Shown here: piece by piece, positions 1 to 64,000 of the stretch
Position numbering within the stretch: position 1 is the stretch's first letter
How the letters are laid out: each line of letters begins with the position of its first letter
DNA from: Candidatus Latescibacterota bacterium
GTDB taxonomy: Bacteria; Latescibacterota; UBA2968
Direction of reading: 5' to 3'
Assembly: GCA_022821275.1 (NCBI GenBank)
Contig: JAJEDY010000083.1
Location: forward strand, 124,001-188,000
DNA: 64,000 bases
Translations under genes and position numbers: made by a program
The notes under the pieces: model-generated
Databases searched by the model: none
The model's input: the letters and a program-made list of their open reading frames with translations, nothing else
What the model was told of the DNA's origin: nothing

Positions 1-478
1 ACAAGCCGTGATCCCAGTCGTGATAATATTCGGCTTCGGCGTACACAACATCGCCAAACGCGCCTTCTCGGAATCGCTGCCGACAGTAAATCACTGCTGG
101 ATAGTAGTAACTCGTTTCACCGAGCATATAGATATTACCCGTTTCCCGCACAGCTTTGACAATAGCGCGAAGTTCGTCGAGTAATATGCCCGGTGGCACG
201 GCTGAATAGACGTGTTTACCCGCGCGGAGTGCTTGTGCTGCCTGCGGCCCGTGCAACCAGTTCTGGGTAAAAAGCGCGATAGCATCAACATCGGTATCAC
301 ACAGATTATCGAGAGAAGGCGACGTCTGCACAATCCCGTGTTTTTCAGAGTTACTCCGGCGTTTTTCCTCATCCAGATCGCATAGAACGACCTGATCCAC
401 ATCTGGATGCGCATTGAACAGGGGGATAAAACCCTGTGCAAATGCCCCCACGCCAACTATGCCGAGACGAATGCCCAT
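1..478 (-). CDS. Gfo/Idh/MocA family oxidoreductase, C-terminus outside window
   Basis: Translation from the ATG at 478 gives 159 residues that run off the left edge, so only the NAD(P)-binding half is visible. It opens with the Rossmann fingerprint GIVGVGAFAQG and has an acidic residue at the end of the second strand (LCDLDEEK). The usual EKP motif of the family is replaced here by SAVPPG after the GKHVY strand, so the catalytic lysine normally found there is absent. Family members oxidise or reduce sugars, inositols and related polyols. The gene lies 13 bp after the zinc dehydrogenase on the same strand and is probably the last visible gene of a three-gene operon. Confidence 0.85.
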   Translation of the reverse strand, partial: MGIRLGIVGVGAFAQGFIPLFNAHPDVDQVVLCDLDEEKRRSNSEKHGIVQTSPSLDNLCDTDVDAIALFTQNWLHGPQAAQALRAGKHVYSAVPPGILLDELRAIVKAVRETGNIYMLGETSYYYPAVIYCRQRFREGAFGDVVYAEAEYYHDWDHGL

Positions 479-491
479 GGAACCTGCCTTT

Positions 492-1517
492 TTATTTTAC
501 GAGATGCACTTTGACACAGCCGGATTCTTTATCAGCAGCGGTGTGAAAAGCTTCCGCGATATCGGCAAAGGGATAACGGTGGGTGACGAGTTTCGTAGCT
601 TGTACGCGCCCAGAGGTAATAAGATCAATAGCGACATCAAAATCTGTACGCATGCCACTGAAACCGTAGCAATTGGAACCAGTGATATTGACTTCAGACC
701 AGACAATCGAACGCAAGTCAACCTCGAGAGGTTTGAAGTAACCGGCCACGAGAACGATCATCGCATGACGGCGCGATATAGCGATGGAATCATCGAAGTT
801 CTGCGCGGTACCCACAGTTTCGATAACGGCGTCATATCCCAGGCCATCGGTGAGATCTTTAACCACATCCTTCACATCGGTCGTCGTGATATCGACGACG
901 TGATCTGCGCCGAGGTCGCGCGCGAGGTCGGCCTGCTGCGGATATTTGGTGGTGATAAGCGTTTCGCGCACACCAATAGCTTTGGCAACTGCCAGACAGA
1001 GTTGACCAATTGTTCCCCCACCGATCACGGCGACCCGATCCTGGTAAGACGCTTTTGCCTGCGCGAGTGCGCGATGTGCCACAGCGAGAGGCTCTACAAG
1101 CGCACCCTGTTCAAAAGTCATATCGGGCAATTTGAAGACACTATTTTTGTGTGCGGTTGTGTATTCGGCAAAACCACCATGAGATTCGCCCGAAAACCAC
1201 TTGCGATTGGCGCAGTGGTTGTAGCGGCCTGTAATGCAGTAGTGGCAGGTACCGCAATGCGAAAAACATTCGGCAGTAACCAGATCCCCTACCTCAATGC
1301 CCGTAACGCCCTCGCCAACTTCGGCAACCGTGCCACACAACTCGTGCCCCGCGGCGCGTTCGAGCGAGGGTTTCCACTCGCCAAAATAATTGTGCAAATC
1401 GCTACCGCAGATGCCAGAACTCCTCGTCTGCAGGGTGATATAACCCGGTGCCGGGGGCGTGTATTCAACATCTCGCCATTCGATTTCGCGGATACCTTTG
1501 TAAAGTGCTGCTTTCAT
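492..1517 (-). CDS. Zinc-dependent medium-chain alcohol/polyol dehydrogenase
   Basis: The 341-residue protein is a full-length MDR dehydrogenase of the sorbitol/threonine dehydrogenase type. Visible are the catalytic zinc ligands Cys37 (GICGSD) and His58-Glu59 (GHEL), the structural zinc cluster Cys88, Cys91, Cys94 and Cys102, and the Rossmann motif GGGTIGQ near residue 166. It should oxidise a secondary alcohol of a sugar or amino-acid derivative with NAD. An AGGAG site precedes the ATG. It sits 24 bp downstream of a sialate esterase and 13 bp upstream of a Gfo/Idh dehydrogenase, which points to carbohydrate catabolism; the substrate cannot be read from the sequence. Confidence 0.9.
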   Translation of the reverse strand: MKAALYKGIREIEWRDVEYTPPAPGYITLQTRSSGICGSDLHNYFGEWKPSLERAAGHELCGTVAEVGEGVTGIEVGDLVTAECFSHCGTCHYCITGRYNHCANRKWFSGESHGGFAEYTTAHKNSVFKLPDMTFEQGALVEPLAVAHRALAQAKASYQDRVAVIGGGTIGQLCLAVAKAIGVRETLITTKYPQQADLARDLGADHVVDITTTDVKDVVKDLTDGLGYDAVIETVGTAQNFDDSIAISRRHAMIVLVAGYFKPLEVDLRSIVWSEVNITGSNCYGFSGMRTDFDVAIDLITSGRVQATKLVTHRYPFADIAEAFHTAADKESGCVKVHLVK

Positions 1518-1541
1518 TTCTATCTCCTGTAGAGGTGGGAC

Positions 1542-3068
1542 TTACTGTCGGTCGGCAGTGATACCGCGCCAGTCATCCGTGCGAAATGGCGATGCCGGCA
1601 AACCTGCCCCATTGTACAAATTGCAAATCGGATTGTCTGCCCAGGCGTATCGGACAGCAATGGGCTGCTGCACATCTTTACTCCAGACCAGCACATCGTC
1701 GCCATCAATCTTTGCCTCTGCCCAGACAAATTTGCGATCTTGCCCTGCAATCGCAAAACCTTTGAGCACATCACCTTTGGCTTTTAAACCGCCATACGCA
1801 TGATCAAATTGCAGGCGAATTTTGCCTTCTTCAACCGCCATAGACCGATAAATGGGACCAGAATGCGGTTGATCCATATCATAGACCATAGCTTCTGCAC
1901 CCAGAGCCAGACGCAATCCGACATCCTGTTTATTCTTCGGGTGAATATCGTCTGCCTCGCCAATATCAATCGCCACAGCCATACCAGTATTGGGCAATGA
2001 AAGCGTCATCAATTGCGCCTCGCGCAATTCAGCCCAGGCACTTTCCTCTGGATTTTCCACTACCTGTCTGAAATTGGCGAGCTGTACAAAGAAAAAAGGA
2101 AATGCCCCCTGCCCCCAACTCGACCGCCAGTCCTGAATCATCGCCGGAAACAACGCGCGATATTGATACGCGCGACCAGCATTTGATTCTCCCTGATACC
2201 AGATCGCACCTCGAATACCATAGGGAACGAGAGGCGCGATCATCCCGTTGTAGAGCACAGATGGGCGATGGGGATGATTCGGACCGCGCGGCGCTCGCGG
2301 GCGGCGTTGCCCCAAAGCGCGCAAGCTATCGGTATTAGCACGCCACACTGCGAGTCTGGCCTGGAATCTCTCCTGAGCTTCTGGATAAGCTGCGATGTGT
2401 TCTGCCCAGCGTTTGCCCAGTGGCGCATACTCCGGTATGGCTTGAAGCGCGGGCAATGACGTCCAGGCTTCAGCCGGTGTGCCTCCCCAGGATGTATTGA
2501 TAAGACCAATGGGCACATTTAAAGACTTGTGCAGGCGGCGCCCAAAATAATAGGCCACCGCAGAAAAATTGCCCACACTACTCGTATCGCATACACTCCA
2601 TGTGCCCTCAACATCTTGCGCGGGCCTTTGAGCGGCACTGCGTTTAACCGTAAAAAGCCTGATATTGGGATAATCCGCCGCTTTGATTTCCTCCTCCGGA
2701 CTTTGAGAACGCCTGACAGTCCAGGCCATATTGGATTGTCCCGAGCAAACCCAGACCTCCCCCACCATCACATTGTTAAAAGTGATGACATTCTCACCGC
2801 GTACGGTGAGTTGATACGGGCCTCCCGCTTCCATAGGACTCAGGTGAATCTGCCATGTACCCCCTGCATCTGCTGTGGTCGTCACGCGCTGGGTATCTAA
2901 CTCAATGGTAATCTCTTCATTGGCACTGGCATTTCCCCACACGGATATTGCAATTTGCCGCTGCAACACCATGTTATCTGAAAAAATCGCGGGCAGAGAA
3001 ACATCTGCGAGAATGGGATAGGGAAGCAATAACAGCAGGGCGACAATGAATTTGCTGATAGTAGTCAT
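1542..3068 (-). CDS. Sialate O-acetylesterase-like SGNH hydrolase, secreted
   Basis: This 508-residue protein starts with a signal peptide (hydrophobic run at residues 7-20, cleavage likely after ILA). The catalytic serine lies in GQSNM (110-114), the second conserved block is IWYQGESN (289-296), and the acid/base pair is in DDIHP, with His376. This is the family 9-O-acetylsialate esterase/carbohydrate acetylesterase fold; it removes acetyl groups from glycans in the periplasm or outside the cell. It leads an operon with two sugar-type dehydrogenases. An AAAGGATG ribosome site precedes the ATG. Substrates in bacteria range from sialic acid to acetylated xylan, so the exact substrate is open. 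Confidence 0.88.
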   Translation of the reverse strand: MTTISKFIVALLLLLPYPILADVSLPAIFSDNMVLQRQIAISVWGNASANEEITIELDTQRVTTTADAGGTWQIHLSPMEAGGPYQLTVRGENVITFNNVMVGEVWVCSGQSNMAWTVRRSQSPEEEIKAADYPNIRLFTVKRSAAQRPAQDVEGTWSVCDTSSVGNFSAVAYYFGRRLHKSLNVPIGLINTSWGGTPAEAWTSLPALQAIPEYAPLGKRWAEHIAAYPEAQERFQARLAVWRANTDSLRALGQRRPRAPRGPNHPHRPSVLYNGMIAPLVPYGIRGAIWYQGESNAGRAYQYRALFPAMIQDWRSSWGQGAFPFFFVQLANFRQVVENPEESAWAELREAQLMTLSLPNTGMAVAIDIGEADDIHPKNKQDVGLRLALGAEAMVYDMDQPHSGPIYRSMAVEEGKIRLQFDHAYGGLKAKGDVLKGFAIAGQDRKFVWAEAKIDGDDVLVWSKDVQQPIAVRYAWADNPICNLYNGAGLPASPFRTDDWRGITADRQ

Positions 3069-3924
3069 GATTTCATCCTTTGCATAAAATTGGCAATAGT
3101 AGCGACAGAGCCATGATAAAGTGGGATTCTACATTGCACAAGTCGGAATTGTTCCTTAGCCTTGCGTTTTTCCCAATAGCAACTTATTTTGTCGGATGAT
3201 TTGTTGATCCATTTTCGCAAGGAGCAAAGGACATGGTCGCGCTGGCAGAACCCGCGCGACGCACCGCAAAACTGCTGGGAAAATATATGAAAAATTTCAC
3301 TCGTTAGTGGAAGCCCCGTCCTTTGGGCGTGGTCAGAGGCAATCGGCTGTGCCGTTTTTTGGTGTAGAATTACTGATGTATGAGTATTATTTTAGAGACT
3401 TTTGTCATAGTCCATCCAAAGGCACTCTCGTAGTAGGGGAGCAAACGGTTCGGCGGTGGGACACAGGTCTTTTATCCTCTCTGGTGACGTTAGTGGAGAG
3501 GCGGGTCTATCTGGTGTGCGGTGCAATGGGTTGCTGTCTTGCACCGGACAGATTCGAGGGGCACAGTTAGGGGTCATACCACCCAAACCTGCGGTCGCAA
3601 CCCGCTGCTGTCAACTGCCCTGAAGTCCCGACATACGCAAGAGTGGCTTTCTATGCCCTTGTTCGGATATTTGCGTTTCTCTCCAACAAGTGGGTATTGC
3701 ACAAGGAGAGGTGTCAGGGACAAGTCACCGCCTCTGGCGGTGGTCGTTGACCTATAACGAAACCCCCGACGATACGCACAACACGATATGGTACACAGCC
3801 TTGCCGTCCATTTTCGATTTTTTTGACGCACATGGACGAAAGGTGGGAAGTGTGAAGATGTGCTCACTGCGATTTCCATTAACTGGATTACGAGAGTACC
3901 AAACCAATTAAAAGGAGGTATCTT
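3069..3924. other. Gene-poor 856-bp gap with mobile-element debris
   Basis: No convincing long gene is present. A 24-codon open frame at 3233-3307 (ATG with AAGGAG upstream, starting MVALAEPARR) stops directly before an IS-like hairpin and could be the 5' stub of a gene cut by an insertion. From about 3306 to 3756 the plus strand carries two hairpins of the type that ends IS200/IS605 elements, with fragments of open frame in changing phases between them. A long antisense frame at 3574-4401 overlaps the DUF262 gene and has no family features; I do not regard it as coding. Confidence 0.5.
3306..3756 (+). mobile_element. Possible decayed IS200/IS605-type right-end sequences
   Basis: Two hairpins resemble the right ends of tnpB-carrying elements. 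The first (3314-3332) pairs CCCCGTCC with GGGCGTGG around a TTT loop, with one mismatch, and is preceded by AAG. The second (3726-3742) is a perfect 7-bp stem CACCGCC/GGCGGTG around TCT and is followed by GTTGAC. No intact transposase frame remains. The call rests on resemblance to remembered element ends; no alignment was run. If right, at least one element inserted and decayed here next to the restriction-type gene. Confidence 0.35.
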
Positions 3925-5682
3925 TTGGAAAATGGACAAAAAACGATCAGAGAGTTGTTCGATGGCAGTAAAATTTTTAACATCCCACAGTATCAGCGGG
4001 CTTACGCTTGGGAAGAACAACAACTCAACGATTTCGTCGATGACATAAAAAATCAAAAAAAAGACAAAGATTACTTTTTTGGCACTATACTCTTTCAAGA
4101 AAAGGGAATAGTGGATAGTTTTGACAACATTGACATTGTAGATGGACAACAGCGCATCACAACACTCATCATTTTTATGAAAATACTTCTTGATCAGCTT
4201 CAGCTTAAAAAGCGGGGATATGAGATTGAGAGGTTGAAAGACAGATATATTCAGATTTATGACGAGCCCAAACTCCGCGTTTTGCAGGACGATAACGACT
4301 TTTTTAGATCCTACATCTTGCAGGATAACTCGTTCTCTAATGGTAATGTGAGAACTCCTTCTCAAAAACGGCTGCTTGATGCAAAAAATTACCTTCGTCA
4401 ACGACTGAAGAAATATACGCCTGAAATTTTACAAGAATTTAAGGACAAAATCGAGCGCACAAAGGTCTTGACCTATTCAGTTGAGGATGCTGCTGAGGCA
4501 ACCTTGATCTTTGAAACGACCAATGATCGCGGCAAATCGCTGACCAATTTGGAGAAAACCAAAAGTTTCTTGATGTACAAGACTTACCTTGCATCTGACA
4601 ATCCGGAGGACCGTCTCAATACCCTCCAAAGTCGGTTTGGCGAAATCTACCGCGACTATGAGACAATCAAAAATCGGGTAGAGGAAAATTCAATTTTGCA
4701 GTACCACTTCATCGCTTTTGAAAAATGGAATGACAGGAGTGAGTATCAGAACTATGTTCAAACTCTCAAGAATAAGGTGCATAAACTTGTCAATGACAAT
4801 AGAAATAGATCAGAGGCAAAGATTTTCATGGACAGGTACAGCCACGAATTACAGGAAAGCTTTAGAATTATGAAGGAGTTGCTTCTGAATAGAGAGCCCC
4901 ATCTCCGCGATATTTTTGTACTAAACCGTCAGGCGAATTTTTATCCCTTGCTTATCAAAGCCTACAAACAAGACAACTCAGAAGGGAAGCAAAATTTCAA
5001 ACGAGTTGTTCAATTGGTAGAGATTATTTGCTTCCGTGTCTTCGGTATTCGGAGGCGTCGCCCAATTACGGGGCGTGAGTATCTTGCCAGAAGGGCCAGG
5101 GACTTTAATGGTAATTTCGGGGATCTGATCAATCATCTCAAGGGGTTTGTTGACTCGTACTGCAATAACGACGAATTTGGTCGCTATCTTTCGTCGCCTA
5201 ACTTTCACAATGAGGTAGATCGTAATAATCAGAATTATCTCTTTTGGAAATACGAAAATCACCTCAGAACGAAAGAGCAACCGATCTTTTCTGAAATGTC
5301 CTACGATGAGTTTTCTAACCGTGATTCTCGGACAAAGTTCTCAATTGAGCATATCATCCCTCAAAATCCTAACGAGAACAAGGTTACTATAGAAGGCTCT
5401 GAATCAATCCTGCCAGAGATAAGCAAAGATTTTCAGGAGATATATCTTCATTGTATTGGAAATTTGACAATTGATCCGAAATCTGCGAATAGCAGCAAGT
5501 TGAATCGTCCCTTCGAGTACAAAGATCAAAATTATTTCCGTAAAGCCCCTCTTAAGACGCAAAATGAGTTGAGTGATTTCCTCAACCAAGAAACAGGGCA
5601 ATGGGATCAGGATTCAATAGATCAAAGAAAAGAAAAGATTTTAGAATTTGCTTTGGACTATTGGGATCATAAAAAGGTCTAA
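3925..5682 (+). CDS. GmrSD-like DUF262/DUF1524 protein (putative modification-dependent nuclease)
   Basis: The 585-residue protein carries the DUF262 (GmrS) signature at its N-terminus, with PQYQRAYAW at 21-29 and the nucleotide-site motif DGQQR at 73-77. Near the C-terminus is a DUF1524 HNH-type nuclease block, with IEHIIP around His476 and HCIGNLTI around 509-516. This is the single-chain layout of type IV enzymes that use NTP to cut modified phage DNA, although DUF262 proteins also serve other defence roles. Translation starts at TTG 3925, fixed by AAGGAGG six bases upstream. The gene is clearly more AT-rich than its neighbours and follows IS-like debris, so it was probably acquired horizontally. 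Confidence 0.8.
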   Translation: MENGQKTIRELFDGSKIFNIPQYQRAYAWEEQQLNDFVDDIKNQKKDKDYFFGTILFQEKGIVDSFDNIDIVDGQQRITTLIIFMKILLDQLQLKKRGYEIERLKDRYIQIYDEPKLRVLQDDNDFFRSYILQDNSFSNGNVRTPSQKRLLDAKNYLRQRLKKYTPEILQEFKDKIERTKVLTYSVEDAAEATLIFETTNDRGKSLTNLEKTKSFLMYKTYLASDNPEDRLNTLQSRFGEIYRDYETIKNRVEENSILQYHFIAFEKWNDRSEYQNYVQTLKNKVHKLVNDNRNRSEAKIFMDRYSHELQESFRIMKELLLNREPHLRDIFVLNRQANFYPLLIKAYKQDNSEGKQNFKRVVQLVEIICFRVFGIRRRRPITGREYLARRARDFNGNFGDLINHLKGFVDSYCNNDEFGRYLSSPNFHNEVDRNNQNYLFWKYENHLRTKEQPIFSEMSYDEFSNRDSRTKFSIEHIIPQNPNENKVTIEGSESILPEISKDFQEIYLHCIGNLTIDPKSANSSKLNRPFEYKDQNYFRKAPLKTQNELSDFLNQETGQWDQDSIDQRKEKILEFALDYWDHKKV

Positions 5683-5791
5683 GAATTACCGACACGCTAC
5701 CACCAGTCGAATAACATGTAGGCATCTATTTTTTAAATAAAGTATTGTAGATACAGAGCCTTACACCTCGCCGAAACCAGGAGAACTGATA

Positions 5792-6100
5792 ATGATTTCA
5801 GTCGTGAGCGAACAGACCGCCGAACTGGAGCAATTGTGTCTCCGTTATAGTGTGCTTAGACTTGACCTGTTCGGATCGGCCGTAACCAGCCAATACCAAC
5901 CAGAGGAAAGCGACCTTGATTTTGTGGTGGAATTCCAATCGTTACCAGAAGGTACTTATGCCGACACTTACTTCGGTCTGCTGGAAGCCCTGGAACGGCT
6001 CTTTGGTAAACCCGTGGATCTGGTAGTCGATTCAGCCATCAAGAACCCGTATTTCCGGCAATCCATTGAGGAAACCAAGAGGCTGATTTATGAGGCTTGA
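5792..6100 (+). CDS. mntA: MNT-domain nucleotidyltransferase, MntA-type antitoxin
   Basis: At 102 residues this is a minimal nucleotidyltransferase. The polymerase-beta-type signature is visible as GSA at 28-30 followed by SDLDF, with Asp41 and Asp43 as metal ligands. In characterised MntA/HepT pairs the antitoxin adds AMP units to a tyrosine of the HEPN toxin and silences it. The gene overlaps the HEPN gene by 11 bp, the usual arrangement for translational coupling. A CAGGAG site lies upstream of the ATG. It sits 109 bp behind the DUF262 nuclease gene, so both may belong to one small defence patch. Confidence 0.85.
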   Translation: MISVVSEQTAELEQLCLRYSVLRLDLFGSAVTSQYQPEESDLDFVVEFQSLPEGTYADTYFGLLEALERLFGKPVDLVVDSAIKNPYFRQSIEETKRLIYEA

Positions 6101-6431
6101 GATCAAGAAATACCTGTACGATATCCAGTACGCCATTGGGCTACTGAGAGAGTTCACTGGTGACAAGAAGTTTGCAGACTACGAGCGTGATACCATGATG
6201 CGTTCCGCGGTGGAGCGTCAGTTTGAAATCATTGGCGAAGCTATGGCGCAACTTGCAAAACTTGACCCTGCACTCGCCTCTCGTATTAGCAATTATCAAC
6301 GAATCATTTCTTTTCGCAACGTTCTTATCCATGGCTATGCCGATGTGGATAATCGGCTGGTTTGGGATGTGATTAAGACTAATCTACCAACCCTCGCCCG
6401 CGAGATTAACATTCTGCTGGAGCAAGAATGA
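6090..6431 (+). CDS. hepT: HEPN-domain RNase toxin, HepT-like (DUF86)
   Basis: The 113-residue helical protein has the complete HEPN nuclease motif R-x4-H-x-Y as RNVLIHGY, with Arg76, His81 and Tyr83. Family members cut RNA, often tRNA ends, and the motif tyrosine is the known site of modification by MntA. The start overlaps the antitoxin gene. Its TGA stop overlaps the ATG of the following amidohydrolase (ATGA at 6428-6431), which is unusual because it couples a toxin to a metabolic operon. The motif is intact, so the toxin is predicted to be active. Confidence 0.87.
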   Translation: MRLEIKKYLYDIQYAIGLLREFTGDKKFADYERDTMMRSAVERQFEIIGEAMAQLAKLDPALASRISNYQRIISFRNVLIHGYADVDNRLVWDVIKTNLPTLAREINILLEQE

Positions 6432-7495
6432 CCACTAATTTTACAGGCCTTGGCCGACCCGTTGTCGATTGCGACATTCACAATGCGTTTGCATCCCTGG
6501 AAACCCTCGTTCCATATCTGGAAGACCACTGGATCGCGTATATTCGCGAATCCCATTTTCGAGGTCCCGGCGCGAATGATTATCCTGGTGGTGCGCCCAC
6601 ATCTGCGCGGCAAGGCACGCGACCAGCAAATGGTCCCCCGGGTTCCGATCTGAGCCTGATACAAAAGCAGGTACTCGACCCCTGGGATGTGGAAGTGGGG
6701 ATCTTGGCGTGTGGCTACTGGGTGCAAAGCGTGCATAACGAAGACCTCGCAGCATCGCTTGCAACGGCAGTCAACCAGTGGCAGATCGATCACTGGCTGG
6801 AGAAAGACGCGCGTCTCCGCGCCTCATTGGTCGTACCCAGTCAGAATCCCATCCTCGCCGCACGAGAAATCGAACGCTTTGGCGATCACCCTGGCTTCGT
6901 ACAAGTAATTCTTCCGGTCCGATCCTATTCCCTGTATGGAAAAAGCGAATACAATCCGATGTACGCGGCCGCAGTCAAGCACAATCTGGCAATAGGCATT
7001 CATTTTGGTGGTGCTTCATCGCTCCCTCCTACACCCGTAGGCTGGCCTTCGACCTATATTGAAGAATGTGCAGATATGGCGCAGATTTTTCAGGCACAAG
7101 TCCTGAGCCTGATCTCCGAGGGGGCGTTTGCGCGGTTTCCCGAATTACGAGTAGTATTAATCGAAAGTGGATTTGTGTGGATGCCCGCATGGATGTGGCG
7201 CATGGACAAAGAGTGGAAGGGCCTGCGCCGAGACACCCCCTGGGTTGTGCGCCCCCCATCGGATTACGTGCGGGAACACATACGCATGACGCTACAACCG
7301 ATGGACGCACCCATAAATTCCGAACACCTGTTGCAAATGATCGGACAACTGGACTCGGATGAAATACTGATGTTTTCGACCGATTATCCGCACTGGCATT
7401 TCGACGGACCGGATGACGCCATTCCAAAAGGGCTATCCGATTCGCTACTGGAAAAAATTTTGAGAGAAAATGCACGAACGTTTTACAAATTGTGA
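6428..7495 (+). CDS. Amidohydrolase family protein (ACMSD/LigW-like TIM barrel), copy 1
   Basis: The 355-residue protein matches the amidohydrolase-2 family of metal-dependent decarboxylases and hydrolases. It shows the N-terminal metal site DCDIH (14-18), GIHFGG with His192, and the catalytic aspartate in STDYPH (Asp319). Relatives decarboxylate or hydrolyse carboxylated aromatic rings and lactones, so a role in ring breakdown is likely but the substrate is unknown. The ATG overlaps the HEPN stop. A paralogue follows after 12 bp and an HpcH/HpaI aldolase after that, suggesting consecutive steps in one pathway. Confidence 0.82.
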   Translation: MTTNFTGLGRPVVDCDIHNAFASLETLVPYLEDHWIAYIRESHFRGPGANDYPGGAPTSARQGTRPANGPPGSDLSLIQKQVLDPWDVEVGILACGYWVQSVHNEDLAASLATAVNQWQIDHWLEKDARLRASLVVPSQNPILAAREIERFGDHPGFVQVILPVRSYSLYGKSEYNPMYAAAVKHNLAIGIHFGGASSLPPTPVGWPSTYIEECADMAQIFQAQVLSLISEGAFARFPELRVVLIESGFVWMPAWMWRMDKEWKGLRRDTPWVVRPPSDYVREHIRMTLQPMDAPINSEHLLQMIGQLDSDEILMFSTDYPHWHFDGPDDAIPKGLSDSLLEKILRENARTFYKL

Positions 7496-7507
7496 GGAGA
7501 TACCGCT

Positions 7508-8611
7508 ATGGCAATGACAATGTTAGAGGAACCAAAAATCAGAAAAAAGGAAAAGCTATCGGTAATCGATTGCGATATTCACAATGTAGATGGATACCAA
7601 TCCCCCGCCACTGAGGTCTGGGTAGATTATATGCCCAGTGCGTGGAAAGATTACCATCTGAGCATTGCAGGACGCAGACGCGCAGGTTCCAATTGTCCGA
7701 GAGCTGTGCCCTTTGCCGCGAGAAACGATGCATTCCCCCCCGAGGGGCCACCGGGATCCCATCTGGGTTTTATGCAGGAACAATTGCTGGATACCTGGGA
7801 AATGGACTACGGCATATTGAATCCGCTATCGCCTGCTGGGGGGCAACAAAACCTGGAATACGGAGCGGCGATTGCACAGGCGGTTAACGAATGGCAAATA
7901 GCCGAGTGGCTTGAAAAAGATGAGCGGTTGCGCGCATCGCTCACTGTCGCGTATGAAGACGCCGATCTCGCCGTCGCTGAAATTGAACGCCTGGGCGATC
8001 ACCCGGGATTTGTACAACTGATGTTCATGGCGCGAACAATGGAACCATTGGGCCGACGTAAATACTGGAAAATTTACGAGGCAGCCGTTGACTACGACCT
8101 CCCCATCGGCATTCACTTTGGTGGCACGGGCATTGGCCCAATTACGGGTGCGGGCAAGGCTGCGCATTATATTCAGGATCACGGCGGGATGCCCATGGCA
8201 TTTCAAGCGCAGGTTACGAGCTATGTGTACGAAGGTGTCTTCGAACGATTTCCCGGTTTAAAGATCGTCCTGATCGAAGGCGGTTTTGGGTGGATAGCAC
8301 CTTTGATGTGGCGAATGGATAACTGGTACCGCAAACTCGAGATGGAGGTCCCCTATTTAAAGCGACTACCCTCGGAATATATCCGGGACCACTTCTATCT
8401 GACCACACAGCCGGTAGAAGAACCTTCAGATCCGGCGTATTTCGAGCAGATGCTGGCGCACATGGACATGGATGACAAACTGATGTTTGCGACCGATTAT
8501 CCGCACTGGGATTTTGATTCGCCCGACCAGGCACTGCGCTATGTATCGGACCGAGATGTAAAAAAACAAATTATGTCCGAGAATGCCCGGGAACTCTACG
8601 GATTGGACTGA
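7508..8611 (+). CDS. Amidohydrolase family protein (ACMSD/LigW-like TIM barrel), copy 2
   Basis: A 367-residue paralogue of the preceding gene, with DCDIH at 21-25, GIHFGG in the middle and ATDYPHWDFD near the C-terminus. The two copies keep the same order of motifs but differ in most other positions, so they are an old duplication and probably act on different intermediates. GAGGAG lies upstream of the ATG at 7508. The gene is in one operon with copy 1 (12-bp gap) and the aldolase (14-bp gap). As with copy 1, the metal-site residues are complete, so it should be active; the substrate cannot be inferred. Confidence 0.82.
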   Translation: MAMTMLEEPKIRKKEKLSVIDCDIHNVDGYQSPATEVWVDYMPSAWKDYHLSIAGRRRAGSNCPRAVPFAARNDAFPPEGPPGSHLGFMQEQLLDTWEMDYGILNPLSPAGGQQNLEYGAAIAQAVNEWQIAEWLEKDERLRASLTVAYEDADLAVAEIERLGDHPGFVQLMFMARTMEPLGRRKYWKIYEAAVDYDLPIGIHFGGTGIGPITGAGKAAHYIQDHGGMPMAFQAQVTSYVYEGVFERFPGLKIVLIEGGFGWIAPLMWRMDNWYRKLEMEVPYLKRLPSEYIRDHFYLTTQPVEEPSDPAYFEQMLAHMDMDDKLMFATDYPHWDFDSPDQALRYVSDRDVKKQIMSENARELYGLD

Positions 8612-8625
8612 ACAAGAGGTGCATA

Positions 8626-9348
8626 ATGTCAGAAAAAAACCTAAAACAGCGAATTCGAAATGGTGAAATAATACATTCTATTGGCGTGCCAATGGATATT
8701 GAAAAAGGAGAACTGACAGATATTCTGTCAAAACACGAATGTGACTATCTAAATGTAGATGCACAACACGGGCCTTTTAACGAAGCCCACCTGGTGGCTT
8801 TCTGTATCATGGCCCGGGAATTGGATTTGCCCGTTCAGATTCGGATTAAACATACCCGCCACGCCTATCTGATCGGCAATTATCTCGATCTGGGACCTTC
8901 GGGGATTATGGTGCCAGAAGTCGAAAGCGAGGCAATTATAGATGAAGCCGTGAGCGCCTTTTATTATCCCCAGAAGGGCAAGCGCAGTTGGGGCGGCGTA
9001 CATCGGGTGAGGCTGGACGAGCGGCCAGACCGGTTGGAATATGCCGCATGGTGGAATGCTTACGGATGGTTGGCAATTCAAATTGAATCTGTCGAAGCAG
9101 TAATCAATGCCGCGCAGTTAGCCAAGCCAGGGGTGGATGTGTTGAACTTTGGACCAAACGATCTGATGTTTAGTATTGAAGCGCATCCCCAATTTCCATA
9201 TCGGACGGTAGAAGACTGCGTAAAACATGTGCTCGATCAGGTGAAAGACACACAAGTGAGAGTGGGCATGAGTGCGGAGACACCTGAGGAGCGAGACCAG
9301 TATGTGAATTGGGGGGTAACAGTCTTTCCAAAGCGGATTGGTATTTAG
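8626..9348 (+). CDS. HpcH/HpaI-type aldolase (2-dehydro-3-deoxyglucarate aldolase family)
   Basis: This 240-residue protein has the class II pyruvate aldolase features: DAQHGPF near residue 46, an arginine-rich strand QIRIKH, and the metal-ligand block MVPEVES around residue 97. Such enzymes split 2-oxo-4-hydroxy acids into pyruvate and an aldehyde, typically at the end of aromatic meta-cleavage or sugar-acid pathways. Position directly after two ring-type amidohydrolases supports an aromatic route, although a sugar-acid route is possible. AGAGGTG precedes the ATG. A strong terminator follows 16 bp after the stop and closes the operon. Confidence 0.85.
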   Translation: MSEKNLKQRIRNGEIIHSIGVPMDIEKGELTDILSKHECDYLNVDAQHGPFNEAHLVAFCIMARELDLPVQIRIKHTRHAYLIGNYLDLGPSGIMVPEVESEAIIDEAVSAFYYPQKGKRSWGGVHRVRLDERPDRLEYAAWWNAYGWLAIQIESVEAVINAAQLAKPGVDVLNFGPNDLMFSIEAHPQFPYRTVEDCVKHVLDQVKDTQVRVGMSAETPEERDQYVNWGVTVFPKRIGI

Positions 9349-9364
9349 ACCAGTAATAAAAAAA

Positions 9365-9408
9365 GAAAGCGGCCTGTGTCGAGAGACATGGGCCACTTTC
9401 TTTTTTTA
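9365..9408 (+). terminator. Rho-independent terminator of the amidohydrolase-aldolase operon
   Basis: A 16-bp stem with one mismatch (arms 9365-9380 and 9385-9400, loop GAGA) is followed by an eight-base T run. A-rich sequence on the other side lets it also work for the minus-strand pair ending at 9501. Confidence 0.9.
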
Positions 9409-9500
9409 TTTGATGATTTACAAGACACTCTACGGGCTGGCGTGACTATCCATGGGATGTTCGTGCAATAGTGCTCGTGTGGGTGAAGCGAAATCTGTAT

Positions 9501-9905
9501 TTATAGACCGATACTCTCCGGCCCAAACCCCATAGTCCATTGGGCAATGCGGCTCAAAGTAATCCGCACTTCGGGTTCATCACCGCGCACAGAGCTATGA
9601 GCGCGGTGATTTTGCTCAGGAGTATGTACTACTTTATGGGCACGAGCGCGTACATCACCAGCCTCAAACTCCACAATACCATTGTCAGCGGGCACTCTGG
9701 CTCGATCTTTAGATTCCTGAGGGACCGCATACTTTGACCAGTCAACTGACAGGTCACCCTTTATGAACTTGAAGAGGTTAGGCGGGAGTTCGTCTTTCGG
9801 CGCATCCGCCGGTAAGGCACGCGATGTTTCCAGGTAACGTCTTTTGTGGATGCGATAGTAAAGTACATCCGTATCTGGTATTTCTTCTGTCGGCCACTTA
9901 TTCAC
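9501..9905 (-). CDS. Uncharacterised 134-aa protein, second gene of a pair
   Basis: I do not assign a function. The natural start is GTG at 9905, which overlaps the stop of the upstream gene by 8 bp; the longer open frame further upstream would lie wholly inside that gene. The 134 residues are hydrophilic, with no membrane segment. They include a YYRIHKRRYLE block near the start, DWSKYA in the middle and a RAHSSVRG stretch followed by LSRIAQW near the end. Tight overlap with the preceding gene implies co-translation and probably a joint function, perhaps a toxin-antitoxin or effector-immunity pair, but no catalytic motif supports that. Confidence 0.65.
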   Translation of the reverse strand: MNKWPTEEIPDTDVLYYRIHKRRYLETSRALPADAPKDELPPNLFKFIKGDLSVDWSKYAVPQESKDRARVPADNGIVEFEAGDVRARAHKVVHTPEQNHRAHSSVRGDEPEVRITLSRIAQWTMGFGPESIGL

Positions 9906-10317
9906 CAGGATGCTCCATCCAGCACGCGATAACCTCAGGCTTGGGACAAGTCTTGCCCTGAATGACATTTTCGCAATAGTCATCCCCGTAGTAGGATACC
10001 GAACCGTCAGGATGGAAGTTGACCAAAAGCTCGAACCGCGCTGTCTTCCAGTGGAGATCAATGCTCCCTTCGCTGGCTGGCAGAATCCTTACCGGCGTTG
10101 CTAACTCAGATCTCTCCACCAGTTGATAAAAAAAAGCAGCAGCGGCCTCTATAGTTTGTTCACGGTAAGCAGGCGCCCCTTCCCCATCCCAATCATCTTC
10201 CAGAGCAAGTAACCGCTCCTTTGCCTCAGCGACAACCTGAACATGAGAGTCCGAAGTCAGTTGATACTTTTCGCGCATTTGGGCGGAAATAGTTGGTGGA
10301 ACAGTTACTGAGGCCAT
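9898..10317 (-). CDS. Uncharacterised 139-aa protein, first gene of a pair
   Basis: A soluble 139-residue protein of unknown function, starting at ATG 10317 behind AAAGGAA. A helical N-terminal part leads into a conserved-looking DDWDGEGAPAY block (residues 41-51). The C-terminal half looks like beta strands that include IDLHW, LLVNFHPDGSVSYYGDD and end in EHPGE. Similar short proteins with a D-W-D-G motif occur as conserved hypotheticals beside small partner genes; that is from memory. The stop codon lies inside the start of the next gene, so the two are translationally coupled. Confidence 0.65.
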   Translation of the reverse strand: MASVTVPPTISAQMREKYQLTSDSHVQVVAEAKERLLALEDDWDGEGAPAYREQTIEAAAAFFYQLVERSELATPVRILPASEGSIDLHWKTARFELLVNFHPDGSVSYYGDDYCENVIQGKTCPKPEVIACWMEHPGE

Positions 10318-10432
10318 GATGTATTCCTTTTAATAGAATTTGATGTGCGATATAGGATATAATCATACCGCAATAAGCAGACAATTGCAAGGTACAAAGA
10401 TGTATATCTGTCCACAGATCAGACCGCACGCA

Positions 10433-11467
10433 TTATGCGTATTTCGCCTTGAGCGTTTGTCCAGCCTCAGCACTTTTACAGGCAAGGTCGAGGATGTGAA
10501 TGGGACGGCGGGACCATTCGGGCGTGATAATCAAATCTTCACCCGTCGAGAGATGCGCGGCAATATTATCGTAGTATTTATCGTATTGGTGGTTGGGATT
10601 TTTGCCAGAGGAAACGACCTTTGCCCCATCTTTTATCTGCAAAATTTCGTACGTCCCACCATCAAAAATATAAGTACCGGCCGTACCGGTAATCTCGAGC
10701 CAGCCCTTGCGGGGGGCAGATGCAATACTCGACATCGTGAGATTGATCCAGGTCCCATCCTTGAAACGCACGACAGCCGTGGCCTCGTCTTCATTGGTAT
10801 CGGCCTGCCAGCGGGTCTCATCAGCCCAGAAACCGGTGTGTGCAAACCCGGTGACCTCCACAATATCCGATTGCAGAATCTGAAGCGAGTATTCGAGCAA
10901 ATGAACACCCCAATCGTAGAGAATACCTCCTGAAATACTCTTACTACTGCGCCACCAGTCGCCCGGTCGGTTGTATCCCCCCATATGTGCTTCAATGCGA
11001 TAGACCTCCCCAATAACCTTGCGCGAGTGAATCTGTTCAAGGGCATTCAGGATACACCCATCCCAATGGCGGTTGTGATAGGTAGAAAGAAGGAGGTCTT
11101 GCCTTGTGGCTTCGCGGATCATCGCATCGCATTCTTCAGTCGTGATCGCCAGCGGTTTTTCGCTGATGACATGGCGACCTGCACGCAGGCATTGCAATGC
11201 CAATTCGGCATGGGTATTGTGCGGGGTGATGATCACAACGAGATTGACATCGGAGTTGTCCAGCATCGCAGACACAGATGTATAGGTCTCAATACCGGGA
11301 AATTCTTCTCGTGCGACTTTCAAGCGCTTTTCGTCGAGTTCTGCAACCGCAACAGGCGTCATACCCGCCTTTTTCATAAATGTGAGATGCTGACGGCCCA
11401 TATTGAATGCACCGCCGTAGCCGATAACACCCACTTTGATGTCTTCAGGCGTTTTGAAAGAGGACAT
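10433..11467 (-). CDS. Gfo/Idh/MocA family oxidoreductase
   Basis: A full-length 344-residue family member with the N-terminal Rossmann motif GVIGYGGAFNMG and the EKPLA motif that holds the catalytic lysine. The usual C-terminal alpha/beta domain with its open beta sheet follows. It should act as an NAD(P)-dependent sugar or polyol dehydrogenase. It lies 29 bp downstream of a sugar-binding lipoprotein gene on the same strand, so the imported solute may be its substrate. This is one of several homologues in the window, all divergent from one another. Confidence 0.88.
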   Translation of the reverse strand: MSSFKTPEDIKVGVIGYGGAFNMGRQHLTFMKKAGMTPVAVAELDEKRLKVAREEFPGIETYTSVSAMLDNSDVNLVVIITPHNTHAELALQCLRAGRHVISEKPLAITTEECDAMIREATRQDLLLSTYHNRHWDGCILNALEQIHSRKVIGEVYRIEAHMGGYNRPGDWWRSSKSISGGILYDWGVHLLEYSLQILQSDIVEVTGFAHTGFWADETRWQADTNEDEATAVVRFKDGTWINLTMSSIASAPRKGWLEITGTAGTYIFDGGTYEILQIKDGAKVVSSGKNPNHQYDKYYDNIAAHLSTGEDLIITPEWSRRPIHILDLACKSAEAGQTLKAKYA

Positions 11468-11496
11468 AGAGTTGTACTTTCCTATTTGAGTTATGA

Positions 11497-12807
11497 TTAT
11501 TTTAACAAACCAGCATCTTTGAAAATCTGCTCGTGTTCGGCAGCGATTTTGTCGAGGGCTTCCTGCGCGGGCGTAACCCCGTCAATCGCTTCGCCCAAAT
11601 AGCGCTGAGAAACCGCGAGCAACTCGTTATAGACAGGCGCATTCCAAAAGTCCTGGAGATAATCGAGCGACTCTGCAAAAGCCCGATTGTACGGGGATGC
11701 ATTTCGAAATTTTTCGCTATTGAGAATATCCGTATTGGCGGTAAATCCGGCGTCTTTGGTAATCCATTCTTTTTGAATATCGGTTTGCAAGAACCACGCG
11801 ATGAATTGCTTAGCCAATTCCTGTTGCTCTGCGGATGTTTTGGTCGAAATGCTAAATCCCTGCCCCCCCAGACTCACCACGCGCTTGTCGCCAGCTTTGG
11901 GCACCATGAAAAATCCCGCCTTGTCCCCCATCTGTTTCACAATGCCGGGATAAAAGGCGAAATAATTCATGCTCATAGCCGTCGAACCATTGATAAAGGC
12001 TTCAAAGGTTTTGCCATAGTCGAAATTGGTCGCGCCATTGGGACCGTATTGTAGCAACTCTTTCAGATACGCAAGGGCTTCTGCCACTTCCGGTTTATTG
12101 ACATACCCATCCACCGCAAATTCGCCAAACTCACCCCACGAGCCTCCAAAACCCCACATAAACATCTGAAAACCCATCGTCATTGAATCATATCCTCGCC
12201 CGGTGAGCAGCGCACAGCCGTATTGTTTTTGATCGGGACGATGGAAAAATTCAGCCAGATCGCGGAATTCATCCCAATTGTCGGGAATCATCAGATCGCG
12301 CCCGTATTTCTCTTTAAATGCCGCTTGCTCTGCAGGGTCTTCAAACCAATCCTTGCGATAGACAAATCCAACGGCATCGGTCTCGCAGGGCGCAGCGTAG
12401 AATTTGCCACCGCCGGGCGGGTATTCGCACAAATAACGCGCAGCACGGGGATGAATTTTGTCGATATCAATTGCCGTGGGCAGCCAGTCCGTCAGATCGA
12501 CGTAAAGGCCGCGTGTCGCGCCTCGTCCAATCCACTGACTATCGCCAATCACAATATCAAAATCCGTTTTATTATTTCCAAAATTGAGAAAGACTTGATC
12601 CTGGTAAGACGGCCAGGGAATCTGGTGGACTTTAACGGCAATACCCGTTTCCTGCTCGAATTTATTCCCCAATTCCTGAAGTCCATCCGCGGGATCCCAC
12701 TGCGCCCACCATATTGTGATAGAGCGTTCCGTTGGTGTCGGCGACTCAGCTGGCTCACAGCCCACAACGAGAAATATCAGACCAAATAGAATACATGTGT
12801 GCCTCAT
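11497..12807 (-). CDS. ABC transporter sugar-binding lipoprotein (family 1 solute-binding protein)
   Basis: The chosen ATG at 12807 has GGAGA upstream and gives a lipoprotein signal of MRHTCILFGLIFLVVGC, with the lipobox Cys at 17; the longer frame upstream would bury this signal. The 436-residue protein then begins SITIWWAQWDP and continues as a typical extracellular solute-binding protein, including DIVIGDSQWIG and a GGQGFSIS block. Members bind oligosaccharides or glycerol derivatives at the outer face of the inner membrane. No permease or ATPase gene lies nearby, so the transport partner must be encoded elsewhere. The next gene is a Gfo/Idh dehydrogenase. Confidence 0.85.
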   Translation of the reverse strand: MRHTCILFGLIFLVVGCEPAESPTPTERSITIWWAQWDPADGLQELGNKFEQETGIAVKVHQIPWPSYQDQVFLNFGNNKTDFDIVIGDSQWIGRGATRGLYVDLTDWLPTAIDIDKIHPRAARYLCEYPPGGGKFYAAPCETDAVGFVYRKDWFEDPAEQAAFKEKYGRDLMIPDNWDEFRDLAEFFHRPDQKQYGCALLTGRGYDSMTMGFQMFMWGFGGSWGEFGEFAVDGYVNKPEVAEALAYLKELLQYGPNGATNFDYGKTFEAFINGSTAMSMNYFAFYPGIVKQMGDKAGFFMVPKAGDKRVVSLGGQGFSISTKTSAEQQELAKQFIAWFLQTDIQKEWITKDAGFTANTDILNSEKFRNASPYNRAFAESLDYLQDFWNAPVYNELLAVSQRYLGEAIDGVTPAQEALDKIAAEHEQIFKDAGLLK

Positions 12808-13044
12808 AGCGCAATCTCCAGAGTTATTGTGTTGTACGTGATGGCGGTTTGCAAACAGCATGAACAAGGCGATGTGATAGCGAAAAAACAATGCCTTGTC
12901 AAGCATTATATAAACGCGGGGCAAAGGGCGTGATAAAGGCTTGCTTTTTTTGTTGAGCGATTTATTTTCATATTAAACATTTATATCCTATTCGCTGTCA
13001 TCCCTCCGGGATGCTAAACTCTCCAAAAACATGAGACTCTATCT

Positions 13045-14724
13045 ATGATTGACGCCCTGCTACCCCTTGGTCTGCTTATTGTCGTATGCAAAATTTTCGA
13101 GGGTCTGTTTAACCGTTTTGGCTTAAACTCAATCGTCGCCTATACAATCACGGGCACCTTGCTCGGCCCCATCACAAATATCGTCGAGCCAACGCCAGAA
13201 CTCCAGACGTTCTTGGGCATCGGCATCTTCGTCTTCTTCTTTTTGGTCGGCCTCGATGAAATCGACATCCCCAGCTTTGTGGCAACGATTCGCGGACGGT
13301 TCTTTGTCGCAGCCACCGTGTCGGTGCTCATCTCACTCATCGTCGCTTTGGTGTTCACATCAAACCTTTTCAACATCAGCTTTGCCCTCAACCTCAATTT
13401 CACAGAGGCACTGGCGCTGGCTGGCATTCTCTCGCTGTCCAGCCTGGGGCTTGTGGCAAAGGTGTTCGCCGACAAAGGACATTTCAAACAACCCATCGGC
13501 CTCGAGATATTCACCACAGTTATCATCGCCGAATTGATCGCCCTCCTCGTGGTCGGGTTCTCCATCAGCGAAATTGGCGCACAGACATACGACCTGAGTT
13601 TTTATAGTGTGCTTCTTCTGTTGATACAAATGGCGAGTTTTGCAGTGGTGGCCTGGTTCATATCGGCGCGACTACTGCCCCATGCGATTGTCTTCTTGCA
13701 GAAGGTCTTAAATGTACCCGAACTGTCGTTTGGGCTGCTGATCGGCGGCCTTTTCCTGATGGTAGTGGGTGCCGAATATCTCCACCTGCACGGCTCCATT
13801 GGCGCGTTGCTTTTCGGCACGGCCCTGTCGAGTATGCCCCGTCAGGTCCACGAAGACGTCCTGCCCGGTTTGCGAAGCGCTGCAGAAGGCTTGTTTGTCC
13901 CGCTCTTTTTCGCTTCGGCCGGTTTGCACCTGGATCTTTCTTTTTTAACCTTGCCAATCGCGACCATCGCGACGTTGGTCGTGTTCCCGTCTCTGGGCAA
14001 ATTCGCCGGTGCCGTTATCGGTACCTATATGGCGCGTCTGGACAATCCCTTCGCCCAGGCTACGGGATTGATGGCAAAGGGCGTGGCGGAAATCGCCCTC
14101 CTCCTCGTCCTCTTCGAGAACGGCGTAATCGGCAAGGATGTCTTTTCGCTATTCGTGCTCATGATGTTCGGCTATATTGTGCTGATGCCGCAAGCCATTG
14201 ACCTGGCAATTACCAGAGCCAAAAAAACGCATCGCGCCAAGCTACCCACCGCCATACCGCTTTCTTATGCCCGCCGCGCAATGCGGGATATTACCGTCAA
14301 CCACGTCATGGACAGCACGCGCACATATCCCAATTCTGCGCTCTCGGCAGAGGATTTTATCAATGATTGGTCCGTGCCAAATCAACGGGATTATCTCGTG
14401 GTTGATCGCGGCGAGGTTGTAGGGATCGTCTCGCTTCCTCGCCTGCAGGCAATGTCCTCGCGTTTGCGGGCAAACCTGAGCCTGAGCACTGTGTTGCGCA
14501 CAGATTTCCCGCAGGCTCAGCCCGATGAGCCAATTGAAGACGTGCTCAAGCGCATGACGGATCATTCGCTGTCCGTAATCCCAATCACAGATGGAAACAC
14601 AGGTGTATTTCTTGGCTCAGTCACGAGCGAAAATGTCCTTGAACTGGCTGTCCTGATGGATGAAATCGCCGAAGAGTTGCAAAACAGAGGCGAAAATATC
14701 CCCGAAACACACAACCCAATCTAG
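13045..14724 (+). CDS. CPA2 cation:proton antiporter with C-terminal CBS pair
   Basis: The 559-residue protein has about twelve hydrophobic segments between residues 1 and 400, with the KefB/NhaA-like glycine-rich helices (FFFLVGLDEID, LSSLGLVAKVFADKG). A soluble tail from about 415 to 545 resembles two CBS motifs (DYLVVDRGEVVGIVSL and the SVIPITDGNTGVFLGSV region). CPA2 proteins exchange Na+ or K+ for protons at the inner membrane, and CBS pairs sense adenylates or ionic strength. No TrkA-N domain is visible, which differs from classic KefB. It starts a plus-strand run of genes, with the next one only 12 bp away. Confidence 0.88.
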   Translation: MIDALLPLGLLIVVCKIFEGLFNRFGLNSIVAYTITGTLLGPITNIVEPTPELQTFLGIGIFVFFFLVGLDEIDIPSFVATIRGRFFVAATVSVLISLIVALVFTSNLFNISFALNLNFTEALALAGILSLSSLGLVAKVFADKGHFKQPIGLEIFTTVIIAELIALLVVGFSISEIGAQTYDLSFYSVLLLLIQMASFAVVAWFISARLLPHAIVFLQKVLNVPELSFGLLIGGLFLMVVGAEYLHLHGSIGALLFGTALSSMPRQVHEDVLPGLRSAAEGLFVPLFFASAGLHLDLSFLTLPIATIATLVVFPSLGKFAGAVIGTYMARLDNPFAQATGLMAKGVAEIALLLVLFENGVIGKDVFSLFVLMMFGYIVLMPQAIDLAITRAKKTHRAKLPTAIPLSYARRAMRDITVNHVMDSTRTYPNSALSAEDFINDWSVPNQRDYLVVDRGEVVGIVSLPRLQAMSSRLRANLSLSTVLRTDFPQAQPDEPIEDVLKRMTDHSLSVIPITDGNTGVFLGSVTSENVLELAVLMDEIAEELQNRGENIPETHNPI

Positions 14725-14736
14725 TGGAGACTGGCG

Positions 14737-15528
14737 ATGAAAATAGGAGTGACACAAATTATCCTGGGCAAACTGACACTGGATGAAACATTGCAATTGT
14801 GCCGTGATGCGGGTTACGAGGCACTCGAACTGGTATTTTCACCGGAAGGTGATCCAAATGTAGATATGAGTGACCACGAGGTGCGCGGTGTCAAAAAACG
14901 GTGTGATAACGCGGGCATTGAAATCAGCAGTGCGATTGCCAGATATGATAATCGGGGCAATTTTCTCAGCCGAGACCCTGCAGAACGCGAAGCAGGCATG
15001 AAGAGCTTGCGCCGCGCCATTGACGTGGCACATCTGGTCGAGACCGACGCCGTCTTACTCCACCCGGGCCAACTTCCAGTTGACGGGACCTATGAAGACG
15101 CATGGAATGATTTTCTGGTCTCGATGAAAGAGATCGCCTCTTATGCCGAGGAAAAAGGCGTTGCCGTTGGCATAGAGAATGTGTGGAATAAGTTCTTACT
15201 CAATCCAAAAGAAGCACGGGAGTTTGTCGATGCCGTAGGCAACGATTGGGTCGGAATTTATCTCGATACAGCCAATATGATGTTTTATGGATATCCAGAG
15301 CACTGGATACGAGGGCTTCAACACCGGATTAAACGGGTGCATTTTAAGGACTTTGTTCGTCAGCAACGCAATTTTGTACCGCTGATGGATGGGGATACGG
15401 ATTGGCCAGAAGTCATGAAAGGATTGCGCGATATTGGCTATGACCGATATGTCATCCACGAAGTAGGCGGTGACCGGGACATACAAATTGAGATGGCAAA
15501 ACGCATGAAACAAATTGTGGCAATGTGA
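14737..15528 (+). CDS. Sugar phosphate isomerase/epimerase (xylose isomerase-like TIM barrel)
   Basis: A 263-residue AP-endonuclease-2-fold protein. It shows the typical strand ends GYEALELVF, DAVLLHPGQ, VGIENVWNKF with the metal-binding glutamate, YLDTANM, VHFKDF and the C-terminal YVIHEVGGD. The family includes hydroxypyruvate isomerase, inosose dehydratase and sugar epimerases. GGAG precedes the ATG. It heads a compact set with an MDR dehydrogenase and a Gfo/Idh dehydrogenase, the usual company of sugar or inositol degradation genes. The specific reaction is not readable. Confidence 0.85.
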   Translation: MKIGVTQIILGKLTLDETLQLCRDAGYEALELVFSPEGDPNVDMSDHEVRGVKKRCDNAGIEISSAIARYDNRGNFLSRDPAEREAGMKSLRRAIDVAHLVETDAVLLHPGQLPVDGTYEDAWNDFLVSMKEIASYAEEKGVAVGIENVWNKFLLNPKEAREFVDAVGNDWVGIYLDTANMMFYGYPEHWIRGLQHRIKRVHFKDFVRQQRNFVPLMDGDTDWPEVMKGLRDIGYDRYVIHEVGGDRDIQIEMAKRMKQIVAM

Positions 15529-15536
15529 GGACACCA

Positions 15537-16577
15537 ATGGCAATGCGAAAGGTAGCAGCGATTGACGGGCAGGGCAGGATTTCGGTCCTTGAAGAACCGG
15601 TCACAGACCCAGAGCCAGGCCAGGTTCAAATAGAAGTCGCGGCGAGCATGGTCAGCCCTGGCACAGAATTGGGTGGGGTGAAAAGGCGGCGAGAAAATCC
15701 ATCGGATGCCGCCCTTCGCCCATTTGGATATTCCAATGCTGGCGTGGTCGTAGCGCAAGGGGCAGGGTGTGAAGACATACCTCTTGGAACGCGCGTAGCC
15801 TGTATGGGAGGCGGATATGCCCAACATGCAACCCATGCCTGTGTACCACGCAATATGGCGGTACCCATTCCCGATGGCGTCAGCGATGAGGACGCCTCGT
15901 CTATTCACCTGGTCGCAACTGCCTTAAATGCCGTGCGACGCGGCGCGTTTCAACTCAGCGAACACATCGCCGTGGCGGGCCTGGGGCTTGTGGGACAATT
16001 TACCTGCCAGTGGGCGCGCATTTCGGGATGTTATGTCATGGGCCTGGATCAATTGCCCATGCGTCTAAAAAAAGCCGCGACCTGTGGCTTGCTGCGCGGG
16101 GTCAATATCACAGAAGAAGACCCGGTAGAAGTATCCCGCACTTTTACGCGCGGTTATGGTATCGATGGCGGTGTAATTGCTTTTGGCGGCGATGGCACGC
16201 CGGCTTTTATCACGCTTAGCAAAATGATCAAAAAGGCGCCCGACACGCACTTGATGGGGCGCATTGTCATTGTGGGCGGCGCTCGAATTGAACACGGCTT
16301 TGCATCCGCGCTGGGCAATCTGGATGTACGCAGTGCCGCACGCACGGGACCGGGCTATCACGATGAGGAATGGGAGCACGGTGCGGATTATCCATCCGTT
16401 TTTATGCAATGGACAACGAGGCGAAACCTGGAGGAATGCTTGCGCTTCATGGATTCCGGACACCTAAAAGTAGCTCCCCTCATTACACATCGGGTCGCAT
16501 TGGATGACGCACCCGAAGCATGTGAAGAACTCATCCAGAATCCCAACGCGGCACTGGGCGTCGTATTTTTACCTTAA
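15537..16577 (+). CDS. MDR-family dehydrogenase without the structural zinc cluster
   Basis: The 346-residue protein has the MDR layout: a GroES-like N-terminal domain with SPGTELGG and FGYSNAGVVV, then a Rossmann domain with VAGLGLVGQF. The four-cysteine structural zinc lobe and the usual catalytic Cys are not present, so it is probably the zinc-free type. ATG 15537 has GAGGA five bases upstream and is preferred over the ATG at 15525, which overlaps the previous stop. Position between an isomerase and a Gfo/Idh dehydrogenase suggests action on a sugar-type alcohol or ketone. Confidence 0.82.
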   Translation: MAMRKVAAIDGQGRISVLEEPVTDPEPGQVQIEVAASMVSPGTELGGVKRRRENPSDAALRPFGYSNAGVVVAQGAGCEDIPLGTRVACMGGGYAQHATHACVPRNMAVPIPDGVSDEDASSIHLVATALNAVRRGAFQLSEHIAVAGLGLVGQFTCQWARISGCYVMGLDQLPMRLKKAATCGLLRGVNITEEDPVEVSRTFTRGYGIDGGVIAFGGDGTPAFITLSKMIKKAPDTHLMGRIVIVGGARIEHGFASALGNLDVRSAARTGPGYHDEEWEHGADYPSVFMQWTTRRNLEECLRFMDSGHLKVAPLITHRVALDDAPEACEELIQNPNAALGVVFLP

Positions 16578-16588
16578 GAGGAGTCACA

Positions 16589-17680
16589 ATGGCAACAAAA
16601 CGCTATCGCGCCGGTGCTATCGGTCGGACTGGACAGGGCAATTTTGGACATGGCCTGCATGTACCCTATCAAAAAATCGACTGCATCGATATGATCGCCG
16701 TAGCCGATCCAGACGCGGCCGGACGAGAAAAGGCAATTGCAGATGCCGGAGCCCAGCGAGGGTATGCGGACTATCGCGACATGCTGGCGAAAGAAAACCT
16801 CGATATTGTCAGCGTGTGCCCCCGGTGGGTCGATTGTCACGAAGAAATGATCGTGGCGTGTATCGAAGCTGGCTGCCATGTCTATGCGGAAAAACCGCTC
16901 GCAGGCGATCTCGCGTCCGCAGACCGCATCGTGGCTGCCGCCGAACAACACAACCGCAAAATTGCCGTAGCGCATCAGGCTGTTTACCTCAGACAAGTAC
17001 ATCAAATACGCGATTTAATACGGGAAAATCGAATTGGAAAACTCCTCTCCATGCATGCGTATGGCAAGCAAGACCATCGGGGAGGCGGCGAAGACATGCT
17101 GGTATTGGGAACACACCTCTTCAACATGATGCGCTTTTTGAGTGGCGATCCCCTGTGGATGACAGCACGCGTGACCGTTGGCGACCGTGAAATCGCACCC
17201 GAGGATATGCGGGAAGCCACAGAGCCAATTGGCGCTATTGCGGGCGATGGCGTGGTCAGCCTATTTTCTTTTGGCGATGGCGTGGATGGCTCATTTGTCT
17301 CGCGGGCCAATCAAGCTGGAAAAGGACAGGGCTATGGGCTGGTGCTGGTCGGAGAAACTGGACGGATAGCCATAAGCGGAGGCGCCGAAGCAATATCCAT
17401 TTACGAAGATGGACTGTGGTCACCCTGGGCAGGAGGCCATGCGTGGCAGACACTCGGCCTTGCGGGTGATCACTTGCAAGAGACGGGAAATTATCGCGCT
17501 ATTATCGACCTGATAGACGCCATAGAATGTGACCGCGCACCCATATCCAGTGATCGAGATGCGCGTTGGGCACTGGAAATGATTCACGGGGCGTACGCAT
17601 CCCAAATTTCTGGACAACGCGTTATTTTTCCAAACCCCGATCGTTCTCATCCGCTCGAAAAATGGCATTCCGGGCATTGA
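16589..17680 (+). CDS. Gfo/Idh/MocA family oxidoreductase
   Basis: A 363-residue dehydrogenase with an atypical N-terminal loop (GAIGRTGQGNFGHG in place of the usual GxGxxG spacing), the acidic ADPDAAG turn and the catalytic EKPLAGD block near residue 95. The C-terminal domain contains GTHLFNMMRF, comparable to the substrate-side histidine region of the family. AGGAG precedes the ATG by six bases. It is the third gene of the isomerase-dehydrogenase set, 11 bp after the MDR gene. The altered nucleotide loop may change cofactor preference. Confidence 0.86.
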   Translation: MATKRYRAGAIGRTGQGNFGHGLHVPYQKIDCIDMIAVADPDAAGREKAIADAGAQRGYADYRDMLAKENLDIVSVCPRWVDCHEEMIVACIEAGCHVYAEKPLAGDLASADRIVAAAEQHNRKIAVAHQAVYLRQVHQIRDLIRENRIGKLLSMHAYGKQDHRGGGEDMLVLGTHLFNMMRFLSGDPLWMTARVTVGDREIAPEDMREATEPIGAIAGDGVVSLFSFGDGVDGSFVSRANQAGKGQGYGLVLVGETGRIAISGGAEAISIYEDGLWSPWAGGHAWQTLGLAGDHLQETGNYRAIIDLIDAIECDRAPISSDRDARWALEMIHGAYASQISGQRVIFPNPDRSHPLEKWHSGH

Positions 17681-17751
17681 TATGGTTGTGTCCAGGTCTG
17701 TAATTTGATATTATTTCTAAAACGCTTTGTCCCTTGTGGAAAGGTTGCAAA

Positions 17752-18711
17752 ATGAAATTAAACGTATTGAAAGAATTGCCCCGCTCCTTTCGGGCATCCG
17801 TATTGATTGCCGGATGGCCCGGTATGGGTAGCGTCGGAATCGGTGCGATTGACTATATCCGACGCAAACTCGATGCCGTCGCATTTGCAGAAATAGACAT
17901 GCAATCTCACTTCCCGCCCGAAGCCATGATCGTAGAAGATGGGATAGCGGGCTTCCCCGACCCGCCTGCCCATATATTTTATGCCGTAGAAGAACACGAC
18001 CTGATTATTTTTCAAAGCGAGGCGCAAATAGGCGGAGCACCCGGCGATGAATTATTGGACAAAATTCTGGATGTGGGACAAAGGGTCGGCATCGATACCG
18101 TTCTCACAGGAGCGGCCTATCTCACACAGTCCAGTCACAAAGAAGGTGCACAGGTGCTGGGGGTGGCGAACAATACTGAATTTCGAGATTTACTGGCATC
18201 GCATGGCGTGGAGATATTAAAAGAAGGGATGGTCTCAGGGCTTAATGGTCTATTGCTGGGCTTTGCTCAAAAACGCGATCTCAATGCAGCCTGTTTTTTG
18301 GGAACCATGCCGCAATACGCAGCACCTATCCCAAACCCCAAAGCTTCAAAAGAGATTGTGCTGACTTTGGCAGATTTGTTAAATTTTTCGGTCGATATGT
18401 CGGAAATTGACGACGCTGCCGAAAAAATGGAAGGCACAATGGAAGATATTGAGATGCAGATCCAAAAGACATTTTCCCACATGGACGATATTCCAGAAAA
18501 CGAATTTCCAGGTGGAAAGATCGAAGAGGATAAAGTACCTCAGTCCGTTATGGAACGCATTGAAAAAATGTTTCGCGAAGTGAAAGAAAATGATCAGTTT
18601 CACAAAAAAGCCAATGAACTCAAAGCAGAACTGGACCGTTGGAACCTATATTCATTTTACGAAGATCGGTTTCTGAATCTTTTCAAATCTGGCCCTGGAG
18701 GAAGCAGGTAA
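17752..18711 (+). CDS. PAC2 family protein (proteasome-assembly-chaperone-like)
   Basis: The start is placed at ATG 17752 with GAAAGG upstream, giving 319 residues. The N-terminal 200 residues carry the PAC2 fold pattern: LIAGWPGMGSVG near residue 16, then VLTGAAYL and a GLLLG helix. The C-terminal third is charged and helical and resembles a coiled coil. PAC2 proteins in archaea and actinobacteria are relatives of eukaryotic proteasome assembly chaperones; in most bacteria the role is unknown. No proteasome genes are visible here. The stop is immediately followed by the ATG of the threonine aldolase gene, so the two are co-transcribed. Confidence 0.8.
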   Translation: MKLNVLKELPRSFRASVLIAGWPGMGSVGIGAIDYIRRKLDAVAFAEIDMQSHFPPEAMIVEDGIAGFPDPPAHIFYAVEEHDLIIFQSEAQIGGAPGDELLDKILDVGQRVGIDTVLTGAAYLTQSSHKEGAQVLGVANNTEFRDLLASHGVEILKEGMVSGLNGLLLGFAQKRDLNAACFLGTMPQYAAPIPNPKASKEIVLTLADLLNFSVDMSEIDDAAEKMEGTMEDIEMQIQKTFSHMDDIPENEFPGGKIEEDKVPQSVMERIEKMFREVKENDQFHKKANELKAELDRWNLYSFYEDRFLNLFKSGPGGSR

Positions 18712-19773
18712 ATGACCGACATTAAAATTGATCTTTACAGCGATACATCTACCGTGCCAACACAAGCGATGCGCGAGTTTATGTGTCGGGCAGAAGTGGG
18801 TGATGAGCAAAAGGGCGAAGACCCGTCGGTAAATGCCCTACAGGATATGGTCGCCGAGATGCTGGGCAAAGAGGCGGCCCTTTTTTTGCCATCGGGAACG
18901 ATGTGCAATCAGATTTCTTATGCGGTTCACTGCCGTGCAGGAGATCTCATATTAGTAGATCGCACCGCACATCCGCTCATATCAGAAGCCGGCGGCGCAG
19001 CTGTGCTCGCTCGCGCAACGCTGTATCCCATTGACGGAAAAAATGGCATGTTCACACCCGAGCAGATGGCAGAGGTTATGGTGCCCTCAACGCGATACAG
19101 ACCGCCCTTCCGACTCGTCTGTGTCGAACAAACCACAAATATGCCGGGGGGACGTATATGGCCCCTCGAACATATACGCGCAGTATGCGACCTCGCGCAC
19201 GAAAAAGGTACTTTAACGCACATGGATGGCGCACGGCTTTTGAACGCAACCGTTGCATCCGGCATTGCACCAAAAACGTATGCCGAGTCTTTTGATACCC
19301 TGTGGATCGACCTGAGCAAGGGCCTGGGTGCGCCTGTGGGGGCTGTGCTGGCGGGGTCTTCAGAATTTATTCTAAATGCCTGGCAGTGGAAACAGCGCAT
19401 CGGAGGCGCCATGCGACAGGCCGGCATTATTGCCGCTGCTGGTATTTATGCCTTAGAACACAACGTCGAACGCATGGCAGAAGATCACGCCAATGCAAAG
19501 CGCCTGGCAAAAGGTATTGCACAGGCACCCGGAATTGGAATTGATGTCGAAGGCGTAGAAACCAATATGGTGCGCTTTGACGTGGCCCAATTGGGCATTT
19601 CCGGCCGCGATTTTGGCGACCAATTACTCGCCGAATACGGCATACGCGTAAGTGTCATCGGCGCACATCTGATAAGATTGATCCCGCACATCGGCATTTC
19701 CGAATCAGATGTTGACGAAGCCGCACAGGCGATCTGCCAGCTATCCGAAAAAGTGGGCTGCAAGACGATATGA
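18712..19773 (+). CDS. Low-specificity L-threonine aldolase family PLP enzyme
   Basis: The 353-residue protein is a fold-type I PLP enzyme of the beta-eliminating lyase group. It has the N-terminal [11 protein letters not shown], the substrate loop GDEQKGEDP, the ring-stacking [10 protein letters not shown] region and the PLP lysine in [11 protein letters not shown] (Lys203). The family cleaves L-threonine or L-allo-threonine to glycine and acetaldehyde. AGGAAG precedes the ATG, which abuts the stop of the PAC2 gene. The following gene is a sugar isomerase, so the true substrate may be another beta-hydroxy amino acid. Confidence 0.88.
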
Positions 19774-19813
19774 GAAACCGTCATCTTCTCGACTGATTAC
19801 TGGAGGTAGTAAT

Positions 19814-20623
19814 ATGCCAGAACTATCTATTTCCACCTGGAGCTTGCACCGCGCTTTGGGAAGGGCGTGGTACGATCGCACACCCGATGGATTTGTGAAT
19901 CGAAATGGCGATGCGGGGCGCATAAAGCTACTCGATGTTCCCCGCGAAGTGGCATCGCATGGCATTGGGCATTTGGAAATCTGCCATTTTCACTTCCCCA
20001 CAACAGATGATGCATTTATCGCAGACCTGCGCGCAGAACTGGCCAGACACGGCGTATCGCTCTACAGCATCTTGATCGACGCCTGGGATATTACACATCC
20101 CGATCCCGAACAAAGAGAAAAGGATTTGGCGGAAATTCGGAGATGGATCGACATCGCATCCACCTGTGGCGCGGCGAATGTGCGCGTAATCGCCGGCGAA
20201 GCAGAGCCAGACGCGGAATCCATAGCGCTCAGCACTCAAAATCTCCTGCAATTATCGGACTATGCCTGCAATTGTGGCGTACGCGTCATGACCGAGAATT
20301 TCAAGCGCTTGACCCAGCGCGCAGCCCCACTATTGGACATTTTGAACAGATGCGAAGGGAAAATCGGATTGTGTACCGATCTCGGTAACTTCAAGGGAGA
20401 ACACAAACTGGCCGATCTCACAGAAGTCTTGCCGTTTGCAGATACGATTCACACCAAAGCGGATTACGAAGATGGTGTAATGTTGCGGGACCAATTCCTG
20501 GCCTGTTTGGACTTGACGCGCAAAGCCAAATTCTCGGGATATTATACATTGATCTTCCAGGACCCCGGTGAAGAATGGACATATCTCAACGCGCTCAAGA
20601 GCGAAGTACTTCCGTATTTATAG
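19814..20623 (+). CDS. Sugar phosphate isomerase/epimerase family protein
   Basis: ATG 19814 follows TGGAGGT and begins MPELSISTWSLHRALG; the longer upstream frame overlaps the aldolase gene and is rejected. The 269-residue protein is a TIM-barrel isomerase of the xylose isomerase-like group, with the metal-site strands GHLEICHFHFP, VMTENFKRL, GLCTDLGNFKG and HTKADYEDG. It shares an operon with a Gfo/Idh dehydrogenase 21 bp downstream. This isomerase-dehydrogenase pairing repeats that of the genes at 14737-17680, though the proteins are not close copies. Confidence 0.83.
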   Translation: MPELSISTWSLHRALGRAWYDRTPDGFVNRNGDAGRIKLLDVPREVASHGIGHLEICHFHFPTTDDAFIADLRAELARHGVSLYSILIDAWDITHPDPEQREKDLAEIRRWIDIASTCGAANVRVIAGEAEPDAESIALSTQNLLQLSDYACNCGVRVMTENFKRLTQRAAPLLDILNRCEGKIGLCTDLGNFKGEHKLADLTEVLPFADTIHTKADYEDGVMLRDQFLACLDLTRKAKFSGYYTLIFQDPGEEWTYLNALKSEVLPYL

Positions 20624-20644
20624 ACCTTTCCCGAGGACAATCTG

Positions 20645-21715
20645 ATGAAACCGGTTCGCGCTGGCTTATTTGGCCTGACACATCCCCATTCAGAAGCCCA
20701 TTTCAAGACCCTGCAGGCTTCTAAACTGGTAGATGAGATTATTCTGTACGATGCCGACCCCTCGGCTCTGAACAGCTTTAACTCAACAGATAAAGTCGCG
20801 GGCACTTATTCCGATCTCAGCGTACTTTTAGGCTCTGAAAATATAGCCTTTGGTGTGGCTTGCGCTCACAACGATCGGAATCCAGACCTTTGCCTGCGCT
20901 TGTTCGAGCAGGGCATTCACACCATCAGCGAAAAACCCATCGGCGCTTCGGTTGCCGCTGTTTCTCAGGTTGTGGATGGCGCGGCAAAAGCGGGCGTACA
21001 ACTGGGCGTTATGTATCAGAATCGCTATCATCCCGCCTCTTGTGAAGCGCGAAGAGTCGTCCGGGGGGGTGCCATAGGTCGCGTGACATCCTGTGAATCT
21101 CGGATGGTCACATCGCAGGTAAAATTTCGCAACCCCAAACACTGGCTATTTGATCGGTCGATCTCCGGAGGCGGCATCTTATCGTGGTTGGGCTGCCATT
21201 ATATCGACTTGCTGTGCTATATCATGGACGCGGACATCGTCTCCGTTTCTGCGGTTGTCGATACGCTCAGCGGCGAAGACATCGATGTTGAAGATGTGGC
21301 GTCTCTATCCTTCCGGTTCTCCAACGGCGCGCTGGGCAGTATGCAGGCCGGTTATCAACTATCAATAAGCGGTGCGGGTTATATGGGGCCGAATTACGAT
21401 ACATATATGGGATTTCGCGGTCACGAGGGTCGCGTGTTCTGGACGCCCTCAGGTGGCCCATCAGAATTGTATCTCGAAAGCGTTGCAGAAGACTGGTACA
21501 CGGCATCTCAGCGCACCTTTGATTATACGCTACCCGAAATCGATGCTTATGGCGGGGCTTATGGAATCGCTTTTTTGGATGACTTTATTCGATCTACGGC
21601 GGGCAAAGGCACGGCTCCAACCTCTGGAGAAGATGCCTTGAAAGTCGCCAGAATCATTGAAGCGGCATACCGGTCAAATGACACAGGTCAACGCATTGAA
21701 TTAGGTGAGACGTGA
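20645..21715 (+). CDS. Gfo/Idh/MocA family oxidoreductase
   Basis: A 356-residue member with a reduced Rossmann start (AGLFGLTHPHSEAH, no GxGxxG), a recognisable ACAHNDRN turn and the catalytic EKPIGAS near residue 98. The C-terminal domain has GGGILSWLGCHYIDLLCY, where the histidine likely faces the substrate. Loss of the standard glycine loop suggests altered nucleotide binding, although related proteins with this form are common in sugar catabolic clusters. GAGGA precedes the ATG. It closes the plus-strand run; a possible sulfatase fragment overlaps its stop. Confidence 0.85.
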   Translation: MKPVRAGLFGLTHPHSEAHFKTLQASKLVDEIILYDADPSALNSFNSTDKVAGTYSDLSVLLGSENIAFGVACAHNDRNPDLCLRLFEQGIHTISEKPIGASVAAVSQVVDGAAKAGVQLGVMYQNRYHPASCEARRVVRGGAIGRVTSCESRMVTSQVKFRNPKHWLFDRSISGGGILSWLGCHYIDLLCYIMDADIVSVSAVVDTLSGEDIDVEDVASLSFRFSNGALGSMQAGYQLSISGAGYMGPNYDTYMGFRGHEGRVFWTPSGGPSELYLESVAEDWYTASQRTFDYTLPEIDAYGGAYGIAFLDDFIRSTAGKGTAPTSGEDALKVARIIEAAYRSNDTGQRIELGET

Positions 21716-21804
21716 AAGCACCTGCCCCGAACATCCTCTTCCTCCTGATTGATTCACCTTCCTCACGCCCTTCTAATATTAACTATCTCACACTACATCA
21801 GTGA
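21712..21804 (+). pseudogene. Possible sulfatase N-terminal stub
   Basis: A GTG overlapping the preceding TGA opens a 30-codon frame whose first residues, KAPAPNILFLLIDS, match the usual beginning of sulfatases (P-N-I-L-F-x-x-x-D). The frame then loses similarity and stops, and it runs into the 3' end of the opposing hydroxyacid dehydrogenase gene. This looks like the leftover 5' end of a sulfatase gene removed by a deletion or rearrangement. The fragment is short, so chance resemblance is possible. Confidence 0.35.
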
Positions 21805-22732
21805 TCAAAGGCTGGTCCGTAAGCCCCGCGAGAAGATTATCTACTGTACGCTGGGCCATAGCAATGCGCGTCTGGCGTGTGGCACTACCCAGGTGGGGAA
21901 CGATAACCACATTGTCCATGGACAGGAGGGGATGATCGCGTGGAAGGGGTTCTGGCTCGGTCACATCGAGCGCGGCAACTGCGATCCAATTATTCTCAAG
22001 AGCTTCTACGAGTGCATCGTGATCGATAACGCCTCCGCGCGCGAGATTGACCAGTATAGCGGTTCTTTTCATTCGCCTGAGTTGATCTCGACCAATCATA
22101 TTTCGCGTTTCCTCAGTCAGGGGCACATTCAAAGTGACAAAATCCGATTGCTCAAGCAAATCGTTGAGGGATACATACGTAGCACTCAACTCGACCTCAG
22201 CTCTGGGATCTGGTTTTCGGTTGTGATACAGCACATTCATGTCAAATCCCTGTGCTCGTCGCGCAACCTGCCTGCCGATATTGCCCATACCAATAATACC
22301 CAATGTTGTACCGTGGATTTCGTGACCGATCAAAATACGCGGATCGTAGTGCATAAAAGCCGCACTGCGGGCAAACCGGTCGCCAATAACGATATTGCGG
22401 GCAGCGGCCATAAGCATAGCAAAAGTCATATCGGCTGTCGCGCCATCGAGCATATTGGGCGTATTGCCCACCGGAATCCCGCGCTGTTTGGCCGCTGAGA
22501 GATCAATGTGATCTACACCAACACCAAAATTGCTGATAACTTTCAAATTGGGCATGCGATCCATAAAATCACCACCGATAATCGGGTGTCCATAAGTGAG
22601 CAGCCCTTGTGCAGACGCGAATTTATCATCTGAAACATCGCCGTGCGCCAAAATATGCAACTCGCAACGGTTATTCATCATCTCTGGAATTTCATCGGGA
22701 AGATCGACATCGACGATAACTCGATATTGCAT
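21788..22732 (-). CDS. D-isomer-specific 2-hydroxyacid dehydrogenase
   Basis: ATG 22732 with AAAGGAG upstream gives 314 residues. The protein has the N-terminal catalytic half with SNFGVGVDHID, the NAD-binding GIIGMGNIGRQVA, the catalytic arginine in VNLARGGVID, the glutamate in DVTEPEPLP and the histidine in VPHLGSAT. This is the glyoxylate/hydroxypyruvate reductase or phosphoglycerate dehydrogenase-like group without a regulatory domain. It would reduce a 2-oxo acid in sugar-acid or glyoxylate metabolism. It converges on the upstream Gfo/Idh operon and is a single-gene unit. Confidence 0.9.
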   Translation of the reverse strand: MQYRVIVDVDLPDEIPEMMNNRCELHILAHGDVSDDKFASAQGLLTYGHPIIGGDFMDRMPNLKVISNFGVGVDHIDLSAAKQRGIPVGNTPNMLDGATADMTFAMLMAAARNIVIGDRFARSAAFMHYDPRILIGHEIHGTTLGIIGMGNIGRQVARRAQGFDMNVLYHNRKPDPRAEVELSATYVSLNDLLEQSDFVTLNVPLTEETRNMIGRDQLRRMKRTAILVNLARGGVIDHDALVEALENNWIAVAALDVTEPEPLPRDHPLLSMDNVVIVPHLGSATRQTRIAMAQRTVDNLLAGLTDQPLITDVV

Positions 22733-22883
22733 ACGCGCTCCTTTCACAGGTGTTGTTTTGCAAGATAGCACGCAATGAAAGATTTAACAAGATGAGTTAA
22801 GTATTGCAGGAGACACGCGAATTGCGTAAATTGGAAAGTGATCGTGTGTTTTAGAAGAACCGAATAAATAATGGAGGAGGGAT

Positions 22884-23726
22884 ATGAAAGGGTCAAAATT
22901 TGGCGTCGCAGTCAAAGAATGGCGGTTTAAGATGCTGAGAAACTGCGTTCTATTTATAACGGCTTTCATAATTTTGGGACAAGCAAACGCGGGTATCCTA
23001 CCAGAGACCCCTAAGCCTCAAGGTGGCGAGATCGTCGGCTCCTGGGTAGCTGAGAAGGTCGGACTGGATGCTTATGTCCCGGCCGGACTCGTGCAGGCTG
23101 TATCGCCTCTTACAGTTGAAGGCGAAATCAACGGCACAATAACTTTTGGGTCAGATGGCAGTGTTCAATCTGACTACACAACAGCGACCAATATCTCTGC
23201 AGTGCTATTGGTTCCTCTCTCGGTCTCTGTACTCGATACGAGCCAATACGAGGGAAATTATACAGTCGCATCCGATACCCATGCACTCACCATAACCCGC
23301 GAAAATGAAGACCCACTCAATTATACGTACACAGCAACGGCGGATTCACTGAAGATCATACGCCCGCTTCTTTTAGAAGAATTATTGGCCTCATTACCCG
23401 AATCTGTAAGAGGCCTGGCAATGGGCGCACTTTCTCAGCACGTACCGCCAGATGATCCAATCAGGATCGTAATTACTTTTGCAAAAGCGACGGATACGGG
23501 AACACCTCCAACACCTCCAACACCTCCAACACCGACTATGTTACCTGGTGATTTTGATAGCAGTGGCGAAGTCGATTTTACAGATTTTCTCCTCTTTGTC
23601 GCGCAATTTGGCAAGTCTTCATCTGATGAAGGTTTCGATGCCCGTATGGATCTGGACAGCAACGGGACAATTGATTTTACAGATTTTCTCAACTTTGTCG
23701 CCGCGTTTGGTAGCAAGAGTGGTTAG
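22884..23726 (+). CDS. Secreted protein with dockerin/EF-hand-like C-terminal repeats
   Basis: The start at 22884 is fixed by GGAGGAGGG. A hydrophobic signal segment lies at residues 18-36 and cleavage is likely after QANA. The central part is beta-rich and unknown. A short threonine-proline linker (about residues 207-216) leads to two calcium-loop repeats, DFDSSGEVDFTDF near 223 and DLDSNGTIDFTDF near 256, each followed by an LxFVAxFG helix. This is the dockerin-type module often found at the C-termini of exported proteins in such phyla. No cohesin-like gene is nearby, so the module may anchor or stabilise the protein in another way. Confidence 0.78.
   Translation: MKGSKFGVAVKEWRFKMLRNCVLFITAFIILGQANAGILPETPKPQGGEIVGSWVAEKVGLDAYVPAGLVQAVSPLTVEGEINGTITFGSDGSVQSDYTTATNISAVLLVPLSVSVLDTSQYEGNYTVASDTHALTITRENEDPLNYTYTATADSLKIIRPLLLEELLASLPESVRGLAMGALSQHVPPDDPIRIVITFAKATDTGTPPTPPTPPTPTMLPGDFDSSGEVDFTDFLLFVAQFGKSSSDEGFDARMDLDSNGTIDFTDFLNFVAAFGSKSG
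23502..23528 (+). repeat. Three 9-bp tandem repeats coding a TPP linker
   Basis: Three exact copies of ACACCTCCA encode Thr-Pro-Pro units between the body of the secreted protein and its calcium-loop repeats. Copy number could vary by slippage without breaking the frame. Confidence 0.9.
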
Positions 23727-24103
23727 TGATCAAAATAGAAAAGTGTTCTATGACCAAAATAATGGCAGGTGCTTATCTGATACTCAAATTGATTTGTCAG
23801 CGGATCGAGATCGACTCCGACCTTGTTCTTATCATGTGGCGCAATCGCCCGGCCATTGAAATTTACGAGCCGGGCCTTTCTATACGCCAAAGCTGGCGAT
23901 TACATCGTGCAATTTTGCCACATACCTCTACTGATTTTCCCATAGTCAATCCCTTTGTGTGGGATACAACTTCGACAACTCGACTGAGTTTGCCAAAGTC
24001 ATCCGTCCAATGGCCCTACACCGGACGCTCCTTGTATCTATAGAGGATATTGTTTCCATCACCTCGCATTGATGCAACGCTTTGGTATTGTCAGGAAAAA
24101 TAT
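23727..24103. other. Non-coding 377-bp gap with a weak hairpin
   Basis: No gene-like frame is convincing; the open frame at 23726-24043 lacks a ribosome site and family features. A GC-rich hairpin with arms GCCCGGC and GCCGGGC at 23847-23875, followed by CTTTCT, might terminate the upstream gene. Nothing else stands out. Confidence 0.4.
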
Positions 24104-24766
24104 ATGATATTGCGACTGGGAATAATCGTTGTGATACTTTTGGGTGCAAAGATTTCCAATGCTCAAGAGGTGTTTGAAAGCAATGACTCAATAGTTCTCG
24201 ACCCCGCATTGAAAAGTGTTGTCGATTCGCTGGAAACTGGCAGGTCCGGTGGTGCTGCTGTCGCCTTGCGCGATATTTTAGAAAAAAATCCCGCACACAC
24301 GCAAGCATTGCGCCTCCTCATATCGGCTTATTTGCGAATGGAAGATTTCGATCGTGCAATTGACGCCTGCCAGCAGTTGGCTGTCCACGACTCGACTGAC
24401 GCAAGCGCTTTGGTCACGCTTGGATATTTATATCAGCGAATAGGCGATATAATTCTATCAGAGCAATATTATCTGCAAGGGCTTGCCCTGGATCCCGATG
24501 TCATCGCAGCCTATCAAGGTTTGGGCTGGATTTACCTGAAAACGGGACGATTAGAGCAGGCTCTCGATATGGCCAGTGAGACCACAGAGCGCATGCCCCA
24601 TTACGCGCTCAATTATATTTTAATGGGGCGCGCGCTAACGGCTCAGGGGTTTTTTGAAGATGCGGCAATCGCCTATAACCGCGCTTTTGCTCTGCAAAAC
24701 GATCTGCGCGAGCAGTATGGTATTTTGCTTCAGGAATTGGGATTGAGGCATCGGTTGAGGCGTTAG
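24104..24766 (+). CDS. Exported TPR-repeat protein
   Basis: ATG 24104 with AGGA upstream gives 220 residues and a signal peptide (ILRLGIIVVILLGAKISNA). The mature part consists of TPR-like helices, clearest in ALRLLISAYLRMEDFDRAID, ALVTLGYLYQRIGDI and AYQGLGWIYLKTGRLEQALD. TPR proteins act as scaffolds for complexes, here in the periplasm or at the outer membrane. It lies 10 bp before the DUF971 gene, so the two are co-transcribed. No catalytic domain is visible. Confidence 0.8.
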   Translation: MILRLGIIVVILLGAKISNAQEVFESNDSIVLDPALKSVVDSLETGRSGGAAVALRDILEKNPAHTQALRLLISAYLRMEDFDRAIDACQQLAVHDSTDASALVTLGYLYQRIGDIILSEQYYLQGLALDPDVIAAYQGLGWIYLKTGRLEQALDMASETTERMPHYALNYILMGRALTAQGFFEDAAIAYNRAFALQNDLREQYGILLQELGLRHRLRR

Positions 24767-24776
24767 GAGGCGGGGC

Positions 24777-25094
24777 GTGTCAGAAAAACCCAGACGCATT
24801 CACGTTGAACGCGCGAAGGGATGGCTCGAAATGGATTGGGCAGATGATGGGATTTTGCGCGTGAAATTATCCGACGTGCGAAAAGCCTGCCCGTGTGCAT
24901 TGTGTGCAGACCTAAGGGCGAAACAAGACGAGCAATTGCAGATGATTACTGCAGAACAAACCCCATCAGCAGATCTATCAGATGTCGTTCCAGTTGGAAA
25001 TTACGCCATCCAAATTCGCTGGACAGATGGACACGATACGGGAATATATACTTATTCTTATCTCAAACAATTAGCACTGGCGTCGTGTAGATAG
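24777..25094 (+). CDS. DUF971 protein (gamma-butyrobetaine hydroxylase N-terminal-like)
   Basis: GTG 24777 is supported by AGGAGG six bases upstream. The 105 residues match the DUF971 fold: an N-terminal strand region with GWLEMDWADDG, then LSDVRKACPCALC with closely spaced cysteines, and the C-terminal WTDGHDTGIYTYSYLKQL. Stand-alone DUF971 proteins are small and have been linked to iron-sulfur cluster handling; in eukaryotes the domain is fused to gamma-butyrobetaine hydroxylase. It follows the TPR gene in an apparent operon. The function here is unproven. Confidence 0.82.
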   Translation: MSEKPRRIHVERAKGWLEMDWADDGILRVKLSDVRKACPCALCADLRAKQDEQLQMITAEQTPSADLSDVVPVGNYAIQIRWTDGHDTGIYTYSYLKQLALASCR

Positions 25095-25138
25095 AAGATT
25101 TATCCGTCACTGCCAAAAAGTGCTGTGAGGAGTTTATT

Positions 25139-25675
25139 ATGAGGGTTTTTGCTGGTGTCGGATTTTTTGTTTTAATTATCTTTGCATCAAGTGCCCAGGC
25201 CGGCTTTAAGCTCTACAATCTTGCTACTAAGGTCGGTTTAGATGTTGTACAGGCAAATGACACGCGGCATTTCTTTGTTCTTCAAGCAGATATCGCAACC
25301 GTATTTTCGCCCAATATCCGCCTCGAGATAGGTGCTGAGACGGGAAGCGGATCCGATCTTGACGGCACCGAGATTCAGGCGAGAGGTGGTGGGGCTTATC
25401 TAAAGTACTTATGGCCGCACAAATCGGGAACCGCATATGCGTATATGGGCGGTGGATTGGGGGTGAACCGGGTGCGGCGCGAGCGGTTGATCATCAACGA
25501 ATTTCAAAACGAATATCAGGCCGCGCTTCACTTTATTCTGGTCGGCATGGAAAAACAATTGTTGAACCGCAGAATGGAGATTTTATTTGAGGTTCGCTGG
25601 GTCATTGGCGAGGAAGAAGACGCAAGTGCCCTGCGCACAGCCGTGGGGATTGGCTTTAACATTGGCAAACCATGA
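25139..25675 (+). CDS. Small outer-membrane beta-barrel-like protein
   Basis: A 178-residue protein with a signal peptide ending in SSAQA and then alternating hydrophobic strands, including IATVFSPNIRLEIGAETG and the glycine-rich YAYMGGGLGVN, with a terminal VGIGFNIGKP strand. This pattern fits an eight-stranded barrel such as the OmpA/OmpW-like group, but no named family is clear. TGAGGAG precedes the ATG. A strong bidirectional terminator follows. Confidence 0.65.
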   Translation: MRVFAGVGFFVLIIFASSAQAGFKLYNLATKVGLDVVQANDTRHFFVLQADIATVFSPNIRLEIGAETGSGSDLDGTEIQARGGGAYLKYLWPHKSGTAYAYMGGGLGVNRVRRERLIINEFQNEYQAALHFILVGMEKQLLNRRMEILFEVRWVIGEEEDASALRTAVGIGFNIGKP

Positions 25676-25711
25676 GTTTCGCTGCCAGAACCGACCTATA
25701 ACGCAAAAAAT

Positions 25712-25745
25712 AAAACCGACCTCATCATCAGGTCGGTTTTTATTT
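25712..25745. terminator. Bidirectional rho-independent terminator
   Basis: A perfect 10-bp stem (AAAACCGACC and GGTCGGTTTT) around a nine-base loop sits between convergent genes. T-rich runs on both strands let it stop transcription from both sides. Confidence 0.9.
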
Positions 25746-25762
25746 TATAAATCAAGCCCATT

Positions 25763-26737
25763 CTAACCCTCGACCTTTGCATTGGCAAAGAGATTGCTGA
25801 CGGATTCATCATTGTTGATGCGGCGAATGGATTCGGCGAGAATGGGAGCGACGGATAAAATTTTGATTTTGCCATTTTGGGCGCGTTTGGGCACGGGAAT
25901 GGAATTGGAAACGACAAGCTCTGTAAGAATGGAATTTGCCACGCGTTCAACAGCGGGATCTGCCAGCACCGGATGAACAATGGTGGCGCATATATCGCGC
26001 GCGCCTTTGTCTTTGAGTGCAGAGGCAGCTTCAATGAGGGAACTCCCGGTAGAGATAATATCATCAACGATGACGATATTTTTGTCTTTCACTTCACCAA
26101 TGACATTCAGGACTTCGGTTTTTTGACCACTCCAGCGGCGTTTATCTACAATAGCCAATGGCGCACCGAGCAGTTCGGCATAAGCGCGCGCCATTTTTAT
26201 ACCGCCCACATCGGGTGCCATAACAACGAGATCTTTGAGATTTTTCAGCCTGAAATATTCGCCTAAAATATTAATGGAGTAGAGATGATCAACGGGTATG
26301 TCGAAGAAACCCTGGATCTGATTGGCGTGCAGGTCCAGGGTTAAAACCCGCCGCGCTCCAGCTGTATAAATCATATTGGCGACCAGTTTGGCCGTGATGG
26401 GCACGCGAGGGCGGTCCTTGCGATCCTGCCGCGCATAGCCATAATAGGGCACAACCGCTGTGACGAGTCGCGCAGAGGCGCGTCGCGCAGCATCGATCAA
26501 GATGAGAAGCTCCATCAAAGCGTCATTAGGCGAAATGCCTTCTTCTTCATTTGCACAAAGAGGTTGAACAATAAAAACATCGCAGCCGCGCACATTTTCA
26601 TCAATTTGCACATGTGTTTCGCCACCTGAAAAACGGGTCACAGTGGCTTCGGCAAGCCGCGTGTCGAGAATATTGCAAATATCTTCGGCCAACGGCCGGT
26701 TGGTATTACCCGAAAAAACTTTGAGATCATAACCCAC
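25763..26737 (-). CDS. prs: Ribose-phosphate pyrophosphokinase, copy 1
   Basis: GTG 26737 has AGGAGGGAG upstream and begins GYDLKVFSGN, the natural N-terminus; a longer frame upstream lacks this support. The 324-residue protein has the PRPP synthetase blocks: VVPYYGYARQDRK, the catalytic flexible-loop residues DKRR, MAPDVGG and the PRPP-binding IVDDIISTGSS. It makes PRPP from ribose 5-phosphate and ATP in the cytoplasm for purine, pyrimidine, histidine and NAD synthesis. It is the last gene of a minus-strand cluster with a second copy and hisI. Confidence 0.93.
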   Translation of the reverse strand: MGYDLKVFSGNTNRPLAEDICNILDTRLAEATVTRFSGGETHVQIDENVRGCDVFIVQPLCANEEEGISPNDALMELLILIDAARRASARLVTAVVPYYGYARQDRKDRPRVPITAKLVANMIYTAGARRVLTLDLHANQIQGFFDIPVDHLYSINILGEYFRLKNLKDLVVMAPDVGGIKMARAYAELLGAPLAIVDKRRWSGQKTEVLNVIGEVKDKNIVIVDDIISTGSSLIEAASALKDKGARDICATIVHPVLADPAVERVANSILTELVVSNSIPVPKRAQNGKIKILSVAPILAESIRRINNDESVSNLFANAKVEG

Positions 26738-26848
26738 GTTTTCTCCCTCCTGTCGTTGGGTACTCTGATTTATCGGAATGGATCCCATTTTTACACCTTT
26801 ACTATGTGAGCAATATACTATTGATAAGAGTGTGAATCAACCCGGATT

Positions 26849-27349
26849 TCAGGGTGTAATATCGCGCCTCATCAAAACCATCTGAATTTTGGAATTTGAG
26901 CGAAGCGGTTCGATTAAATCGGTATCTTCAAATCCGATTTTTTGATAGAAGAAACGCGCTGGATTATTTTCACTAACCCAGGCTTCGAGCGTGGTAGCCC
27001 CACCCTCTCGTGCCCATTCTATGACGGCGCACACAATCTGCTCACCGATCTTTTGTCCTCGAAATTTGGGCGCAACCCACATCGCGGTAAGCACTACTAT
27101 GTCTGATGCTCTGCGATAACACCCCGCCATTCCACAGGGATTATCCCTCACACAAGCCATGAAATATGCGCGATCCAACAGAGTAGCATGGTCTCTCGCC
27201 ATGTCCTGCCAGTCTCTATCGGTTCTTATTTGGCCTTCTGCCAGCGTTGTCCCAAAAGCATAAGGCGCTTCTTCAAGTGCGCGAAGACGCACATCCCTGA
27301 GTATCCGCCATTGATCTGAACGGATTCGGGTAACGGCCTGTGATAGCAT
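26849..27349 (-). CDS. GNAT family N-acetyltransferase
   Basis: The 166-residue protein has the GNAT layout: an N-terminal RLRALEEAPYAFGTT helix, the acetyl-CoA loop VAPKFRGQKIGEQIV (the R/Q-x-x-G-x-G/A site) and a C-terminal NPARFFYQKIGFED segment typical of the RimI-like group. It transfers an acetyl group to an amine of a small molecule or protein end; the acceptor is unknown. It starts 4 bp after the hisI stop, so it belongs to the hisI-prs transcript. Confidence 0.88.
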   Translation of the reverse strand: MLSQAVTRIRSDQWRILRDVRLRALEEAPYAFGTTLAEGQIRTDRDWQDMARDHATLLDRAYFMACVRDNPCGMAGCYRRASDIVVLTAMWVAPKFRGQKIGEQIVCAVIEWAREGGATTLEAWVSENNPARFFYQKIGFEDTDLIEPLRSNSKIQMVLMRRDITP

Positions 27350-27353
27350 AACT

Positions 27354-27782
27354 TTACTCCGGTATGGTTTTGGGGTTTACAAATCTCAGGTTTCCACTAT
27401 CGATACTGCGGTAATAACAACCGTACCGCGCTCGCCCATTTTCTTTCGTATGGCACGATCCTTCGCCTTTGAGGCGCACGAGATAAAGCAGTGAATTTTG
27501 CTCGCAGTTGATGCGCACATCGACCAATTCGAGCATATCGCCAGATGTGGCCCCTTTAATCCAGAGTTCATTGCGCGATGTACTCCAGAAAGTTGCCACG
27601 CGGTGTTCAAGCGCATAGTCAAGCGCAAGTTCATTGACATAGCCGATCAAGAGAATGGCTTTGCTATCCACATCCTGTACCGCAACGGGAATCACGGGAT
27701 GATCAGCCTGTGCAACCTTTCGCAGCTTTTCAAAATCGAGATGGATCTCTGTGCCTTCTTCGAGTTGATAATCAATAGACAT
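27354..27782 (-). CDS. hisI: Phosphoribosyl-AMP cyclohydrolase family protein (HisI-like)
   Basis: At 142 residues this matches the stand-alone cyclohydrolase of histidine synthesis, which opens the purine ring of phosphoribosyl-AMP. Visible are FWSTSRNELWIKGATSGD (66-82) and the three zinc cysteines Cys93, Cys110 (SCHT) and Cys122 (GCYYR). The acidic D-C-D-x-D metal motif of classic HisI is N-C-E-Q-N here (92-96), so the magnesium ligands are altered. AAAGGAAA precedes the ATG. It lies 21 bp after the second PRPP synthetase, linking it to PRPP use. A divergent subfamily or a related reaction is possible. Confidence 0.85.
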   Translation of the reverse strand: MSIDYQLEEGTEIHLDFEKLRKVAQADHPVIPVAVQDVDSKAILLIGYVNELALDYALEHRVATFWSTSRNELWIKGATSGDMLELVDVRINCEQNSLLYLVRLKGEGSCHTKENGRARYGCYYRSIDSGNLRFVNPKTIPE

Positions 27783-27803
27783 AGCAATTTCCTTTCTCCA
27801 AGA

Positions 27804-28751
27804 TCAATTGGGAAACAAAACGCTGACGCTCTCTTTGTTGTGAATGCGACGTATGGATTCGGCAAAAAGCGGAGCAACTGAAACGACTTCAAATTTATCG
27901 GTCAACTCACAGGGTTGGGTTTCTATGGTATTCGTCATTAAAACCCTGAGAATCGGACTGTCGTCAATGCGAGCAACGCCTTCAGGTGAAAGGGCACCGT
28001 GTGTAACGAGGACGTACACATCTAATGCACCCTGTTCCATGAGCAGGTGAGCCATTTGCACCAGCGTGCCCCCTGAGATGGTCATATCGTCAACAATAAG
28101 AGCTGTTTTGTCATCCACATCGCCAATCAGATCCAATATCTCAGCTTTTTCATCGTGGGCAACGCGCTCTTTGTCGCCAATAGCCAGACCGGTCTTGAGA
28201 TAAGACGCATATTTCCGCGCCTGTTTGGCAAATCCCGTATCCGGAGAAACCACAATAAGATTTTCTTTCTTCTTGGCCAGCATTGCGTCACACAGAACGG
28301 GCAGTCCATAAAGATCATCCACGGGAATTCTAAAAAAACCTTGAATCTGTGCCGCGTGTAGATCCATCGTGACAATGCGATCTGCCCCTGCTGCCTCAAT
28401 GGCATCGGCGCATACGCGAGCGCGAATGGAAACGCGCGGTTCATCCTTTTTATCGCCTTTGCCATAGCTAAAGTAAGGCACAACAGCGGTGACAGTATCG
28501 GCACTTGCGCGCTTGAATGCATCGATCCAGAACAGCAATTCCATAAAATTGTCATTGGCGGGATAGCCCGTGGACTGTACGAGATAGACCCGCCGACCAC
28601 GCACGTTTTCGAGAATGCGCACGAAGAGATTACCTTCGGAAAATCTCAAGGTTTCATTTTTGCCAGGCGCGATTTCGAGCGTAGCACAAATTGCCTGAGT
28701 CAATCGTTTGCTGCCTGTCCCACCAAATACCAGAATATCTTCGTTTGACAT
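27804..28751 (-). CDS. prs: Ribose-phosphate pyrophosphokinase, divergent copy 2
   Basis: ATG 28751 follows GAACC and begins MSNEDILVFGGTGSKRL. The 315-residue protein keeps the PRPP synthetase blocks in altered form: VVPYFSYGKGDKK, VSPDTGFAKQARKYA, DKERVA in the flexible loop (the Lys and the second Arg remain) and IVDDMTISGGT at the PRPP site. It is distinctly divergent from copy 1, not a recent duplicate. Members of this branch may form hetero-oligomers with the main enzyme or use other pentose phosphates. It leads the four-gene unit with hisI, a GNAT and copy 1. Confidence 0.88.
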   Translation of the reverse strand: MSNEDILVFGGTGSKRLTQAICATLEIAPGKNETLRFSEGNLFVRILENVRGRRVYLVQSTGYPANDNFMELLFWIDAFKRASADTVTAVVPYFSYGKGDKKDEPRVSIRARVCADAIEAAGADRIVTMDLHAAQIQGFFRIPVDDLYGLPVLCDAMLAKKKENLIVVSPDTGFAKQARKYASYLKTGLAIGDKERVAHDEKAEILDLIGDVDDKTALIVDDMTISGGTLVQMAHLLMEQGALDVYVLVTHGALSPEGVARIDDSPILRVLMTNTIETQPCELTDKFEVVSVAPLFAESIRRIHNKESVSVLFPN

Positions 28752-29250
28752 GAGAGGTTCCTTATTTGAATTTTTCAAAAATTGAATCTATTATTGTCGG
28801 GTCATTAAAAAAAGAATGTGAACCGCTTCATGTCTCAAGGCGAAACCACTCATCGCCAAATCCTCCACAAAAAAAGCCCACTGTCTCTCGACAGCGGGCT
28901 TATTCATTTCATTGGACAAACTATTATGACATATCCACCGCCGAGCGCGTCATGCAAAATGTCGCAGACGTAGCCTGATGAGTGTGATGATGGGCGGTGT
29001 GGGCAAACGCATCCCCGGCCAAAACAGCGTTTGGATTAGTAAAAGTAACCGGGTTGTTGATCAATGCGTTCATAATGATCACAAAATAGAAAGTCTGCGT
29101 TTTCGCGTCAAGGTTTTTCTTTTAAAATGGGTAAACAATCACCCGCAAAGGGATTGGCTATGAGTTCAGACTTGCCCTTTAATCATAGAGACCTTACATT
29201 GGTCTTGATTTGTTTCGTTTTTCAAATCATATCACACAGGAGTTTGTGCT
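28752..29250. other. 499-bp gap with a minus-strand terminator and a possible small ORF
   Basis: No established gene lies here. On the minus strand an open frame at 28924-29073 encodes 49 residues starting MNALINNPVT, and it ends 23 bp before a well-formed terminator oriented the same way. No clear ribosome site precedes its ATG. The terminator itself implies a minus-strand transcript from within this gap, either for this peptide or a small RNA. Confidence 0.4.
28869..28901 (-). terminator. Rho-independent terminator, minus strand
   Basis: A 12-bp stem with one mismatch (28874-28885 and 28890-28901, loop TCTC) is followed on the minus strand by seven T residues. The nearest known minus-strand gene starts downstream of it, so it does not end any recognised gene. 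Confidence 0.8.
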
Positions 29251-30294
29251 GTGCTCTACTGGCTGGGTGAGCAATTGTTGGACATCTATGGGCCATTTCG
29301 CCTCTTCACTTCTTATCTATTTTTGGTTGGTGCAGGTACCGCGCTCGCCTGCGTCTTCACCTGGAGGATTTTACCCAAATTGTGGCACAGATTACCACAG
29401 GACCAGGGACGTGAGCATGCTGTTGGCGCCGCACTAAATAAAGGCAAACCCGTAGGGGCAGGCGTTATTTTCATTTCTATTTTTATAGTTGTCGGATTCT
29501 TATTTGTACCGCTTGGAACGCGATATCTGGCCGCTTTGGGATGCCTGTTTTTGGCAATGCTGGTGGGATTTTTCGATGACCGCTATGAATGGAGTGAATA
29601 CCGCATGGGGTTGTTCGATCTGGTCATCTCCATTCTTGGTGCTATGGTAGTATGCCAGATGGCACCAGTCGAAGTGTGGCTACCACTAATTAAGACGTCG
29701 GTTATTGTGCCACCCTGGATTTATATCCCCATAGCTACATGCTTGTTGTGGATGACTATTAACGCCACAAATTGTACAGACGGTGTGGATGGTCTATCGG
29801 GCAGCTTGTGCATGTTGGCATTTATTTTTTTAGGTGGTGCACTATACGTCATTGTGGGACACCGGGATATCGCCCAATATCTGCTTGTACCACACTACAA
29901 AGAGGCGGCCAATTGGGCGGTAATGGCTTTTGTCATGACGGGTTGTCTGGTGGGCTATTTGTGGCACAATGCCAATCCAAGTGCCGTGTTAATGGGCGAC
30001 GCTGGATCTCGTCCCCTGGGCTTATTACTCGGCATGCTGGTCCTGGCGTGTGGCAATCCGTTTTTGATTATTATAGTTGCAGGAGTCGTACTGGTCAATG
30101 GCGCAACAGGTCTTCTGAAAGTCGCTTTGTTGCGCTTTTTTAAAATCGGCATTTTCAAACAGGTGCGTTATCCCCTGCACGATCACGTCCGGCAAAAATG
30201 GGGCTGGTCCAATACGCAGGTACTGGTCAGATTTACACTTTTACAGGCCATAGTAACACCTCTTTTGTTGATATTATTATTAAAAATCAGATGA
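29251..30294 (+). CDS. mraY: MraY-type phospho-N-acetylmuramoyl-pentapeptide transferase
   Basis: GTG 29251 behind AGGAG gives 347 residues with about ten membrane helices. Motifs of MraY are in order: the N-terminal VLYWLGEQLL, the GFFDDRYEW loop, NCTDGVDGLSG with the metal-binding aspartates, MGDAGSRPLG and the C-terminal PLHDHVRQKWGW corresponding to the family's PLHHHFE block. MraY loads UDP-MurNAc-pentapeptide on undecaprenyl phosphate to make lipid I for peptidoglycan. It stands alone here, outside the usual cell-wall cluster, so it may be a second copy; without the rest of the genome that cannot be settled. Confidence 0.85.
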   Translation: MLYWLGEQLLDIYGPFRLFTSYLFLVGAGTALACVFTWRILPKLWHRLPQDQGREHAVGAALNKGKPVGAGVIFISIFIVVGFLFVPLGTRYLAALGCLFLAMLVGFFDDRYEWSEYRMGLFDLVISILGAMVVCQMAPVEVWLPLIKTSVIVPPWIYIPIATCLLWMTINATNCTDGVDGLSGSLCMLAFIFLGGALYVIVGHRDIAQYLLVPHYKEAANWAVMAFVMTGCLVGYLWHNANPSAVLMGDAGSRPLGLLLGMLVLACGNPFLIIIVAGVVLVNGATGLLKVALLRFFKIGIFKQVRYPLHDHVRQKWGWSNTQVLVRFTLLQAIVTPLLLILLLKIR

Positions 30295-30333
30295 AAAGAA
30301 AAAAGTACCTCACCATCGTTTTCTGGAGAAAAT

Positions 30334-31671
30334 ATGCCTACAAAATCCGAAATCAAAAAACGCATTTGTGAAGCTATTGATCGACGTCGAGATCAGATTT
30401 GTCGCATTGGCGATCATATCATGTTAAATCCCGAGTTGGGGTTTAAAGAATTTGAGACAGCAAAGCTCGTATCACAAACAATGGACGAGTTTGGCTTACC
30501 ACATGAAACCGAGTTGGCAATTACAGGTGTAAAAGGCGTGTTGCAGGGAAGTAAGCCTGGACCAACAGTGGCACTAATTGGCGAACTCGACTCGCTCGTG
30601 GTTTCTGGCCATCCCAATGCCAATCCCAAAACGGGTGCAGCACATGCTTGCGGTCACAATGCACAGATCGCGGGATTGATGGGGGCAATGATGGGCATGG
30701 TCGATGCGCGCGTAGTTGACAATTTGGCGGGAAGGATCGTCTTTTTTGCCGTGCCAGCAGAGGAATTTGTGGAGGTTGAATACCGTCTGAATCTGGTAAA
30801 GTCTGGAAAACTGAGCTTTTTGGGTGGCAAGCCAGAATTGATCAAGCACGGACATTTTGACGACATCGATATGGCGGTTATGATTCATACACATAGCGAT
30901 GAATCACTGACCAAAGCCGCTATTTCCGCATCATCTAACGGATTTGTAGCAAAAATGATTCGGTTTGTGGGCAAAGCCTCACACGCTGGCGGCGCACCTC
31001 ATCGGGGCATCAATGCCCTGAATGCGGCTCAAATTGCCCTGAGTGCCATCAACGCGCAGCGCGAAACATTCCAGGATCACGATGCTATCCGAGTGCATCC
31101 TATCATCACCAAAGGCGGGGATTTGGTCAATGTCATACCAGACGAAGTTTGTATGGAAACTTATGTTCGGGGGCGCACAGCAGAAGGGATACTCGATGCC
31201 AGCATGAAAGTAGATCGCGCACTTCGGGCCGGCGCAATGGCACTTGGCGCAACAGTAGAAATAGAAACACTACCGGGATATATGCCATTAAAAAACAATG
31301 CAGATTTGCGGACACTTTATGAAAAAAATGCCAGAGCGCGTCTGGGAGAAGATGAATTTTGCTCAGTAGGCCACAGAACTGGCTCAACTGATATGGGCGA
31401 TATATCCTGTATTATGCCCGCGATTCATCCCTATATGTCGGGAGCTACGGGACCAGGACACAGCGTCGAGTGGCATATTTCCGATAAAGAGATGGGATAT
31501 GTAGAACCAGCAAAATCACTGGCACTGATAGCAGTGGATCTGCTTTACGACCGCGCGGCAGAAGCAAAAGCCGTACTTGCAAATTACAAACCAGAGATGA
31601 CAAAAAATCAGTACCTCGATTTTCAAAACAATCTGTTCCAAACAGAAGTTTACGATGGTGAATCAGATTGA
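30334..31671 (+). CDS. M20 family metallo-amidohydrolase
   Basis: A 445-residue M20D-type enzyme. It shows the N-terminal LNPELGFKEFET, the metal and catalytic block GELDSL (83-88), AHACGHNAQ with Cys106 and His108, PAEEF with the base and ligand glutamates, and SHAGGAPHRGINAL from the lid domain. Relatives remove acyl groups from amino acids or cleave aminobenzoyl-glutamate. GGAG precedes the ATG. The gene is a single-gene unit ended by a terminator. Its substrate is not evident. Confidence 0.9.
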   Translation: MPTKSEIKKRICEAIDRRRDQICRIGDHIMLNPELGFKEFETAKLVSQTMDEFGLPHETELAITGVKGVLQGSKPGPTVALIGELDSLVVSGHPNANPKTGAAHACGHNAQIAGLMGAMMGMVDARVVDNLAGRIVFFAVPAEEFVEVEYRLNLVKSGKLSFLGGKPELIKHGHFDDIDMAVMIHTHSDESLTKAAISASSNGFVAKMIRFVGKASHAGGAPHRGINALNAAQIALSAINAQRETFQDHDAIRVHPIITKGGDLVNVIPDEVCMETYVRGRTAEGILDASMKVDRALRAGAMALGATVEIETLPGYMPLKNNADLRTLYEKNARARLGEDEFCSVGHRTGSTDMGDISCIMPAIHPYMSGATGPGHSVEWHISDKEMGYVEPAKSLALIAVDLLYDRAAEAKAVLANYKPEMTKNQYLDFQNNLFQTEVYDGESD

Positions 31672-31713
31672 GCGTTGATCAGAAACTCACAGGTCTGATG
31701 CTCAATTCGAAAC

Positions 31714-31738
31714 AGGCCCGGAATTTACCGGGCCTTTG
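31714..31738. terminator. Rho-independent terminator between convergent genes
   Basis: A perfect 8-bp stem (AGGCCCGG and CCGGGCCT) around AATTTA followed by a short T run. It lies between the M20 gene and nadA. The T run is short, so efficiency may be moderate. Confidence 0.7.
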
Positions 31739-31766
31739 GTATCGCATAACTGTGTTTTTTAAGGGC

Positions 31767-32816
31767 TCATACAATCTCCAGCATGCGCTCCACGGATTTT
31801 AATGCACGCACGCGGATTTCTTCGGGTACTTCGATAATTTGCTCGTTATATTCGAGTGCATTGAGCGTATCTTCAAGTGTAATTTCGTTCATATGTGGAC
31901 AGCGAATGCTGCACAGGCCAACCATTTCTTTATCCGGGTTTTCCGCTGCGATATTGTCGCCCATGCTACATTCTGTGAGCAGTAAATATCGCTCGGCATC
32001 CATTTCGCGCACATAATCGACCATGCGAGAGGTACTGCCCGAAAAATCGGACGCAGCGACCACTTCAGGGCTGCATTCCGGGTGGGATAGAACAACGACA
32101 TCCGGAAACTGTACGCGCACATTTTCAATATCCTGAACGGTAAATTGCTCATGTACCTCACACCTGCCATGCCAACCGATCATTTCGTATTCAAGACCGG
32201 GTTTGGGATCGGAAAATCCCGTTATTGTGGGAAAAATAATGCGCTTATCGGTCTCCTGCGCGACATTGGCGGCTAAATATTCATCGGGCAAAAAGATAAT
32301 GGTATCCGAATTGAGCGATTCAACAACCTTGTGGGCATTGCCCGATGTACAGCAAATATCGCACTCGGCTTTGACATCGGCATACGTGTTGATATACGTG
32401 ACAATGGGAACGCCCGGATATTGTTCGCGCAGATTGCGAACATCTTCTGCAGTAATGCTCGCGGCCAGGGAACAGCCTGCAACGCGCGCGGGCAAGAGCA
32501 CGGTTTTGTCGGGGTTGAGAATTTTTGCAGTCTCAGCCATAAAGCGCACGCCGCAAAAGACGATTGGATCGGCGTCGGTTTCTGCGGCTTTACGCGATAA
32601 CTCGAGCGAATCGCCCACGACATCTGGCACAGAGTGATAAAGTGCCGGCTCCATGTAGTTATGCCCGAGGATAATGGCCCCGCGCTCTTTTTTTAGCTTA
32701 TTGATTTCGTAAGCCAATTCTGCTTTGTAGCGCAATTCGATATCGGGCACAATGCCCTCTAATCGCTCGGCCATCTGTTGATAGGTCTCTTCCAAAGTAG
32801 TGGCAGTCAGTGCCAT
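31767..32816 (-). CDS. nadA: Quinolinate synthase
   Basis: ATG 32816 with AGGAG upstream gives 349 residues starting MALTATTLEE; a longer frame upstream contains unrelated sequence. NadA condenses iminoaspartate with dihydroxyacetone phosphate to quinolinate for NAD. The three cysteines that hold the 4Fe-4S cluster are visible as Cys115 (AGCSLA), Cys219 (HGRCEVHE) and Cys302 or Cys306 (LCSIRCPHMN). Other family blocks are ILGHNYMEPA, FCGVRFMAE and SHPEC. The neighbouring nadB and nadC are not in the window, so this is a solitary copy. Confidence 0.95.
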   Translation of the reverse strand: MALTATTLEETYQQMAERLEGIVPDIELRYKAELAYEINKLKKERGAIILGHNYMEPALYHSVPDVVGDSLELSRKAAETDADPIVFCGVRFMAETAKILNPDKTVLLPARVAGCSLAASITAEDVRNLREQYPGVPIVTYINTYADVKAECDICCTSGNAHKVVESLNSDTIIFLPDEYLAANVAQETDKRIIFPTITGFSDPKPGLEYEMIGWHGRCEVHEQFTVQDIENVRVQFPDVVVLSHPECSPEVVAASDFSGSTSRMVDYVREMDAERYLLLTECSMGDNIAAENPDKEMVGLCSIRCPHMNEITLEDTLNALEYNEQIIEVPEEIRVRALKSVERMLEIV

Positions 32817-32965
32817 AACAGTCAACTCCTGTTGTGGGGGAGCACCCCCGATGATGCGTGTGGATTTGGATAAAGATATAAAAAGACGGCCTTTGCTGCA
32901 AGGTTTCGGTTGTACCCCCTTGCAAGAAATATTACTTTTAGCTTTATGATATCTGGATATGGAAC

Positions 32966-34030
32966 ATGAAATTTGTAATTCGCGCAGGTGGTATTGGTAC
33001 GCGGCTGTGGCCTTTAAGTCGCAAGAATAGGCCCAAACAATTTCACGCTTTAACGGGTAAACGCACGATGTTACAAGAGGCGGTTCACCGCCTCGGTTCA
33101 CTCGCTAAAATAGATGATCTTTATGTCTCTACAGGCGTTGAACTATTGCATAGTGTTCGAGAACAATTGCCCGACTTATCTGCTGAAAACGCGATTTTAG
33201 AACCGGCACTCCGCAACACAGGGCCTGCGGTCGGGCTTGAGTGCGCCTTGTTGGAAGCTCGTTTTCCCGGATGTACAATTGCGAGTTTGGGATCTGATCA
33301 CCACATTGGCAAACCAGAGGAATTTTGTCGGCTACTCAAAGTAGCAGAAGACGCTCTGGAGAATCGCGCTGAAACCCTGTTTGTACTCGGTGTAAAACCA
33401 ACGCGTGCAGACACCGGCTTTGGATATATACAAAAGGGCGATGTGATTGCAAGGATAAATGACGAGCCGATTTATGCCGTAAAGTCATTTACAGAAAAAC
33501 CCGATGCAACAACCGCAAAAACATATCTGGAGAGCGACCAGTATCTGTGGAATAGCAATATGTTTGTGTGGAAAGCCAGGACAATGCTGGATCTTTTTGC
33601 AAAATTTGAACCCGAGATGTATGCCTTGCTCGAACAAATAGGCATCGCGACCAAAGTGGGACGAGAAGCAGACGTCATTGCCGAGGTCTATCCACAGATG
33701 AAAAACATCGCCATCGATCATGCAATTATCGAACGCGCGTCAGATATTGCGACCATAGAAGCCGACATCGATTGGAGCGATATCGGCGCGTGGGGTGCTT
33801 TGACAGATGTGTTGCCAGTAGATGAAAATGGCAATTTGCTGCGTGGCAATGTGCTATCGATCAATGCAAAACACACAACGGTTTATGGCAGCAAAGACAA
33901 AGTAATCGCGCTGGTCGATATCGAGAATTTAATCGTAATCGATACGGGTGATGCCCTGCTTATTTTGCCTCGCGATGGATCTCAGCGCGTAAAAGATGTG
34001 GTCGAAGCATTGGACGAGCGATATGTGTAA
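32966..34030 (+). CDS. manC: Mannose-1-phosphate guanylyltransferase
   Basis: The 354-residue protein opens with the nucleotidyltransferase signature IRAGGIGTRLWPLSR followed by RPKQF. It has the mannose-type blocks LGSDHHI, DTGFGYIQKG, FTEKPD and LWNSNMFVWKA, and DWSDIGAWG near residue 270. It forms GDP-mannose from mannose 1-phosphate and GTP for surface glycans. The length fits the single-function type without a fused isomerase domain. The first position of the signature is R in place of the common L, which is unusual. The ATG has only a weak ribosome site. Confidence 0.92.
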   Translation: MKFVIRAGGIGTRLWPLSRKNRPKQFHALTGKRTMLQEAVHRLGSLAKIDDLYVSTGVELLHSVREQLPDLSAENAILEPALRNTGPAVGLECALLEARFPGCTIASLGSDHHIGKPEEFCRLLKVAEDALENRAETLFVLGVKPTRADTGFGYIQKGDVIARINDEPIYAVKSFTEKPDATTAKTYLESDQYLWNSNMFVWKARTMLDLFAKFEPEMYALLEQIGIATKVGREADVIAEVYPQMKNIAIDHAIIERASDIATIEADIDWSDIGAWGALTDVLPVDENGNLLRGNVLSINAKHTTVYGSKDKVIALVDIENLIVIDTGDALLILPRDGSQRVKDVVEALDERYV

Positions 34031-34068
34031 TCTCGAGTATAGAAAATGAAAACTGTAGAGGAGATTTT

Positions 34069-34563
34069 ATGAAAATTCTAAAAAGTTTTTGCCTCGCGCT
34101 ATGTGTTTTGTATGCTAATATGGGTGATGCCGATGCCGCATTCATCGACGGCGTAAACCTGGGCGGAGGCTTTATGTGGAACGACAGTATTCGCCCGCGT
34201 TTTGATTCCGCTGGCGGGATTGCTCTGCACGCCTCTATCCATGTCAATCTGCCCGGCCCATTCATATTCGCGCCATTTTACGACATAAGTTTTGCCAGCC
34301 CGATGATGCATACGCTGGGCACGAGTCTCAATTATGCAATTGGCATGCGCGACTTTGAATCCCACAAGCTATTTTTTGGACCGAGTATTGGACGTGTAAT
34401 ATCGGATGGAACTTCTGGGCGTTTTATAGGTGGGGAATTGGGATACAAATTTCCAATAGGTGAAAAACTCGGATTATTTGCCAGAATCAAATTTGTCGAA
34501 GATCAAAATGATGTTGTCAGCGGATTTTCCGGACACATCGGCGCGTCATTCAAACTCTTTTAG
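34069..34563 (+). CDS. Small secreted barrel-like protein
   Basis: A 164-residue protein with a signal peptide (KILKSFCLALCVLYANMGDADA) and short amphipathic strands thereafter, such as LHASIHVNLPGPFIFAPFYD, FFGPSIGRVISDG and ending in GASFKLF with a terminal aromatic. This is typical of a small outer-membrane barrel, but no named family is recognised. GAGGAG precedes the ATG. It follows the guanylyltransferase by 38 bp and converges on the TrmY gene with only 5 bp between stops. Confidence 0.65.
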   Translation: MKILKSFCLALCVLYANMGDADAAFIDGVNLGGGFMWNDSIRPRFDSAGGIALHASIHVNLPGPFIFAPFYDISFASPMMHTLGTSLNYAIGMRDFESHKLFFGPSIGRVISDGTSGRFIGGELGYKFPIGEKLGLFARIKFVEDQNDVVSGFSGHIGASFKLF

Positions 34564-34568
34564 CAAAT

Positions 34569-35165
34569 CTACCAAACACCCTGTCGGTCCAATTCATTGT
34601 GTAGCAATACAATACACTGAGAGGCAAACAACATTCTGGGACCCACGCAAATCGGTTTTGCGCCGAGGCGTCGCAAATACTTAGCCGTCTTTTTCGGCAT
34701 TGTGAGATGGTCTGAAAAAACAAACGTCACATCTCGGGGAAATGTCACTGTGCGAATATCAACACCTCTGCGCTCGAGCACATAGAGTGATTCCGTGCGC
34801 TCTTGCACAACGCGTTCAAATCCCTTTTTCGCCACAAATAGACCGTCATCAACCTGTCGCTCTTCGCCCAGTGACAAACCCTTGCCAGCAGATAGTGCTT
34901 TTTGCACAGCCCCTGCCAGCGTGCGTTCATCAAACCCACCCAGATAGGTTAAATGATCACTCTCAAACCGCACGGTTTTCGGCGGGTCCGAAGGTCCATC
35001 AAAGACGAGATGCACAACGGTATCTGTTCGTATATTTTGAGAATAAAAAAGCGCGTTCGCCAAACAATGTGCCACAATCTCCAATCGTCCAATCCGGCTC
35101 AAATCATCCAATGAAAAATCGGGCGTGGTCGGACCTTTGCGAGCGCGAAGAATAAAATTTCTCAT
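34569..35165 (-). CDS. trmY: TrmY-like tRNA pseudouridine-54 N1-methyltransferase (SPOUT family)
   Basis: ATG 35165 gives 198 residues starting MRNFILRARKGPT. The N-terminal part with LDDLSRIGRLEIVAHCLANALF and the IRTDTVVHLVFDGPSDPPKT block, followed by YLGGFDERTLAG, matches the TrmY/DUF358 SPOUT methyltransferases, and the C-terminal segment VFSDHLTMPKK plus GPRMLFASQCIVLLHNELD fits the knotted SAM site. In archaea TrmY methylates pseudouridine 54 of tRNA; bacterial homologues are sparse and their role is less clear. Its start codon is 12 bp from that of the divergent LolA-like gene. Confidence 0.82.
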   Translation of the reverse strand: MRNFILRARKGPTTPDFSLDDLSRIGRLEIVAHCLANALFYSQNIRTDTVVHLVFDGPSDPPKTVRFESDHLTYLGGFDERTLAGAVQKALSAGKGLSLGEERQVDDGLFVAKKGFERVVQERTESLYVLERRGVDIRTVTFPRDVTFVFSDHLTMPKKTAKYLRRLGAKPICVGPRMLFASQCIVLLHNELDRQGVW

Positions 35166-35177
35166 AAGGAGCAAATT

Positions 35178-35918
35178 ATGAAACGCTGGGTGATCGCAAT
35201 GCTGATCCTCACAACTCAGGTCAGCGCGGAAAACGAAAACAAAATGTCAACAGGGGATGGTAAAACCGATGAAATAATGGTCGAAATTCAAAAAAATGCC
35301 AGAGAAATCGCCACCTGCAAGACCGAACAAACGACCATCATTCGCGTTATGGATCAAGAACTGACGCTCAATGCCAGCGCGACCTTTAAGCGCCCCAACC
35401 TGATGCGTCTCGACACCGTGCAAGATCAGGTGATTATTTCACAACGTTTGTCTGATGGCGGATTGATGTGGACCTATGATCGCGAAGAAAAAATCGTCTC
35501 TAAAGTGAACCTGGGGCGCGTCTATCGCATAACCAACCTCGAAGCCGATGCAGACCAGGCCGATCCCTTGCGTCCCTTTAGAGGTTTGGAATGGACGAGT
35601 ATTCGCTACACCGCAGACGAAATATTTGAAGAACGCCCCCACCGCGTTTTTGAAGCCAAGCCCAAAGTCAATCTCTTACATGCGCAACTGCCTAACCCCC
35701 CTGTCAAAGCACAATTACTCATCAATCCCGAAGATGGCCTATTGCGCCGGATAGGCTTTTTTGATGCCGAAGACAATGAGATCATCACGCAGACCTTTCA
35801 CAATTTGACCATCAATCCAGATTTGAATGACAAATGGTTTGAATTTATAGTACCCGCGGGCGCCCATGTCATTGACGCCACCGACGACGCGATACAAGCT
35901 CTCAAAACAGCACAGTAG
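35178..35918 (+). CDS. LolA-like periplasmic outer-membrane lipoprotein carrier
   Basis: A 246-residue protein with a signal peptide (KRWVIAMLILTTQVSA) and the LolA fold pattern: ATFKRPNLMRLD, QDQVIISQRLSDGGLMWTYD and long beta strands, with the C-terminal FEFIVPAGAHVIDA. LolA carries lipoproteins through the periplasm. The protein is longer than classic LolA and is not next to ftsK, so it may be a paralogue. AAGGAG lies upstream of the ATG and overlaps the start region of the opposite TrmY gene. VanZ follows after 12 bp. Confidence 0.78.
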   Translation: MKRWVIAMLILTTQVSAENENKMSTGDGKTDEIMVEIQKNAREIATCKTEQTTIIRVMDQELTLNASATFKRPNLMRLDTVQDQVIISQRLSDGGLMWTYDREEKIVSKVNLGRVYRITNLEADADQADPLRPFRGLEWTSIRYTADEIFEERPHRVFEAKPKVNLLHAQLPNPPVKAQLLINPEDGLLRRIGFFDAEDNEIITQTFHNLTINPDLNDKWFEFIVPAGAHVIDATDDAIQALKTAQ

Positions 35919-35930
35919 GGTAGAAAAATC

Positions 35931-36338
35931 ATGACAACAACGCATTGGCGCATCGCCCTATTTGTCTGGCTACTTTTAATTTTTTTTGGTTCAAGTGGCC
36001 TGCTATCGTTCGAGAACACTGAAAAAATTTTCTTTTTTAGTGAACGAATACACCATGCGGCGCGCAAATTCGCACACATAGCGGAATATGCAATTCTGAC
36101 CTATTTGTGTTTCCGATCTCTATGGACAAAGAACCGATTTACCTCCTGTGTAGTGTGGAGCGTCCTGATATCCATTCTCTATGCGATATTGGACGAATAT
36201 CATCAATCCTTTGTACCCAGTCGCACTGGCGTCTGGACCGATGTGGTATGGGATGGCACAGGTGTCGCAATCATCATCCTATTATTGTGGTATGCGAAAC
36301 ACAGGGAAAACGGCAAAATCAGACAGTGGATTTTATAG
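35931..36338 (+). CDS. VanZ-like membrane protein
   Basis: The 135-residue protein has four hydrophobic segments and the conserved VanZ residues: KFAHIAEYAIL in the second helix region, ILDEYHQSFVPSRTG after the third, and a DVVWDGTG loop. VanZ-family proteins sit in the inner membrane; some raise tolerance to glycopeptides, most have no known task. It lies in the same direction as the LolA-like gene and the sulfatase 22 bp downstream. Confidence 0.88.
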   Translation: MTTTHWRIALFVWLLLIFFGSSGLLSFENTEKIFFFSERIHHAARKFAHIAEYAILTYLCFRSLWTKNRFTSCVVWSVLISILYAILDEYHQSFVPSRTGVWTDVVWDGTGVAIIILLLWYAKHRENGKIRQWIL

Positions 36339-36360
36339 ACTATTCAACAGGATACCCGAC

Positions 36361-37677
36361 ATGACAAAATCTGGAAAAATTGAAAAACCCAACATCCTCT
36401 TTATCCTCGCCGACGACATGGGTTGGGGCGACGTCAGCTATCACGGCTCGCATATTCGCACGCCCAACATCGACCGCCTCGCAGCCACGGGAATCGAACT
36501 CGACCAGCACTACGTCTGTCCCATGTGTACTCCCACCCGCACCTGCCTGCTCACGGGACGCCATCCCGGCCGCTTTGGACGCCACGCCACCGTCCCATCC
36601 AACGCCCCCGTCCTCCCAGATGGGTACGAAACACTCGCCTCATCCTTCCGCAATGCGGGCTACGAAACTGGCCTCTTTGGAAAATGGCATTTGGGATCCT
36701 CTCCCGAATACGGTCCCAACCAATTTGGTTTCAATACCAGCTATGGGAGTCTGGCCGGCGGCGTTGACCCGTATAACCACCGCTACAAATCAGGACCCTA
36801 CAGCGTTACCTGGCACCGCAATGGCAAACTCGTCGAAGAGCGCGGTCACGTCACCGACCTCATCGCACGAGAAGCTGTCCAGTGGATCGAAGAACAAACA
36901 GGACCCTGGTTTTGCTATGTCCCTTTCACCGCTGTTCACACCCCCATCAAAGCACCACAACACTGGATAGACCGCTATTCAGACCGGCGCTACGATCCCG
37001 ACGACAACAAAGACCGCTCATTCAAAACCTATGCCGCGTACGCCAGCCAGATGGACCACGCCATCGGCCAACTCGTCGAAACCCTTGCCCTCACCTGCCA
37101 GCGCGAAAACACCATCATCATCTTCTCATCGGACAACGGCGCCATCCCTGCCGGTCCTCTTCACGACACGGACAAATACCCGGGCCGCCACGAAGACATG
37201 CCGCGCCTGGGCAGCAACCTGCCCCTGCGAGGACAAAAATCTCAACTCTACGAAGGCGGCATTCGCACCCCATCCCTGATCAATTGGCCTTTTCATCTCC
37301 AGCCAGGCAAATGCTTTCACCCCCTCCACATAACCGATTGGATGCCAACCCTGACCAATCTCATCGGCTACACGCCCAATACCGACCCCCAATGGGATGG
37401 ACAAGACATCTGGTCCCTGCTCACGGGCGACATCGCCGTACCCGAAGAACGGTCTATCTTCTGGAACTTCAGAGGATCGTCCTTTGGCATGCGAACGGGC
37501 AATTGGAAATTGATATATGAAGAAGGCCAAACTCCCGAGGAAACCGAACTCTTTCACATCGGTTCCGACCCCTACGAAACGACAAATATTACCTCCTCAC
37601 AAACCGACCGCGTGCAGCGCATGCTCGAACACATTGCCGATGAGCGAAAACGCGACAACAGTTCAATAAGAAATTAA
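36361..37677 (+). CDS. Sulfatase (formylglycine-dependent), type 1
   Basis: ATG 36361 starts 438 residues with the sulfatase opening PNILFILADDMGWGD (metal-binding Asp18 and Asp19). The active-site motif is CTPTR at 56-60, where Cys56 is converted to formylglycine, followed by LLTGRHP. Further metal-site residues lie in GKWHLG and FSSDNGA. It lacks a signal peptide, so it may act in the cytoplasm or be exported by other means. The longer upstream frame overlaps the VanZ gene and is rejected. It desulfates a carbohydrate or aryl ester; the next gene is a second sulfatase. Confidence 0.92.
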   Translation: MTKSGKIEKPNILFILADDMGWGDVSYHGSHIRTPNIDRLAATGIELDQHYVCPMCTPTRTCLLTGRHPGRFGRHATVPSNAPVLPDGYETLASSFRNAGYETGLFGKWHLGSSPEYGPNQFGFNTSYGSLAGGVDPYNHRYKSGPYSVTWHRNGKLVEERGHVTDLIAREAVQWIEEQTGPWFCYVPFTAVHTPIKAPQHWIDRYSDRRYDPDDNKDRSFKTYAAYASQMDHAIGQLVETLALTCQRENTIIIFSSDNGAIPAGPLHDTDKYPGRHEDMPRLGSNLPLRGQKSQLYEGGIRTPSLINWPFHLQPGKCFHPLHITDWMPTLTNLIGYTPNTDPQWDGQDIWSLLTGDIAVPEERSIFWNFRGSSFGMRTGNWKLIYEEGQTPEETELFHIGSDPYETTNITSSQTDRVQRMLEHIADERKRDNSSIRN

Positions 37678-37688
37678 AAGGAGATCTT

Positions 37689-39008
37689 ATGTCCTACCGC
37701 AACGTCCTCTTACTCATAGCCGACGATTGGAGTCCTATTGCCGGATGTTATGGCAATGACATCATCAAAATGCCCAGCGTAGATGCACTTGCCGCGCGAG
37801 GCACCTTATTTAAGCACGCCTTTTGCACCACCCCATCGTGCGCAGCCAGCCGTGCCAACCTGCTCACCGGACACTACAGCCACACGCACGGACAATACGG
37901 ACACTCACACAGCATCCACAACTTCCACACGCAACTCGACATGCCGTCAATTCCCAAAACACTACAATCCGCTGGATTCACCACCGGCGTTGTCGGCAAA
38001 CTCCACGTACAACCCGAATCGGTCTATCCCTGGAACTATGAAACTGGCGGTGGACGCAACGTGCGCTCTATCGCAGACAACATCTCAAAATTCTTTGAAA
38101 GCATTGACAACGACCAGCCATTCTATCTCCACGTCGGTTATTCCGATCCCCACCGCGACTTCGGCAACAAACAAATCTATCCCGGCGTCCCCGAAGTCAC
38201 GTATTCGCCCGAGGAAGTCATCGTCCCCGATTTTTTGCCCGACCATCCAGACGTGCGATGCGAATTTGCCGAATACTACCAATCCGTCTCTCGCCTCGAC
38301 ACTGGCATTGGCATGGCCGTACAGGCACTTCAAGACGCCGGACGAACTGACGACACCCTGATCATTGTCATGAGCGACCACGGCATGCCCTTTCCCGGCG
38401 GCAAAGCCTCTTCTTTTGACACGGGCCATCACTGCCCGCTCATTATTGTGCGCCCAAATGCCGAGGCCGTTGTCAGCGACGCCCTCGTCAACTGGAACAA
38501 CATCGCCCCGACCGTCTATGAATGGTGCGGCGTTGAACCCCCAGAAGGGCTACCCGAAAAATCCCTCGTCCCCATCCTCAATGAGGCACATCCCGATGGG
38601 TTTGACGAAACCTTCTTTTCCCACACCTTCCACGAAGTCACAAATTACTATCCCTACCGGATTCTGCGCGGACGCAAATACAAATACGTGCGCAATCTCT
38701 ATCCCGAACTCACCACCCCTTTGCCCAGTGACCTGTGGGCCTCGCCCACCTGGCAAGCCATACGCAACGAAAATTTGGAAATGGGCAAACGCCGCACGGA
38801 AAAATTTCTGCATCAGGACGCCGAAGCCCTCTTCGACATTGAAAACGATCCCATGGAATCCACCAACATCATAGACGATCCCGCAGTTCAGGATATCGCC
38901 GAAGTCATGCGGCAAAAAGTTCGCACCTTCCGCAGGGAAACTCGGGACCCCTGGTGCCTGGCGTCTTACCACGCGGGCGAACCGGGTATGAGACCTGTCG
39001 CGAGGTGA
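37689..39008 (+). CDS. Sulfatase (formylglycine-dependent), type 2
   Basis: This 439-residue sulfatase starts at an ATG behind AAGGAG, 11 bp after the first one. It has RNVLLLIADDW at the N-terminus and the active-site motif CAASR at 51-55; alanine in place of proline is accepted in known C-x-(P/A)-x-R sites. GKLHVQPE, YSDPHRD and MSDHGMPFPG supply the other metal and sulfate contacts. No signal peptide is seen. The two sulfatases are only distantly related, so they likely take different sulfate esters of one polymer. A strong terminator follows. Confidence 0.9.
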   Translation: MSYRNVLLLIADDWSPIAGCYGNDIIKMPSVDALAARGTLFKHAFCTTPSCAASRANLLTGHYSHTHGQYGHSHSIHNFHTQLDMPSIPKTLQSAGFTTGVVGKLHVQPESVYPWNYETGGGRNVRSIADNISKFFESIDNDQPFYLHVGYSDPHRDFGNKQIYPGVPEVTYSPEEVIVPDFLPDHPDVRCEFAEYYQSVSRLDTGIGMAVQALQDAGRTDDTLIIVMSDHGMPFPGGKASSFDTGHHCPLIIVRPNAEAVVSDALVNWNNIAPTVYEWCGVEPPEGLPEKSLVPILNEAHPDGFDETFFSHTFHEVTNYYPYRILRGRKYKYVRNLYPELTTPLPSDLWASPTWQAIRNENLEMGKRRTEKFLHQDAEALFDIENDPMESTNIIDDPAVQDIAEVMRQKVRTFRRETRDPWCLASYHAGEPGMRPVAR

Positions 39009-39030
39009 TCGCCCTTCATACAACGAAACA

Positions 39031-39067
39031 ACCCCCGTCTAAACGTTTCAGACGGGGGTTTTATTTT
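39031..39067. terminator. Bidirectional rho-independent terminator
   Basis: A perfect 10-bp stem (ACCCCCGTCT and AGACGGGGGT) followed by T-rich sequence lies between the sulfatase pair and the convergent barrel gene. Confidence 0.92.
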
Positions 39068-39087
39068 TTACTCAGAGTGTGCAACAA

Positions 39088-40350
39088 CTAAAAATTGTAA
39101 GTCAGTCTCAGGTCAACAAAACTATCGCGTCGCGTATCGTAGTGGATATCTGCTTTGTCGATACTGAGAAGATGAATCGCCTCTATGTCCAGAGACAACT
39201 GGTCAGAGAGACGCCGGTCCAATTCGACAAATAGTGCGCGTGTGGAACGGCCCGCATCCCCCAGAATACTCGCGACAATTTCAGTACTCTGAACATCGTT
39301 GAATGCAATCCGCGTGGCAAAAAAGAAATCGTTCTCAAGCGTACTGGGCGAGCGACTCGGGGTCGCATTGCGCCCCCGCCCATCGTAATTCCATTCGCCG
39401 AGCAAGATGAGATCAACAGCCGAATCAAACACGGAATAAAACGTGTATTCACCGCCAAAGACAGAAGCCACATAATTTTCTTCCATACCCAGCAAATTTC
39501 GAGCGCCCGCACGTTGCATAGCCTCGAGCTTGAACAAATAGGAACCAACAGTGAGTTGCGCATCCAACCCAAACTGACGAATCTGATCATAGTACTGTAC
39601 AAATACCGGCATACCACTACTATCCACACCCGGCATTAGAAAAGGCTCCCGACTGGTACCGTTGAACACACTCACACCAGCATCGAAAGCACCGAAACTC
39701 TGACTGTACCGGGCAGCGAAATCCAGATACGCCTCGCTCTCATACTCGACATGTTCATCTTCCACCACGAGCGGGAGACGCAGGCGGCCGGATTTGCCGG
39801 GAAACGTGCGCGCCCGGTGATACGGCAAAACAAAAAATTCCACTACCCCCCAATCGCTGGACCAGGTAATATTGACCATCGGCTGTCCCAACTTCGCCTC
39901 TCCGTTTGGATGCTCGACCAGATCGATCTGATTGACAATATCGACCAGGTGTTGCGATTCTGTAACGCCCCAGAAGACCTGGTCAATACCCACGCGCAAC
40001 TCCCATTCACCATCGCCAATTTCGCCGAATACCAAAAAATAGGCTTCGCGCAAATCGGCATGGGTACGGCGTGAATCCGCGTTGTCATAGCGAAAAAACG
40101 GTGACAGCGTGAAACTTCTACCCTCGGCGTCTGCGAGATAGAGTTTGGGTAATACAACAAAGCCGATGGCATGCGCCCCCTGACCGGAAAAGGCACCGGC
40201 TTTGGGAAACCATCGGCTTTCGACATTCACGCGCCCGGAAAAATCGCGGTCAATTCCAATTTCGGCATGTGCGCCAACAGCAAAGACCAGAACCAAAATC
40301 CAGACAGCACCGAAAGGTAAAATATGAAGAGCGGTACGACGTAACATCAA
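39088..40350 (-). CDS. Outer-membrane beta-barrel protein of an RND-linked operon
   Basis: A 420-residue protein with a signal peptide (cleaved near VGAHA) and many alternating strands, ending in VDLRLTYNF with a terminal Phe as in barrel proteins. FRYDNADSRRTHADLREAYF and the VGIDQVFWG strand resemble the DUF1302/porin-type proteins that accompany MMPL transporters. It overlaps the LolA-like gene by 4 bp. It is likely the outer-membrane exit or acceptor of a trans-envelope export system for a lipid or hydrophobic product. Confidence 0.78.
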   Translation of the reverse strand: MMLRRTALHILPFGAVWILVLVFAVGAHAEIGIDRDFSGRVNVESRWFPKAGAFSGQGAHAIGFVVLPKLYLADAEGRSFTLSPFFRYDNADSRRTHADLREAYFLVFGEIGDGEWELRVGIDQVFWGVTESQHLVDIVNQIDLVEHPNGEAKLGQPMVNITWSSDWGVVEFFVLPYHRARTFPGKSGRLRLPLVVEDEHVEYESEAYLDFAARYSQSFGAFDAGVSVFNGTSREPFLMPGVDSSGMPVFVQYYDQIRQFGLDAQLTVGSYLFKLEAMQRAGARNLLGMEENYVASVFGGEYTFYSVFDSAVDLILLGEWNYDGRGRNATPSRSPSTLENDFFFATRIAFNDVQSTEIVASILGDAGRSTRALFVELDRRLSDQLSLDIEAIHLLSIDKADIHYDTRRDSFVDLRLTYNF

Positions 40351-41156
40351 CGCACCCGTTTCAGCCCAGTTTGTGTGAAATCGCGATCGTTGAGATCAGT
40401 CTGAAACTCAAAATCCGTCCAGGTCAGAACCGTACTTTTCCCGGTTAAATGATTGACCATCGTCATCTCACCAGCACGCCAATAACGCGCCAGATACTGC
40501 GCGTAATTCCCCAGAGTGAGTGTCTTCAGATGGGCATCCTTGCGGTCGTAATACTCTACTTTCCAGACGCGTAACTCATCCTTATCGCGCCAGACCACCT
40601 GGCGACTATAGCCCGATTTCTTATCCACGGGAAAGCGTTCTGTAACCGTGCATGTCAAATCGCCATATGCCTCGTCGCGCAGGTAACGATAGGTAAATTT
40701 CTCCACAGCCTGAGGGGTCAGATCCTCATAAGCAAATTCACTTCCCATAAAAGAGCCGGACTGGTTGGACGAACTAATGCGTTTGACGCGTTTCAGAGCA
40801 GGCAAATAAAGCCATTGGTCGTCCGCGCTTTCCCTATGCGCGTGAATAAGCAACGCCGTTCCCTTGACATCGCGCGGTTCATCGAACACAAACAGACTCT
40901 TGTCGCCATCTTCGGAGACCTCGAGAACCTTTACCCGTAGTTGGCGACGGCTCTCTTGCCCGTGTTTGTTGCGCAACATCATGGTTTGCTGAGCCGTAAA
41001 ATTGCCAAAACCCTTCTCGCGATCCTGGGAATCCTGAGCGATTTTCAACCCGGTTTCCTCTGCACTTTCGGAACGAGCGGGTGATGACACGCCGAGACAA
41101 AACAAAATAATTGGACAAAGCGCGAAAAACAGGTGTATTGGTCGTATTGGTATCAT
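40347..41156 (-). CDS. Outer-membrane lipoprotein-sorting protein (LolA-like, PF17131 type)
   Basis: The 269-residue protein has a signal peptide (hydrophobic 8-23) and the LolA-like family blocks LFVFDEPRDVKGTALL, WLYLPALKRVKRIS, FMGSEFAYEDL and a C-terminal FTQTGLKRV. Proteins of this family are encoded with RND/MMPL permeases and are thought to carry hydrophobic cargo through the periplasm. Its ends overlap both neighbours by 4 bp, which means tight translational coupling in a three-gene export operon. Confidence 0.88.
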   Translation of the reverse strand: MIPIRPIHLFFALCPIILFCLGVSSPARSESAEETGLKIAQDSQDREKGFGNFTAQQTMMLRNKHGQESRRQLRVKVLEVSEDGDKSLFVFDEPRDVKGTALLIHAHRESADDQWLYLPALKRVKRISSSNQSGSFMGSEFAYEDLTPQAVEKFTYRYLRDEAYGDLTCTVTERFPVDKKSGYSRQVVWRDKDELRVWKVEYYDRKDAHLKTLTLGNYAQYLARYWRAGEMTMVNHLTGKSTVLTWTDFEFQTDLNDRDFTQTGLKRVR

Positions 41157-43435
41157 GAATTTCTCCGATCAATGGCAATCAGTAGAGTTGGAAGAAGCAA
41201 AAAGTCGGCAACAAGCGCGAAGACAATCGTAATCGTGACCAAAAGGCCGAGTGCCCAACTCACCTCAAATCCCGATGTGGCGAACACCAGAAATCCCACT
41301 GACAACACTGCGGTCGTCGTCCATAACGCATGGCCCACCGTGTTAAAAGTATAGCGCACGGCCTCGGATGCGGGACGGCCCTCGCGTCGAGCCTTCAGAT
41401 ATTTGCTCAAAAAATGAATCGTATCATCCACGACAATCCCAAAAACAACGGCAATCACCACCGAAGAGGCAATGCCCACATGACCGACGAGATAGCCCCA
41501 CAGGCCGAAGCTCATAATCGCGGGAATAAAGTTGGGCAGAAGACTGAGGAGACCGACTCGAACACTCTTGAAGATCCAGATCAAAATGAACGAGATAAGT
41601 GCCATCGCAGTAATCGTACCGCGCAACATGCTATTGATATTCCGCAGCGTCAGATGGGCAGCGATGATGCTCAGACCCGATGCTTCGTTTGCAAAAGCGG
41701 GCGCATTTGCCTGGAGCCAGGCCTGTGCGCGTTTATCGAGCTCACGCAGATCTCGTGACCACGCATTCCTGGTCACGACACTCAGGCGCGTAGCGGATTT
41801 TGCAACATCTATGCGATCATTGAGATCACTGCCAAACGGAAGCGAAAGCTCGTAAAGCAACAGATACTGCGCCGCGAGACCCGGGTCTTCGGGCAAGAGA
41901 TAAAAAGCGGGATCATCGCCGTGCATGTTTTTATTGAGGCGTTTCATAATATCCGAAAATGCCTGGACATGGGTCACTTCGGGTTGTCCTCGGTACCACT
42001 CGGCAAAAGCATCGACCTGGCGCAGATAATCCGGATCAGTAATACCGCCTTCGCGCCCTGCACTCAGTGAATATTCCAGCTTATCTACACCCGTCAAGTT
42101 TTCAATAATATAATCCGTATCGCGCCGGAACTCGTAGCGATCATCAAAATACTGCGCCAGATTATCGCTCAGTTCGATGCGGTGAACGCCGATTATCAGG
42201 ACAATGACTACCAGACTGACAAACCAGAGCAAAAATTTGCGCCGGGCAATGACAAAGTCGGCAAAGCGATCAAAAAAGACAGTTCCCTCGGACTGAACAC
42301 GGGGGGCGCGCAACGGCAGAATCGAAAGCAATGCCGGCAATAGCGTCATGGTGTACACAAGCGCACATAATACACCAAATGCCACGTAATTGCCCAGAAC
42401 GTGAAAAGGCGGCGAATCTGAAGCATTCAGACTGAGGAACCCAATCGCCGTCGTGACCGAGGTGATAAATATCGGATAGGCATTGATGCGGATCGATTCG
42501 ACAATCGCCGCATTTCTGTCCAGACCGCGCCTCATACCCAGTAAAACACTCGTGACAATGTGTATTGAATCAGCAATGGCGATCACCATGACGATAATCG
42601 GCACGCCAGCATTGGTGGGGCTGAACACCACGCCATTCCACCCGGCGAATCCCATGGTCGTATTGATGACAAATACCAGCACGGCGACAATGGCCAAAGT
42701 GCTGAGAATCGAGCGCAGGAGAATAATAGTGGCACCTACAATGATGAGAAACACAATAGGTGTCAGGGTCTCCATGTCGTTCTTCGTAACATCGGCGAAA
42801 GTCCGATCCATGACGACATCGCCGGTCATGTAATAATCGATATCCGGGTGACTCGTACGGGCCTTGTCGAGAACCGAATTGAGATAATCGGTAATTTCGA
42901 TCACTGCCTGGTCCGCATTTTCGGGCAAGATGAAATTAATCGCCACCCCTGCCGTGCGCCCATCATGAGACACCAGACGCCCAACAATTTCGATTGCATT
43001 CAGCGCGCTCTCTTCGATACGCGCCACATCGGCATCGCTCAGTGAAGATGCGTCATCGACGAGCGGAGCGACAACCAAATCGTCATCGAGTGCTTCGCTA
43101 TGGGTATAATTGGTAAGGGAATTGACGCGACTGGAATAAGGCGCACGCCAGGCGGCTTCGGTCAATTCTTCAACCGCGCCAAGCACCTCGCGAGTGAACA
43201 CCGAGCCATCTCGCGGCGCAACGGCAATCAGTACTGCTTTGGAGGCCGAATACGTGTTCTCCAGAGCGTCGAACGCGGCGAGTTGCGGATTGTCTTCGCC
43301 AAACAGAATGCGGTAATCATTCGTAACGGTGATGAAGCGAACACCTGCCGTAATAGCCAACATGACCAGCGTTGCGAGCGCAACGACCAACCAGCGATAG
43401 CGCAAAACTGCATCGGTGTAGCGTTCTAATTGCAA
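41153..43435 (-). CDS. RND/MMPL superfamily transporter
   Basis: TTG 43435 follows GAAGGAGTG and starts 760 residues. The layout is two repeats of one N-terminal helix, a periplasmic loop and five clustered helices (about 220-400 and 600-755), as in MMPL/HpnN-type proteins. Charged residues within helices occur in IVVDDTIHFLSKYL near the second repeat. Members use proton flux to move lipids or hydrophobic compounds from the inner membrane. The gene is coupled to a LolA-like carrier and a barrel protein, giving a complete route to the outer membrane. Confidence 0.9.
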   Translation of the reverse strand: MQLERYTDAVLRYRWLVVALATLVMLAITAGVRFITVTNDYRILFGEDNPQLAAFDALENTYSASKAVLIAVAPRDGSVFTREVLGAVEELTEAAWRAPYSSRVNSLTNYTHSEALDDDLVVAPLVDDASSLSDADVARIEESALNAIEIVGRLVSHDGRTAGVAINFILPENADQAVIEITDYLNSVLDKARTSHPDIDYYMTGDVVMDRTFADVTKNDMETLTPIVFLIIVGATIILLRSILSTLAIVAVLVFVINTTMGFAGWNGVVFSPTNAGVPIIVMVIAIADSIHIVTSVLLGMRRGLDRNAAIVESIRINAYPIFITSVTTAIGFLSLNASDSPPFHVLGNYVAFGVLCALVYTMTLLPALLSILPLRAPRVQSEGTVFFDRFADFVIARRKFLLWFVSLVVIVLIIGVHRIELSDNLAQYFDDRYEFRRDTDYIIENLTGVDKLEYSLSAGREGGITDPDYLRQVDAFAEWYRGQPEVTHVQAFSDIMKRLNKNMHGDDPAFYLLPEDPGLAAQYLLLYELSLPFGSDLNDRIDVAKSATRLSVVTRNAWSRDLRELDKRAQAWLQANAPAFANEASGLSIIAAHLTLRNINSMLRGTITAMALISFILIWIFKSVRVGLLSLLPNFIPAIMSFGLWGYLVGHVGIASSVVIAVVFGIVVDDTIHFLSKYLKARREGRPASEAVRYTFNTVGHALWTTTAVLSVGFLVFATSGFEVSWALGLLVTITIVFALVADFLLLPTLLIAIDRRNS

Positions 43436-43441
43436 AAGTAG

Positions 43442-43546
43442 TCACTCCTTCGACCATTTCGGATTAAGTGCGAAGACGAGTTGTTCACCGAGGCGAATGC
43501 CTGGCACTATCGACACCGCCAGTGGATAAAGACCGTCATACCTCAC
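43442..43546 (-). CDS. Possible 34-aa ORF ahead of the RND gene
   Basis: A GTG at 43546 opens a short frame (VRYDGLYPLAVSIVPGIRLG and so on) that stops at 43442; its last codons contain the ribosome site of the RND gene. The residues look protein-like, with mixed hydrophobic and charged character, but no ribosome site precedes the GTG. It may be a leader peptide, the remnant C-terminus of a lost gene, or chance. Confidence 0.25.
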   Translation of the reverse strand: MRYDGLYPLAVSIVPGIRLGEQLVFALNPKWSKE

Positions 43547-44717
43547 CACGGCTTCGACTCGTCTGCGTGTAGCTTGTCGGGCAATCGGTAACTGATTTTA
43601 TGTTCTTCGAGCGTAGATACGTTGAGCAAGGCCATGAAGTTTTGGGTACGGTGCCCCGGTCTCCACCATAGCAGGACATTGAGGATATCCTGGATTCTGC
43701 GCCTCAGCCGCAAATATACCAGTGTCCCGGTCCTGGATATTCGACTTTTTGGAAACATGAGTTGGTCGGCGAGTTCGTCTCCAATCAACGTTCGGGAAAG
43801 GCGGTACCCAAAACCAGATAGATTATCTCGCTCTTTCTCGTCTTCAATACCGATCACGTAAGGAGCCGAGGCAATCACCGAGTTTGCCATAGCAATAGCT
43901 TCCAGACCGGGAGGCGGCTCGCAGATGTAACCCACGCGGTATATTTCGCAGGCTTCGGTCTCATTGCTGAACAGAGTGCATCGGGCACACCCATCAGATG
44001 CGCGGTATAGCGCCATATCTGCATAAAACTGTCGCGTTCTTCATCGTTTAGACGTGCGCCAATTCGCGTGGCTGACCGCAACAGCATCCCGGAAAAATTA
44101 CAGGACGCGAGCGCGATGTGGGCAGCACTGATCGGCATGCCGTGGGCTTCATGGTCCCACTCCTCAGAAGCGAGAAGATGCCGCCTGACCTGTGCATGCA
44201 CCAGCCGCAGACGGACAGACAGTTTCCAGCCCTCGCCATGTCGCTCCAGGCCACCCGGCAACATAATCTCTAAAAGGTGAAGTATATTTTGCTTTAGCCG
44301 CCGCACCCCATAATCGGTCAGCCTTCCTGTGGTGAAAAACGATTGGCTGATCAGCGTCGTGAAACCCTGTACAATAATATCCACGACGAACGAGGTGAGA
44401 AACAGATCCGAATAGGCTTGGAAGCCACGGCATCCGGGATATACTGAATCGGAATCAAACCACGCGGGCGGAGTCCCGATTTTCTCAAAAAACGCCCGTA
44501 CTGCCTGAGGCGCATCACGCAGTTTTTCCTCATCCAGATCCATTCCAGCCCTGATAAATACGCCCTGTTGCTTCTCGTCAATACCGGCTAATCCATTGAT
44601 CAGAGCATCGGCATCGGGATCGCCGATGAGCGTGTGCTGGATGTATGTTTTGGCGAGGTCGGGATCGGTCAGAAGGGCCTCTTTGTACCCGGGCTGATAG
44701 GAGGAAGGTATTTGCAC
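43543..44717 (-). pseudogene. DUF2236 (MpaB-like oxygenase) gene with a frameshift
   Basis: Two overlapping frames make one DUF2236 protein. The first (GTG 44717, behind GAGGTG) runs through DPDADALINGLAG, VDIIVQGFTTLIS and the conserved IWRYTAHLMGVPDAL, then leaves the family. The continuation LFSNETEACEIYRVGYICEP lies in the next phase. One missing base between about 43972 and 43983 explains the break. DUF2236 proteins are haem-type oxygenases such as rubber oxygenase and MpaB. The rest of the sequence is well preserved, so the change is recent, a sequencing error, or programmed shifting. Confidence 0.75.
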
Positions 44718-44880
44718 TCTATCACCTCACAAATTATCCAGGTCAGTTATCGAAACACAGGCTTAAGTTTTATAAAAAAAACCTCCTTAAACTAATAGAG
44801 AATAGTAGTAAACTTCCAACTTTTTATCAAGTCTCACTTGCTTTTTATGCTTTCAAAGAAATTTGGCCTCTTTTGAAATA

Positions 44881-45351
44881 TCAAAGCCCGCCCATCTCGC
44901 ACACAATATCAAACTCCTCCTTTGTCACCGGCTGAATTGACAACCGCTGCCCGCGCTGAACCACCTTCATATCTTTGAGCTTGGGATTGTTCTTGAGATC
45001 TTGCAGACTGACATAAGGCTCAAATGCTTTTGACCATTGCACATCAAAGGAAAACCAGCGCGGATCTTCTCTGGAAGCCTTCTCGTCGTAGTACTCATGC
45101 TGCGCATCGAATTGAGAGGGATCGGGATATCCCGCACGCACAATATTCACAATACCGGCAATACCGGGATTTTTACAATTCGACTGATAGAAAAGTGCCT
45201 GATCGCCTTTTTGCATTTCGTCGCGGATAAAATTGCGCGCCTGATAATTGCGCACGCCTCGCCAGTACCCAATCCCACTGGGCCGATTGCTCAATTCTTC
45301 AAAAGAGCACACATCGTACTCGCACTTTACAAGCCAGTATTTTGGGGCCAT
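44881..45351 (-). CDS. EVE domain protein (THYN1-like)
   Basis: A 156-residue single EVE domain: it begins KYWLVKCEYDVCSFEEL, has the GVRNYQARNFIRDEMQKGDQ stretch with FYQSN and ends with the typical LSIQPVTKEEFD. EVE domains share the PUA-like fold and bind modified bases in DNA or RNA. It starts 13 bp after a sulfatase gene on the same strand, so it appears to sit at the end of a peptidase-sulfatase operon, where its nucleic-acid role is unexpected. Confidence 0.9.
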   Translation of the reverse strand: MAPKYWLVKCEYDVCSFEELSNRPSGIGYWRGVRNYQARNFIRDEMQKGDQALFYQSNCKNPGIAGIVNIVRAGYPDPSQFDAQHEYYDEKASREDPRWFSFDVQWSKAFEPYVSLQDLKNNPKLKDMKVVQRGQRLSIQPVTKEEFDIVCEMGGL

Positions 45352-45364
45352 AGCATCCTCACAG

Positions 45365-46822
45365 TTATTGCGCGGCGTCTTTCCATCTCTGATAATTTGG
45401 CGACAGACTCAGCGCGCCATCGGGCTGCGGCACGAGTTCTCCATTTTGTCCTCTCGGATCGCCCCGGTTTTCATTCACCTCTGCCAATCGCCTGCGCCAC
45501 ATCGCGATGCGCGTTTCGTAAGCCGGGTCTTTGGACAATTCGCAGCATTCCAATGGATCGTCATCCAGATTAAAAAACTGTTCTTCTCCCGTGTGATGAA
45601 ACCAGATATACTTCTCGTGTCCATCGGTCACATATTGCATGCCGTGCTCTCTTGTATAGCACGTCGTATGCTCGCCCTGCACAAACGCACGCCACCCCTC
45701 GTCATCTCCCCGCGCAATATCCAGAAGAGACCGTCCATCTACAGACGCAGGTATATCGCCCCCGGCAGCATCGAGCAAGGTGGGCATCACATCGCGCAAC
45801 TCCACCGGATGATCACACTTCACCCCTCGCGCCACATCGCCCCATGTATCGGGATATTTCACAATAAACGGAATGCGTGCAGACCCTTCGTACGCATACG
45901 TCTTTCGCCAGTGGTGGTGGTCGCCCATCATATCGCCGTGATCAGATGTAAAAATAATCAAAGTATTGCGATATGCTTGCGGGTCCCGATGGCGCAACTC
46001 GTACAGCACGCGCCCAATCTGGTGATCGATAAACGTGATATTGCCGTAATATCCCGCGCGTCCCCTGTGTGTTTCAACATCGGAACGGTGCGAACGCGGC
46101 GCATTGACATCCGCGATCTTTTTATCAAACTCTGCTGCCCAGTCTCCCACAGCGGCTTTGGGAATATTGTCATTGTCAATATACATATCCCAATACGCCT
46201 GAGGCGCATCATAAGGCGAATGAGGACGTGCAAATGAAAGCCACATAAAAAACGGTTTGGTCGGATCGCGCTGCTCCAAAAATTTAATTCCCTCGCTCGC
46301 CGTCCAGTGCGTCGGATGCAAATGCTCGGGCAAATGACTGGGCCGCGCCATCCATGAATTCCAATCGATACTGTGATCCCGGTACCCGTAAGCACCTTCC
46401 TTGTGCTGCTCAAAAAACAAATGATAATCGCTGATAAAATTTCCCATCCGCCGCCCACTTTCATCCAGCACCATGTGGTGAAAACCATATAGCCTGCGCT
46501 GCGGGGCATGGTGCATCTTGCCCACAGCCTGCGTGTGATATCCCGCCGCTGCGAGTTCTCCCGGCAATGTCGCCGGATATTCCAGCGGGTGGCTTCCCGT
46601 CATTGTCAGCCGCCCGTGATTCCATTGATCCATCCCCGTGATAATCCCCGCACGTGCAGGCGTACACGATGGCACCGATGTATAGGCGTGGGGGAAATGC
46701 GCTCCCCGTTCGGCCATTTCATCGAGATACGGCGTCTCCAGCGCCGGATGCCCATCACACCCGAGGCAATCTCCGCGCTGTTGATCTGTCGTAATCAACA
46801 ACAAATTAGGTCGCTCTGACAT
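45365..46822 (-). CDS. Sulfatase (formylglycine-dependent), type 3
   Basis: ATG 46822 gives 485 residues beginning RPNLLLITTDQQRGD. The active site is CTPAR at 53-57 with Cys53 as formylglycine precursor, and other metal-site residues are in GKMHHAPQ, FARPHSPYD and FTSDHGDMMGDHHH. The protein has no signal peptide. It resembles choline-sulfatase or phosphonate monoesterase-type members by its DQQR opening, so the ester could be of either kind. It follows two dipeptidase genes with an 11-bp gap. Confidence 0.9.
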   Translation of the reverse strand: MSERPNLLLITTDQQRGDCLGCDGHPALETPYLDEMAERGAHFPHAYTSVPSCTPARAGIITGMDQWNHGRLTMTGSHPLEYPATLPGELAAAGYHTQAVGKMHHAPQRRLYGFHHMVLDESGRRMGNFISDYHLFFEQHKEGAYGYRDHSIDWNSWMARPSHLPEHLHPTHWTASEGIKFLEQRDPTKPFFMWLSFARPHSPYDAPQAYWDMYIDNDNIPKAAVGDWAAEFDKKIADVNAPRSHRSDVETHRGRAGYYGNITFIDHQIGRVLYELRHRDPQAYRNTLIIFTSDHGDMMGDHHHWRKTYAYEGSARIPFIVKYPDTWGDVARGVKCDHPVELRDVMPTLLDAAGGDIPASVDGRSLLDIARGDDEGWRAFVQGEHTTCYTREHGMQYVTDGHEKYIWFHHTGEEQFFNLDDDPLECCELSKDPAYETRIAMWRRRLAEVNENRGDPRGQNGELVPQPDGALSLSPNYQRWKDAAQ

Positions 46823-46833
46823 TTTGTATCCTC

Positions 46834-47919
46834 TCACTTTTCCCACACCGATTTCAACAACCGCACCCAATTTCCCGACAACACCTTTTGAATATCTTCT
46901 CGTGAATATCCGCGCCGTTTAAAAATGGGCACCAGATTCTGCAAATCGGCAATTGTATTCAAATCTCGCGGCGATTGTTCCTGGCCATATCCCCCATCTA
47001 GATCCGTCCCAATACCCGAATGATTCGCATTGCCAGCAAGCTGACACACATGATCGATGTGATCGACCACCGTCTCGAGCGTCGCCTTTGTGGTCTGCTC
47101 ATAACACGGCACGCCCCGCTTCCACTCTGGATCGAGCATCCACGCATCAAAAGCCGCGCCAATAACCCCATCGCGTTCTACAATTGCGCGGATCATATCA
47201 TCTGTCAACTGCCTCTGCCCCGGCGTCAATGCCCGGCAATTGTGATGGCTTGCAGCCACCGGTCCGTCGTAATAATCGAGAATTTCCCAGAAAGCCCGAT
47301 CGGTCGTATGCGTCAAATCCACAATAATCCCCGCGGCTTTGAGCGCGTTGAGCAATGGCCTGCCCCGATCCAACAATCCCCCTTCCGTCCCTGTCCCGTG
47401 GCAATAAGAACTCACGCCATAATGCGAAATACTCACCATTTTCAAGCCCAAATCCCGCCATTCGGACACCTGATCGGGATCGAGAATCGGATCGGCGCTT
47501 TCCATCGCCAGTACCAGACCGATGGGGGTATCTGCCGAAGGCTGTGCCCATGCCGCAACGCACGCGTCCAAATCCTCAGCCGTATGAATCTGCCGGATAA
47601 TCCCCCGTCGTTCCATCGCCTTATAAAAGGCATAATGCCCCATCCCGACACCGTGACATTGCGTCTGATCCCACATCCCCGTGCGCGTCCAGCGATCATT
47701 GGTATCAATACGCGACATCACCGTACCAAAAACAATCCCCACTCGCCCCCTGTGCAACTCGGGAAACGTGGTCGTACACGACCCAAAACTGCGCGTAGTT
47801 GGTTCCGAGTCGTGTACCCGCACAGTTGCGGCGGGCTGCGTGAGATCGCGGTTGACCTGAATCGCGCAAAAGGCGAGGTCTAAATGGCTATCGACAATAA
47901 AGTAAGTATGATCGGACAT
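46834..47919 (-). CDS. Membrane dipeptidase (M19 family), copy 2
   Basis: ATG 47919 starts 361 residues with the metal motif VDSHLDLAF (H-x-D). Further zinc ligands appear in AMESADP (bridging glutamate), DLTHTTDRAFW and AASHHNCRAL. M19 enzymes hydrolyse dipeptides, including those with a D-residue at the C-terminus, and some act on beta-lactams. Unlike renal dipeptidase it has no signal peptide. The start lies 1 bp from the stop of the first copy. The two copies share most motifs. Confidence 0.9.
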   Translation of the reverse strand: MSDHTYFIVDSHLDLAFCAIQVNRDLTQPAATVRVHDSEPTTRSFGSCTTTFPELHRGRVGIVFGTVMSRIDTNDRWTRTGMWDQTQCHGVGMGHYAFYKAMERRGIIRQIHTAEDLDACVAAWAQPSADTPIGLVLAMESADPILDPDQVSEWRDLGLKMVSISHYGVSSYCHGTGTEGGLLDRGRPLLNALKAAGIIVDLTHTTDRAFWEILDYYDGPVAASHHNCRALTPGQRQLTDDMIRAIVERDGVIGAAFDAWMLDPEWKRGVPCYEQTTKATLETVVDHIDHVCQLAGNANHSGIGTDLDGGYGQEQSPRDLNTIADLQNLVPIFKRRGYSREDIQKVLSGNWVRLLKSVWEK

Positions 47920-47920
47920 A

Positions 47921-49048
47921 TCATCCCCATGCCGTCGTAAAAAATCGCACCAAATTCCCATGCGCAAACCCCTTCACATCGTCTTCTCCATAGCCGTGAT
48001 CGCGCATGAGATTTAGAAAACGCTGCAAATCGTCAATCGTATGATAATCTGTGGGCGAAAGCTCCAGCCCAAAACCACCGTCCAGATCCGTCCCATAAGC
48101 CACGTGATCTGTGCTGCCAGTCAGTTCACAGATGTGATCGATGTGTTCGAGTACTGCTTTCATCGGTCGGGTTGCCGTGGTATAATGCGTACTCGGATCG
48201 TCCCAATTCCATGCAGGAGACAACATCTGCTCGGCAAAAACCATCCCAATTACGCCACCCCGGTCCGTGATCGCGCGAATCATATCATCCGACAAATGCC
48301 GCTGCCCCGGCACCAATGCGCGACAATTGCAATGGCTGGCATGCACTGGTCCCTTCCAATAATCGAGAATATGCCAGAAGGTGAGGTCTGCCGCATGCGT
48401 CAGATCCAGCGCAATATCGGTCTCAGACAGCGCGTCCATCAGCGCGTAAGCCGGAGGATATAGCCCACCCACCGTACCCGTGCCATGCCCATACGTATTG
48501 GCACCAAAATGCGTCAAAGACACAGAGCGCAGTCCCGCTTCATACCATTCGCCCACCTGATCGGGACCCAGAATCGGATCGGCGCTTTCCATCGACAAAA
48601 TAAGCCCTACGGGCGTATCTTCAGATGGATTCTCCCAGTCAGCAACACAGGCATTGAGATCTGCAACAGACTTGATAAATCGAATTTCCCCACACCGTTC
48701 CAGCGCCCGATAATACGCCAGATGAGATTGCCCACGCGCATAAGCCACATCCTGTGTGCGCACCGCATTGTGCGTATTATCATGTGGATTTTGCACGCGA
48801 CACATAATGGTCGAAAGCATAATCCCCACGCGTCCTTTTCTCATCTCGGGCAAACAAACAGTTGGCGTAAACCGCTTGGGCTGTGGTCCCTGGCGTTTCT
48901 CCAGCGAATCTGGATGGGTCGATAATCCCCCCACCATACTGTCTTCGCGCTCGCGCAACACATATACAGACTGCGTGAGGTCCCGGCGGTAAAACAGCGC
49001 ATTAAACGCCATATCGAGATGCCCATCAATAATCAAATATTCGCGCAT
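47921..49048 (-). CDS. Membrane dipeptidase (M19 family), copy 1
   Basis: The 375-residue protein starts at ATG 49048 with REYLIIDGHLDMAF, giving the H-x-D zinc site. The bridging glutamate is in SMESADPILG, and DLTHAADLTFW, ASHCNCRAL and GTDLDGGFG supply other conserved positions. It is the first gene of a four-gene operon (two dipeptidases, sulfatase and EVE protein). A TTG six codons upstream is an alternative start. Side-by-side duplication and divergence suggests two related dipeptide substrates. Confidence 0.9.
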   Translation of the reverse strand: MREYLIIDGHLDMAFNALFYRRDLTQSVYVLREREDSMVGGLSTHPDSLEKRQGPQPKRFTPTVCLPEMRKGRVGIMLSTIMCRVQNPHDNTHNAVRTQDVAYARGQSHLAYYRALERCGEIRFIKSVADLNACVADWENPSEDTPVGLILSMESADPILGPDQVGEWYEAGLRSVSLTHFGANTYGHGTGTVGGLYPPAYALMDALSETDIALDLTHAADLTFWHILDYWKGPVHASHCNCRALVPGQRHLSDDMIRAITDRGGVIGMVFAEQMLSPAWNWDDPSTHYTTATRPMKAVLEHIDHICELTGSTDHVAYGTDLDGGFGLELSPTDYHTIDDLQRFLNLMRDHGYGEDDVKGFAHGNLVRFFTTAWG

Positions 49049-49120
49049 ATTCAATATCCCATTCAAAGGGTTTGCTCGCTCACGAGTAACGTAGCAAGCA
49101 AATCGCTCAAGTGCAAGTAA

Positions 49121-49149
49121 AAAACCCCATCCAAGTAGGATGAGGTTTT
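49121..49149 (-). terminator. Rho-independent terminator of the small membrane-protein gene
   Basis: A 12-bp stem with one mismatch (49121-49132 and 49138-49149) with six T residues on the minus strand lies 54 bp after the stop of the 76-residue protein gene. T-rich sequence on the plus side may make it bidirectional. Confidence 0.85.
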
Positions 49150-49203
49150 ATTTTTGCAAAGGAAGGCTAAACACTGCGAACAAATGGCTTTCAATCCGCG
49201 ATT

Positions 49204-49434
49204 TTATTTTGTCATATCTTCAATTTCGTCCTGCACGCGCTTGCGCCACTCGCGGTCGGCATCGGACTCTTTTTTCTTTTGCACACGTCTTTGTCTATAC
49301 GGCTTACTCACGGGCTTATTTTCAACCACTTCAATAAGCGGACCATCTTTGCGATTGCGACGTTTCCAATACCGAAGGGATACCCAACACAGATAAATCA
49401 TTGCAGCGATAAAAATCAACAACTGTAGGGTCAT
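49204..49434 (-). CDS. Small single-pass membrane protein
   Basis: ATG 49434 behind TGGAGG gives 76 residues. One hydrophobic helix (residues 3-20, LQLLIFIAAMIYLCWVSL) is followed by a strongly basic and acidic tail (RRNRKDG, RQRRVQKKKES, WRKRVQDEIED). The shape is that of a one-pass inner-membrane protein with a cytoplasmic tail. I do not recognise the family. It is monocistronic with its own terminator. Confidence 0.7.
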   Translation of the reverse strand: MTLQLLIFIAAMIYLCWVSLRYWKRRNRKDGPLIEVVENKPVSKPYRQRRVQKKKESDADREWRKRVQDEIEDMTK

Positions 49435-49633
49435 GTAAGCCTCCATTTGCACAATTATTTCACTTCATAAAATATCACAAATAACAAGCCGCGTCAAGCG
49501 GTGAATTGTCCCAATTTGAGACATTTCTCAATTTGAAAATATGTACGTCTTTCTCTATTGTCTCACCCTGCAAATTCTCTTAACTTTTCTGTGTGTAACA
49601 TGCTCAAACCGCGCGAATCCAGAGGAATAATAC

Positions 49634-50980
49634 ATGTCCCCACTCCACTTAGCCAAAACTTGTGAACTCCACGTCCACCCCGGTGGATGCTTGACCGCCG
49701 AAGACCTCATAGAACTCGGCAAAAACCTTTACGAAGACATTGACTGGACGCCTTTTACAGACGCCTATGAAGAAGCTTATGGTATTCGCCCGGATCCCAT
49801 CGCGCTCTATCGCGATGCCATATCCAATCCAACCGCGGGACTTGCCAAATTTAAAGAACACTACATCTACACCGAAAAAGACGGGGGCGACTTTGGTCGG
49901 TTTAAAGCCAAATTCAACCTCATCATCAGCCTTTTGAAACACCCGCCCAAAAGACAGGAACTTCTGATCAAGGCGTTTTTCAAAGCACATGACCGACATT
50001 GCAAAGGAGGTATCACCTTTGTCGAATACCGTTGTAGCGGCGGTGGGGAAACGCGAGAGACATTCATCGACTTTCACAGCACAAATGCCCGAATCCTCTC
50101 AAACGCATCGCAAAATAACACAACCGCGCGTTACATCATCACCCTGCACCGCCAGACCGCACAACAAGACTACGAATGGGTGCAAGAACTCCTGGAGGAA
50201 AACCCCGAACTCATCTCCACCATCGTCGGCATTGACTTTGCCGACATCGAAGAAGGCTACCCTCCCAAAGACAACCGCGAACTCTTTCAGCGCGTCCACA
50301 AAGATAACCAACAACGCCCCGAACGCGCGCTCGAAATTACCTATCATGTGGGCGAAAGCTATTTTGACAAATCCCTCGAAAGCGCGATACGCTGGTGTCA
50401 CGAAGCTGCCGAAATGGGTGCCAGACGATTGGGCCACGCCATAGCACTCGGCCTCGACCCGGCAGTCGCGATTACACGCCGCCCCGATGCACATGTGGGA
50501 GAACTGGCCAGCGAACGCCTCGACCAGATCGCTTACGATCTCACCCACGCCTCAGAGCTTTCGGCTTACGATATCGAAGTGAACGCCAGCGCACTCCAAA
50601 TCGAACGACAAATCCTGAAAAATCGAGCGCCCAACGAAATAGTCGAGCGCCCTTACAATCCCCAACGCCTCAAAGAAATCCGCAACCGCCAGCAATTTGT
50701 TCTCAACCGCCTCACACAACTCGGCACAGTCATCGAAACGTGCCCAACCTCCAATCTCCGCATCGGCGGCGTGCCCGATCCCGCCCATCACCCCATCCAC
50801 ACATTCCTCAAATCAAACGTCAACCTCGTCATCGGCGCAGACGACCCCGGCATCTTCGACAGCCCACTCGCCAGCGAAATCGACTGGGCACTCACCCACA
50901 CCGATTGGACACCCGAGGCTCTGGACAAACGCCTCGGTGATCCCCGCCGATTTCAACTGGGGACCCTGCGCCTTTCATGA
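49634..50980 (+). CDS. Adenosine deaminase family protein
   Basis: The 448-residue protein has the deaminase signature in order: H-x-H at 13-15 (CELHVHPGG), a glutamate after the HVGESYF histidine, GARRLGHAI, CPTSNLRIG, and GADDPGIF with the metal-binding aspartates. It is longer than typical adenosine deaminase, with a charged insert near residues 300-340. Deamination of adenosine or a related purine is the expected reaction; adenine or modified nucleosides are alternatives. It overlaps the convergent ATPase gene by 6 bp at the stops. Confidence 0.78.
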   Translation: MSPLHLAKTCELHVHPGGCLTAEDLIELGKNLYEDIDWTPFTDAYEEAYGIRPDPIALYRDAISNPTAGLAKFKEHYIYTEKDGGDFGRFKAKFNLIISLLKHPPKRQELLIKAFFKAHDRHCKGGITFVEYRCSGGGETRETFIDFHSTNARILSNASQNNTTARYIITLHRQTAQQDYEWVQELLEENPELISTIVGIDFADIEEGYPPKDNRELFQRVHKDNQQRPERALEITYHVGESYFDKSLESAIRWCHEAAEMGARRLGHAIALGLDPAVAITRRPDAHVGELASERLDQIAYDLTHASELSAYDIEVNASALQIERQILKNRAPNEIVERPYNPQRLKEIRNRQQFVLNRLTQLGTVIETCPTSNLRIGGVPDPAHHPIHTFLKSNVNLVIGADDPGIFDSPLASEIDWALTHTDWTPEALDKRLGDPRRFQLGTLRLS

Positions 50981-52141
50981 AATCACATCACCTGCCCATA
51001 GATATTGTAGAAACACTTTCCAGGGCATAATGCGAATTGGGCCAACAACGCGTTCTGCCGTTTCATTGCAAACAACTATAGCTTTCCTCGGCGCGAATTC
51101 ATCGATAAATGCATGCATAGGTCGAAGAACCTTGTTATCTACCTGGCTTGTACCTTTGGCCTCGATTGCCACCTCGCCATTGCCCAGCACAAAATCAACC
51201 TCTAATCCCGACTTCGTGCGCCAAAAATGAACATCGTAATACAACACACTGTAAGAAGCGTGTGCCGTTAATTCGGTAAAAATAAAATGCTCAAACGCTT
51301 TGCCAAAAATCATGCCCTGGGCATCCTCCAAATGCCGTTTTGCAAGTAGTCCAGCCACACCCACATCAAACAAATAGAACTTGGGCGCTCTGGAAATAAC
51401 CTGCCTGCTTTGCCGTCTCTTAAAAGGTTCAACTATTTTGCCTAAAAGCGTATCGACGAGAATTTGATAATACTCTTTCACGGTCTTGGAACTCACGCCA
51501 CATTCTCGCGCAATATTAGAAAAGTTAGTCAGCTCGCCATGAGAGTATCCCATTGCATCGAAAAATCTGGAAAATGCCGGAATATTGCGCGTCAACCCCT
51601 CGTCAAAAACTTCTTCCTTGAGGTAGTCCTGCACATAAGCATTCAGAGAACGGCGATATTGCGTACTGGTAAAATGATCGGGAATCAGACCGCGATTCAA
51701 AATCCTCAGGAGATCCATATCGCCGTCAGGCAACTCATCTGTCACCAATGGAAACATTTCATATCGCCAGGCGCGTCCACCGAGCAAATTGGCCCGTCCC
51801 CGCTTGAGCTTTCGCGCACTGGAACCACATAAAATAAAACGCAGTCCCTTATTTTCTATCAGCCAATGCACCTCATCCAATAAAAGCGGCACGCGTTGAA
51901 CCTCATCCAGGATAATCGGATGTGCCAATAATGCTTCGGATTGTGCGAGAATTTGCTCGCGCAACATGGCTGGTCGCCGGCTGAAATCCAGCATCAAATC
52001 CGTCTTTAGAAAATCATAGACCAGACTGTTGGGAAACACCTGTTTGAGATATGTGGATTTACCCGTTTTTCGCGGTCCCCACAAAAAAGCCGACTGTCGG
52101 TCGGGCAAATCGATTTTTAAATGCCGAAAATAGTGTACCAT
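50975..52141 (-). CDS. AAA family ATPase with DUF4143 domain
   Basis: A 388-residue protein with Walker A GPRKTGKST (22-30), Walker B IILDEVQRVP (about 76-85), the sensor-like FILCGSSARK and a C-terminal DUF4143 nuclease-like part with DVHFWRTKSGLEVDFVL, which resembles the PD-(D/E)xK motif. Proteins of this class are widespread and poorly understood; they have been linked to mobile and defence regions. The start at 52141 lies in the second copy of a 31-bp tandem repeat and has GGAGGAAAG upstream. Confidence 0.88.
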   Translation of the reverse strand: MVHYFRHLKIDLPDRQSAFLWGPRKTGKSTYLKQVFPNSLVYDFLKTDLMLDFSRRPAMLREQILAQSEALLAHPIILDEVQRVPLLLDEVHWLIENKGLRFILCGSSARKLKRGRANLLGGRAWRYEMFPLVTDELPDGDMDLLRILNRGLIPDHFTSTQYRRSLNAYVQDYLKEEVFDEGLTRNIPAFSRFFDAMGYSHGELTNFSNIARECGVSSKTVKEYYQILVDTLLGKIVEPFKRRQSRQVISRAPKFYLFDVGVAGLLAKRHLEDAQGMIFGKAFEHFIFTELTAHASYSVLYYDVHFWRTKSGLEVDFVLGNGEVAIEAKGTSQVDNKVLRPMHAFIDEFAPRKAIVVCNETAERVVGPIRIMPWKVFLQYLWAGDVIS

Positions 52142-52195
52142 TTTGAACTTTCCTCCAAATTAGTTGAACCATTTTGGAATTTACTTCAAATTAGT
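52134..52195. repeat. 31-bp tandem direct repeat spanning the ATPase start codon
   Basis: Two adjacent 31-bp copies (52134-52164 and 52165-52195) match at 26 positions. Each contains, on the minus strand, an ACTAATTTG block, a GAAG or GGAG block and AAAATGGT with an ATG. Only the copy nearer the gene has a good ribosome site and in-frame ATG. The arrangement could be an operator or a recent duplication. Confidence 0.85.
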
Positions 52196-52229
52196 TTAAT
52201 GTCAAGACATAGATTATTGGTGTCCAAAC

Positions 52230-52245
52230 TGTCCGAAAACGGACA
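52230..52245. promoter_or_regulatory. Palindromic upstream activator site, probable bEBP binding site
   Basis: A perfect palindrome TGTCCG-AAAA-CGGACA, flanked by further half-sites TGTCC at 52221 and CGGACAC at 52261. It lies about 90 bp before a sigma54-type promoter, the usual position for an NtrC-family activator. The activator gene is not in the window. Confidence 0.75.
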
Positions 52246-52331
52246 CCACTGTATCATTATCGGACACTTGTGTGGGTACGTCAAATCCCTCTTTTCACTT
52301 AACCTGTTGAAAAATATACACAAATAATTTT

Positions 52332-52346
52332 TGGCACGGTTATTGC
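52332..52346 (+). promoter_or_regulatory. Sigma54 (-24/-12) promoter
   Basis: TGGCAC, a five-base spacer and TTGC followed by T match the sigma54 consensus, with GG and GC separated by the required 10 bp. Transcription is predicted to start near 52358, about 40 bp ahead of the permease ATG at 52399. Confidence 0.85.
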
Positions 52347-52398
52347 TAATAATAAAATAACACTTGATAGCCTATCTTATTTTTTTCCAGGAGGAACC

Positions 52399-54780
52399 AT
52401 GTTCAAAAACCACATCACCGTCGCCATCCGCACACTCTTGCGTCACAAAGTCTATTCTTTTGTCAACATATCTGGACTCGCCGTTGGTATTGCGTGCTGC
52501 ATGTTGATCATGCTCTTTGTACAGGACGAATTAAGCTACGATAAATTTCACAAAAATGCCGACCAAATCTATCGCGTTTTGTGGAACGGCCGATACGGCG
52601 ACAACGAATGGACCATTCCCTATGTTGAAGTTCCCATATCTGAAACTCTAAAAGAACGATTTCCAGAGGTCGTTCACAGCACGCGATTGAGGCGAGAAAG
52701 CCAAACTATCCACCGAGAATCGAATTATGTCATAGAGAAAAATTTCTACTACGCGGAAGGCAGCTTCTTCAATGTCTTTACCGTCCCCTTCATCGCGGGA
52801 GATCCCACAACAGCACTCGATGCCCCCAACGCTGTCATCCTCACAGAACAAAGCGCGCAGCGTTACTTTCCCAATCGCGACCCAATGGGACAAACCCTTG
52901 ACCTCAACGATGGCAAATCACTCCAAGTAACGGGCGTGGTCAAAGCATTCCCACCCCAGTCCCATTTTCACTTCGACTTTCTCGCCCCCCTCAAAACACT
53001 TCCCATTATCGAGAGCAGAAAATCCGCCTGGGGATCGGCCACTGTTTATACGTACCTCGTGTTAAAAGACGGGGCATCTGCTTCGGAATTGCAAACCAAA
53101 TTTACAGCTTATGTTCGCGAACACATCTTGAGCAAAATGCCTCCTATGCCCGGCTACCACACCAACTACCTCATCCAATCCCTCACAGACATCCATTTAC
53201 ATTCAAACCTCAAATATGAAATCACAGCAAACAGCAACATCATGTATGTCTATATATTTTCACTCATCGCAATTTTTGTCCTGATACTCGCCTGCATTAA
53301 CTTCGTCAACCTCTCCACAGCGCGTTCATCAACCCGTGCCCGCGAAGTCGGCGTTCGAAAAGTCCTCGGATCTCACCGCTCGCAACTCATTCGCCAATTC
53401 TTCTCCGAATCCACCATCTGCGTCGCCTTCGCAAGTATTCTGGCAATTGGATTATGCGAATTGGGGCTACCACTGCTCAACGGCCTTGCAAACAAACACC
53501 TCACAATGGGCAGCCTGATCGCGCCCCATGTGCTCATTGGATTATTTGCTCTCATCATCGTCGTCAGCCTCCTATCCGGCATGTATCCAGCACTTTACCT
53601 CTCCTCATTCTGGCCTGTTACAGCGCTCAAAGGATATATCTCATCGGGCAAAGCCTATCTTCGCAATGGACTGGTCATCGCACAGTTTTGCATTTCCATC
53701 AGTCTATTGGTCGGCACACTCGTCGTTCGCGACCAGATTCATTTCACGCAAAATAAACACCTCGGATTTGACAAGGAACACGTCCTCATACTCCGGGAGA
53801 TACCGCGTACCCTGACCTCTCCCAGACAAGCCATGACATTCAGAGACCAATTCGAAACACTACCACAGGTCGCTACAGCCTCACTCAATACGGGCGTACC
53901 GGGGCGTGATTTTGATTCCATGCTCTTCGTACCCGAACAACCGGCAAATTATGAAAAAACATCCCTCACATACACATTGGTAGATGAAAAATACGTCGAA
54001 GCACTGAATATAGAAATTTTAGAAGGCCGCAACTTTTCTCCCACAGAACATGCAACAGATGTCTCTGCATTTCTCGTCAATCAATCCGCCGTCAAAGCAC
54101 TGGGATGGCAAACTGCACTCGGCAAAAAACTCAAAAGAGGCAGCGGAACCGAAGGCCCGATTATCGGTGTGATATCCGATTTCCACATCGGCTCACTCAA
54201 ACAGGAAATTGAGCCGCTCGTATTGCCCTATCTATACCGACTTCCAATGTACCTTGCCATTCGCCTCCACCCCGGCAATGTCGCAGAAACCATTTCTGCG
54301 GTTGAAGAAACCTGGAAAAAGCTCGCACCAAATCAGCCCTTCAACTACACATTCTTAGACCAGGATTACGCCAAGCTCTACAACCGGGAACAACAAATGT
54401 CCCACGTCTTTCAAATCTTTTCCGGCCTCGCCATCCTCATCGCCTGCCTCGGACTCTTTGGTCTGGCTGCGTTTACCACCCAACAACGCACCAAGGAAAT
54501 CGGCATTCGCAAAATCCTCGGTGCCTCTGTCTCAGGCATTGTGTGCTTGCTCTCCAAAGACTTTCTCAAACTCGTCCTCATCGCCAATCTCATCGCCTGG
54601 CCTATCGCATATTACGCAATGGACCAGTGGCTCCAAGGCTTCGCTTACCGCATCAACCTGGGCATCAGCACGTTTATCCTGAGCGGCCTCATCGCCTTGC
54701 TCATCGCGCTTCTGACCGTCTGCTATCAAGCCATCAAAGCTGCGCGGGCGAATCCGGTGGAGGCACTACGGTATGAGTAA
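52399..54780 (+). CDS. MacB/FtsX-type ABC transporter permease
   Basis: The 793-residue protein has two copies of the MacB periplasmic core plus FtsX layout: an N-terminal helix (residues 21-41, FVNISGLAVGIACCMLIMLF), a periplasmic domain, three helices around 290-440, then a second periplasmic domain and three helices at 670-785. RTKEIGIRKILGAS and an equivalent REVGVRKVLGSH mark the coupling helices. The ATPase partner is not adjacent. Such permeases handle lipoproteins, peptides or drugs and often sit under two-component control. CAGGAGG precedes the ATG, and transcription is predicted from a sigma54 promoter. Confidence 0.9.
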   Translation: MFKNHITVAIRTLLRHKVYSFVNISGLAVGIACCMLIMLFVQDELSYDKFHKNADQIYRVLWNGRYGDNEWTIPYVEVPISETLKERFPEVVHSTRLRRESQTIHRESNYVIEKNFYYAEGSFFNVFTVPFIAGDPTTALDAPNAVILTEQSAQRYFPNRDPMGQTLDLNDGKSLQVTGVVKAFPPQSHFHFDFLAPLKTLPIIESRKSAWGSATVYTYLVLKDGASASELQTKFTAYVREHILSKMPPMPGYHTNYLIQSLTDIHLHSNLKYEITANSNIMYVYIFSLIAIFVLILACINFVNLSTARSSTRAREVGVRKVLGSHRSQLIRQFFSESTICVAFASILAIGLCELGLPLLNGLANKHLTMGSLIAPHVLIGLFALIIVVSLLSGMYPALYLSSFWPVTALKGYISSGKAYLRNGLVIAQFCISISLLVGTLVVRDQIHFTQNKHLGFDKEHVLILREIPRTLTSPRQAMTFRDQFETLPQVATASLNTGVPGRDFDSMLFVPEQPANYEKTSLTYTLVDEKYVEALNIEILEGRNFSPTEHATDVSAFLVNQSAVKALGWQTALGKKLKRGSGTEGPIIGVISDFHIGSLKQEIEPLVLPYLYRLPMYLAIRLHPGNVAETISAVEETWKKLAPNQPFNYTFLDQDYAKLYNREQQMSHVFQIFSGLAILIACLGLFGLAAFTTQQRTKEIGIRKILGASVSGIVCLLSKDFLKLVLIANLIAWPIAYYAMDQWLQGFAYRINLGISTFILSGLIALLIALLTVCYQAIKAARANPVEALRYE

Positions 54781-54865
54781 TGACAGAGATAAGAGAGCCT
54801 ACCTCTATTCACACGCTTGACATACTGTGTTCAAAACCGTATTTTCCGCGTCAAAGGAGAACACC

Positions 54866-55615
54866 GTGTTTGAACCCAGTATGAAAACATTTTACGACAC
54901 CCACGGCTATCTCGTCGTAAAAAGCCTCTTTCAAAAAGAAGAACTCGCCGACGTCATACAGCGCACCGACGAAATTGTAGCCAACCCGGACCGCGCACCT
55001 GAGGGCATCTCAATAGGCCTTGAAGGCAATACCGTAAAAGACAAATCAAACCTTGAAGCGCAAAATCAAAGTGTGCGCGTTCTCGCATTTGTCGTGCGCT
55101 TTGATCCCGCCTATCACCCCATTGCCAGACATCCCAAATTACTCGCACTCGTGCGCGGCTTGATCGGACCGCGTATTCGCGTTTTTCGCGACCAGATGCT
55201 GCTCAAGCCCCCAGGCGGTCAGGCAAAACCGCCGCATCAGGACCAGAGCTATTTTCGCGTACAACCCATCAATGGTCTCGTCACCGCCTGGATTGCCTTA
55301 GACGAGGCCACAGATACCAATGGCTGTATGCGTTATGTACCCAGCTCACACAGACACGGCATCTTCGACATCGCCCATGATCCAGACCGTCCCGTGCATC
55401 ACATACCCGATACGAGAAATATCGCTCTCCCCGAATCCGTCGCCTGTCCCGTACCCGCAGGATCTGTCATTTTTCACCACGGCTGCACCCTGCACCACAG
55501 CGAAATAAATCACACAAACACATGGCGCAAAGCACTCATACTCCACTATGCCACAACCGATTCTCGCTCCGAACGCGAACAACTCAACAACGAAATCTCT
55601 CTTGAAATTGACTAA
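54866..55615 (+). CDS. Phytanoyl-CoA dioxygenase family protein
   Basis: GTG 54866 behind AAGGAG gives 249 residues; a longer frame upstream has no ribosome site. The iron site is visible as H-Q-D (His124 and Asp126 in KPPHQDQSYF) and a distal histidine in the IFHHGCTLHHSE region, with the 2-oxoglutarate arginine in NTWRKALILHY. PhyH enzymes hydroxylate fatty-acyl, sugar or antibiotic-type carbon centres using 2-oxoglutarate and oxygen. No cofactor or partner gene is adjacent, so the substrate is unknown. Confidence 0.9.
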   Translation: MFEPSMKTFYDTHGYLVVKSLFQKEELADVIQRTDEIVANPDRAPEGISIGLEGNTVKDKSNLEAQNQSVRVLAFVVRFDPAYHPIARHPKLLALVRGLIGPRIRVFRDQMLLKPPGGQAKPPHQDQSYFRVQPINGLVTAWIALDEATDTNGCMRYVPSSHRHGIFDIAHDPDRPVHHIPDTRNIALPESVACPVPAGSVIFHHGCTLHHSEINHTNTWRKALILHYATTDSRSEREQLNNEISLEID

Positions 55616-55723
55616 ATAACAGCGCGTTTCGCCTTTTTAACAAATAGCCCGTAAGTCCCAAATACTTTAGCTTTGGAAAACAGACGCGAGTTAGCAAGCG
55701 TTGTTTTGCAAGTGGCTCTACGG

Positions 55724-55794
55724 ATCCCTGCTTTCGCAGGGACATGCTTATAGGGCGGTGCTTTAGCTTGGGGCACATCGCACAAGGCGATGTG
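55724..55794. repeat. Two hairpins in the tnpB upstream region
   Basis: The first pairs TCCCTGC with GCAGGGA around TTTC (55725-55742) and resembles the common intergenic palindromes of bacterial REP type. The second pairs CACATCGC with GCGATGTG around ACAAG (55774-55794). Either may belong to the left end of the tnpB element; a left end cannot be fixed without other copies. Confidence 0.5.
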
Positions 55795-55840
55795 AGCGGT
55801 GAATCAACAAGATTCGTCCATTAATTCCACGAAAAATGAG

Positions 55841-55868
55841 TTGACAAATATGTGCGTAAGTGTATATT
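55841..55868 (+). promoter_or_regulatory. Strong sigma70-type promoter for tnpB
   Basis: TTGACA (55841-55846), a 16-bp spacer and TATATT (55863-55868) form a near-consensus promoter. The start point falls at about 55875, which is the A of the tnpB ATG, so the mRNA is predicted to be leaderless. Confidence 0.75.
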
Positions 55869-55874
55869 TTATTT

Positions 55875-57023
55875 ATGCTTAAGTCCTTCAAATACAGACT
55901 GCGCCCAACGAAAAAACAGGAGAAAACCCTACTGGCGCACATTGAAGAATGTCGCTTGCTATACAACCAGCTTGTGTGTTCCAGAGTGCAAGCATGGGAA
56001 AAGAATAAAGAAAGTTTGTCGCGCTATGAGCAACAAGCGACATTGCCAATGCTGAAACAACAGCATAAATCTTTTTCTCTTGTCTATTCCCAAGTTCTTC
56101 AGCAAGTATGCCAGAGAGTAGATTGGGCGTTCAAAGGATTTTTCCGCCGTCTCAAAGAGCGGAAAAAGACGGGCGAGAAAGCAGGCTTTCCCAGATACAA
56201 GGGTCAGAATCGCTATGATTCTATCACCTATCCTCAGTTTTCCAATGGATGCCGACTGGATGAGAAAGGCTTGCGATTGGGCAAAATAGGCTGTATTCGG
56301 ATTGTCCAGCACAGACCACTTGAGGGTATGCCTAAGTCTTGCACGCTCAGGCGTACAGCGACGGGCAAGTGGTTTGTTACTATCTCTTGCGATATAGGCG
56401 ACGTAAGTAAGAAAACAGACGCTGGCTCTGCCATCGGTATTGACGTTGGCATTGAGAAATTTGCTATGTTTTCTGACGAGACAAAGATCGCTCATCCTCG
56501 CTTTTTTCAAAAAGAGGAAAAGGCACTTGCCAAAGCACAGCGCAAGTGGGACAAAGTAAAAAAAGTGTCGCCAAAGAAACGAGAGAAAGCACGTAAGACT
56601 GTTGCCAGAGTGCACGAGCGTATCTGTAATAGACGACACAATTTTGTGCATCAAGAAGCTCGCAAAGTCGTCAATAAGTATGGCTTTATTGCAACAGAAA
56701 AGTTAGACGCTAAAAAGATGCAAAAAAATCGTCGCTTGTCAAAAAGCATCTCAGACGCAGCGTGGTTCCTGTTTCGGCATTGTCTCGAATACAAAGCGGA
56801 AGAAGCTGGTATTGGATTCAAGCCTGTTGATCCTGAATACACCTCACAAGATTGCTCTTCTTGTGGACACCGCGAGAAGAAAGCCCTCTCTGATCGTGTG
56901 CATCATTGCAAAAAGTGTGGCTATACAGCAGACAGAGATCTCAATGCTGCGATAAACATATTGACTTTGGGATTACAAAGTCAGGCGGCCTGCCTGAGCG
57001 AGTCCGCTCGCAGACAGGCTTGA
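55875..57023 (+). CDS. tnpB: TnpB RNA-guided nuclease (IS200/IS605 family)
   Basis: ATG 55875 starts 382 residues (MLKSFKYRLRPTKKQE). The RuvC triad is complete: Asp190 in GIDVGIEKFA, Glu275 in IATEKLDAKK and Asp355 in TADRDLNAAIN. The zinc ribbon has Cys327, Cys330, Cys345 and Cys348. TnpB is the compact ancestor of Cas12; it uses an omega RNA from its own 3' end to cut DNA. No tnpA is present, so the copy is of the single-gene IS1341 type or has lost its transposase. The start has no ribosome site but a promoter placed to give a leaderless mRNA. Confidence 0.92.
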   Translation: MLKSFKYRLRPTKKQEKTLLAHIEECRLLYNQLVCSRVQAWEKNKESLSRYEQQATLPMLKQQHKSFSLVYSQVLQQVCQRVDWAFKGFFRRLKERKKTGEKAGFPRYKGQNRYDSITYPQFSNGCRLDEKGLRLGKIGCIRIVQHRPLEGMPKSCTLRRTATGKWFVTISCDIGDVSKKTDAGSAIGIDVGIEKFAMFSDETKIAHPRFFQKEEKALAKAQRKWDKVKKVSPKKREKARKTVARVHERICNRRHNFVHQEARKVVNKYGFIATEKLDAKKMQKNRRLSKSISDAAWFLFRHCLEYKAEEAGIGFKPVDPEYTSQDCSSCGHREKKALSDRVHHCKKCGYTADRDLNAAINILTLGLQSQAACLSESARRQA

Positions 57024-57064
57024 CCGCCAAGAAGCCCAAATGCTCTATCGTTGGGAGTAATCAC
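56984..57064 (+). ncRNA. Predicted TnpB omega RNA scaffold and right end
   Basis: The last codons of tnpB and the following bases form nested stems: GGCGG (56984-56988) with CCGCC (57024-57028), enclosing GCCTG with CAGGC and an inner GCGAG/CTCGC helix. A final hairpin CCCAA (57035-57039) with TTGGG (57051-57055) is followed by AGTAATCAC. This resembles omega RNA scaffolds that end at the element boundary. The guide would begin at about 57065. The exact end is uncertain by a few bases. Confidence 0.6.
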
Positions 57065-57127
57065 TTTGGAACACATTGTATCTTTATAAGCAAAACATCA
57101 ATTCCACATTCTCACCAGGAGAACCCC

Positions 57128-58441
57128 ATGCGCTCGATCTATCTCATCCTTCTGACCCTATTCACAGTCCCGGCTTATGCAAACGAACATTACCGCGCGG
57201 CTGTAGATTCTATTCCCTCGCAAATCCCCGACCGCATTGTACTCAACTGGTCGGACGATCCCACCACCACAGCATCGATCACCTGGCGCACCGACACGAG
57301 CATCACACAAGCCGAAGGCCAGATTGCAAAAGCCGATGCCTCGGCCAATTTTACCACATGGGCCTGGAGCAAAAACGCGCGCACAGAAAAATGGGAACAC
57401 AATGGAAATACCGCCCATTTCCATTCGGTCACCTTCAAGGGTCTCAAACCCAACACCCTCTATGCCTATCGCGTGGGCAGTGGCGACATCTGGAGTTCCT
57501 GGTATCAATTTCGCACAGCCTCTGCCGAACCAGATGAATTCACCTTCATCTATTTTGGCGATGCACAAAACAATTTGCTCGCTCTTTGGGCACGCACCAT
57601 CCGAACCGCTGTTCTCGACGCACCCCATGCCGACTTTATCATCCACGCAGGCGACCTCATAAATCGTGCCAACAGAGACAGCGAATGGCAGGAATGGTTT
57701 GAATCTGGCGACTGGATCCATGCAAAAATCCCCAGCATTTCTACGCCGGGGAATCACGAATACTATAAAAATGGGGACAAACGCCACCTTTCTGTTCTAT
57801 GGCGTCCGCATTTCACCCTACCCGAAAATGGACCCGAAGGCTTTGCGGAAACCACCTATTACACGGATTATCAGGGTGCGCGCATCATCTCACTCAATTC
57901 CAATGAAGGTCGTGAAGAACAGGCATCCTGGTTGGAAAAAGTGCTCGAAAACAACCCCAATAAATGGACCTTTGTCACATTCCATCATCCCGTCTATTCC
58001 GCTTCCGACGGTCGCGACAACAAAGACCTTCGCGAAGCGTGGAAACCCATCTTTGACAAATACGCCGTCGATCTGGTACTTCAGGGTCACGACCACACGT
58101 ATGCCAGAGGGAATAACATCGGCAGCGGCGTAACTGTGCGCGACTCAACCAAAGGCACTGTGTACGTCGTATCGGTCAGCGGACCCAAACAATACAAACT
58201 CAGAAAAGACCGCTGGATGACGCGCGGTGGGGAAAACACACAGCTTTATCAGGTCATCACTGTCTCAGGTGACACCCTGCACTACCGCGCAATGACCGTT
58301 GTGGGTGAACTCTACGATGCTTTTGATCTGGTAAAACAGATGGGCAAACCCAACAAACTCATCGATCGCGCCCCTCAATCCCCCGAACGCCGTTGGGAAA
58401 ATACCCTTGAAAAGAAAAACAAAGACGATAAAGTTTATTAA
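57128..58441 (+). CDS. Secreted purple-acid-phosphatase-like metallophosphoesterase
   Basis: ATG 57128 behind AGGAG gives 437 residues with a signal peptide (RSIYLILLTLFTVPAYA). An N-terminal fibronectin-like domain with NWSDDPTTTASITWRTD precedes the phosphoesterase core: FGDAQ, HAGDLINR, PGNHEYY, FHHPVYSA and GHDHTYARG, which supply all five metal-ligand blocks. It hydrolyses phosphate esters in the periplasm or outside. A longer upstream frame overlaps the tnpB 3' end and is rejected. It meets the Gfo/Idh gene convergently with a 4-bp overlap of stops. Confidence 0.92.
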   Translation: MRSIYLILLTLFTVPAYANEHYRAAVDSIPSQIPDRIVLNWSDDPTTTASITWRTDTSITQAEGQIAKADASANFTTWAWSKNARTEKWEHNGNTAHFHSVTFKGLKPNTLYAYRVGSGDIWSSWYQFRTASAEPDEFTFIYFGDAQNNLLALWARTIRTAVLDAPHADFIIHAGDLINRANRDSEWQEWFESGDWIHAKIPSISTPGNHEYYKNGDKRHLSVLWRPHFTLPENGPEGFAETTYYTDYQGARIISLNSNEGREEQASWLEKVLENNPNKWTFVTFHHPVYSASDGRDNKDLREAWKPIFDKYAVDLVLQGHDHTYARGNNIGSGVTVRDSTKGTVYVVSVSGPKQYKLRKDRWMTRGGENTQLYQVITVSGDTLHYRAMTVVGELYDAFDLVKQMGKPNKLIDRAPQSPERRWENTLEKKNKDDKVY

Positions 58442-59523
58442 CTCGCATTTATTTTTGCATCTTCCGCTATATCCACTTCACGCCCCTCCTCCTCACTGCG
58501 ATAAATCCCATCCAAAATCGCCATCACCTGTAGCGACTGTTCAGCCGGTACGGGTGACGGTTTGCCCTCTGCAATCGCCTCGGCAAACGTCATGCATTCC
58601 AGCGCGTGCGCTTTGGCGATATCGCCCGTATCTTGCAATGCGTATTTGTGATGTTGCTGCGTCTTATAATCCGAATAATAAATCTCACTACTGGGCAAAT
58701 GTGCGCCACCCTTCGTGCCATAAAGCCATATCTGTCGTTCTGACGAGGGACCTTGATGCAACATCCAACTCGTCTCCAGAATAAGCGAAGCCCCATTTTC
58801 AAACCGCACAAAAGCCGCTGCAAAATCCTCCACATCAAATTCTTCGGGAATCGCACCTCCACTGCGCCCCATCGTACTGAAAGCGCCCTCCTGATGTGCC
58901 AACTCCGCCTTCGCCACCCCCGTTACAGCTACGGGATTTGGATTGCCCATCAACCACAGCGTCAAATCCAACACATGAACGCCAATATCGATACACGGCC
59001 CGCCACCACTGTGCTTTTTCATAATAAAACCCGGCCGCGCGGGCACACCCGACTTTCGCAACATCCAGCATCGCGCGTGATACACATTTCCCAAAACCCC
59101 GGTATCCAATTCCCGCTTCATCGCCAGAGATGACCCCGCAAACCGCGACGATTGCGCGCACATCAACAACTTGCCCGACGAGTCGCGCGCGGCAATCATA
59201 TCTTTCACCAATTGAGGACTCGGTGCCAGAGGTTTTTCACAAATCACGTGTTTACCCGCATCCAGCGCGCCAATAGATAGAGGCGCGTGATAATTATTTG
59301 GTGTACACACATCCACAATATCTATCTCTGGATCGGCAAACAAATCTTCCGGATTTACATACAGTTTTTTGATCCCGTATTGTTCACCCCAATCCTTCAA
59401 CACATCTTCACTAATATCGCTTCCAGCCACCAATTCGGCGTGTTCCGAAGCCTGCCAACCCGGAATATGCGTCCGCGCAATACCCCCCACTCCGACAATA
59501 CCCACCTTCAGTTTATCTGCCAT
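58438..59523 (-). CDS. Gfo/Idh/MocA family oxidoreductase
   Basis: A full-length 361-residue member with a canonical GIVGVGGIARTH, the ICEKPLAPS catalytic block and the GGGPCIDIGVHVLDLTLWL helix that carries the substrate-side histidine. GAGGAGG precedes the ATG. It stands alone on the minus strand between a phosphoesterase and a DSD1-like gene. It is the most typical of the Gfo/Idh homologues in this window. Confidence 0.92.
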   Translation of the reverse strand: MADKLKVGIVGVGGIARTHIPGWQASEHAELVAGSDISEDVLKDWGEQYGIKKLYVNPEDLFADPEIDIVDVCTPNNYHAPLSIGALDAGKHVICEKPLAPSPQLVKDMIAARDSSGKLLMCAQSSRFAGSSLAMKRELDTGVLGNVYHARCWMLRKSGVPARPGFIMKKHSGGGPCIDIGVHVLDLTLWLMGNPNPVAVTGVAKAELAHQEGAFSTMGRSGGAIPEEFDVEDFAAAFVRFENGASLILETSWMLHQGPSSERQIWLYGTKGGAHLPSSEIYYSDYKTQQHHKYALQDTGDIAKAHALECMTFAEAIAEGKPSPVPAEQSLQVMAILDGIYRSEEEGREVDIAEDAKINAS

Positions 59524-59728
59524 TTTGCCTCCTCAGTTAAATAGCTACCAGCAGCCAGCCCATTCTCCCCAACCCTCGCCCCTCAAATAACAAAACGACC
59601 TGCACATTGTCAATGCACTATCGACGAGATTAAACATACTTACAACCACTTGACGCCCTTCCCTGACCAACGTACATTGCCTATCCCCGCACAACACCGA
59701 TTTTCACCTTTTAAGAACAGATATTGCC

Positions 59729-60775
59729 ATGACCATACACGACCTCGACACGCCCGCGCTCACCATCGACCTCGATATCCTCGAAAAAAATATTCGAGAA
59801 ACGCAAGAAGCGTGCGACAAATGGGACATTCCCCTGCGCGTACACACCAAAACGCATAAAATCCCCGAAATCGCCAAAATGCAACTCGCTGCGGGGGCCA
59901 TTGGCATCGTCTGCCAAAAAGTGGGCGAAGCCGAAGTCATGGTTGAAGCCGGCATCCCCGACATCCTCATCCCCTATAATATCGTCGGACCCATCAAAGT
60001 CAAACGCCTCGCCGAACTGTGCAAACGCGCAACCATGACCGTTGCCGTCGATTCGGAAATCACCGCGCGCGGACTGTCCGATGGTGCAAAAGAAAACCAC
60101 GCCGCCATCAACATCCTCATCGAATGCGACACCGGAGGCAATCGCTGCGGCGTACAATCGCCCAAAGCCGCGCTTGAACTCGCGCAAAAGGTTACAACCA
60201 TGCCCGGCCTCCAGTTCCAGGGCATCATGACCTATCCCAGTCACGAACGCGCCAAAGCCTTCATCGACCAAACGCGCGACCTGCTTCAAAACGCGGGCAT
60301 CGCGCTCAACACCATCAGCGGAGGTGGCACGGGCACTGCCGAAGTCTCCAAAGCCATCGGCTGCACCGAAACCCGCATTGGATCCTACGTCTTTGAGGGC
60401 CTGCGCCGCATCAACCGCGAACACAACCCGCCCAACCCCATCACCTGTGCTGAACGCATGATAGTTACCGTCGTCAGCACACCCACACCTGACCGCGTCA
60501 TCATCGATGGCGGGCAAAAAACATTTACCAGTTATGCCCCCACGCCTTATGGGCACATCGTTGAACACCCCAATGCCAAAATCTACGGCATGTCCGTCGA
60601 ACACGGTCACGTCGATGTCTCGGAATGTAACCACGCCTTCACCGTAGGTGACCGCCTCTCCGTCATTCCTCTGCACCAGGGCATGACCACCAATCTACAC
60701 GACGAAGTCTATGCCGTGCGAAATGGCAATGTAGAACACGTATGGAAGGTTGCCGGGCGAGGAAAAGTTCAATAA
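59729..60775 (+). CDS. DSD1-like alanine racemase-fold PLP enzyme (D-threonine aldolase family)
   Basis: The 348-residue protein has the fold-type III layout: DLDTPALTIDLDILEKNI at the N-terminus, the PLP lysine in RVHTKTHK (Lys41), IECDTGGNRCGV, and a C-terminal domain with SVEHGHV and LHQGMTTNLHDEVY. In characterised D-threonine aldolases and D-serine dehydratases the last block contains H-x-D or H-x-C that binds a metal ion. Here it is H-Q-G (316-318), so the metal site is incomplete. The reaction may differ from the named enzymes. It is followed after 19 bp by a beta-helix protein. Confidence 0.85.
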   Translation: MTIHDLDTPALTIDLDILEKNIRETQEACDKWDIPLRVHTKTHKIPEIAKMQLAAGAIGIVCQKVGEAEVMVEAGIPDILIPYNIVGPIKVKRLAELCKRATMTVAVDSEITARGLSDGAKENHAAINILIECDTGGNRCGVQSPKAALELAQKVTTMPGLQFQGIMTYPSHERAKAFIDQTRDLLQNAGIALNTISGGGTGTAEVSKAIGCTETRIGSYVFEGLRRINREHNPPNPITCAERMIVTVVSTPTPDRVIIDGGQKTFTSYAPTPYGHIVEHPNAKIYGMSVEHGHVDVSECNHAFTVGDRLSVIPLHQGMTTNLHDEVYAVRNGNVEHVWKVAGRGKVQ

Positions 60776-60794
60776 AAAACATTTAGGGAAAATT

Positions 60795-63158
60795 ATGTCC
60801 GACCAACCACGTAAATTATCCAGACGCAAAGCAATCGCTGGCATTGGTATCAGCGGTATTGTCCTCACACAGCACGCATTGTCTCAGGAGATCGCCGTGA
60901 ACACGACAAACAGTGCATCCATAACGCGCTACGCCACCGTTCAAGCTATGAAATCTGCGCCCGAAATCCGCGAAGGCGACTGGGTAGAAACCGCGGGCTT
61001 TTACGTTCCCGGCGACGGCGGCGCAGCCCTGTATCACATCGAAAAAACAGATGCAAATAGCCAGCCAAATGATGCCGACATCATCGCATTAGACAATGGC
61101 ACAGTCGCCATCTTGCACGAAAATAAAGCCATGAACTACAAAATGTTTGGCGCGATTGGCGACGGTAAAAACGACGACGGCGTGCAAATCACCCTGGCAC
61201 ATAAATACGCCAATGCACACAGAGTCCCCATTGTGAATTTAAGCGGCGAATATTGGATCACGCAAACCAATGACATACCCATCAAGACCAACGTCTCCTG
61301 GGGGCAAACAATTTTTCACATCGATGAACAGTACAACAGCCGAAGAGAGCCGCGCTTTGAAATTCTCAACGATCACCCGCCAAAAAAACTCACGCGAGAC
61401 GAAACCATCAAAGCGGCTTTATTGGAAAATCTAAAACCCGGCGTGCAACTCATTCCCGAACTGGCACAATATGCAGGCCACCTCATCATTGCAGAAGATG
61501 ATGATGATCGCATAGGCATTCGGGCAGGCAATTATTCAAAGGCGGGATGGGGGCGCGAAGAACTGTTCTACGTTGAAGAAGAGGGCCGCATTATTGGCGA
61601 CATTGCCTGGGAATTCAAAAACTTCACCGACATCACCGCCATACCCTGCAACGACAATTACCTCATTGTCGAAGGCGGCGGATTTTACTTTTCTGGCGAC
61701 AGCGGAAGCGGTAGTTCCTGGCGGTATCACCACCACGGCATCTCCATAAAACGCAGCCGCACCATCATCCGCGAACAATGGATGGGCCTGGAAAAAGGGA
61801 AAAGCGATATCTCCATGCACCCCCGTCGCGGCTTTTACGTATTCAGCGGTGTTTACGACGTCACACTGGAAAATATCCGCGCAATGCCCTGGGAGAAAAA
61901 TCGCGAAGAAAAAGACAGAGTGCTCGGTGCGGGCACCTATGGCATTGGCGGTGCGCGGATGCTCAATTGCACCTTTCGCAACATTACAGCAGAAGGTGGC
62001 TGGGTCGCATGGGGTGTTTTTGGCACCAACCTCAACAAAAACTTTCGCTTTGAAAACTGCCGCCTCAACCGCATCGATGTGCATTTTCACTGCTGGAACC
62101 TCTACATCAGCAACTGCACCATTGGCTTCAAAGGCATCGCCCTGACAGGTGGCGGTGAACTGGTAATCGAAAACACCACGCGCCACGGCAACTATTTTGT
62201 CAATTTCCGGCGCGACTATGGCGCCAAATGGGACGGACACATACGCATCCGCGGCTGCCGGTTAATGCCCAGTGGCAATGGCCGCGTTTCTGTCCTATCC
62301 TGTCGTCCGTCCGATTTCGACTACCAGTATCCCATAGGCTTTGCACGCACTGTCACAATCGAAGACCTGCTCATCGATTACAGCGCTGCACCTGCATCAA
62401 CTGCACCGTGCTGGCTCATGGACACCGTTTCCTTTTCCAAAACCAAAAACAATGACCGCCTCTTCTTCCCCCATCGCATTGAATTTCGAAACATCACCGT
62501 CGAAGGCAGAAAACAGGGCGTTCGCCTCATCCGCATACCCAATCCAAACCACTACGACCTGCGCGGCAATGGCGGTTATGATGGCACGCAACTCCACGCC
62601 AACAGCACCCTCATCTGCGACAATGTTCAACTCGAAAAATTCACTCAGGAAATTGCCGACGATGACGAACAGGTGCATATCCTGATCGGTGGAGAATCAA
62701 CGGTTGACTATGCCGATGCACTCGCCCTCTATCCCAAAATGCGATTTATCGACTGTGAAAATATTAGCGCATACCTGGGCAACTGCATTGCCAGTGCGAC
62801 TTTTGAACGGTGCAGCCTGAACACCATAACCGCGCCAAATTTGCGAGGCGAACTCGTATTTACCGAGTGCCGTCTCCAACCCGACGTGGAAACAGTACCC
62901 GATCAATTTTATATTTTGCAAAGCACGTTGGGCACGCGCTTCACCAACTGCACCCTTCACGCGCCCATCGTCAACGGCACCATAAATCCGGACCTGATGA
63001 ACCGCATAGGCTTCATCAAAATCAACGAATCTGTACAGCACTACCATCTCAACACAACACTCGGCAACGATGTCATAAACCATCTCAAAAACTCGGGAAC
63101 CACACTCACACCAGAATTTATCGCCCAACTAAAACTGCACCACGATCTGGAATCGTAG
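60795..63158 (+). CDS. Tat-exported right-handed beta-helix protein
   Basis: ATG 60795 starts 787 residues with a twin-arginine signal (SRRKAIAGIGISGIVL). The next part contains VETAGFYVPGDGGAALYHIE and FGAIGDGKNDDGVQI, the typical pectate-lyase-like start of glycan-cleaving beta-helix proteins. A long middle region shows short repeated strands such as MLNCTFRNITAEGG and FENCRLNRIDVHFHCWNL. Function may be a polysaccharide lyase or glycosidase, or a phage-tailspike-like binder. Catalytic residues cannot be named. It follows the DSD1-like gene by 19 bp. Confidence 0.8.
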   Translation: MSDQPRKLSRRKAIAGIGISGIVLTQHALSQEIAVNTTNSASITRYATVQAMKSAPEIREGDWVETAGFYVPGDGGAALYHIEKTDANSQPNDADIIALDNGTVAILHENKAMNYKMFGAIGDGKNDDGVQITLAHKYANAHRVPIVNLSGEYWITQTNDIPIKTNVSWGQTIFHIDEQYNSRREPRFEILNDHPPKKLTRDETIKAALLENLKPGVQLIPELAQYAGHLIIAEDDDDRIGIRAGNYSKAGWGREELFYVEEEGRIIGDIAWEFKNFTDITAIPCNDNYLIVEGGGFYFSGDSGSGSSWRYHHHGISIKRSRTIIREQWMGLEKGKSDISMHPRRGFYVFSGVYDVTLENIRAMPWEKNREEKDRVLGAGTYGIGGARMLNCTFRNITAEGGWVAWGVFGTNLNKNFRFENCRLNRIDVHFHCWNLYISNCTIGFKGIALTGGGELVIENTTRHGNYFVNFRRDYGAKWDGHIRIRGCRLMPSGNGRVSVLSCRPSDFDYQYPIGFARTVTIEDLLIDYSAAPASTAPCWLMDTVSFSKTKNNDRLFFPHRIEFRNITVEGRKQGVRLIRIPNPNHYDLRGNGGYDGTQLHANSTLICDNVQLEKFTQEIADDDEQVHILIGGESTVDYADALALYPKMRFIDCENISAYLGNCIASATFERCSLNTITAPNLRGELVFTECRLQPDVETVPDQFYILQSTLGTRFTNCTLHAPIVNGTINPDLMNRIGFIKINESVQHYHLNTTLGNDVINHLKNSGTTLTPEFIAQLKLHHDLES

Positions 63159-63188
63159 CAATAAACTTCTCAAAAGGAGTACTCCACC

Positions 63189-63497
63189 GTGAGAGACGTA
63201 CGCTGGGAGCGCATGTTCCCCGATGAACTCGAAGCTGCATTCAAAACCCGTCCAGTCGTCTATTTTCCGTATGGCCTGTGCGAGCCACACGGCCCACAAA
63301 ATGCCGTGGGACTCGACGCCCTCAAAGCCCACGGCATTGCCGTTCGCACCGCGCACAAACACGGCGGCATTGTCGCCCCGCCCGACTACTGGCATATCCA
63401 CGAAATTGGAGGTTATGCCCTCTGGTCAGACGACGCCACTCTTCCAGAAGACTCTGTCTGGTACGCCAACTGGAAAGTACCAGACCGCGAATTTTAA
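63189..63497 (+). pseudogene. Truncated creatininase-family protein
   Basis: GTG 63189 with AAAGGAG upstream starts only 102 residues (RPVVYFPYGLCEPHGPQNAVG and DYWHIHEIGG). These match the N-terminal part of creatininase-family amidohydrolases, which normally have about 250 residues; the remaining metal ligands are missing. No continuation in another frame is visible after 63497. The gene was probably cut short by a deletion that joined it to the region ahead of the TonB receptor. It could still be translated with the upstream beta-helix gene. Confidence 0.6.
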
Positions 63498-63508
63498 AAT
63501 TCACCTAT

Positions 63509-63537
63509 TTGACAAAACTGTAACCCATTTGTAATAC
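63509..63537 (+). promoter_or_regulatory. Possible sigma70 promoter ahead of the TonB receptor
   Basis: TTGACA (63509-63514), a 17-bp spacer and TAATAC give a good -35 and a weak -10. It lies 130 bp before the receptor ATG, leaving a long leader with no recognised riboswitch. Confidence 0.4.
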
Positions 63538-63667
63538 AACGATATTATGGTATTACGCAGTTTTGCAACTCACTACCCTACATTCTACTCGAACGCACTT
63601 GTTGTCAACGGGACATTGTATATATTATCCAATACGTGCCCCAATTTCCACTATCATGGAGGTCCCT

Positions 63668-64000
63668 ATGAAACAAATTGTTATGGTGTTATCCTTGTTG
63701 TTCCTGGCCCACTCCACCCTGTCTGCCGCTGAGTTAAAAGGTAAAGTACGCGATGCTGAGACAGGAGAAGCTCTGCCGGGCGCAAACGTATATTTAGAAG
63801 GTATCGGGCGAGGAACCGCTACAGATCTCGATGGACAATTTGAGATCACCAGAGTCGGCGAAGGCAACTACACACTCGTCATAAGTTTTGTAGGATACAA
63901 AGAGTATCGCAGTTCTATCATTGTAAAAGCGGATGCTGCCGAGTTAATTGTAGAACTCATACCCGAGGCATTTCGAGGCAAAGAAGTCACCGTCGTTGCC
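63668..64000 (+). CDS. TonB-dependent receptor N-terminus, truncated by window
   Basis: ATG 63668 behind GGAGGT gives 111 residues before the window ends. A signal peptide (KQIVMVLSLLFLAHSTLSA) is followed by a carboxypeptidase-regulatory-like domain: GKVRDAETGEALPGANVYL, GTATDLDGQFEI and VISFVGYKEY. This is the usual beginning of SusC-like or other TonB-dependent outer-membrane receptors, just ahead of the plug domain. The rest is outside the window, so the substrate is unknown. Confidence 0.85.
   Translation, partial: MKQIVMVLSLLFLAHSTLSAAELKGKVRDAETGEALPGANVYLEGIGRGTATDLDGQFEITRVGEGNYTLVISFVGYKEYRSSIIVKADAAELIVELIPEAFRGKEVTVVA

Follow-up and report, generated by a model that had tools for sequence, protein, structure and literature searches.

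Background

For hydrophobic lipids that are not LPS, phospholipids or lipoproteins, the way to the outer membrane is still an open question. A compact operon on a 64-kb stretch of DNA from a Candidatus Latescibacterota bacterium (the window, meaning the whole stretch analysed) bears on it. Its three genes, hereafter the triad, had been read in an original prediction as a route that takes a lipid to the outer membrane, the cargo being unknown. What might this cargo be?

Some machines of related composition have been described. The AmeABCD cassette of Castellaniella defragrans, like the triad, unites an HAE3-like RND protein and a LolA-superfamily protein with an outer-membrane protein, of the DUF1302 type in AmeABCD, and its cargo is a terpenoid (excerpt of PMC6394551). 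In this cassette AmeB is a DUF1329 protein of 451 aa, AmeC belongs to COG4447 and the cargo is a monoterpene used as growth substrate (same excerpt), whereas the operon studied here has a carrier of the LolA_like family PF17131, an Lcp-type oxygenase and, by Pfam, no AmeC, and thus is not of the AmeABCD type. The aryl polyene proteins ApeL-ApeM-ApeN likewise combine a LolA-like chaperone with an RND protein, and both serve a hydrophobic outer-membrane natural product; a LolB-like DUF3261 protein completes the set, and the cargo is an aryl polyene (excerpt of PMC8253772), whereas the third part of the operon is a barrel. HpnN, an MMPL/HAE3-type RND protein like the transporter of the window, has a triterpenoid (hopanoid) cargo and is described as acting without periplasmic and outer-membrane partners (excerpt of PMC6394551).

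In this work we surveyed the relatives of the operon and their neighbourhoods, and found that an oxygenase gene upstream of the triad and the isoprenoid genes of related loci suggest a class of cargo.

Methods

A profile of the carrier was searched against a public genome collection, which gave at least 574 relatives, the best 80 of which were kept as loci. Sixty genomes, the window's own included, were searched as well. Isoprenoid genes were detected using family HMMs within about 7 kb of each locus. The carrier tree was a quick one with SH-aLRT support only, and many of its forks are open. Phyla are named as in the record titles.

Results

The three minus-strand open reading frames of the original prediction were all found at the positions it had given (Table 1).

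Table 1. Features of the operon and its surroundings in the window
Feature	Position	Strand	Evidence
MpaB/Lcp-type haem oxygenase (MPAB_Lcp_cat), N-terminal part	43875..44717	-	PF09995 E 2.6e-15; 98% identical to residues 1-250 of a relative's intact protein
Same oxygenase, C-terminal part, other frame	43543..44016	-	95% identical to residues 243-391 of the intact relative; family HMM E 2e-61
RND/MMPL (HAE3-like) inner-membrane transporter gene	41153..43435	-	760 aa; PF03176 E 2.7e-27
Periplasmic LolA-like carrier gene	40347..41156	-	269 aa; PF17131 E 3e-61
Outer-membrane beta-barrel gene	39088..40350 (start maybe ATG 40347)	-	420 aa; weak DUF1302 match, model, C-terminal Phe
Intrinsic-terminator-like hairpin, 14 pairs, 3' of operon	39030..39060	-	terminator scan

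The 4-bp overlaps that had been claimed for these genes hold for the RND and carrier genes, which share ATGA. Between carrier and barrel the overlap is 4 bp only if the barrel starts at the TTG; the start region reads TTGATG, and the equally likely ATG start leaves a 1-bp overlap (TGATG). The paired TTG/ATG is also present in relatives. The RND gene starts with TTG and has AAGGAG 9 nt 5' of this start, as read from the sequence. The scan that found the hairpin gave 7 terminator-like matches for the whole region against 6.6 in shuffles, the next best stem having 7 pairs. The operon is flanked by genes for sulfatases and a dipeptidase (Pfam).

The transporter scored 96 bits with MMPL (PF03176, gathering cut-off 20.5), and its best PDB relatives were MmpL5/MmpL4, followed by HpnN. 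Among its charged membrane residues, D670 and H292 are each present in 78/78 family members and D289 in 57/78. With the HAE3 subfamily model TIGR00921 it reached 159.9 bits against a curated cut-off of 351.9, and judged by sequence it is HAE3-like, not a filed HAE3 member. Two more specific identities were considered and rejected: HpnN (92.1 bits against 751.85 for TIGR03480 and 34.3 against 1100 for NF052374) and the sterol transporter BstA (35.8 bits against a curated cut-off of 1400).

The carrier matched LolA_like PF17131 with 206.7 bits (cut-off 30) over profile positions 2-184 of 184, and has a single hydrophobic stretch, N-terminal, as a signal. Its PDB relatives are 3bk5 (E 5e-83) and 9tp6 (E 3e-33). 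The latter is LolA3 of Porphyromonas, which has a hydrophobic groove (excerpt of PMC13103446), and by homology to it the carrier of the window would have a hydrophobic tunnel or groove too. The two other LolA-type matches of the genome were rejected as paralogous routes: one, a true LolA (PF03548), adjoins FtsK, and the second adjoins two FtsX/MacB permeases.

The barrel protein has a signal stretch and a C-terminal Phe, as outer-membrane beta-barrels do. Its match with DUF1302 (PF06980; E 3.3e-6, 26.8 bits, cut-off 23.2) spans just 78 residues, profile positions 133-216 of 541. The barrel profile found no match among PDB sequences, so that the fold is predicted from an AlphaFold2 model, built from 16 sequences, with about 20 strands and a moderate pLDDT of 68.9. 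Foldseek matched this model with AlgE and porins (E 1e-9) at about 10% identity, and at such identity the model indicates a barrel and no more. The family matches and this model fit the inner-membrane transporter, periplasmic carrier of hydrophobic cargo and outer-membrane barrel that had been proposed.

Directly 5' of the triad and co-directional with it lies an oxygenase gene (44717-43543), which the original prediction had overlooked. It is frameshifted in the window, either genuinely or through an error of assembly. Where relatives have the complete gene, it is a single frame of about 391 aa; L039 and L063 have it in part only. The fragment scored 57.5 bits with PF09995 and an intact relative 67.9 (gathering cut-off 23), and it is the sole match of its own genome with this family. 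No signal stretch was seen in the sequence at its start.

A model of the relative's intact protein (pLDDT 86.9) aligned with latex clearing protein (Lcp) at Z 30.8 over 337 residues and 3.3 Å, and with t-anethole oxygenase at Z 18.4, the next row having Z 7.3; the oxygenase is predicted to have the fold common to these two enzymes. H174, invariant in 19 sequences, aligns with His198 of Lcp, and R140 with Arg164; in Lcp the former is the proximal haem ligand and the latter is essential (excerpt of PMC5522427). From the residue set of Lcp proper only this His and Arg are kept: Lys167 is replaced by Gln and Thr168 by Asn, and Glu148 falls near a Thr in a weak part of the alignment. The distal Lys167 is itself conserved in 59% of Lcps (same excerpt). 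The oxygenase, about 17% identical to Lcp, thus appears from the model to keep the Lcp fold and haem site. Lcp uses oxygen to split the C=C bonds of isoprene units; the Lys, Thr and Glu being replaced, such cleavage by the oxygenase is not assured.

The triad is conserved. Among loci fetched by the carrier alone (the best 80 of at least 574), the RND gene is present in 63/80, the barrel gene in 68/80 and both in 57/80, and the gene order is kept across many phyla, far above chance; the lack of conservation that would have refuted the original prediction was thus not observed. The carrier tree has a well supported side of 42 rows, made up of all the oxygenase loci and a second group, and another side of 45 rows with ordinary triads. 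In this ordinary-triad clade (L094-L138), 38 of the 45 loci, among the best 80 of at least 574, have both RND and barrel. The oxygenase is joined to the triad in 16/80 loci (again the best 80 of at least 574).

A carrier of the window's type occurs in 19 of the 60 genomes; in 18 it is complete and in one it is divided between contig ends. All 19 also match the oxygenase, which is partial in G018 and G042 and frameshifted in G000; G014 and G043, which have a more distant carrier, are without a match.

Genes flanking the oxygenase group encode IspH, squalene/phytoene synthase (SQS), polyprenyl synthase (PPS) and IspG, together with DXS in L065 and HpnE/CrtI-superfamily FAD oxidoreductases in L061, L064, L070 and L073. 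At least one of the four isoprenoid genes was found by family HMMs within about 7 kb in 11/20 loci of L059-L078, as compared with 1/15 of L079-L093 and 2/45 of L094-L138. The loci being related by descent, p values are guides only: 11/20 against 2/45 gave a Fisher p of 1e-5, 9/16 after dropping four near-duplicates from L059-L078 a p of 3e-5, and 9/16 oxygenase loci against 5/64 others, among the best 80 of at least 574, a p of 6e-5. None of the four genes was in reach at 7 of the 16 oxygenase loci (L059, L060, L062, L063, L064, L067, L074), and L072, L073 and L086 have isoprenoid genes while the oxygenase was not found there.

The isoprenoid genes are co-directional with the triad in L061, L068, L069 and L078. 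The run is SQS, IspH, oxygenase, RND (split into two ORFs), FAD oxidase, LolA and barrel in L061; oxygenase, RND, LolA, barrel, PPS, SQS and IspH in L068; and SQS, oxygenase, RND, LolA and barrel in L078. L061 and L040 each have SQS and IspH and are among the near relatives of the window in the carrier tree. The synthases of L068, L066, L040 and L078 are nearest to squalene synthase, at scores below the curated cut-off, and in L073 a synthase pair passes as HpnC and HpnD and the oxidoreductase as HpnE.

The squalene/phytoene synthase family is present in 14/14 genomes examined for 14 of the 16 oxygenase loci (L059 and L060 left out), weakly in G066. Of the 25 genomes in f4, a family within the window's class, 7 have both SQS and oxygenase, 1 has SQS alone, 1 oxygenase alone and 16 have neither (p 1e-4), the SQS count omitting weak matches in G024, G032 and G035 (E about 1e-22 to 1e-24). 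Two f4 genomes, G034 and G046, have oxygenase and SQS without a carrier of the window's type.

No isoprenoid gene was found in the 64 kb of the window, which is the weakest point for the window itself. Its genome carries an HpnC/HpnD-like synthase pair and an FAD oxidoreductase on another contig (C73). Two members of the genus, G007 and G008, have an HpnC/D-type pair without the triad. We considered a cargo that is simply hopanoid and rejected it, the C-terminal domain of squalene-hopene cyclase having 0 matches in the window's own genome. This domain is above the cut-off in only 5/60 relatives. It is strong (E below 1e-50) in 5/14 oxygenase-locus genomes, and in these five the cargo may be hopanoid.

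By their record titles, members of the oxygenase group are assigned to Latescibacterota, Opitutia, Gemmatimonadota, Nitrospirales, Bryobacterales and Gammaproteobacteria, among others. Because the titles name such mixed phyla, the data suggest that the group has moved between phyla, titles and tree both being rough: the carrier sequence of L062, titled Gemmatimonadota, is identical to that of G017, which belongs to the window's own order. Many of the records are likely to be of sponge origin. Bin names of relatives, partly checked, fit sponge species named in an excerpt of PMC8163846, and the title of one relative's record says Spongia.

Discussion

The proposal of a lipid route stands as far as its parts and their conservation go, and its cargo can now be guessed: the MpaB/Lcp-type oxygenase and the isoprenoid genes of relatives turn an unknown cargo into a testable one. 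With moderate confidence we propose that the four genes form one unit, which exports to the outer membrane a linear isoprenoid, probably squalene-derived, oxidised in the manner of Lcp. The substrate, its cleavage, the direction of transport and the hand-over steps that we infer are as follows. The substrate of the signal-less haem oxygenase would be a linear isoprenoid of cytoplasmic origin, with squalene or some other C30 chain as first candidate, and the enzyme would oxidise, and probably cleave, a C=C bond in it. The proton-driven RND/MMPL protein would then extract the product from the inner membrane, the LolA-like protein would ferry it across the periplasm in its predicted hydrophobic groove, and the barrel would take it over for insertion into, or passage through, the outer membrane. 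In the genome that carries the window, the supply of isoprenoid would lie elsewhere, possibly with the enzymes encoded on C73.

The same parts might instead serve self-protection: like AmeABCD, which expels monoterpenes, the triad would pump out hydrophobic compounds that are toxic, and the oxygenase would detoxify or degrade these. AmeABCD is built from comparable parts (HAE3 RND, DUF1302 and LolA-superfamily proteins) and its deletion lowers monoterpene tolerance (excerpt of PMC6394551), alkane-grown Thalassolituus makes an MMPL-LolA fusion adjoining a porin (excerpt of PMC6304351), and rubber breakdown is the role of Lcp-family enzymes (excerpt of PMC5658616). However, whereas Lcp is tied to rubber degradation, the oxygenase is tied to genes of biosynthesis and export (IspG, IspH, an FPP-type synthase, squalene synthase and, in L065, DXS), which are not catabolic, and Pfam reveals no protein like AmeC (COG4447) among the operon genes; efflux for self-protection seems unlikely to us. 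The biosynthetic nature of the linked genes also favours export over uptake, in which barrel, carrier and RND protein would import a host isoprenoid or sterol that the oxygenase cleaves for food. Many records seemingly come from sponge MAG sets, judging from the partly checked bin names, and an RND member, BstA, is by the name of its NCBIfam model used in bacterial sterol transport, but the transporter scores far below the cut-off of that model, and we consider uptake very improbable.

A house-keeping role, in which the triad delivers a general lipid or lipoprotein and the oxygenase and isoprenoid genes are functionally unrelated neighbours, would agree with the wide occurrence of triads lacking the oxygenase (the 45 loci L094-L138, among the best 80 of at least 574), several of which lie near TetR-type regulators, not biosynthetic genes. 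The PDB relatives of the carrier are, moreover, named lipoprotein-sorting proteins, 9TP6 being LolA3 (excerpt of PMC13103446). Against this, oxygenase and isoprenoid genes cluster with one subclade in several phyla, which points to a dedicated cargo, as do the RiPP genes adjoining the sister group described below. We rate general delivery about as poorly as efflux, and prefer export of an oxidised isoprenoid.

The nearest working analogues are AmeABCD and the aryl polyene genes, the Thalassolituus MMPL-LolA fusion with its porin being another. The triad alone is of a known kind; what is new, as far as our literature search tells, is that it is linked with an oxygenase of Lcp type and with isoprenoid synthesis, and no paper linking an MpaB/Lcp-type oxygenase with the triad was found in the open-access literature searched. 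A compact route is here linked by gene neighbourhood to a definite class of cargo, and hence is testable, and a biosynthetic branch of the rubber-oxygenase family is suggested. One isoprenoid surface lipid may be common to sponge symbionts of unrelated phyla. A wider reading, which we offer only tentatively and with more doubt than the four-gene unit itself, is that sponge-associated bacteria of several phyla share a mobile pathway in which squalene synthase would provide a linear triterpenoid, a globin-fold oxygenase like Lcp would cut or oxidise it and the RND-LolA-barrel route would export it to the surface. The rubber-oxygenase family would then have a biosynthetic role and its product would be a new surface lipid, a sister LolA-barrel pair acting likewise for halogenated RiPPs.

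This sister pair belongs to the second group on the same side of the carrier tree (L079-L093), in which the carrier, often together with the barrel, adjoins peptide natural-product genes. These encode C39-type ABC transporters, tryptophan halogenase, YcaO, desaturase and NHLP-type precursors, at least one being present in 11/15 loci. Similar srp-like clusters are known from sponges (excerpts of PMC9426513 and PMC10858898), and the portions of these two papers that were searched do not mention the LolA-barrel pair. Because carrier and barrel adjoin such genes in L079-L093, this group supports the view of the two proteins as a portable outlet for hydrophobic products.

Genomic surroundings of the operon and of related carriers

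The sulfatase and M19 dipeptidase genes flanking the operon are common to the window and its near relatives of the same genus, and were not found around the operon in the loci of the other families.

Coordinates of genes flanking the operon, of oxygenase genes and of a second LolA_like gene
Feature	Location	Strand
Sulfatase genes (three in all)	window 36181-39008	+
	window 45365-46870	-
M19 dipeptidase gene	window 46834-47967	
Oxygenase gene, frameshifted at ~43.97 kb	window 43543-44717	-
Tandem oxygenase genes	L028:3271-5779 (same place as L059:2106-4614)	
Second LolA_like gene (L043)	G000:C90:28101-28643	

The frameshifted oxygenase gene of the window is a single frame in its relatives; in one locus it is doubled in tandem ahead of the triad, the copies sharing ~79% identity. 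Five genomes carrying oxygenase and triad (those of L064, L066, L068, L069 and L074) encode a squalene-hopene cyclase C-terminal domain within unusually long proteins (open frame about 1150-1230 aa).

In loci L079-L092 of the second group of carrier relatives, carrier and barrel are adjoined by srp-like RiPP genes (for example in L082, L084, L085 and L092), with RiPP-type neighbours comprising C39 ABC transporters, HlyD, tryptophan halogenase, YcaO, a desaturase and an NHLP precursor, which suggests that halogenated peptides leave there via a LolA-barrel outlet. The second LolA_like protein of the window's own genome adjoins two FtsX/MacB-type permeases, resembling an ABC-driven version of the RND-LolA-barrel route.

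Follow-up and report, generated by a model that had tools for sequence, protein, structure and literature searches.

A permease of the MacB/FtsX type in a Latescibacterota genome very probably belongs to a sigma54 regulon of such permeases, switched on by a phosphorylated NtrC-type response regulator, encoded on contig C81, that would act at CGGACA sites upstream of the promoters. The stretch of DNA analyzed here (the window; 64 kb, G000:C25:124001-188000) comes from an assembly of 5.66 Mb in 101 contigs, and it contains the control region of one member of this regulon, where sequence analysis confirmed positions 52332-52347 as the sigma54 promoter. The promoter, the tandem element upstream of it, its recurrence as a regulon and the conserved linkage to the regulator are established at the level of sequence, with genome-wide counts taken from pattern and family searches.

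Promoter, upstream sites and genes in the window

The control region and the genes it precedes comprise the following features.

52220-52225, + strand: extra half-site GTGTCC, from the alignment of seven orthologous promoters
52230-52245, unstranded: upstream site 1, the perfect palindrome TGTCCGAAAACGGACA (TGTCCG-AAAA-CGGACA), from the sequence
52250-52267, + strand: upstream site 2, TGTATCATTATCGGACAC, from the sequence, the tandem-element pattern and the 72-site collection
52332-52347, + strand: sigma54 -24/-12 promoter TGGCACGGTTATTGCT, 0 mismatches to TGGCACGNNNNTTGCW
52389-52395, + strand: ribosome-binding site AGGAGGA, from the sequence
52399-54780, + strand: 793-aa permease with MacB_PCD and FtsX domains, from domain search
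54827-55615, + strand: phytanoyl-CoA dioxygenase-like gene, from domain search and orthologous loci

An earlier note on this DNA had placed a -24/-12 promoter with exact spacing, and a perfect palindrome upstream of it, ahead of the permease, and both were recovered. TGGCACGGTTATTGCT is the sole 0-mismatch match to TGGCACGNNNNTTGCW in the window, in which matches with one or two mismatches occur near chance (20 in all versus 12.8 expected); TGTCCGAAAACGGACA likewise has a single exact match. The CGGACA copies of sites 1 and 2 are spaced by exactly 21 bp, the promoter match begins 65 bp after the second CGGACA, and transcription is predicted to start at about 52357. The tandem element is defined as two CGGACA half-sites 21 bp apart, the second inside TGTATCANNATCGGACAC, with TGGCAC following 63-67 bp later. 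Most other promoters of the regulon hold TGTTCATTTTCGGACA at the position of site 1, and the perfect palindrome of the window is a more symmetric version of that site, common to the window's orthologues. The extra half-sites that had been proposed on both sides fared differently: CGGACAC at 52261-52267 is the conserved half of site 2, whereas GTGTCC at 52220-52225 is not fully conserved among the seven orthologous promoters and is probably incidental. Invariant in these seven are the block TGTCCGAAAACGGACAC-N-ACTGTATCATTATCGGACAC and the stretch TTTTTGGCACGGTTATTGCT; one position between the two sites varies within the otherwise invariant element, as does much of the flanking sequence. By this alignment, the orthologous promoters carry a footprint over the tandem element and the promoter core.

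The permease contains two PCD and two FtsX stretches without an ATPase domain, and both domains exceed their Pfam cut-offs (MacB_PCD, 123 bits versus 27; FtsX, 84 bits versus 25.5), which places it in the MacB/FtsX-type permease superfamily. Such permeases are heavily expanded in the window genome, where the MacB_PCD family gives 61 hits in a domain search, most genes giving two. The phytanoyl-CoA dioxygenase-like gene starts 46 bp downstream of the permease, an adjacency kept in three orthologous loci, and is probably co-transcribed with it. Further downstream lies a gene of the IS605 OrfB/TnpB type (55860-57023, + strand; HTH_OrfB_IS605, OrfB_IS605 and Cas12f1-like TNB domains), and an AAA_14/DUF4143 ATPase gene (50975-52141, - strand) diverges from the permease across a common upstream region. 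No enhancer-binding protein (EBP) was recognized next to the permease among the open reading frames of 44-64 kb, and a search for the sigma54 activator domain gave no hit inside the 64-kb window.

Recurrence of the tandem element

How often does this arrangement recur? Lack of a sigma54 gene, which the earlier note had named as grounds for abandoning the idea, does not apply: the window genome has one rpoN (C59:57915-58388, E 8.8e-56) and 20 full-length sigma54 activator domains (EBPs; 24 hits counting weak ones). The promoter pattern TGGCAC-N5-TTGCW occurs 40 times genome-wide versus 4 in a reversed control, an enrichment of about tenfold, and the tandem-element pattern has nine matches versus none in the reversed control. 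All nine lead to a MacB/FtsX-type permease operon or a MacB-type ATPase, as located by pattern search:

C7 (three), C25 (window), C33, C34, C37, C71: tandem elements before permease operons
C99: tandem element before a MacB-type ATPase gene

The repeated co-occurrence that was to support the earlier note is therefore found. A reading of the sequence ahead of all -24/-12 matches brought out the stereotyped order before permease genes, with TGTTCATTTTCGGACAC followed by TGTATCAAAATCGGACAC and then TGGCAC. The suggestion that the palindrome marks a permease regulon stands as regards the regulon; the exact palindrome, however, is a variant of one of the two sites, and as a strict pattern (TGTCCGN4CGGACA) it occurs at two loci only in the genome, so that it was replaced as a marker by the tandem element. 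On C33 a methyltransferase gene comes first and the permeases follow, and on C71 a weaker -24/-12 match, TGGCACGATTTTTGT, lies well over 100 bp downstream of the element. The C34 operon holds permeases together with a MacA-type adaptor and two ATPases, so shared control could provide in trans what the window permease is missing. An apparent relic of the element, GTGTTCATTCTCGGCCACTACTGTATCAAAATTCG, with no -24/-12 match, lies upstream of the permease at C38:4736 (L065).

A scan of public genome contigs found the element in 60 stretches, nearly all from Latescibacterota. In most of them the first gene after the element encodes a permease or an ATPase; in others it encodes a lipoprotein, an ECF sigma factor or a type I ABC exporter. 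The half-site spacing is 21 bp in all 72 distinct Latescibacterota sites, collected with a search pattern that allowed CGGACA spacings of 19 to 21. The EBP sites expected upstream of a sigma54 promoter are present as putative sites in the sequence, at a fixed distance (the -24/-12 match starts 63-67 bp downstream) in 63/72; the other nine have no good match at the usual distance. Across the phylum, the element was found in 21 of 64 Latescibacterota genomes, including 11/11 of the window genus.

Several hits under other labels were set aside. One labelled Hyphomicrobiales (L160) has no good -24/-12 match and looks like chance. Another labelled Ekhidna (L185) has typical Latescibacterota sequence, and its own assembly lacks a C81-type EBP, as does that of a hit labelled Poribacteria (L152), with which a second Poribacteria hit (L164) was discarded; the labels of L185 and L152 likely reflect binning error or incompleteness. 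Contigs labelled Gemmatimonadota RHO2_bin_15 have the same hit coordinates as the genus member G036.

A candidate activator and its rivals

Which regulator could act at these sites? Conserved gene neighborhoods point to one candidate.

G000:C81:76168-77547: NtrC-type response regulator (EBP), candidate activator

Its Response_reg (PF00072), Sigma54_activat (PF00158) and Fis-type HTH (PF02954) domains all score above cut-off, its sigma54-contacting GAFTGA-type loop reads GAFTDA, and directly downstream lies a kinase gene whose HATPase_c domain also exceeds the cut-off. Domains, loop and partner kinase make it a member of the NtrC family of response regulators; it is not NtrC proper (NR(I)), scoring 325 bits versus an NCBIfam equivalog cut-off of 558.6. 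The kinase N-terminus, read by eye, has two hydrophobic stretches separated by hardly any loop.

The EBP gene lies far from the permeases in the window genome and adjoins no tandem element in the window genus, all 11 genomes of which carry both element and C81-type EBP. Orthologues with at least 63% identity occur in 28/64 Latescibacterota genomes, to which G035, a member of the window genus with an orthologue cut at a contig end, is additional. Just one of the 60 element-bearing stretches carries any of the 20 EBP types, and this is a C81 orthologue, 80% identical and divergent from the tandem-element promoter. Six genomes (G021, G022, G023, G025, G041 and G050) have the orthologue no more than about 0.7 kb from tandem sites, and in G002, G046, G047 and G049 it adjoins variant sites; by our own estimate, with at most six sites per 5-6 Mb, chance would be expected to create such adjacency in well below 1% of genomes. 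In other Latescibacterota genera, the pair of EBP and kinase repeatedly adjoins tandem-element/sigma54 promoters and is divergent from them; several of these promoters drive an FtsX permease, MacA or MacA-MacB-FtsX operons. Upstream of the Latescibacterota EBPs alone, CGGACA occurs in 10/22 cases versus 4.5 expected, an enrichment that is modest because the window genus has its EBP gene elsewhere. Weak tandem matches in G019, G024 and G026 come with no close orthologue of the C81 EBP.

The linkage extends to a second phylum. In a Bacteroidota family, reached via the contig labelled Ekhidna, relatives of the C81 EBP with up to 65% identity occur in 25/26 genomes, and the EBP-kinase pair lies near a MacA gene in 11/20 regions examined, most of the 11 with a MacB ATPase and FtsX. 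CGGACA is found upstream of 15/24 of these EBPs versus 2.3 expected (the largest of 200 shuffles gave 7), and one site reads TGTTCATTTTCGGACA, exactly the Latescibacterota form. The recognition helix, LGLTR[SAT][SA]LYRR, hardly varies across both phyla. An NtrC-family regulator, proposed to be sought near other FtsX/MacB genes of the genome, can thus be named from other genomes, the C81 orthologue adjoining such genes in other Latescibacterota genera and in Bacteroidota. The regulator had also been called dedicated to the permease, which did not hold up: the candidate is common to many operons and encoded elsewhere in the window genome.

Could a different protein bind the tandem element? The promoter and regulon might be real and served by another one, or several, of the 20 EBPs, as would befit the distance of the C81 gene from tandem-element promoters in the window genome and genus, the existence of other EBPs and the imperfection of site 2, which could bind another protein. 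We consider this unlikely, given that no other EBP type occurs in the 60 element-bearing stretches, that about ten Latescibacterota genomes of other genera repeat the linkage to the C81 EBP, as do Bacteroidota at the level of the operon, and that the recognition helices of the other EBPs in the window genome differ from that of the C81 EBP. Those that lie near permeases (e.g., C81:39593) were rejected on their different recognition helix and their lack of recurrence near the element.

Recent duplication of a promoter-permease cassette might also have multiplied the upstream sequence as a by-product, with no selected binding array, and the promoter on C34 is indeed like the three on C7 in its flanks, so that part of the copy number is duplication. 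As an account of the whole pattern this is very improbable, because the promoters on C25, C33, C37 and C99 keep element and spacing despite different flanks, because conservation of the element extends over genera and families and to promoters of unrelated genes, and because the orthologous promoters carry the footprint. Slighter still is the chance that the palindrome is the operator of a repressor or a sigma70-type regulator beside a fortuitous -24/-12 match. Repressors also use palindromes of such size, but this one sits upstream at enhancer distance rather than over the promoter, its distance to the -24/-12 match is the fixed one seen in 63/72 sites, such matches are enriched tenfold genome-wide, and the linked regulator is a sigma54 activator. 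Activation of the permease regulon by the C81 regulator is thus the reading we prefer.

The window genome holds further sigma54-associated loci. Proteins of about 1,060-1,100 aa, in which a two-component-type propeller is fused to a sigma54 activator and Fis HTH, are encoded on C78 (L117:8325-11516, - strand; Reg_prop and Y_Y_Y domains identified). C10 and C63 encode relatives, and the genes on C63 and C78 each have a -24/-12 match alongside, before a long open frame. A 1,641-aa protein on C46 (L101:1813-6735, + strand) combines Ser/Thr kinase, AAA_16, TPR, GAF and sigma54 activator domains, and downstream of its gene come a -24/-12 promoter and a further activator gene. One sigma54 activator, encoded on C84 (L103:1783-3474, - strand), carries a Cas_NE0113 (CRISPR-associated) domain at its N-terminus; a -24/-12 site and a gene resembling Cas6 by eye are nearby. 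Three closely similar EBPs on C30, C38 and C67 (L095, L094 and L097), whose contigs carry near-identical -24/-12 promoters agttacgggtttttggca...TGGCACGGTTTTTGCA, suggest a separate duplicated sigma54 module. At C97:30451 and C97:38101 (L100), two sigma54 promoters are almost identical and share the upstream repeat GTGCAATATTTAGTTTGCACTG; one of them comes just after an EBP gene.

Proposed mechanism and relation to known systems

How might the permease be switched on? Following the NtrC paradigm, from which binding, phosphorylation, induction, hexamer assembly, looping and ATP-driven opening are all inferred, a membrane histidine kinase would most likely phosphorylate the C81 regulator. Its dimers would bind the two CGGACA sites on the same helix face (21 bp being two turns) and assemble into a hexamer; the DNA would loop to bring it to RNA polymerase-sigma54 at the -24/-12 promoter, and ATP hydrolysis by the hexamer would open the promoter and turn the permease on. 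In parallel, the same step would turn on the MacA adaptor and the MacB-type ATPases, which are encoded elsewhere and which the permease would need. As to the signal, the target class invites the guess of envelope or toxic-compound stress, or of an exported compound. A broader reading, possible but held tentatively, is that an intramembrane-type kinase and a CGGACA-reading NtrC-type regulator form an ancient two-component system of Latescibacterota and Bacteroidota, dedicated to MacA-MacB-FtsX exporters and sensing transporter substrate or flux, which in the window genus now stands alone as the master regulator of permease operons dispersed through the genome. If so, orphan permeases, MacA and ATPases would be co-expressed in trans in that genus.

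For MacB/FtsX-type permeases, a conserved candidate kinase-regulator pair with a putative DNA site permits regulon prediction and offers a route to the inducing signals. Because the same pair occurs in Bacteroidota, with many cultivable strains, a prediction from uncultured Latescibacterota becomes testable at the bench. For Bacteroidia, Opitutia and Gammaproteobacteria, a recent study predicts sigma54 enrichment at COG0577 FtsX-like permeases, a result that it presents as the first evidence linking sigma54 with such permeases (PMC12316311, 2025). It thus concerns the same target gene class under predicted sigma54 control; its passages on FtsX permeases name no enhancer site or cognate regulator, and a text search of it gave no mention of Latescibacterota. 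To this link, so far reported as statistical enrichment, our analysis adds a candidate regulator and a putative binding site. In the open-access literature, including a paper on Latescibacteria and a sigma54 review-type analysis that were checked by term, a published description of this regulon, regulator or site was not found. Systems of this kind are known, and a general connection between sigma54 and FtsX permeases has been in print since 2025; the regulon, site and regulator assignment appear new.

Like NtrC, ZraR and AtoC, the proposed system joins a receiver, a sigma54 AAA+ domain and a Fis HTH with a kinase partner and palindromic enhancer-type sites upstream of a -24/-12 promoter. It differs from them in its CGGACA half-sites, permease targets and lineage, and the C81 EBP scores below the NCBIfam cut-offs of all three. 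The window permease shares MacB_PCD and FtsX domains with the MacB exporter and with ADOP-type duplicated permeases, and its duplicated layout aligns full length with ADOP (TIGR03434); it is neither, having, unlike MacB, no fused ABC ATPase beside these two domains and, unlike ADOP, a score (344 bits) below the curated cut-off of 622. In BceRS-BceAB systems, a kinase whose two transmembrane stretches lie close together, leaving hardly any external loop, controls FtsX/MacB-type transporters through BceR, a winged-helix regulator and not a sigma54 activator. With its two close hydrophobic stretches, as read by eye, the C81-linked kinase resembles this type, whereas its partner, unlike BceR, is a sigma54 activator.
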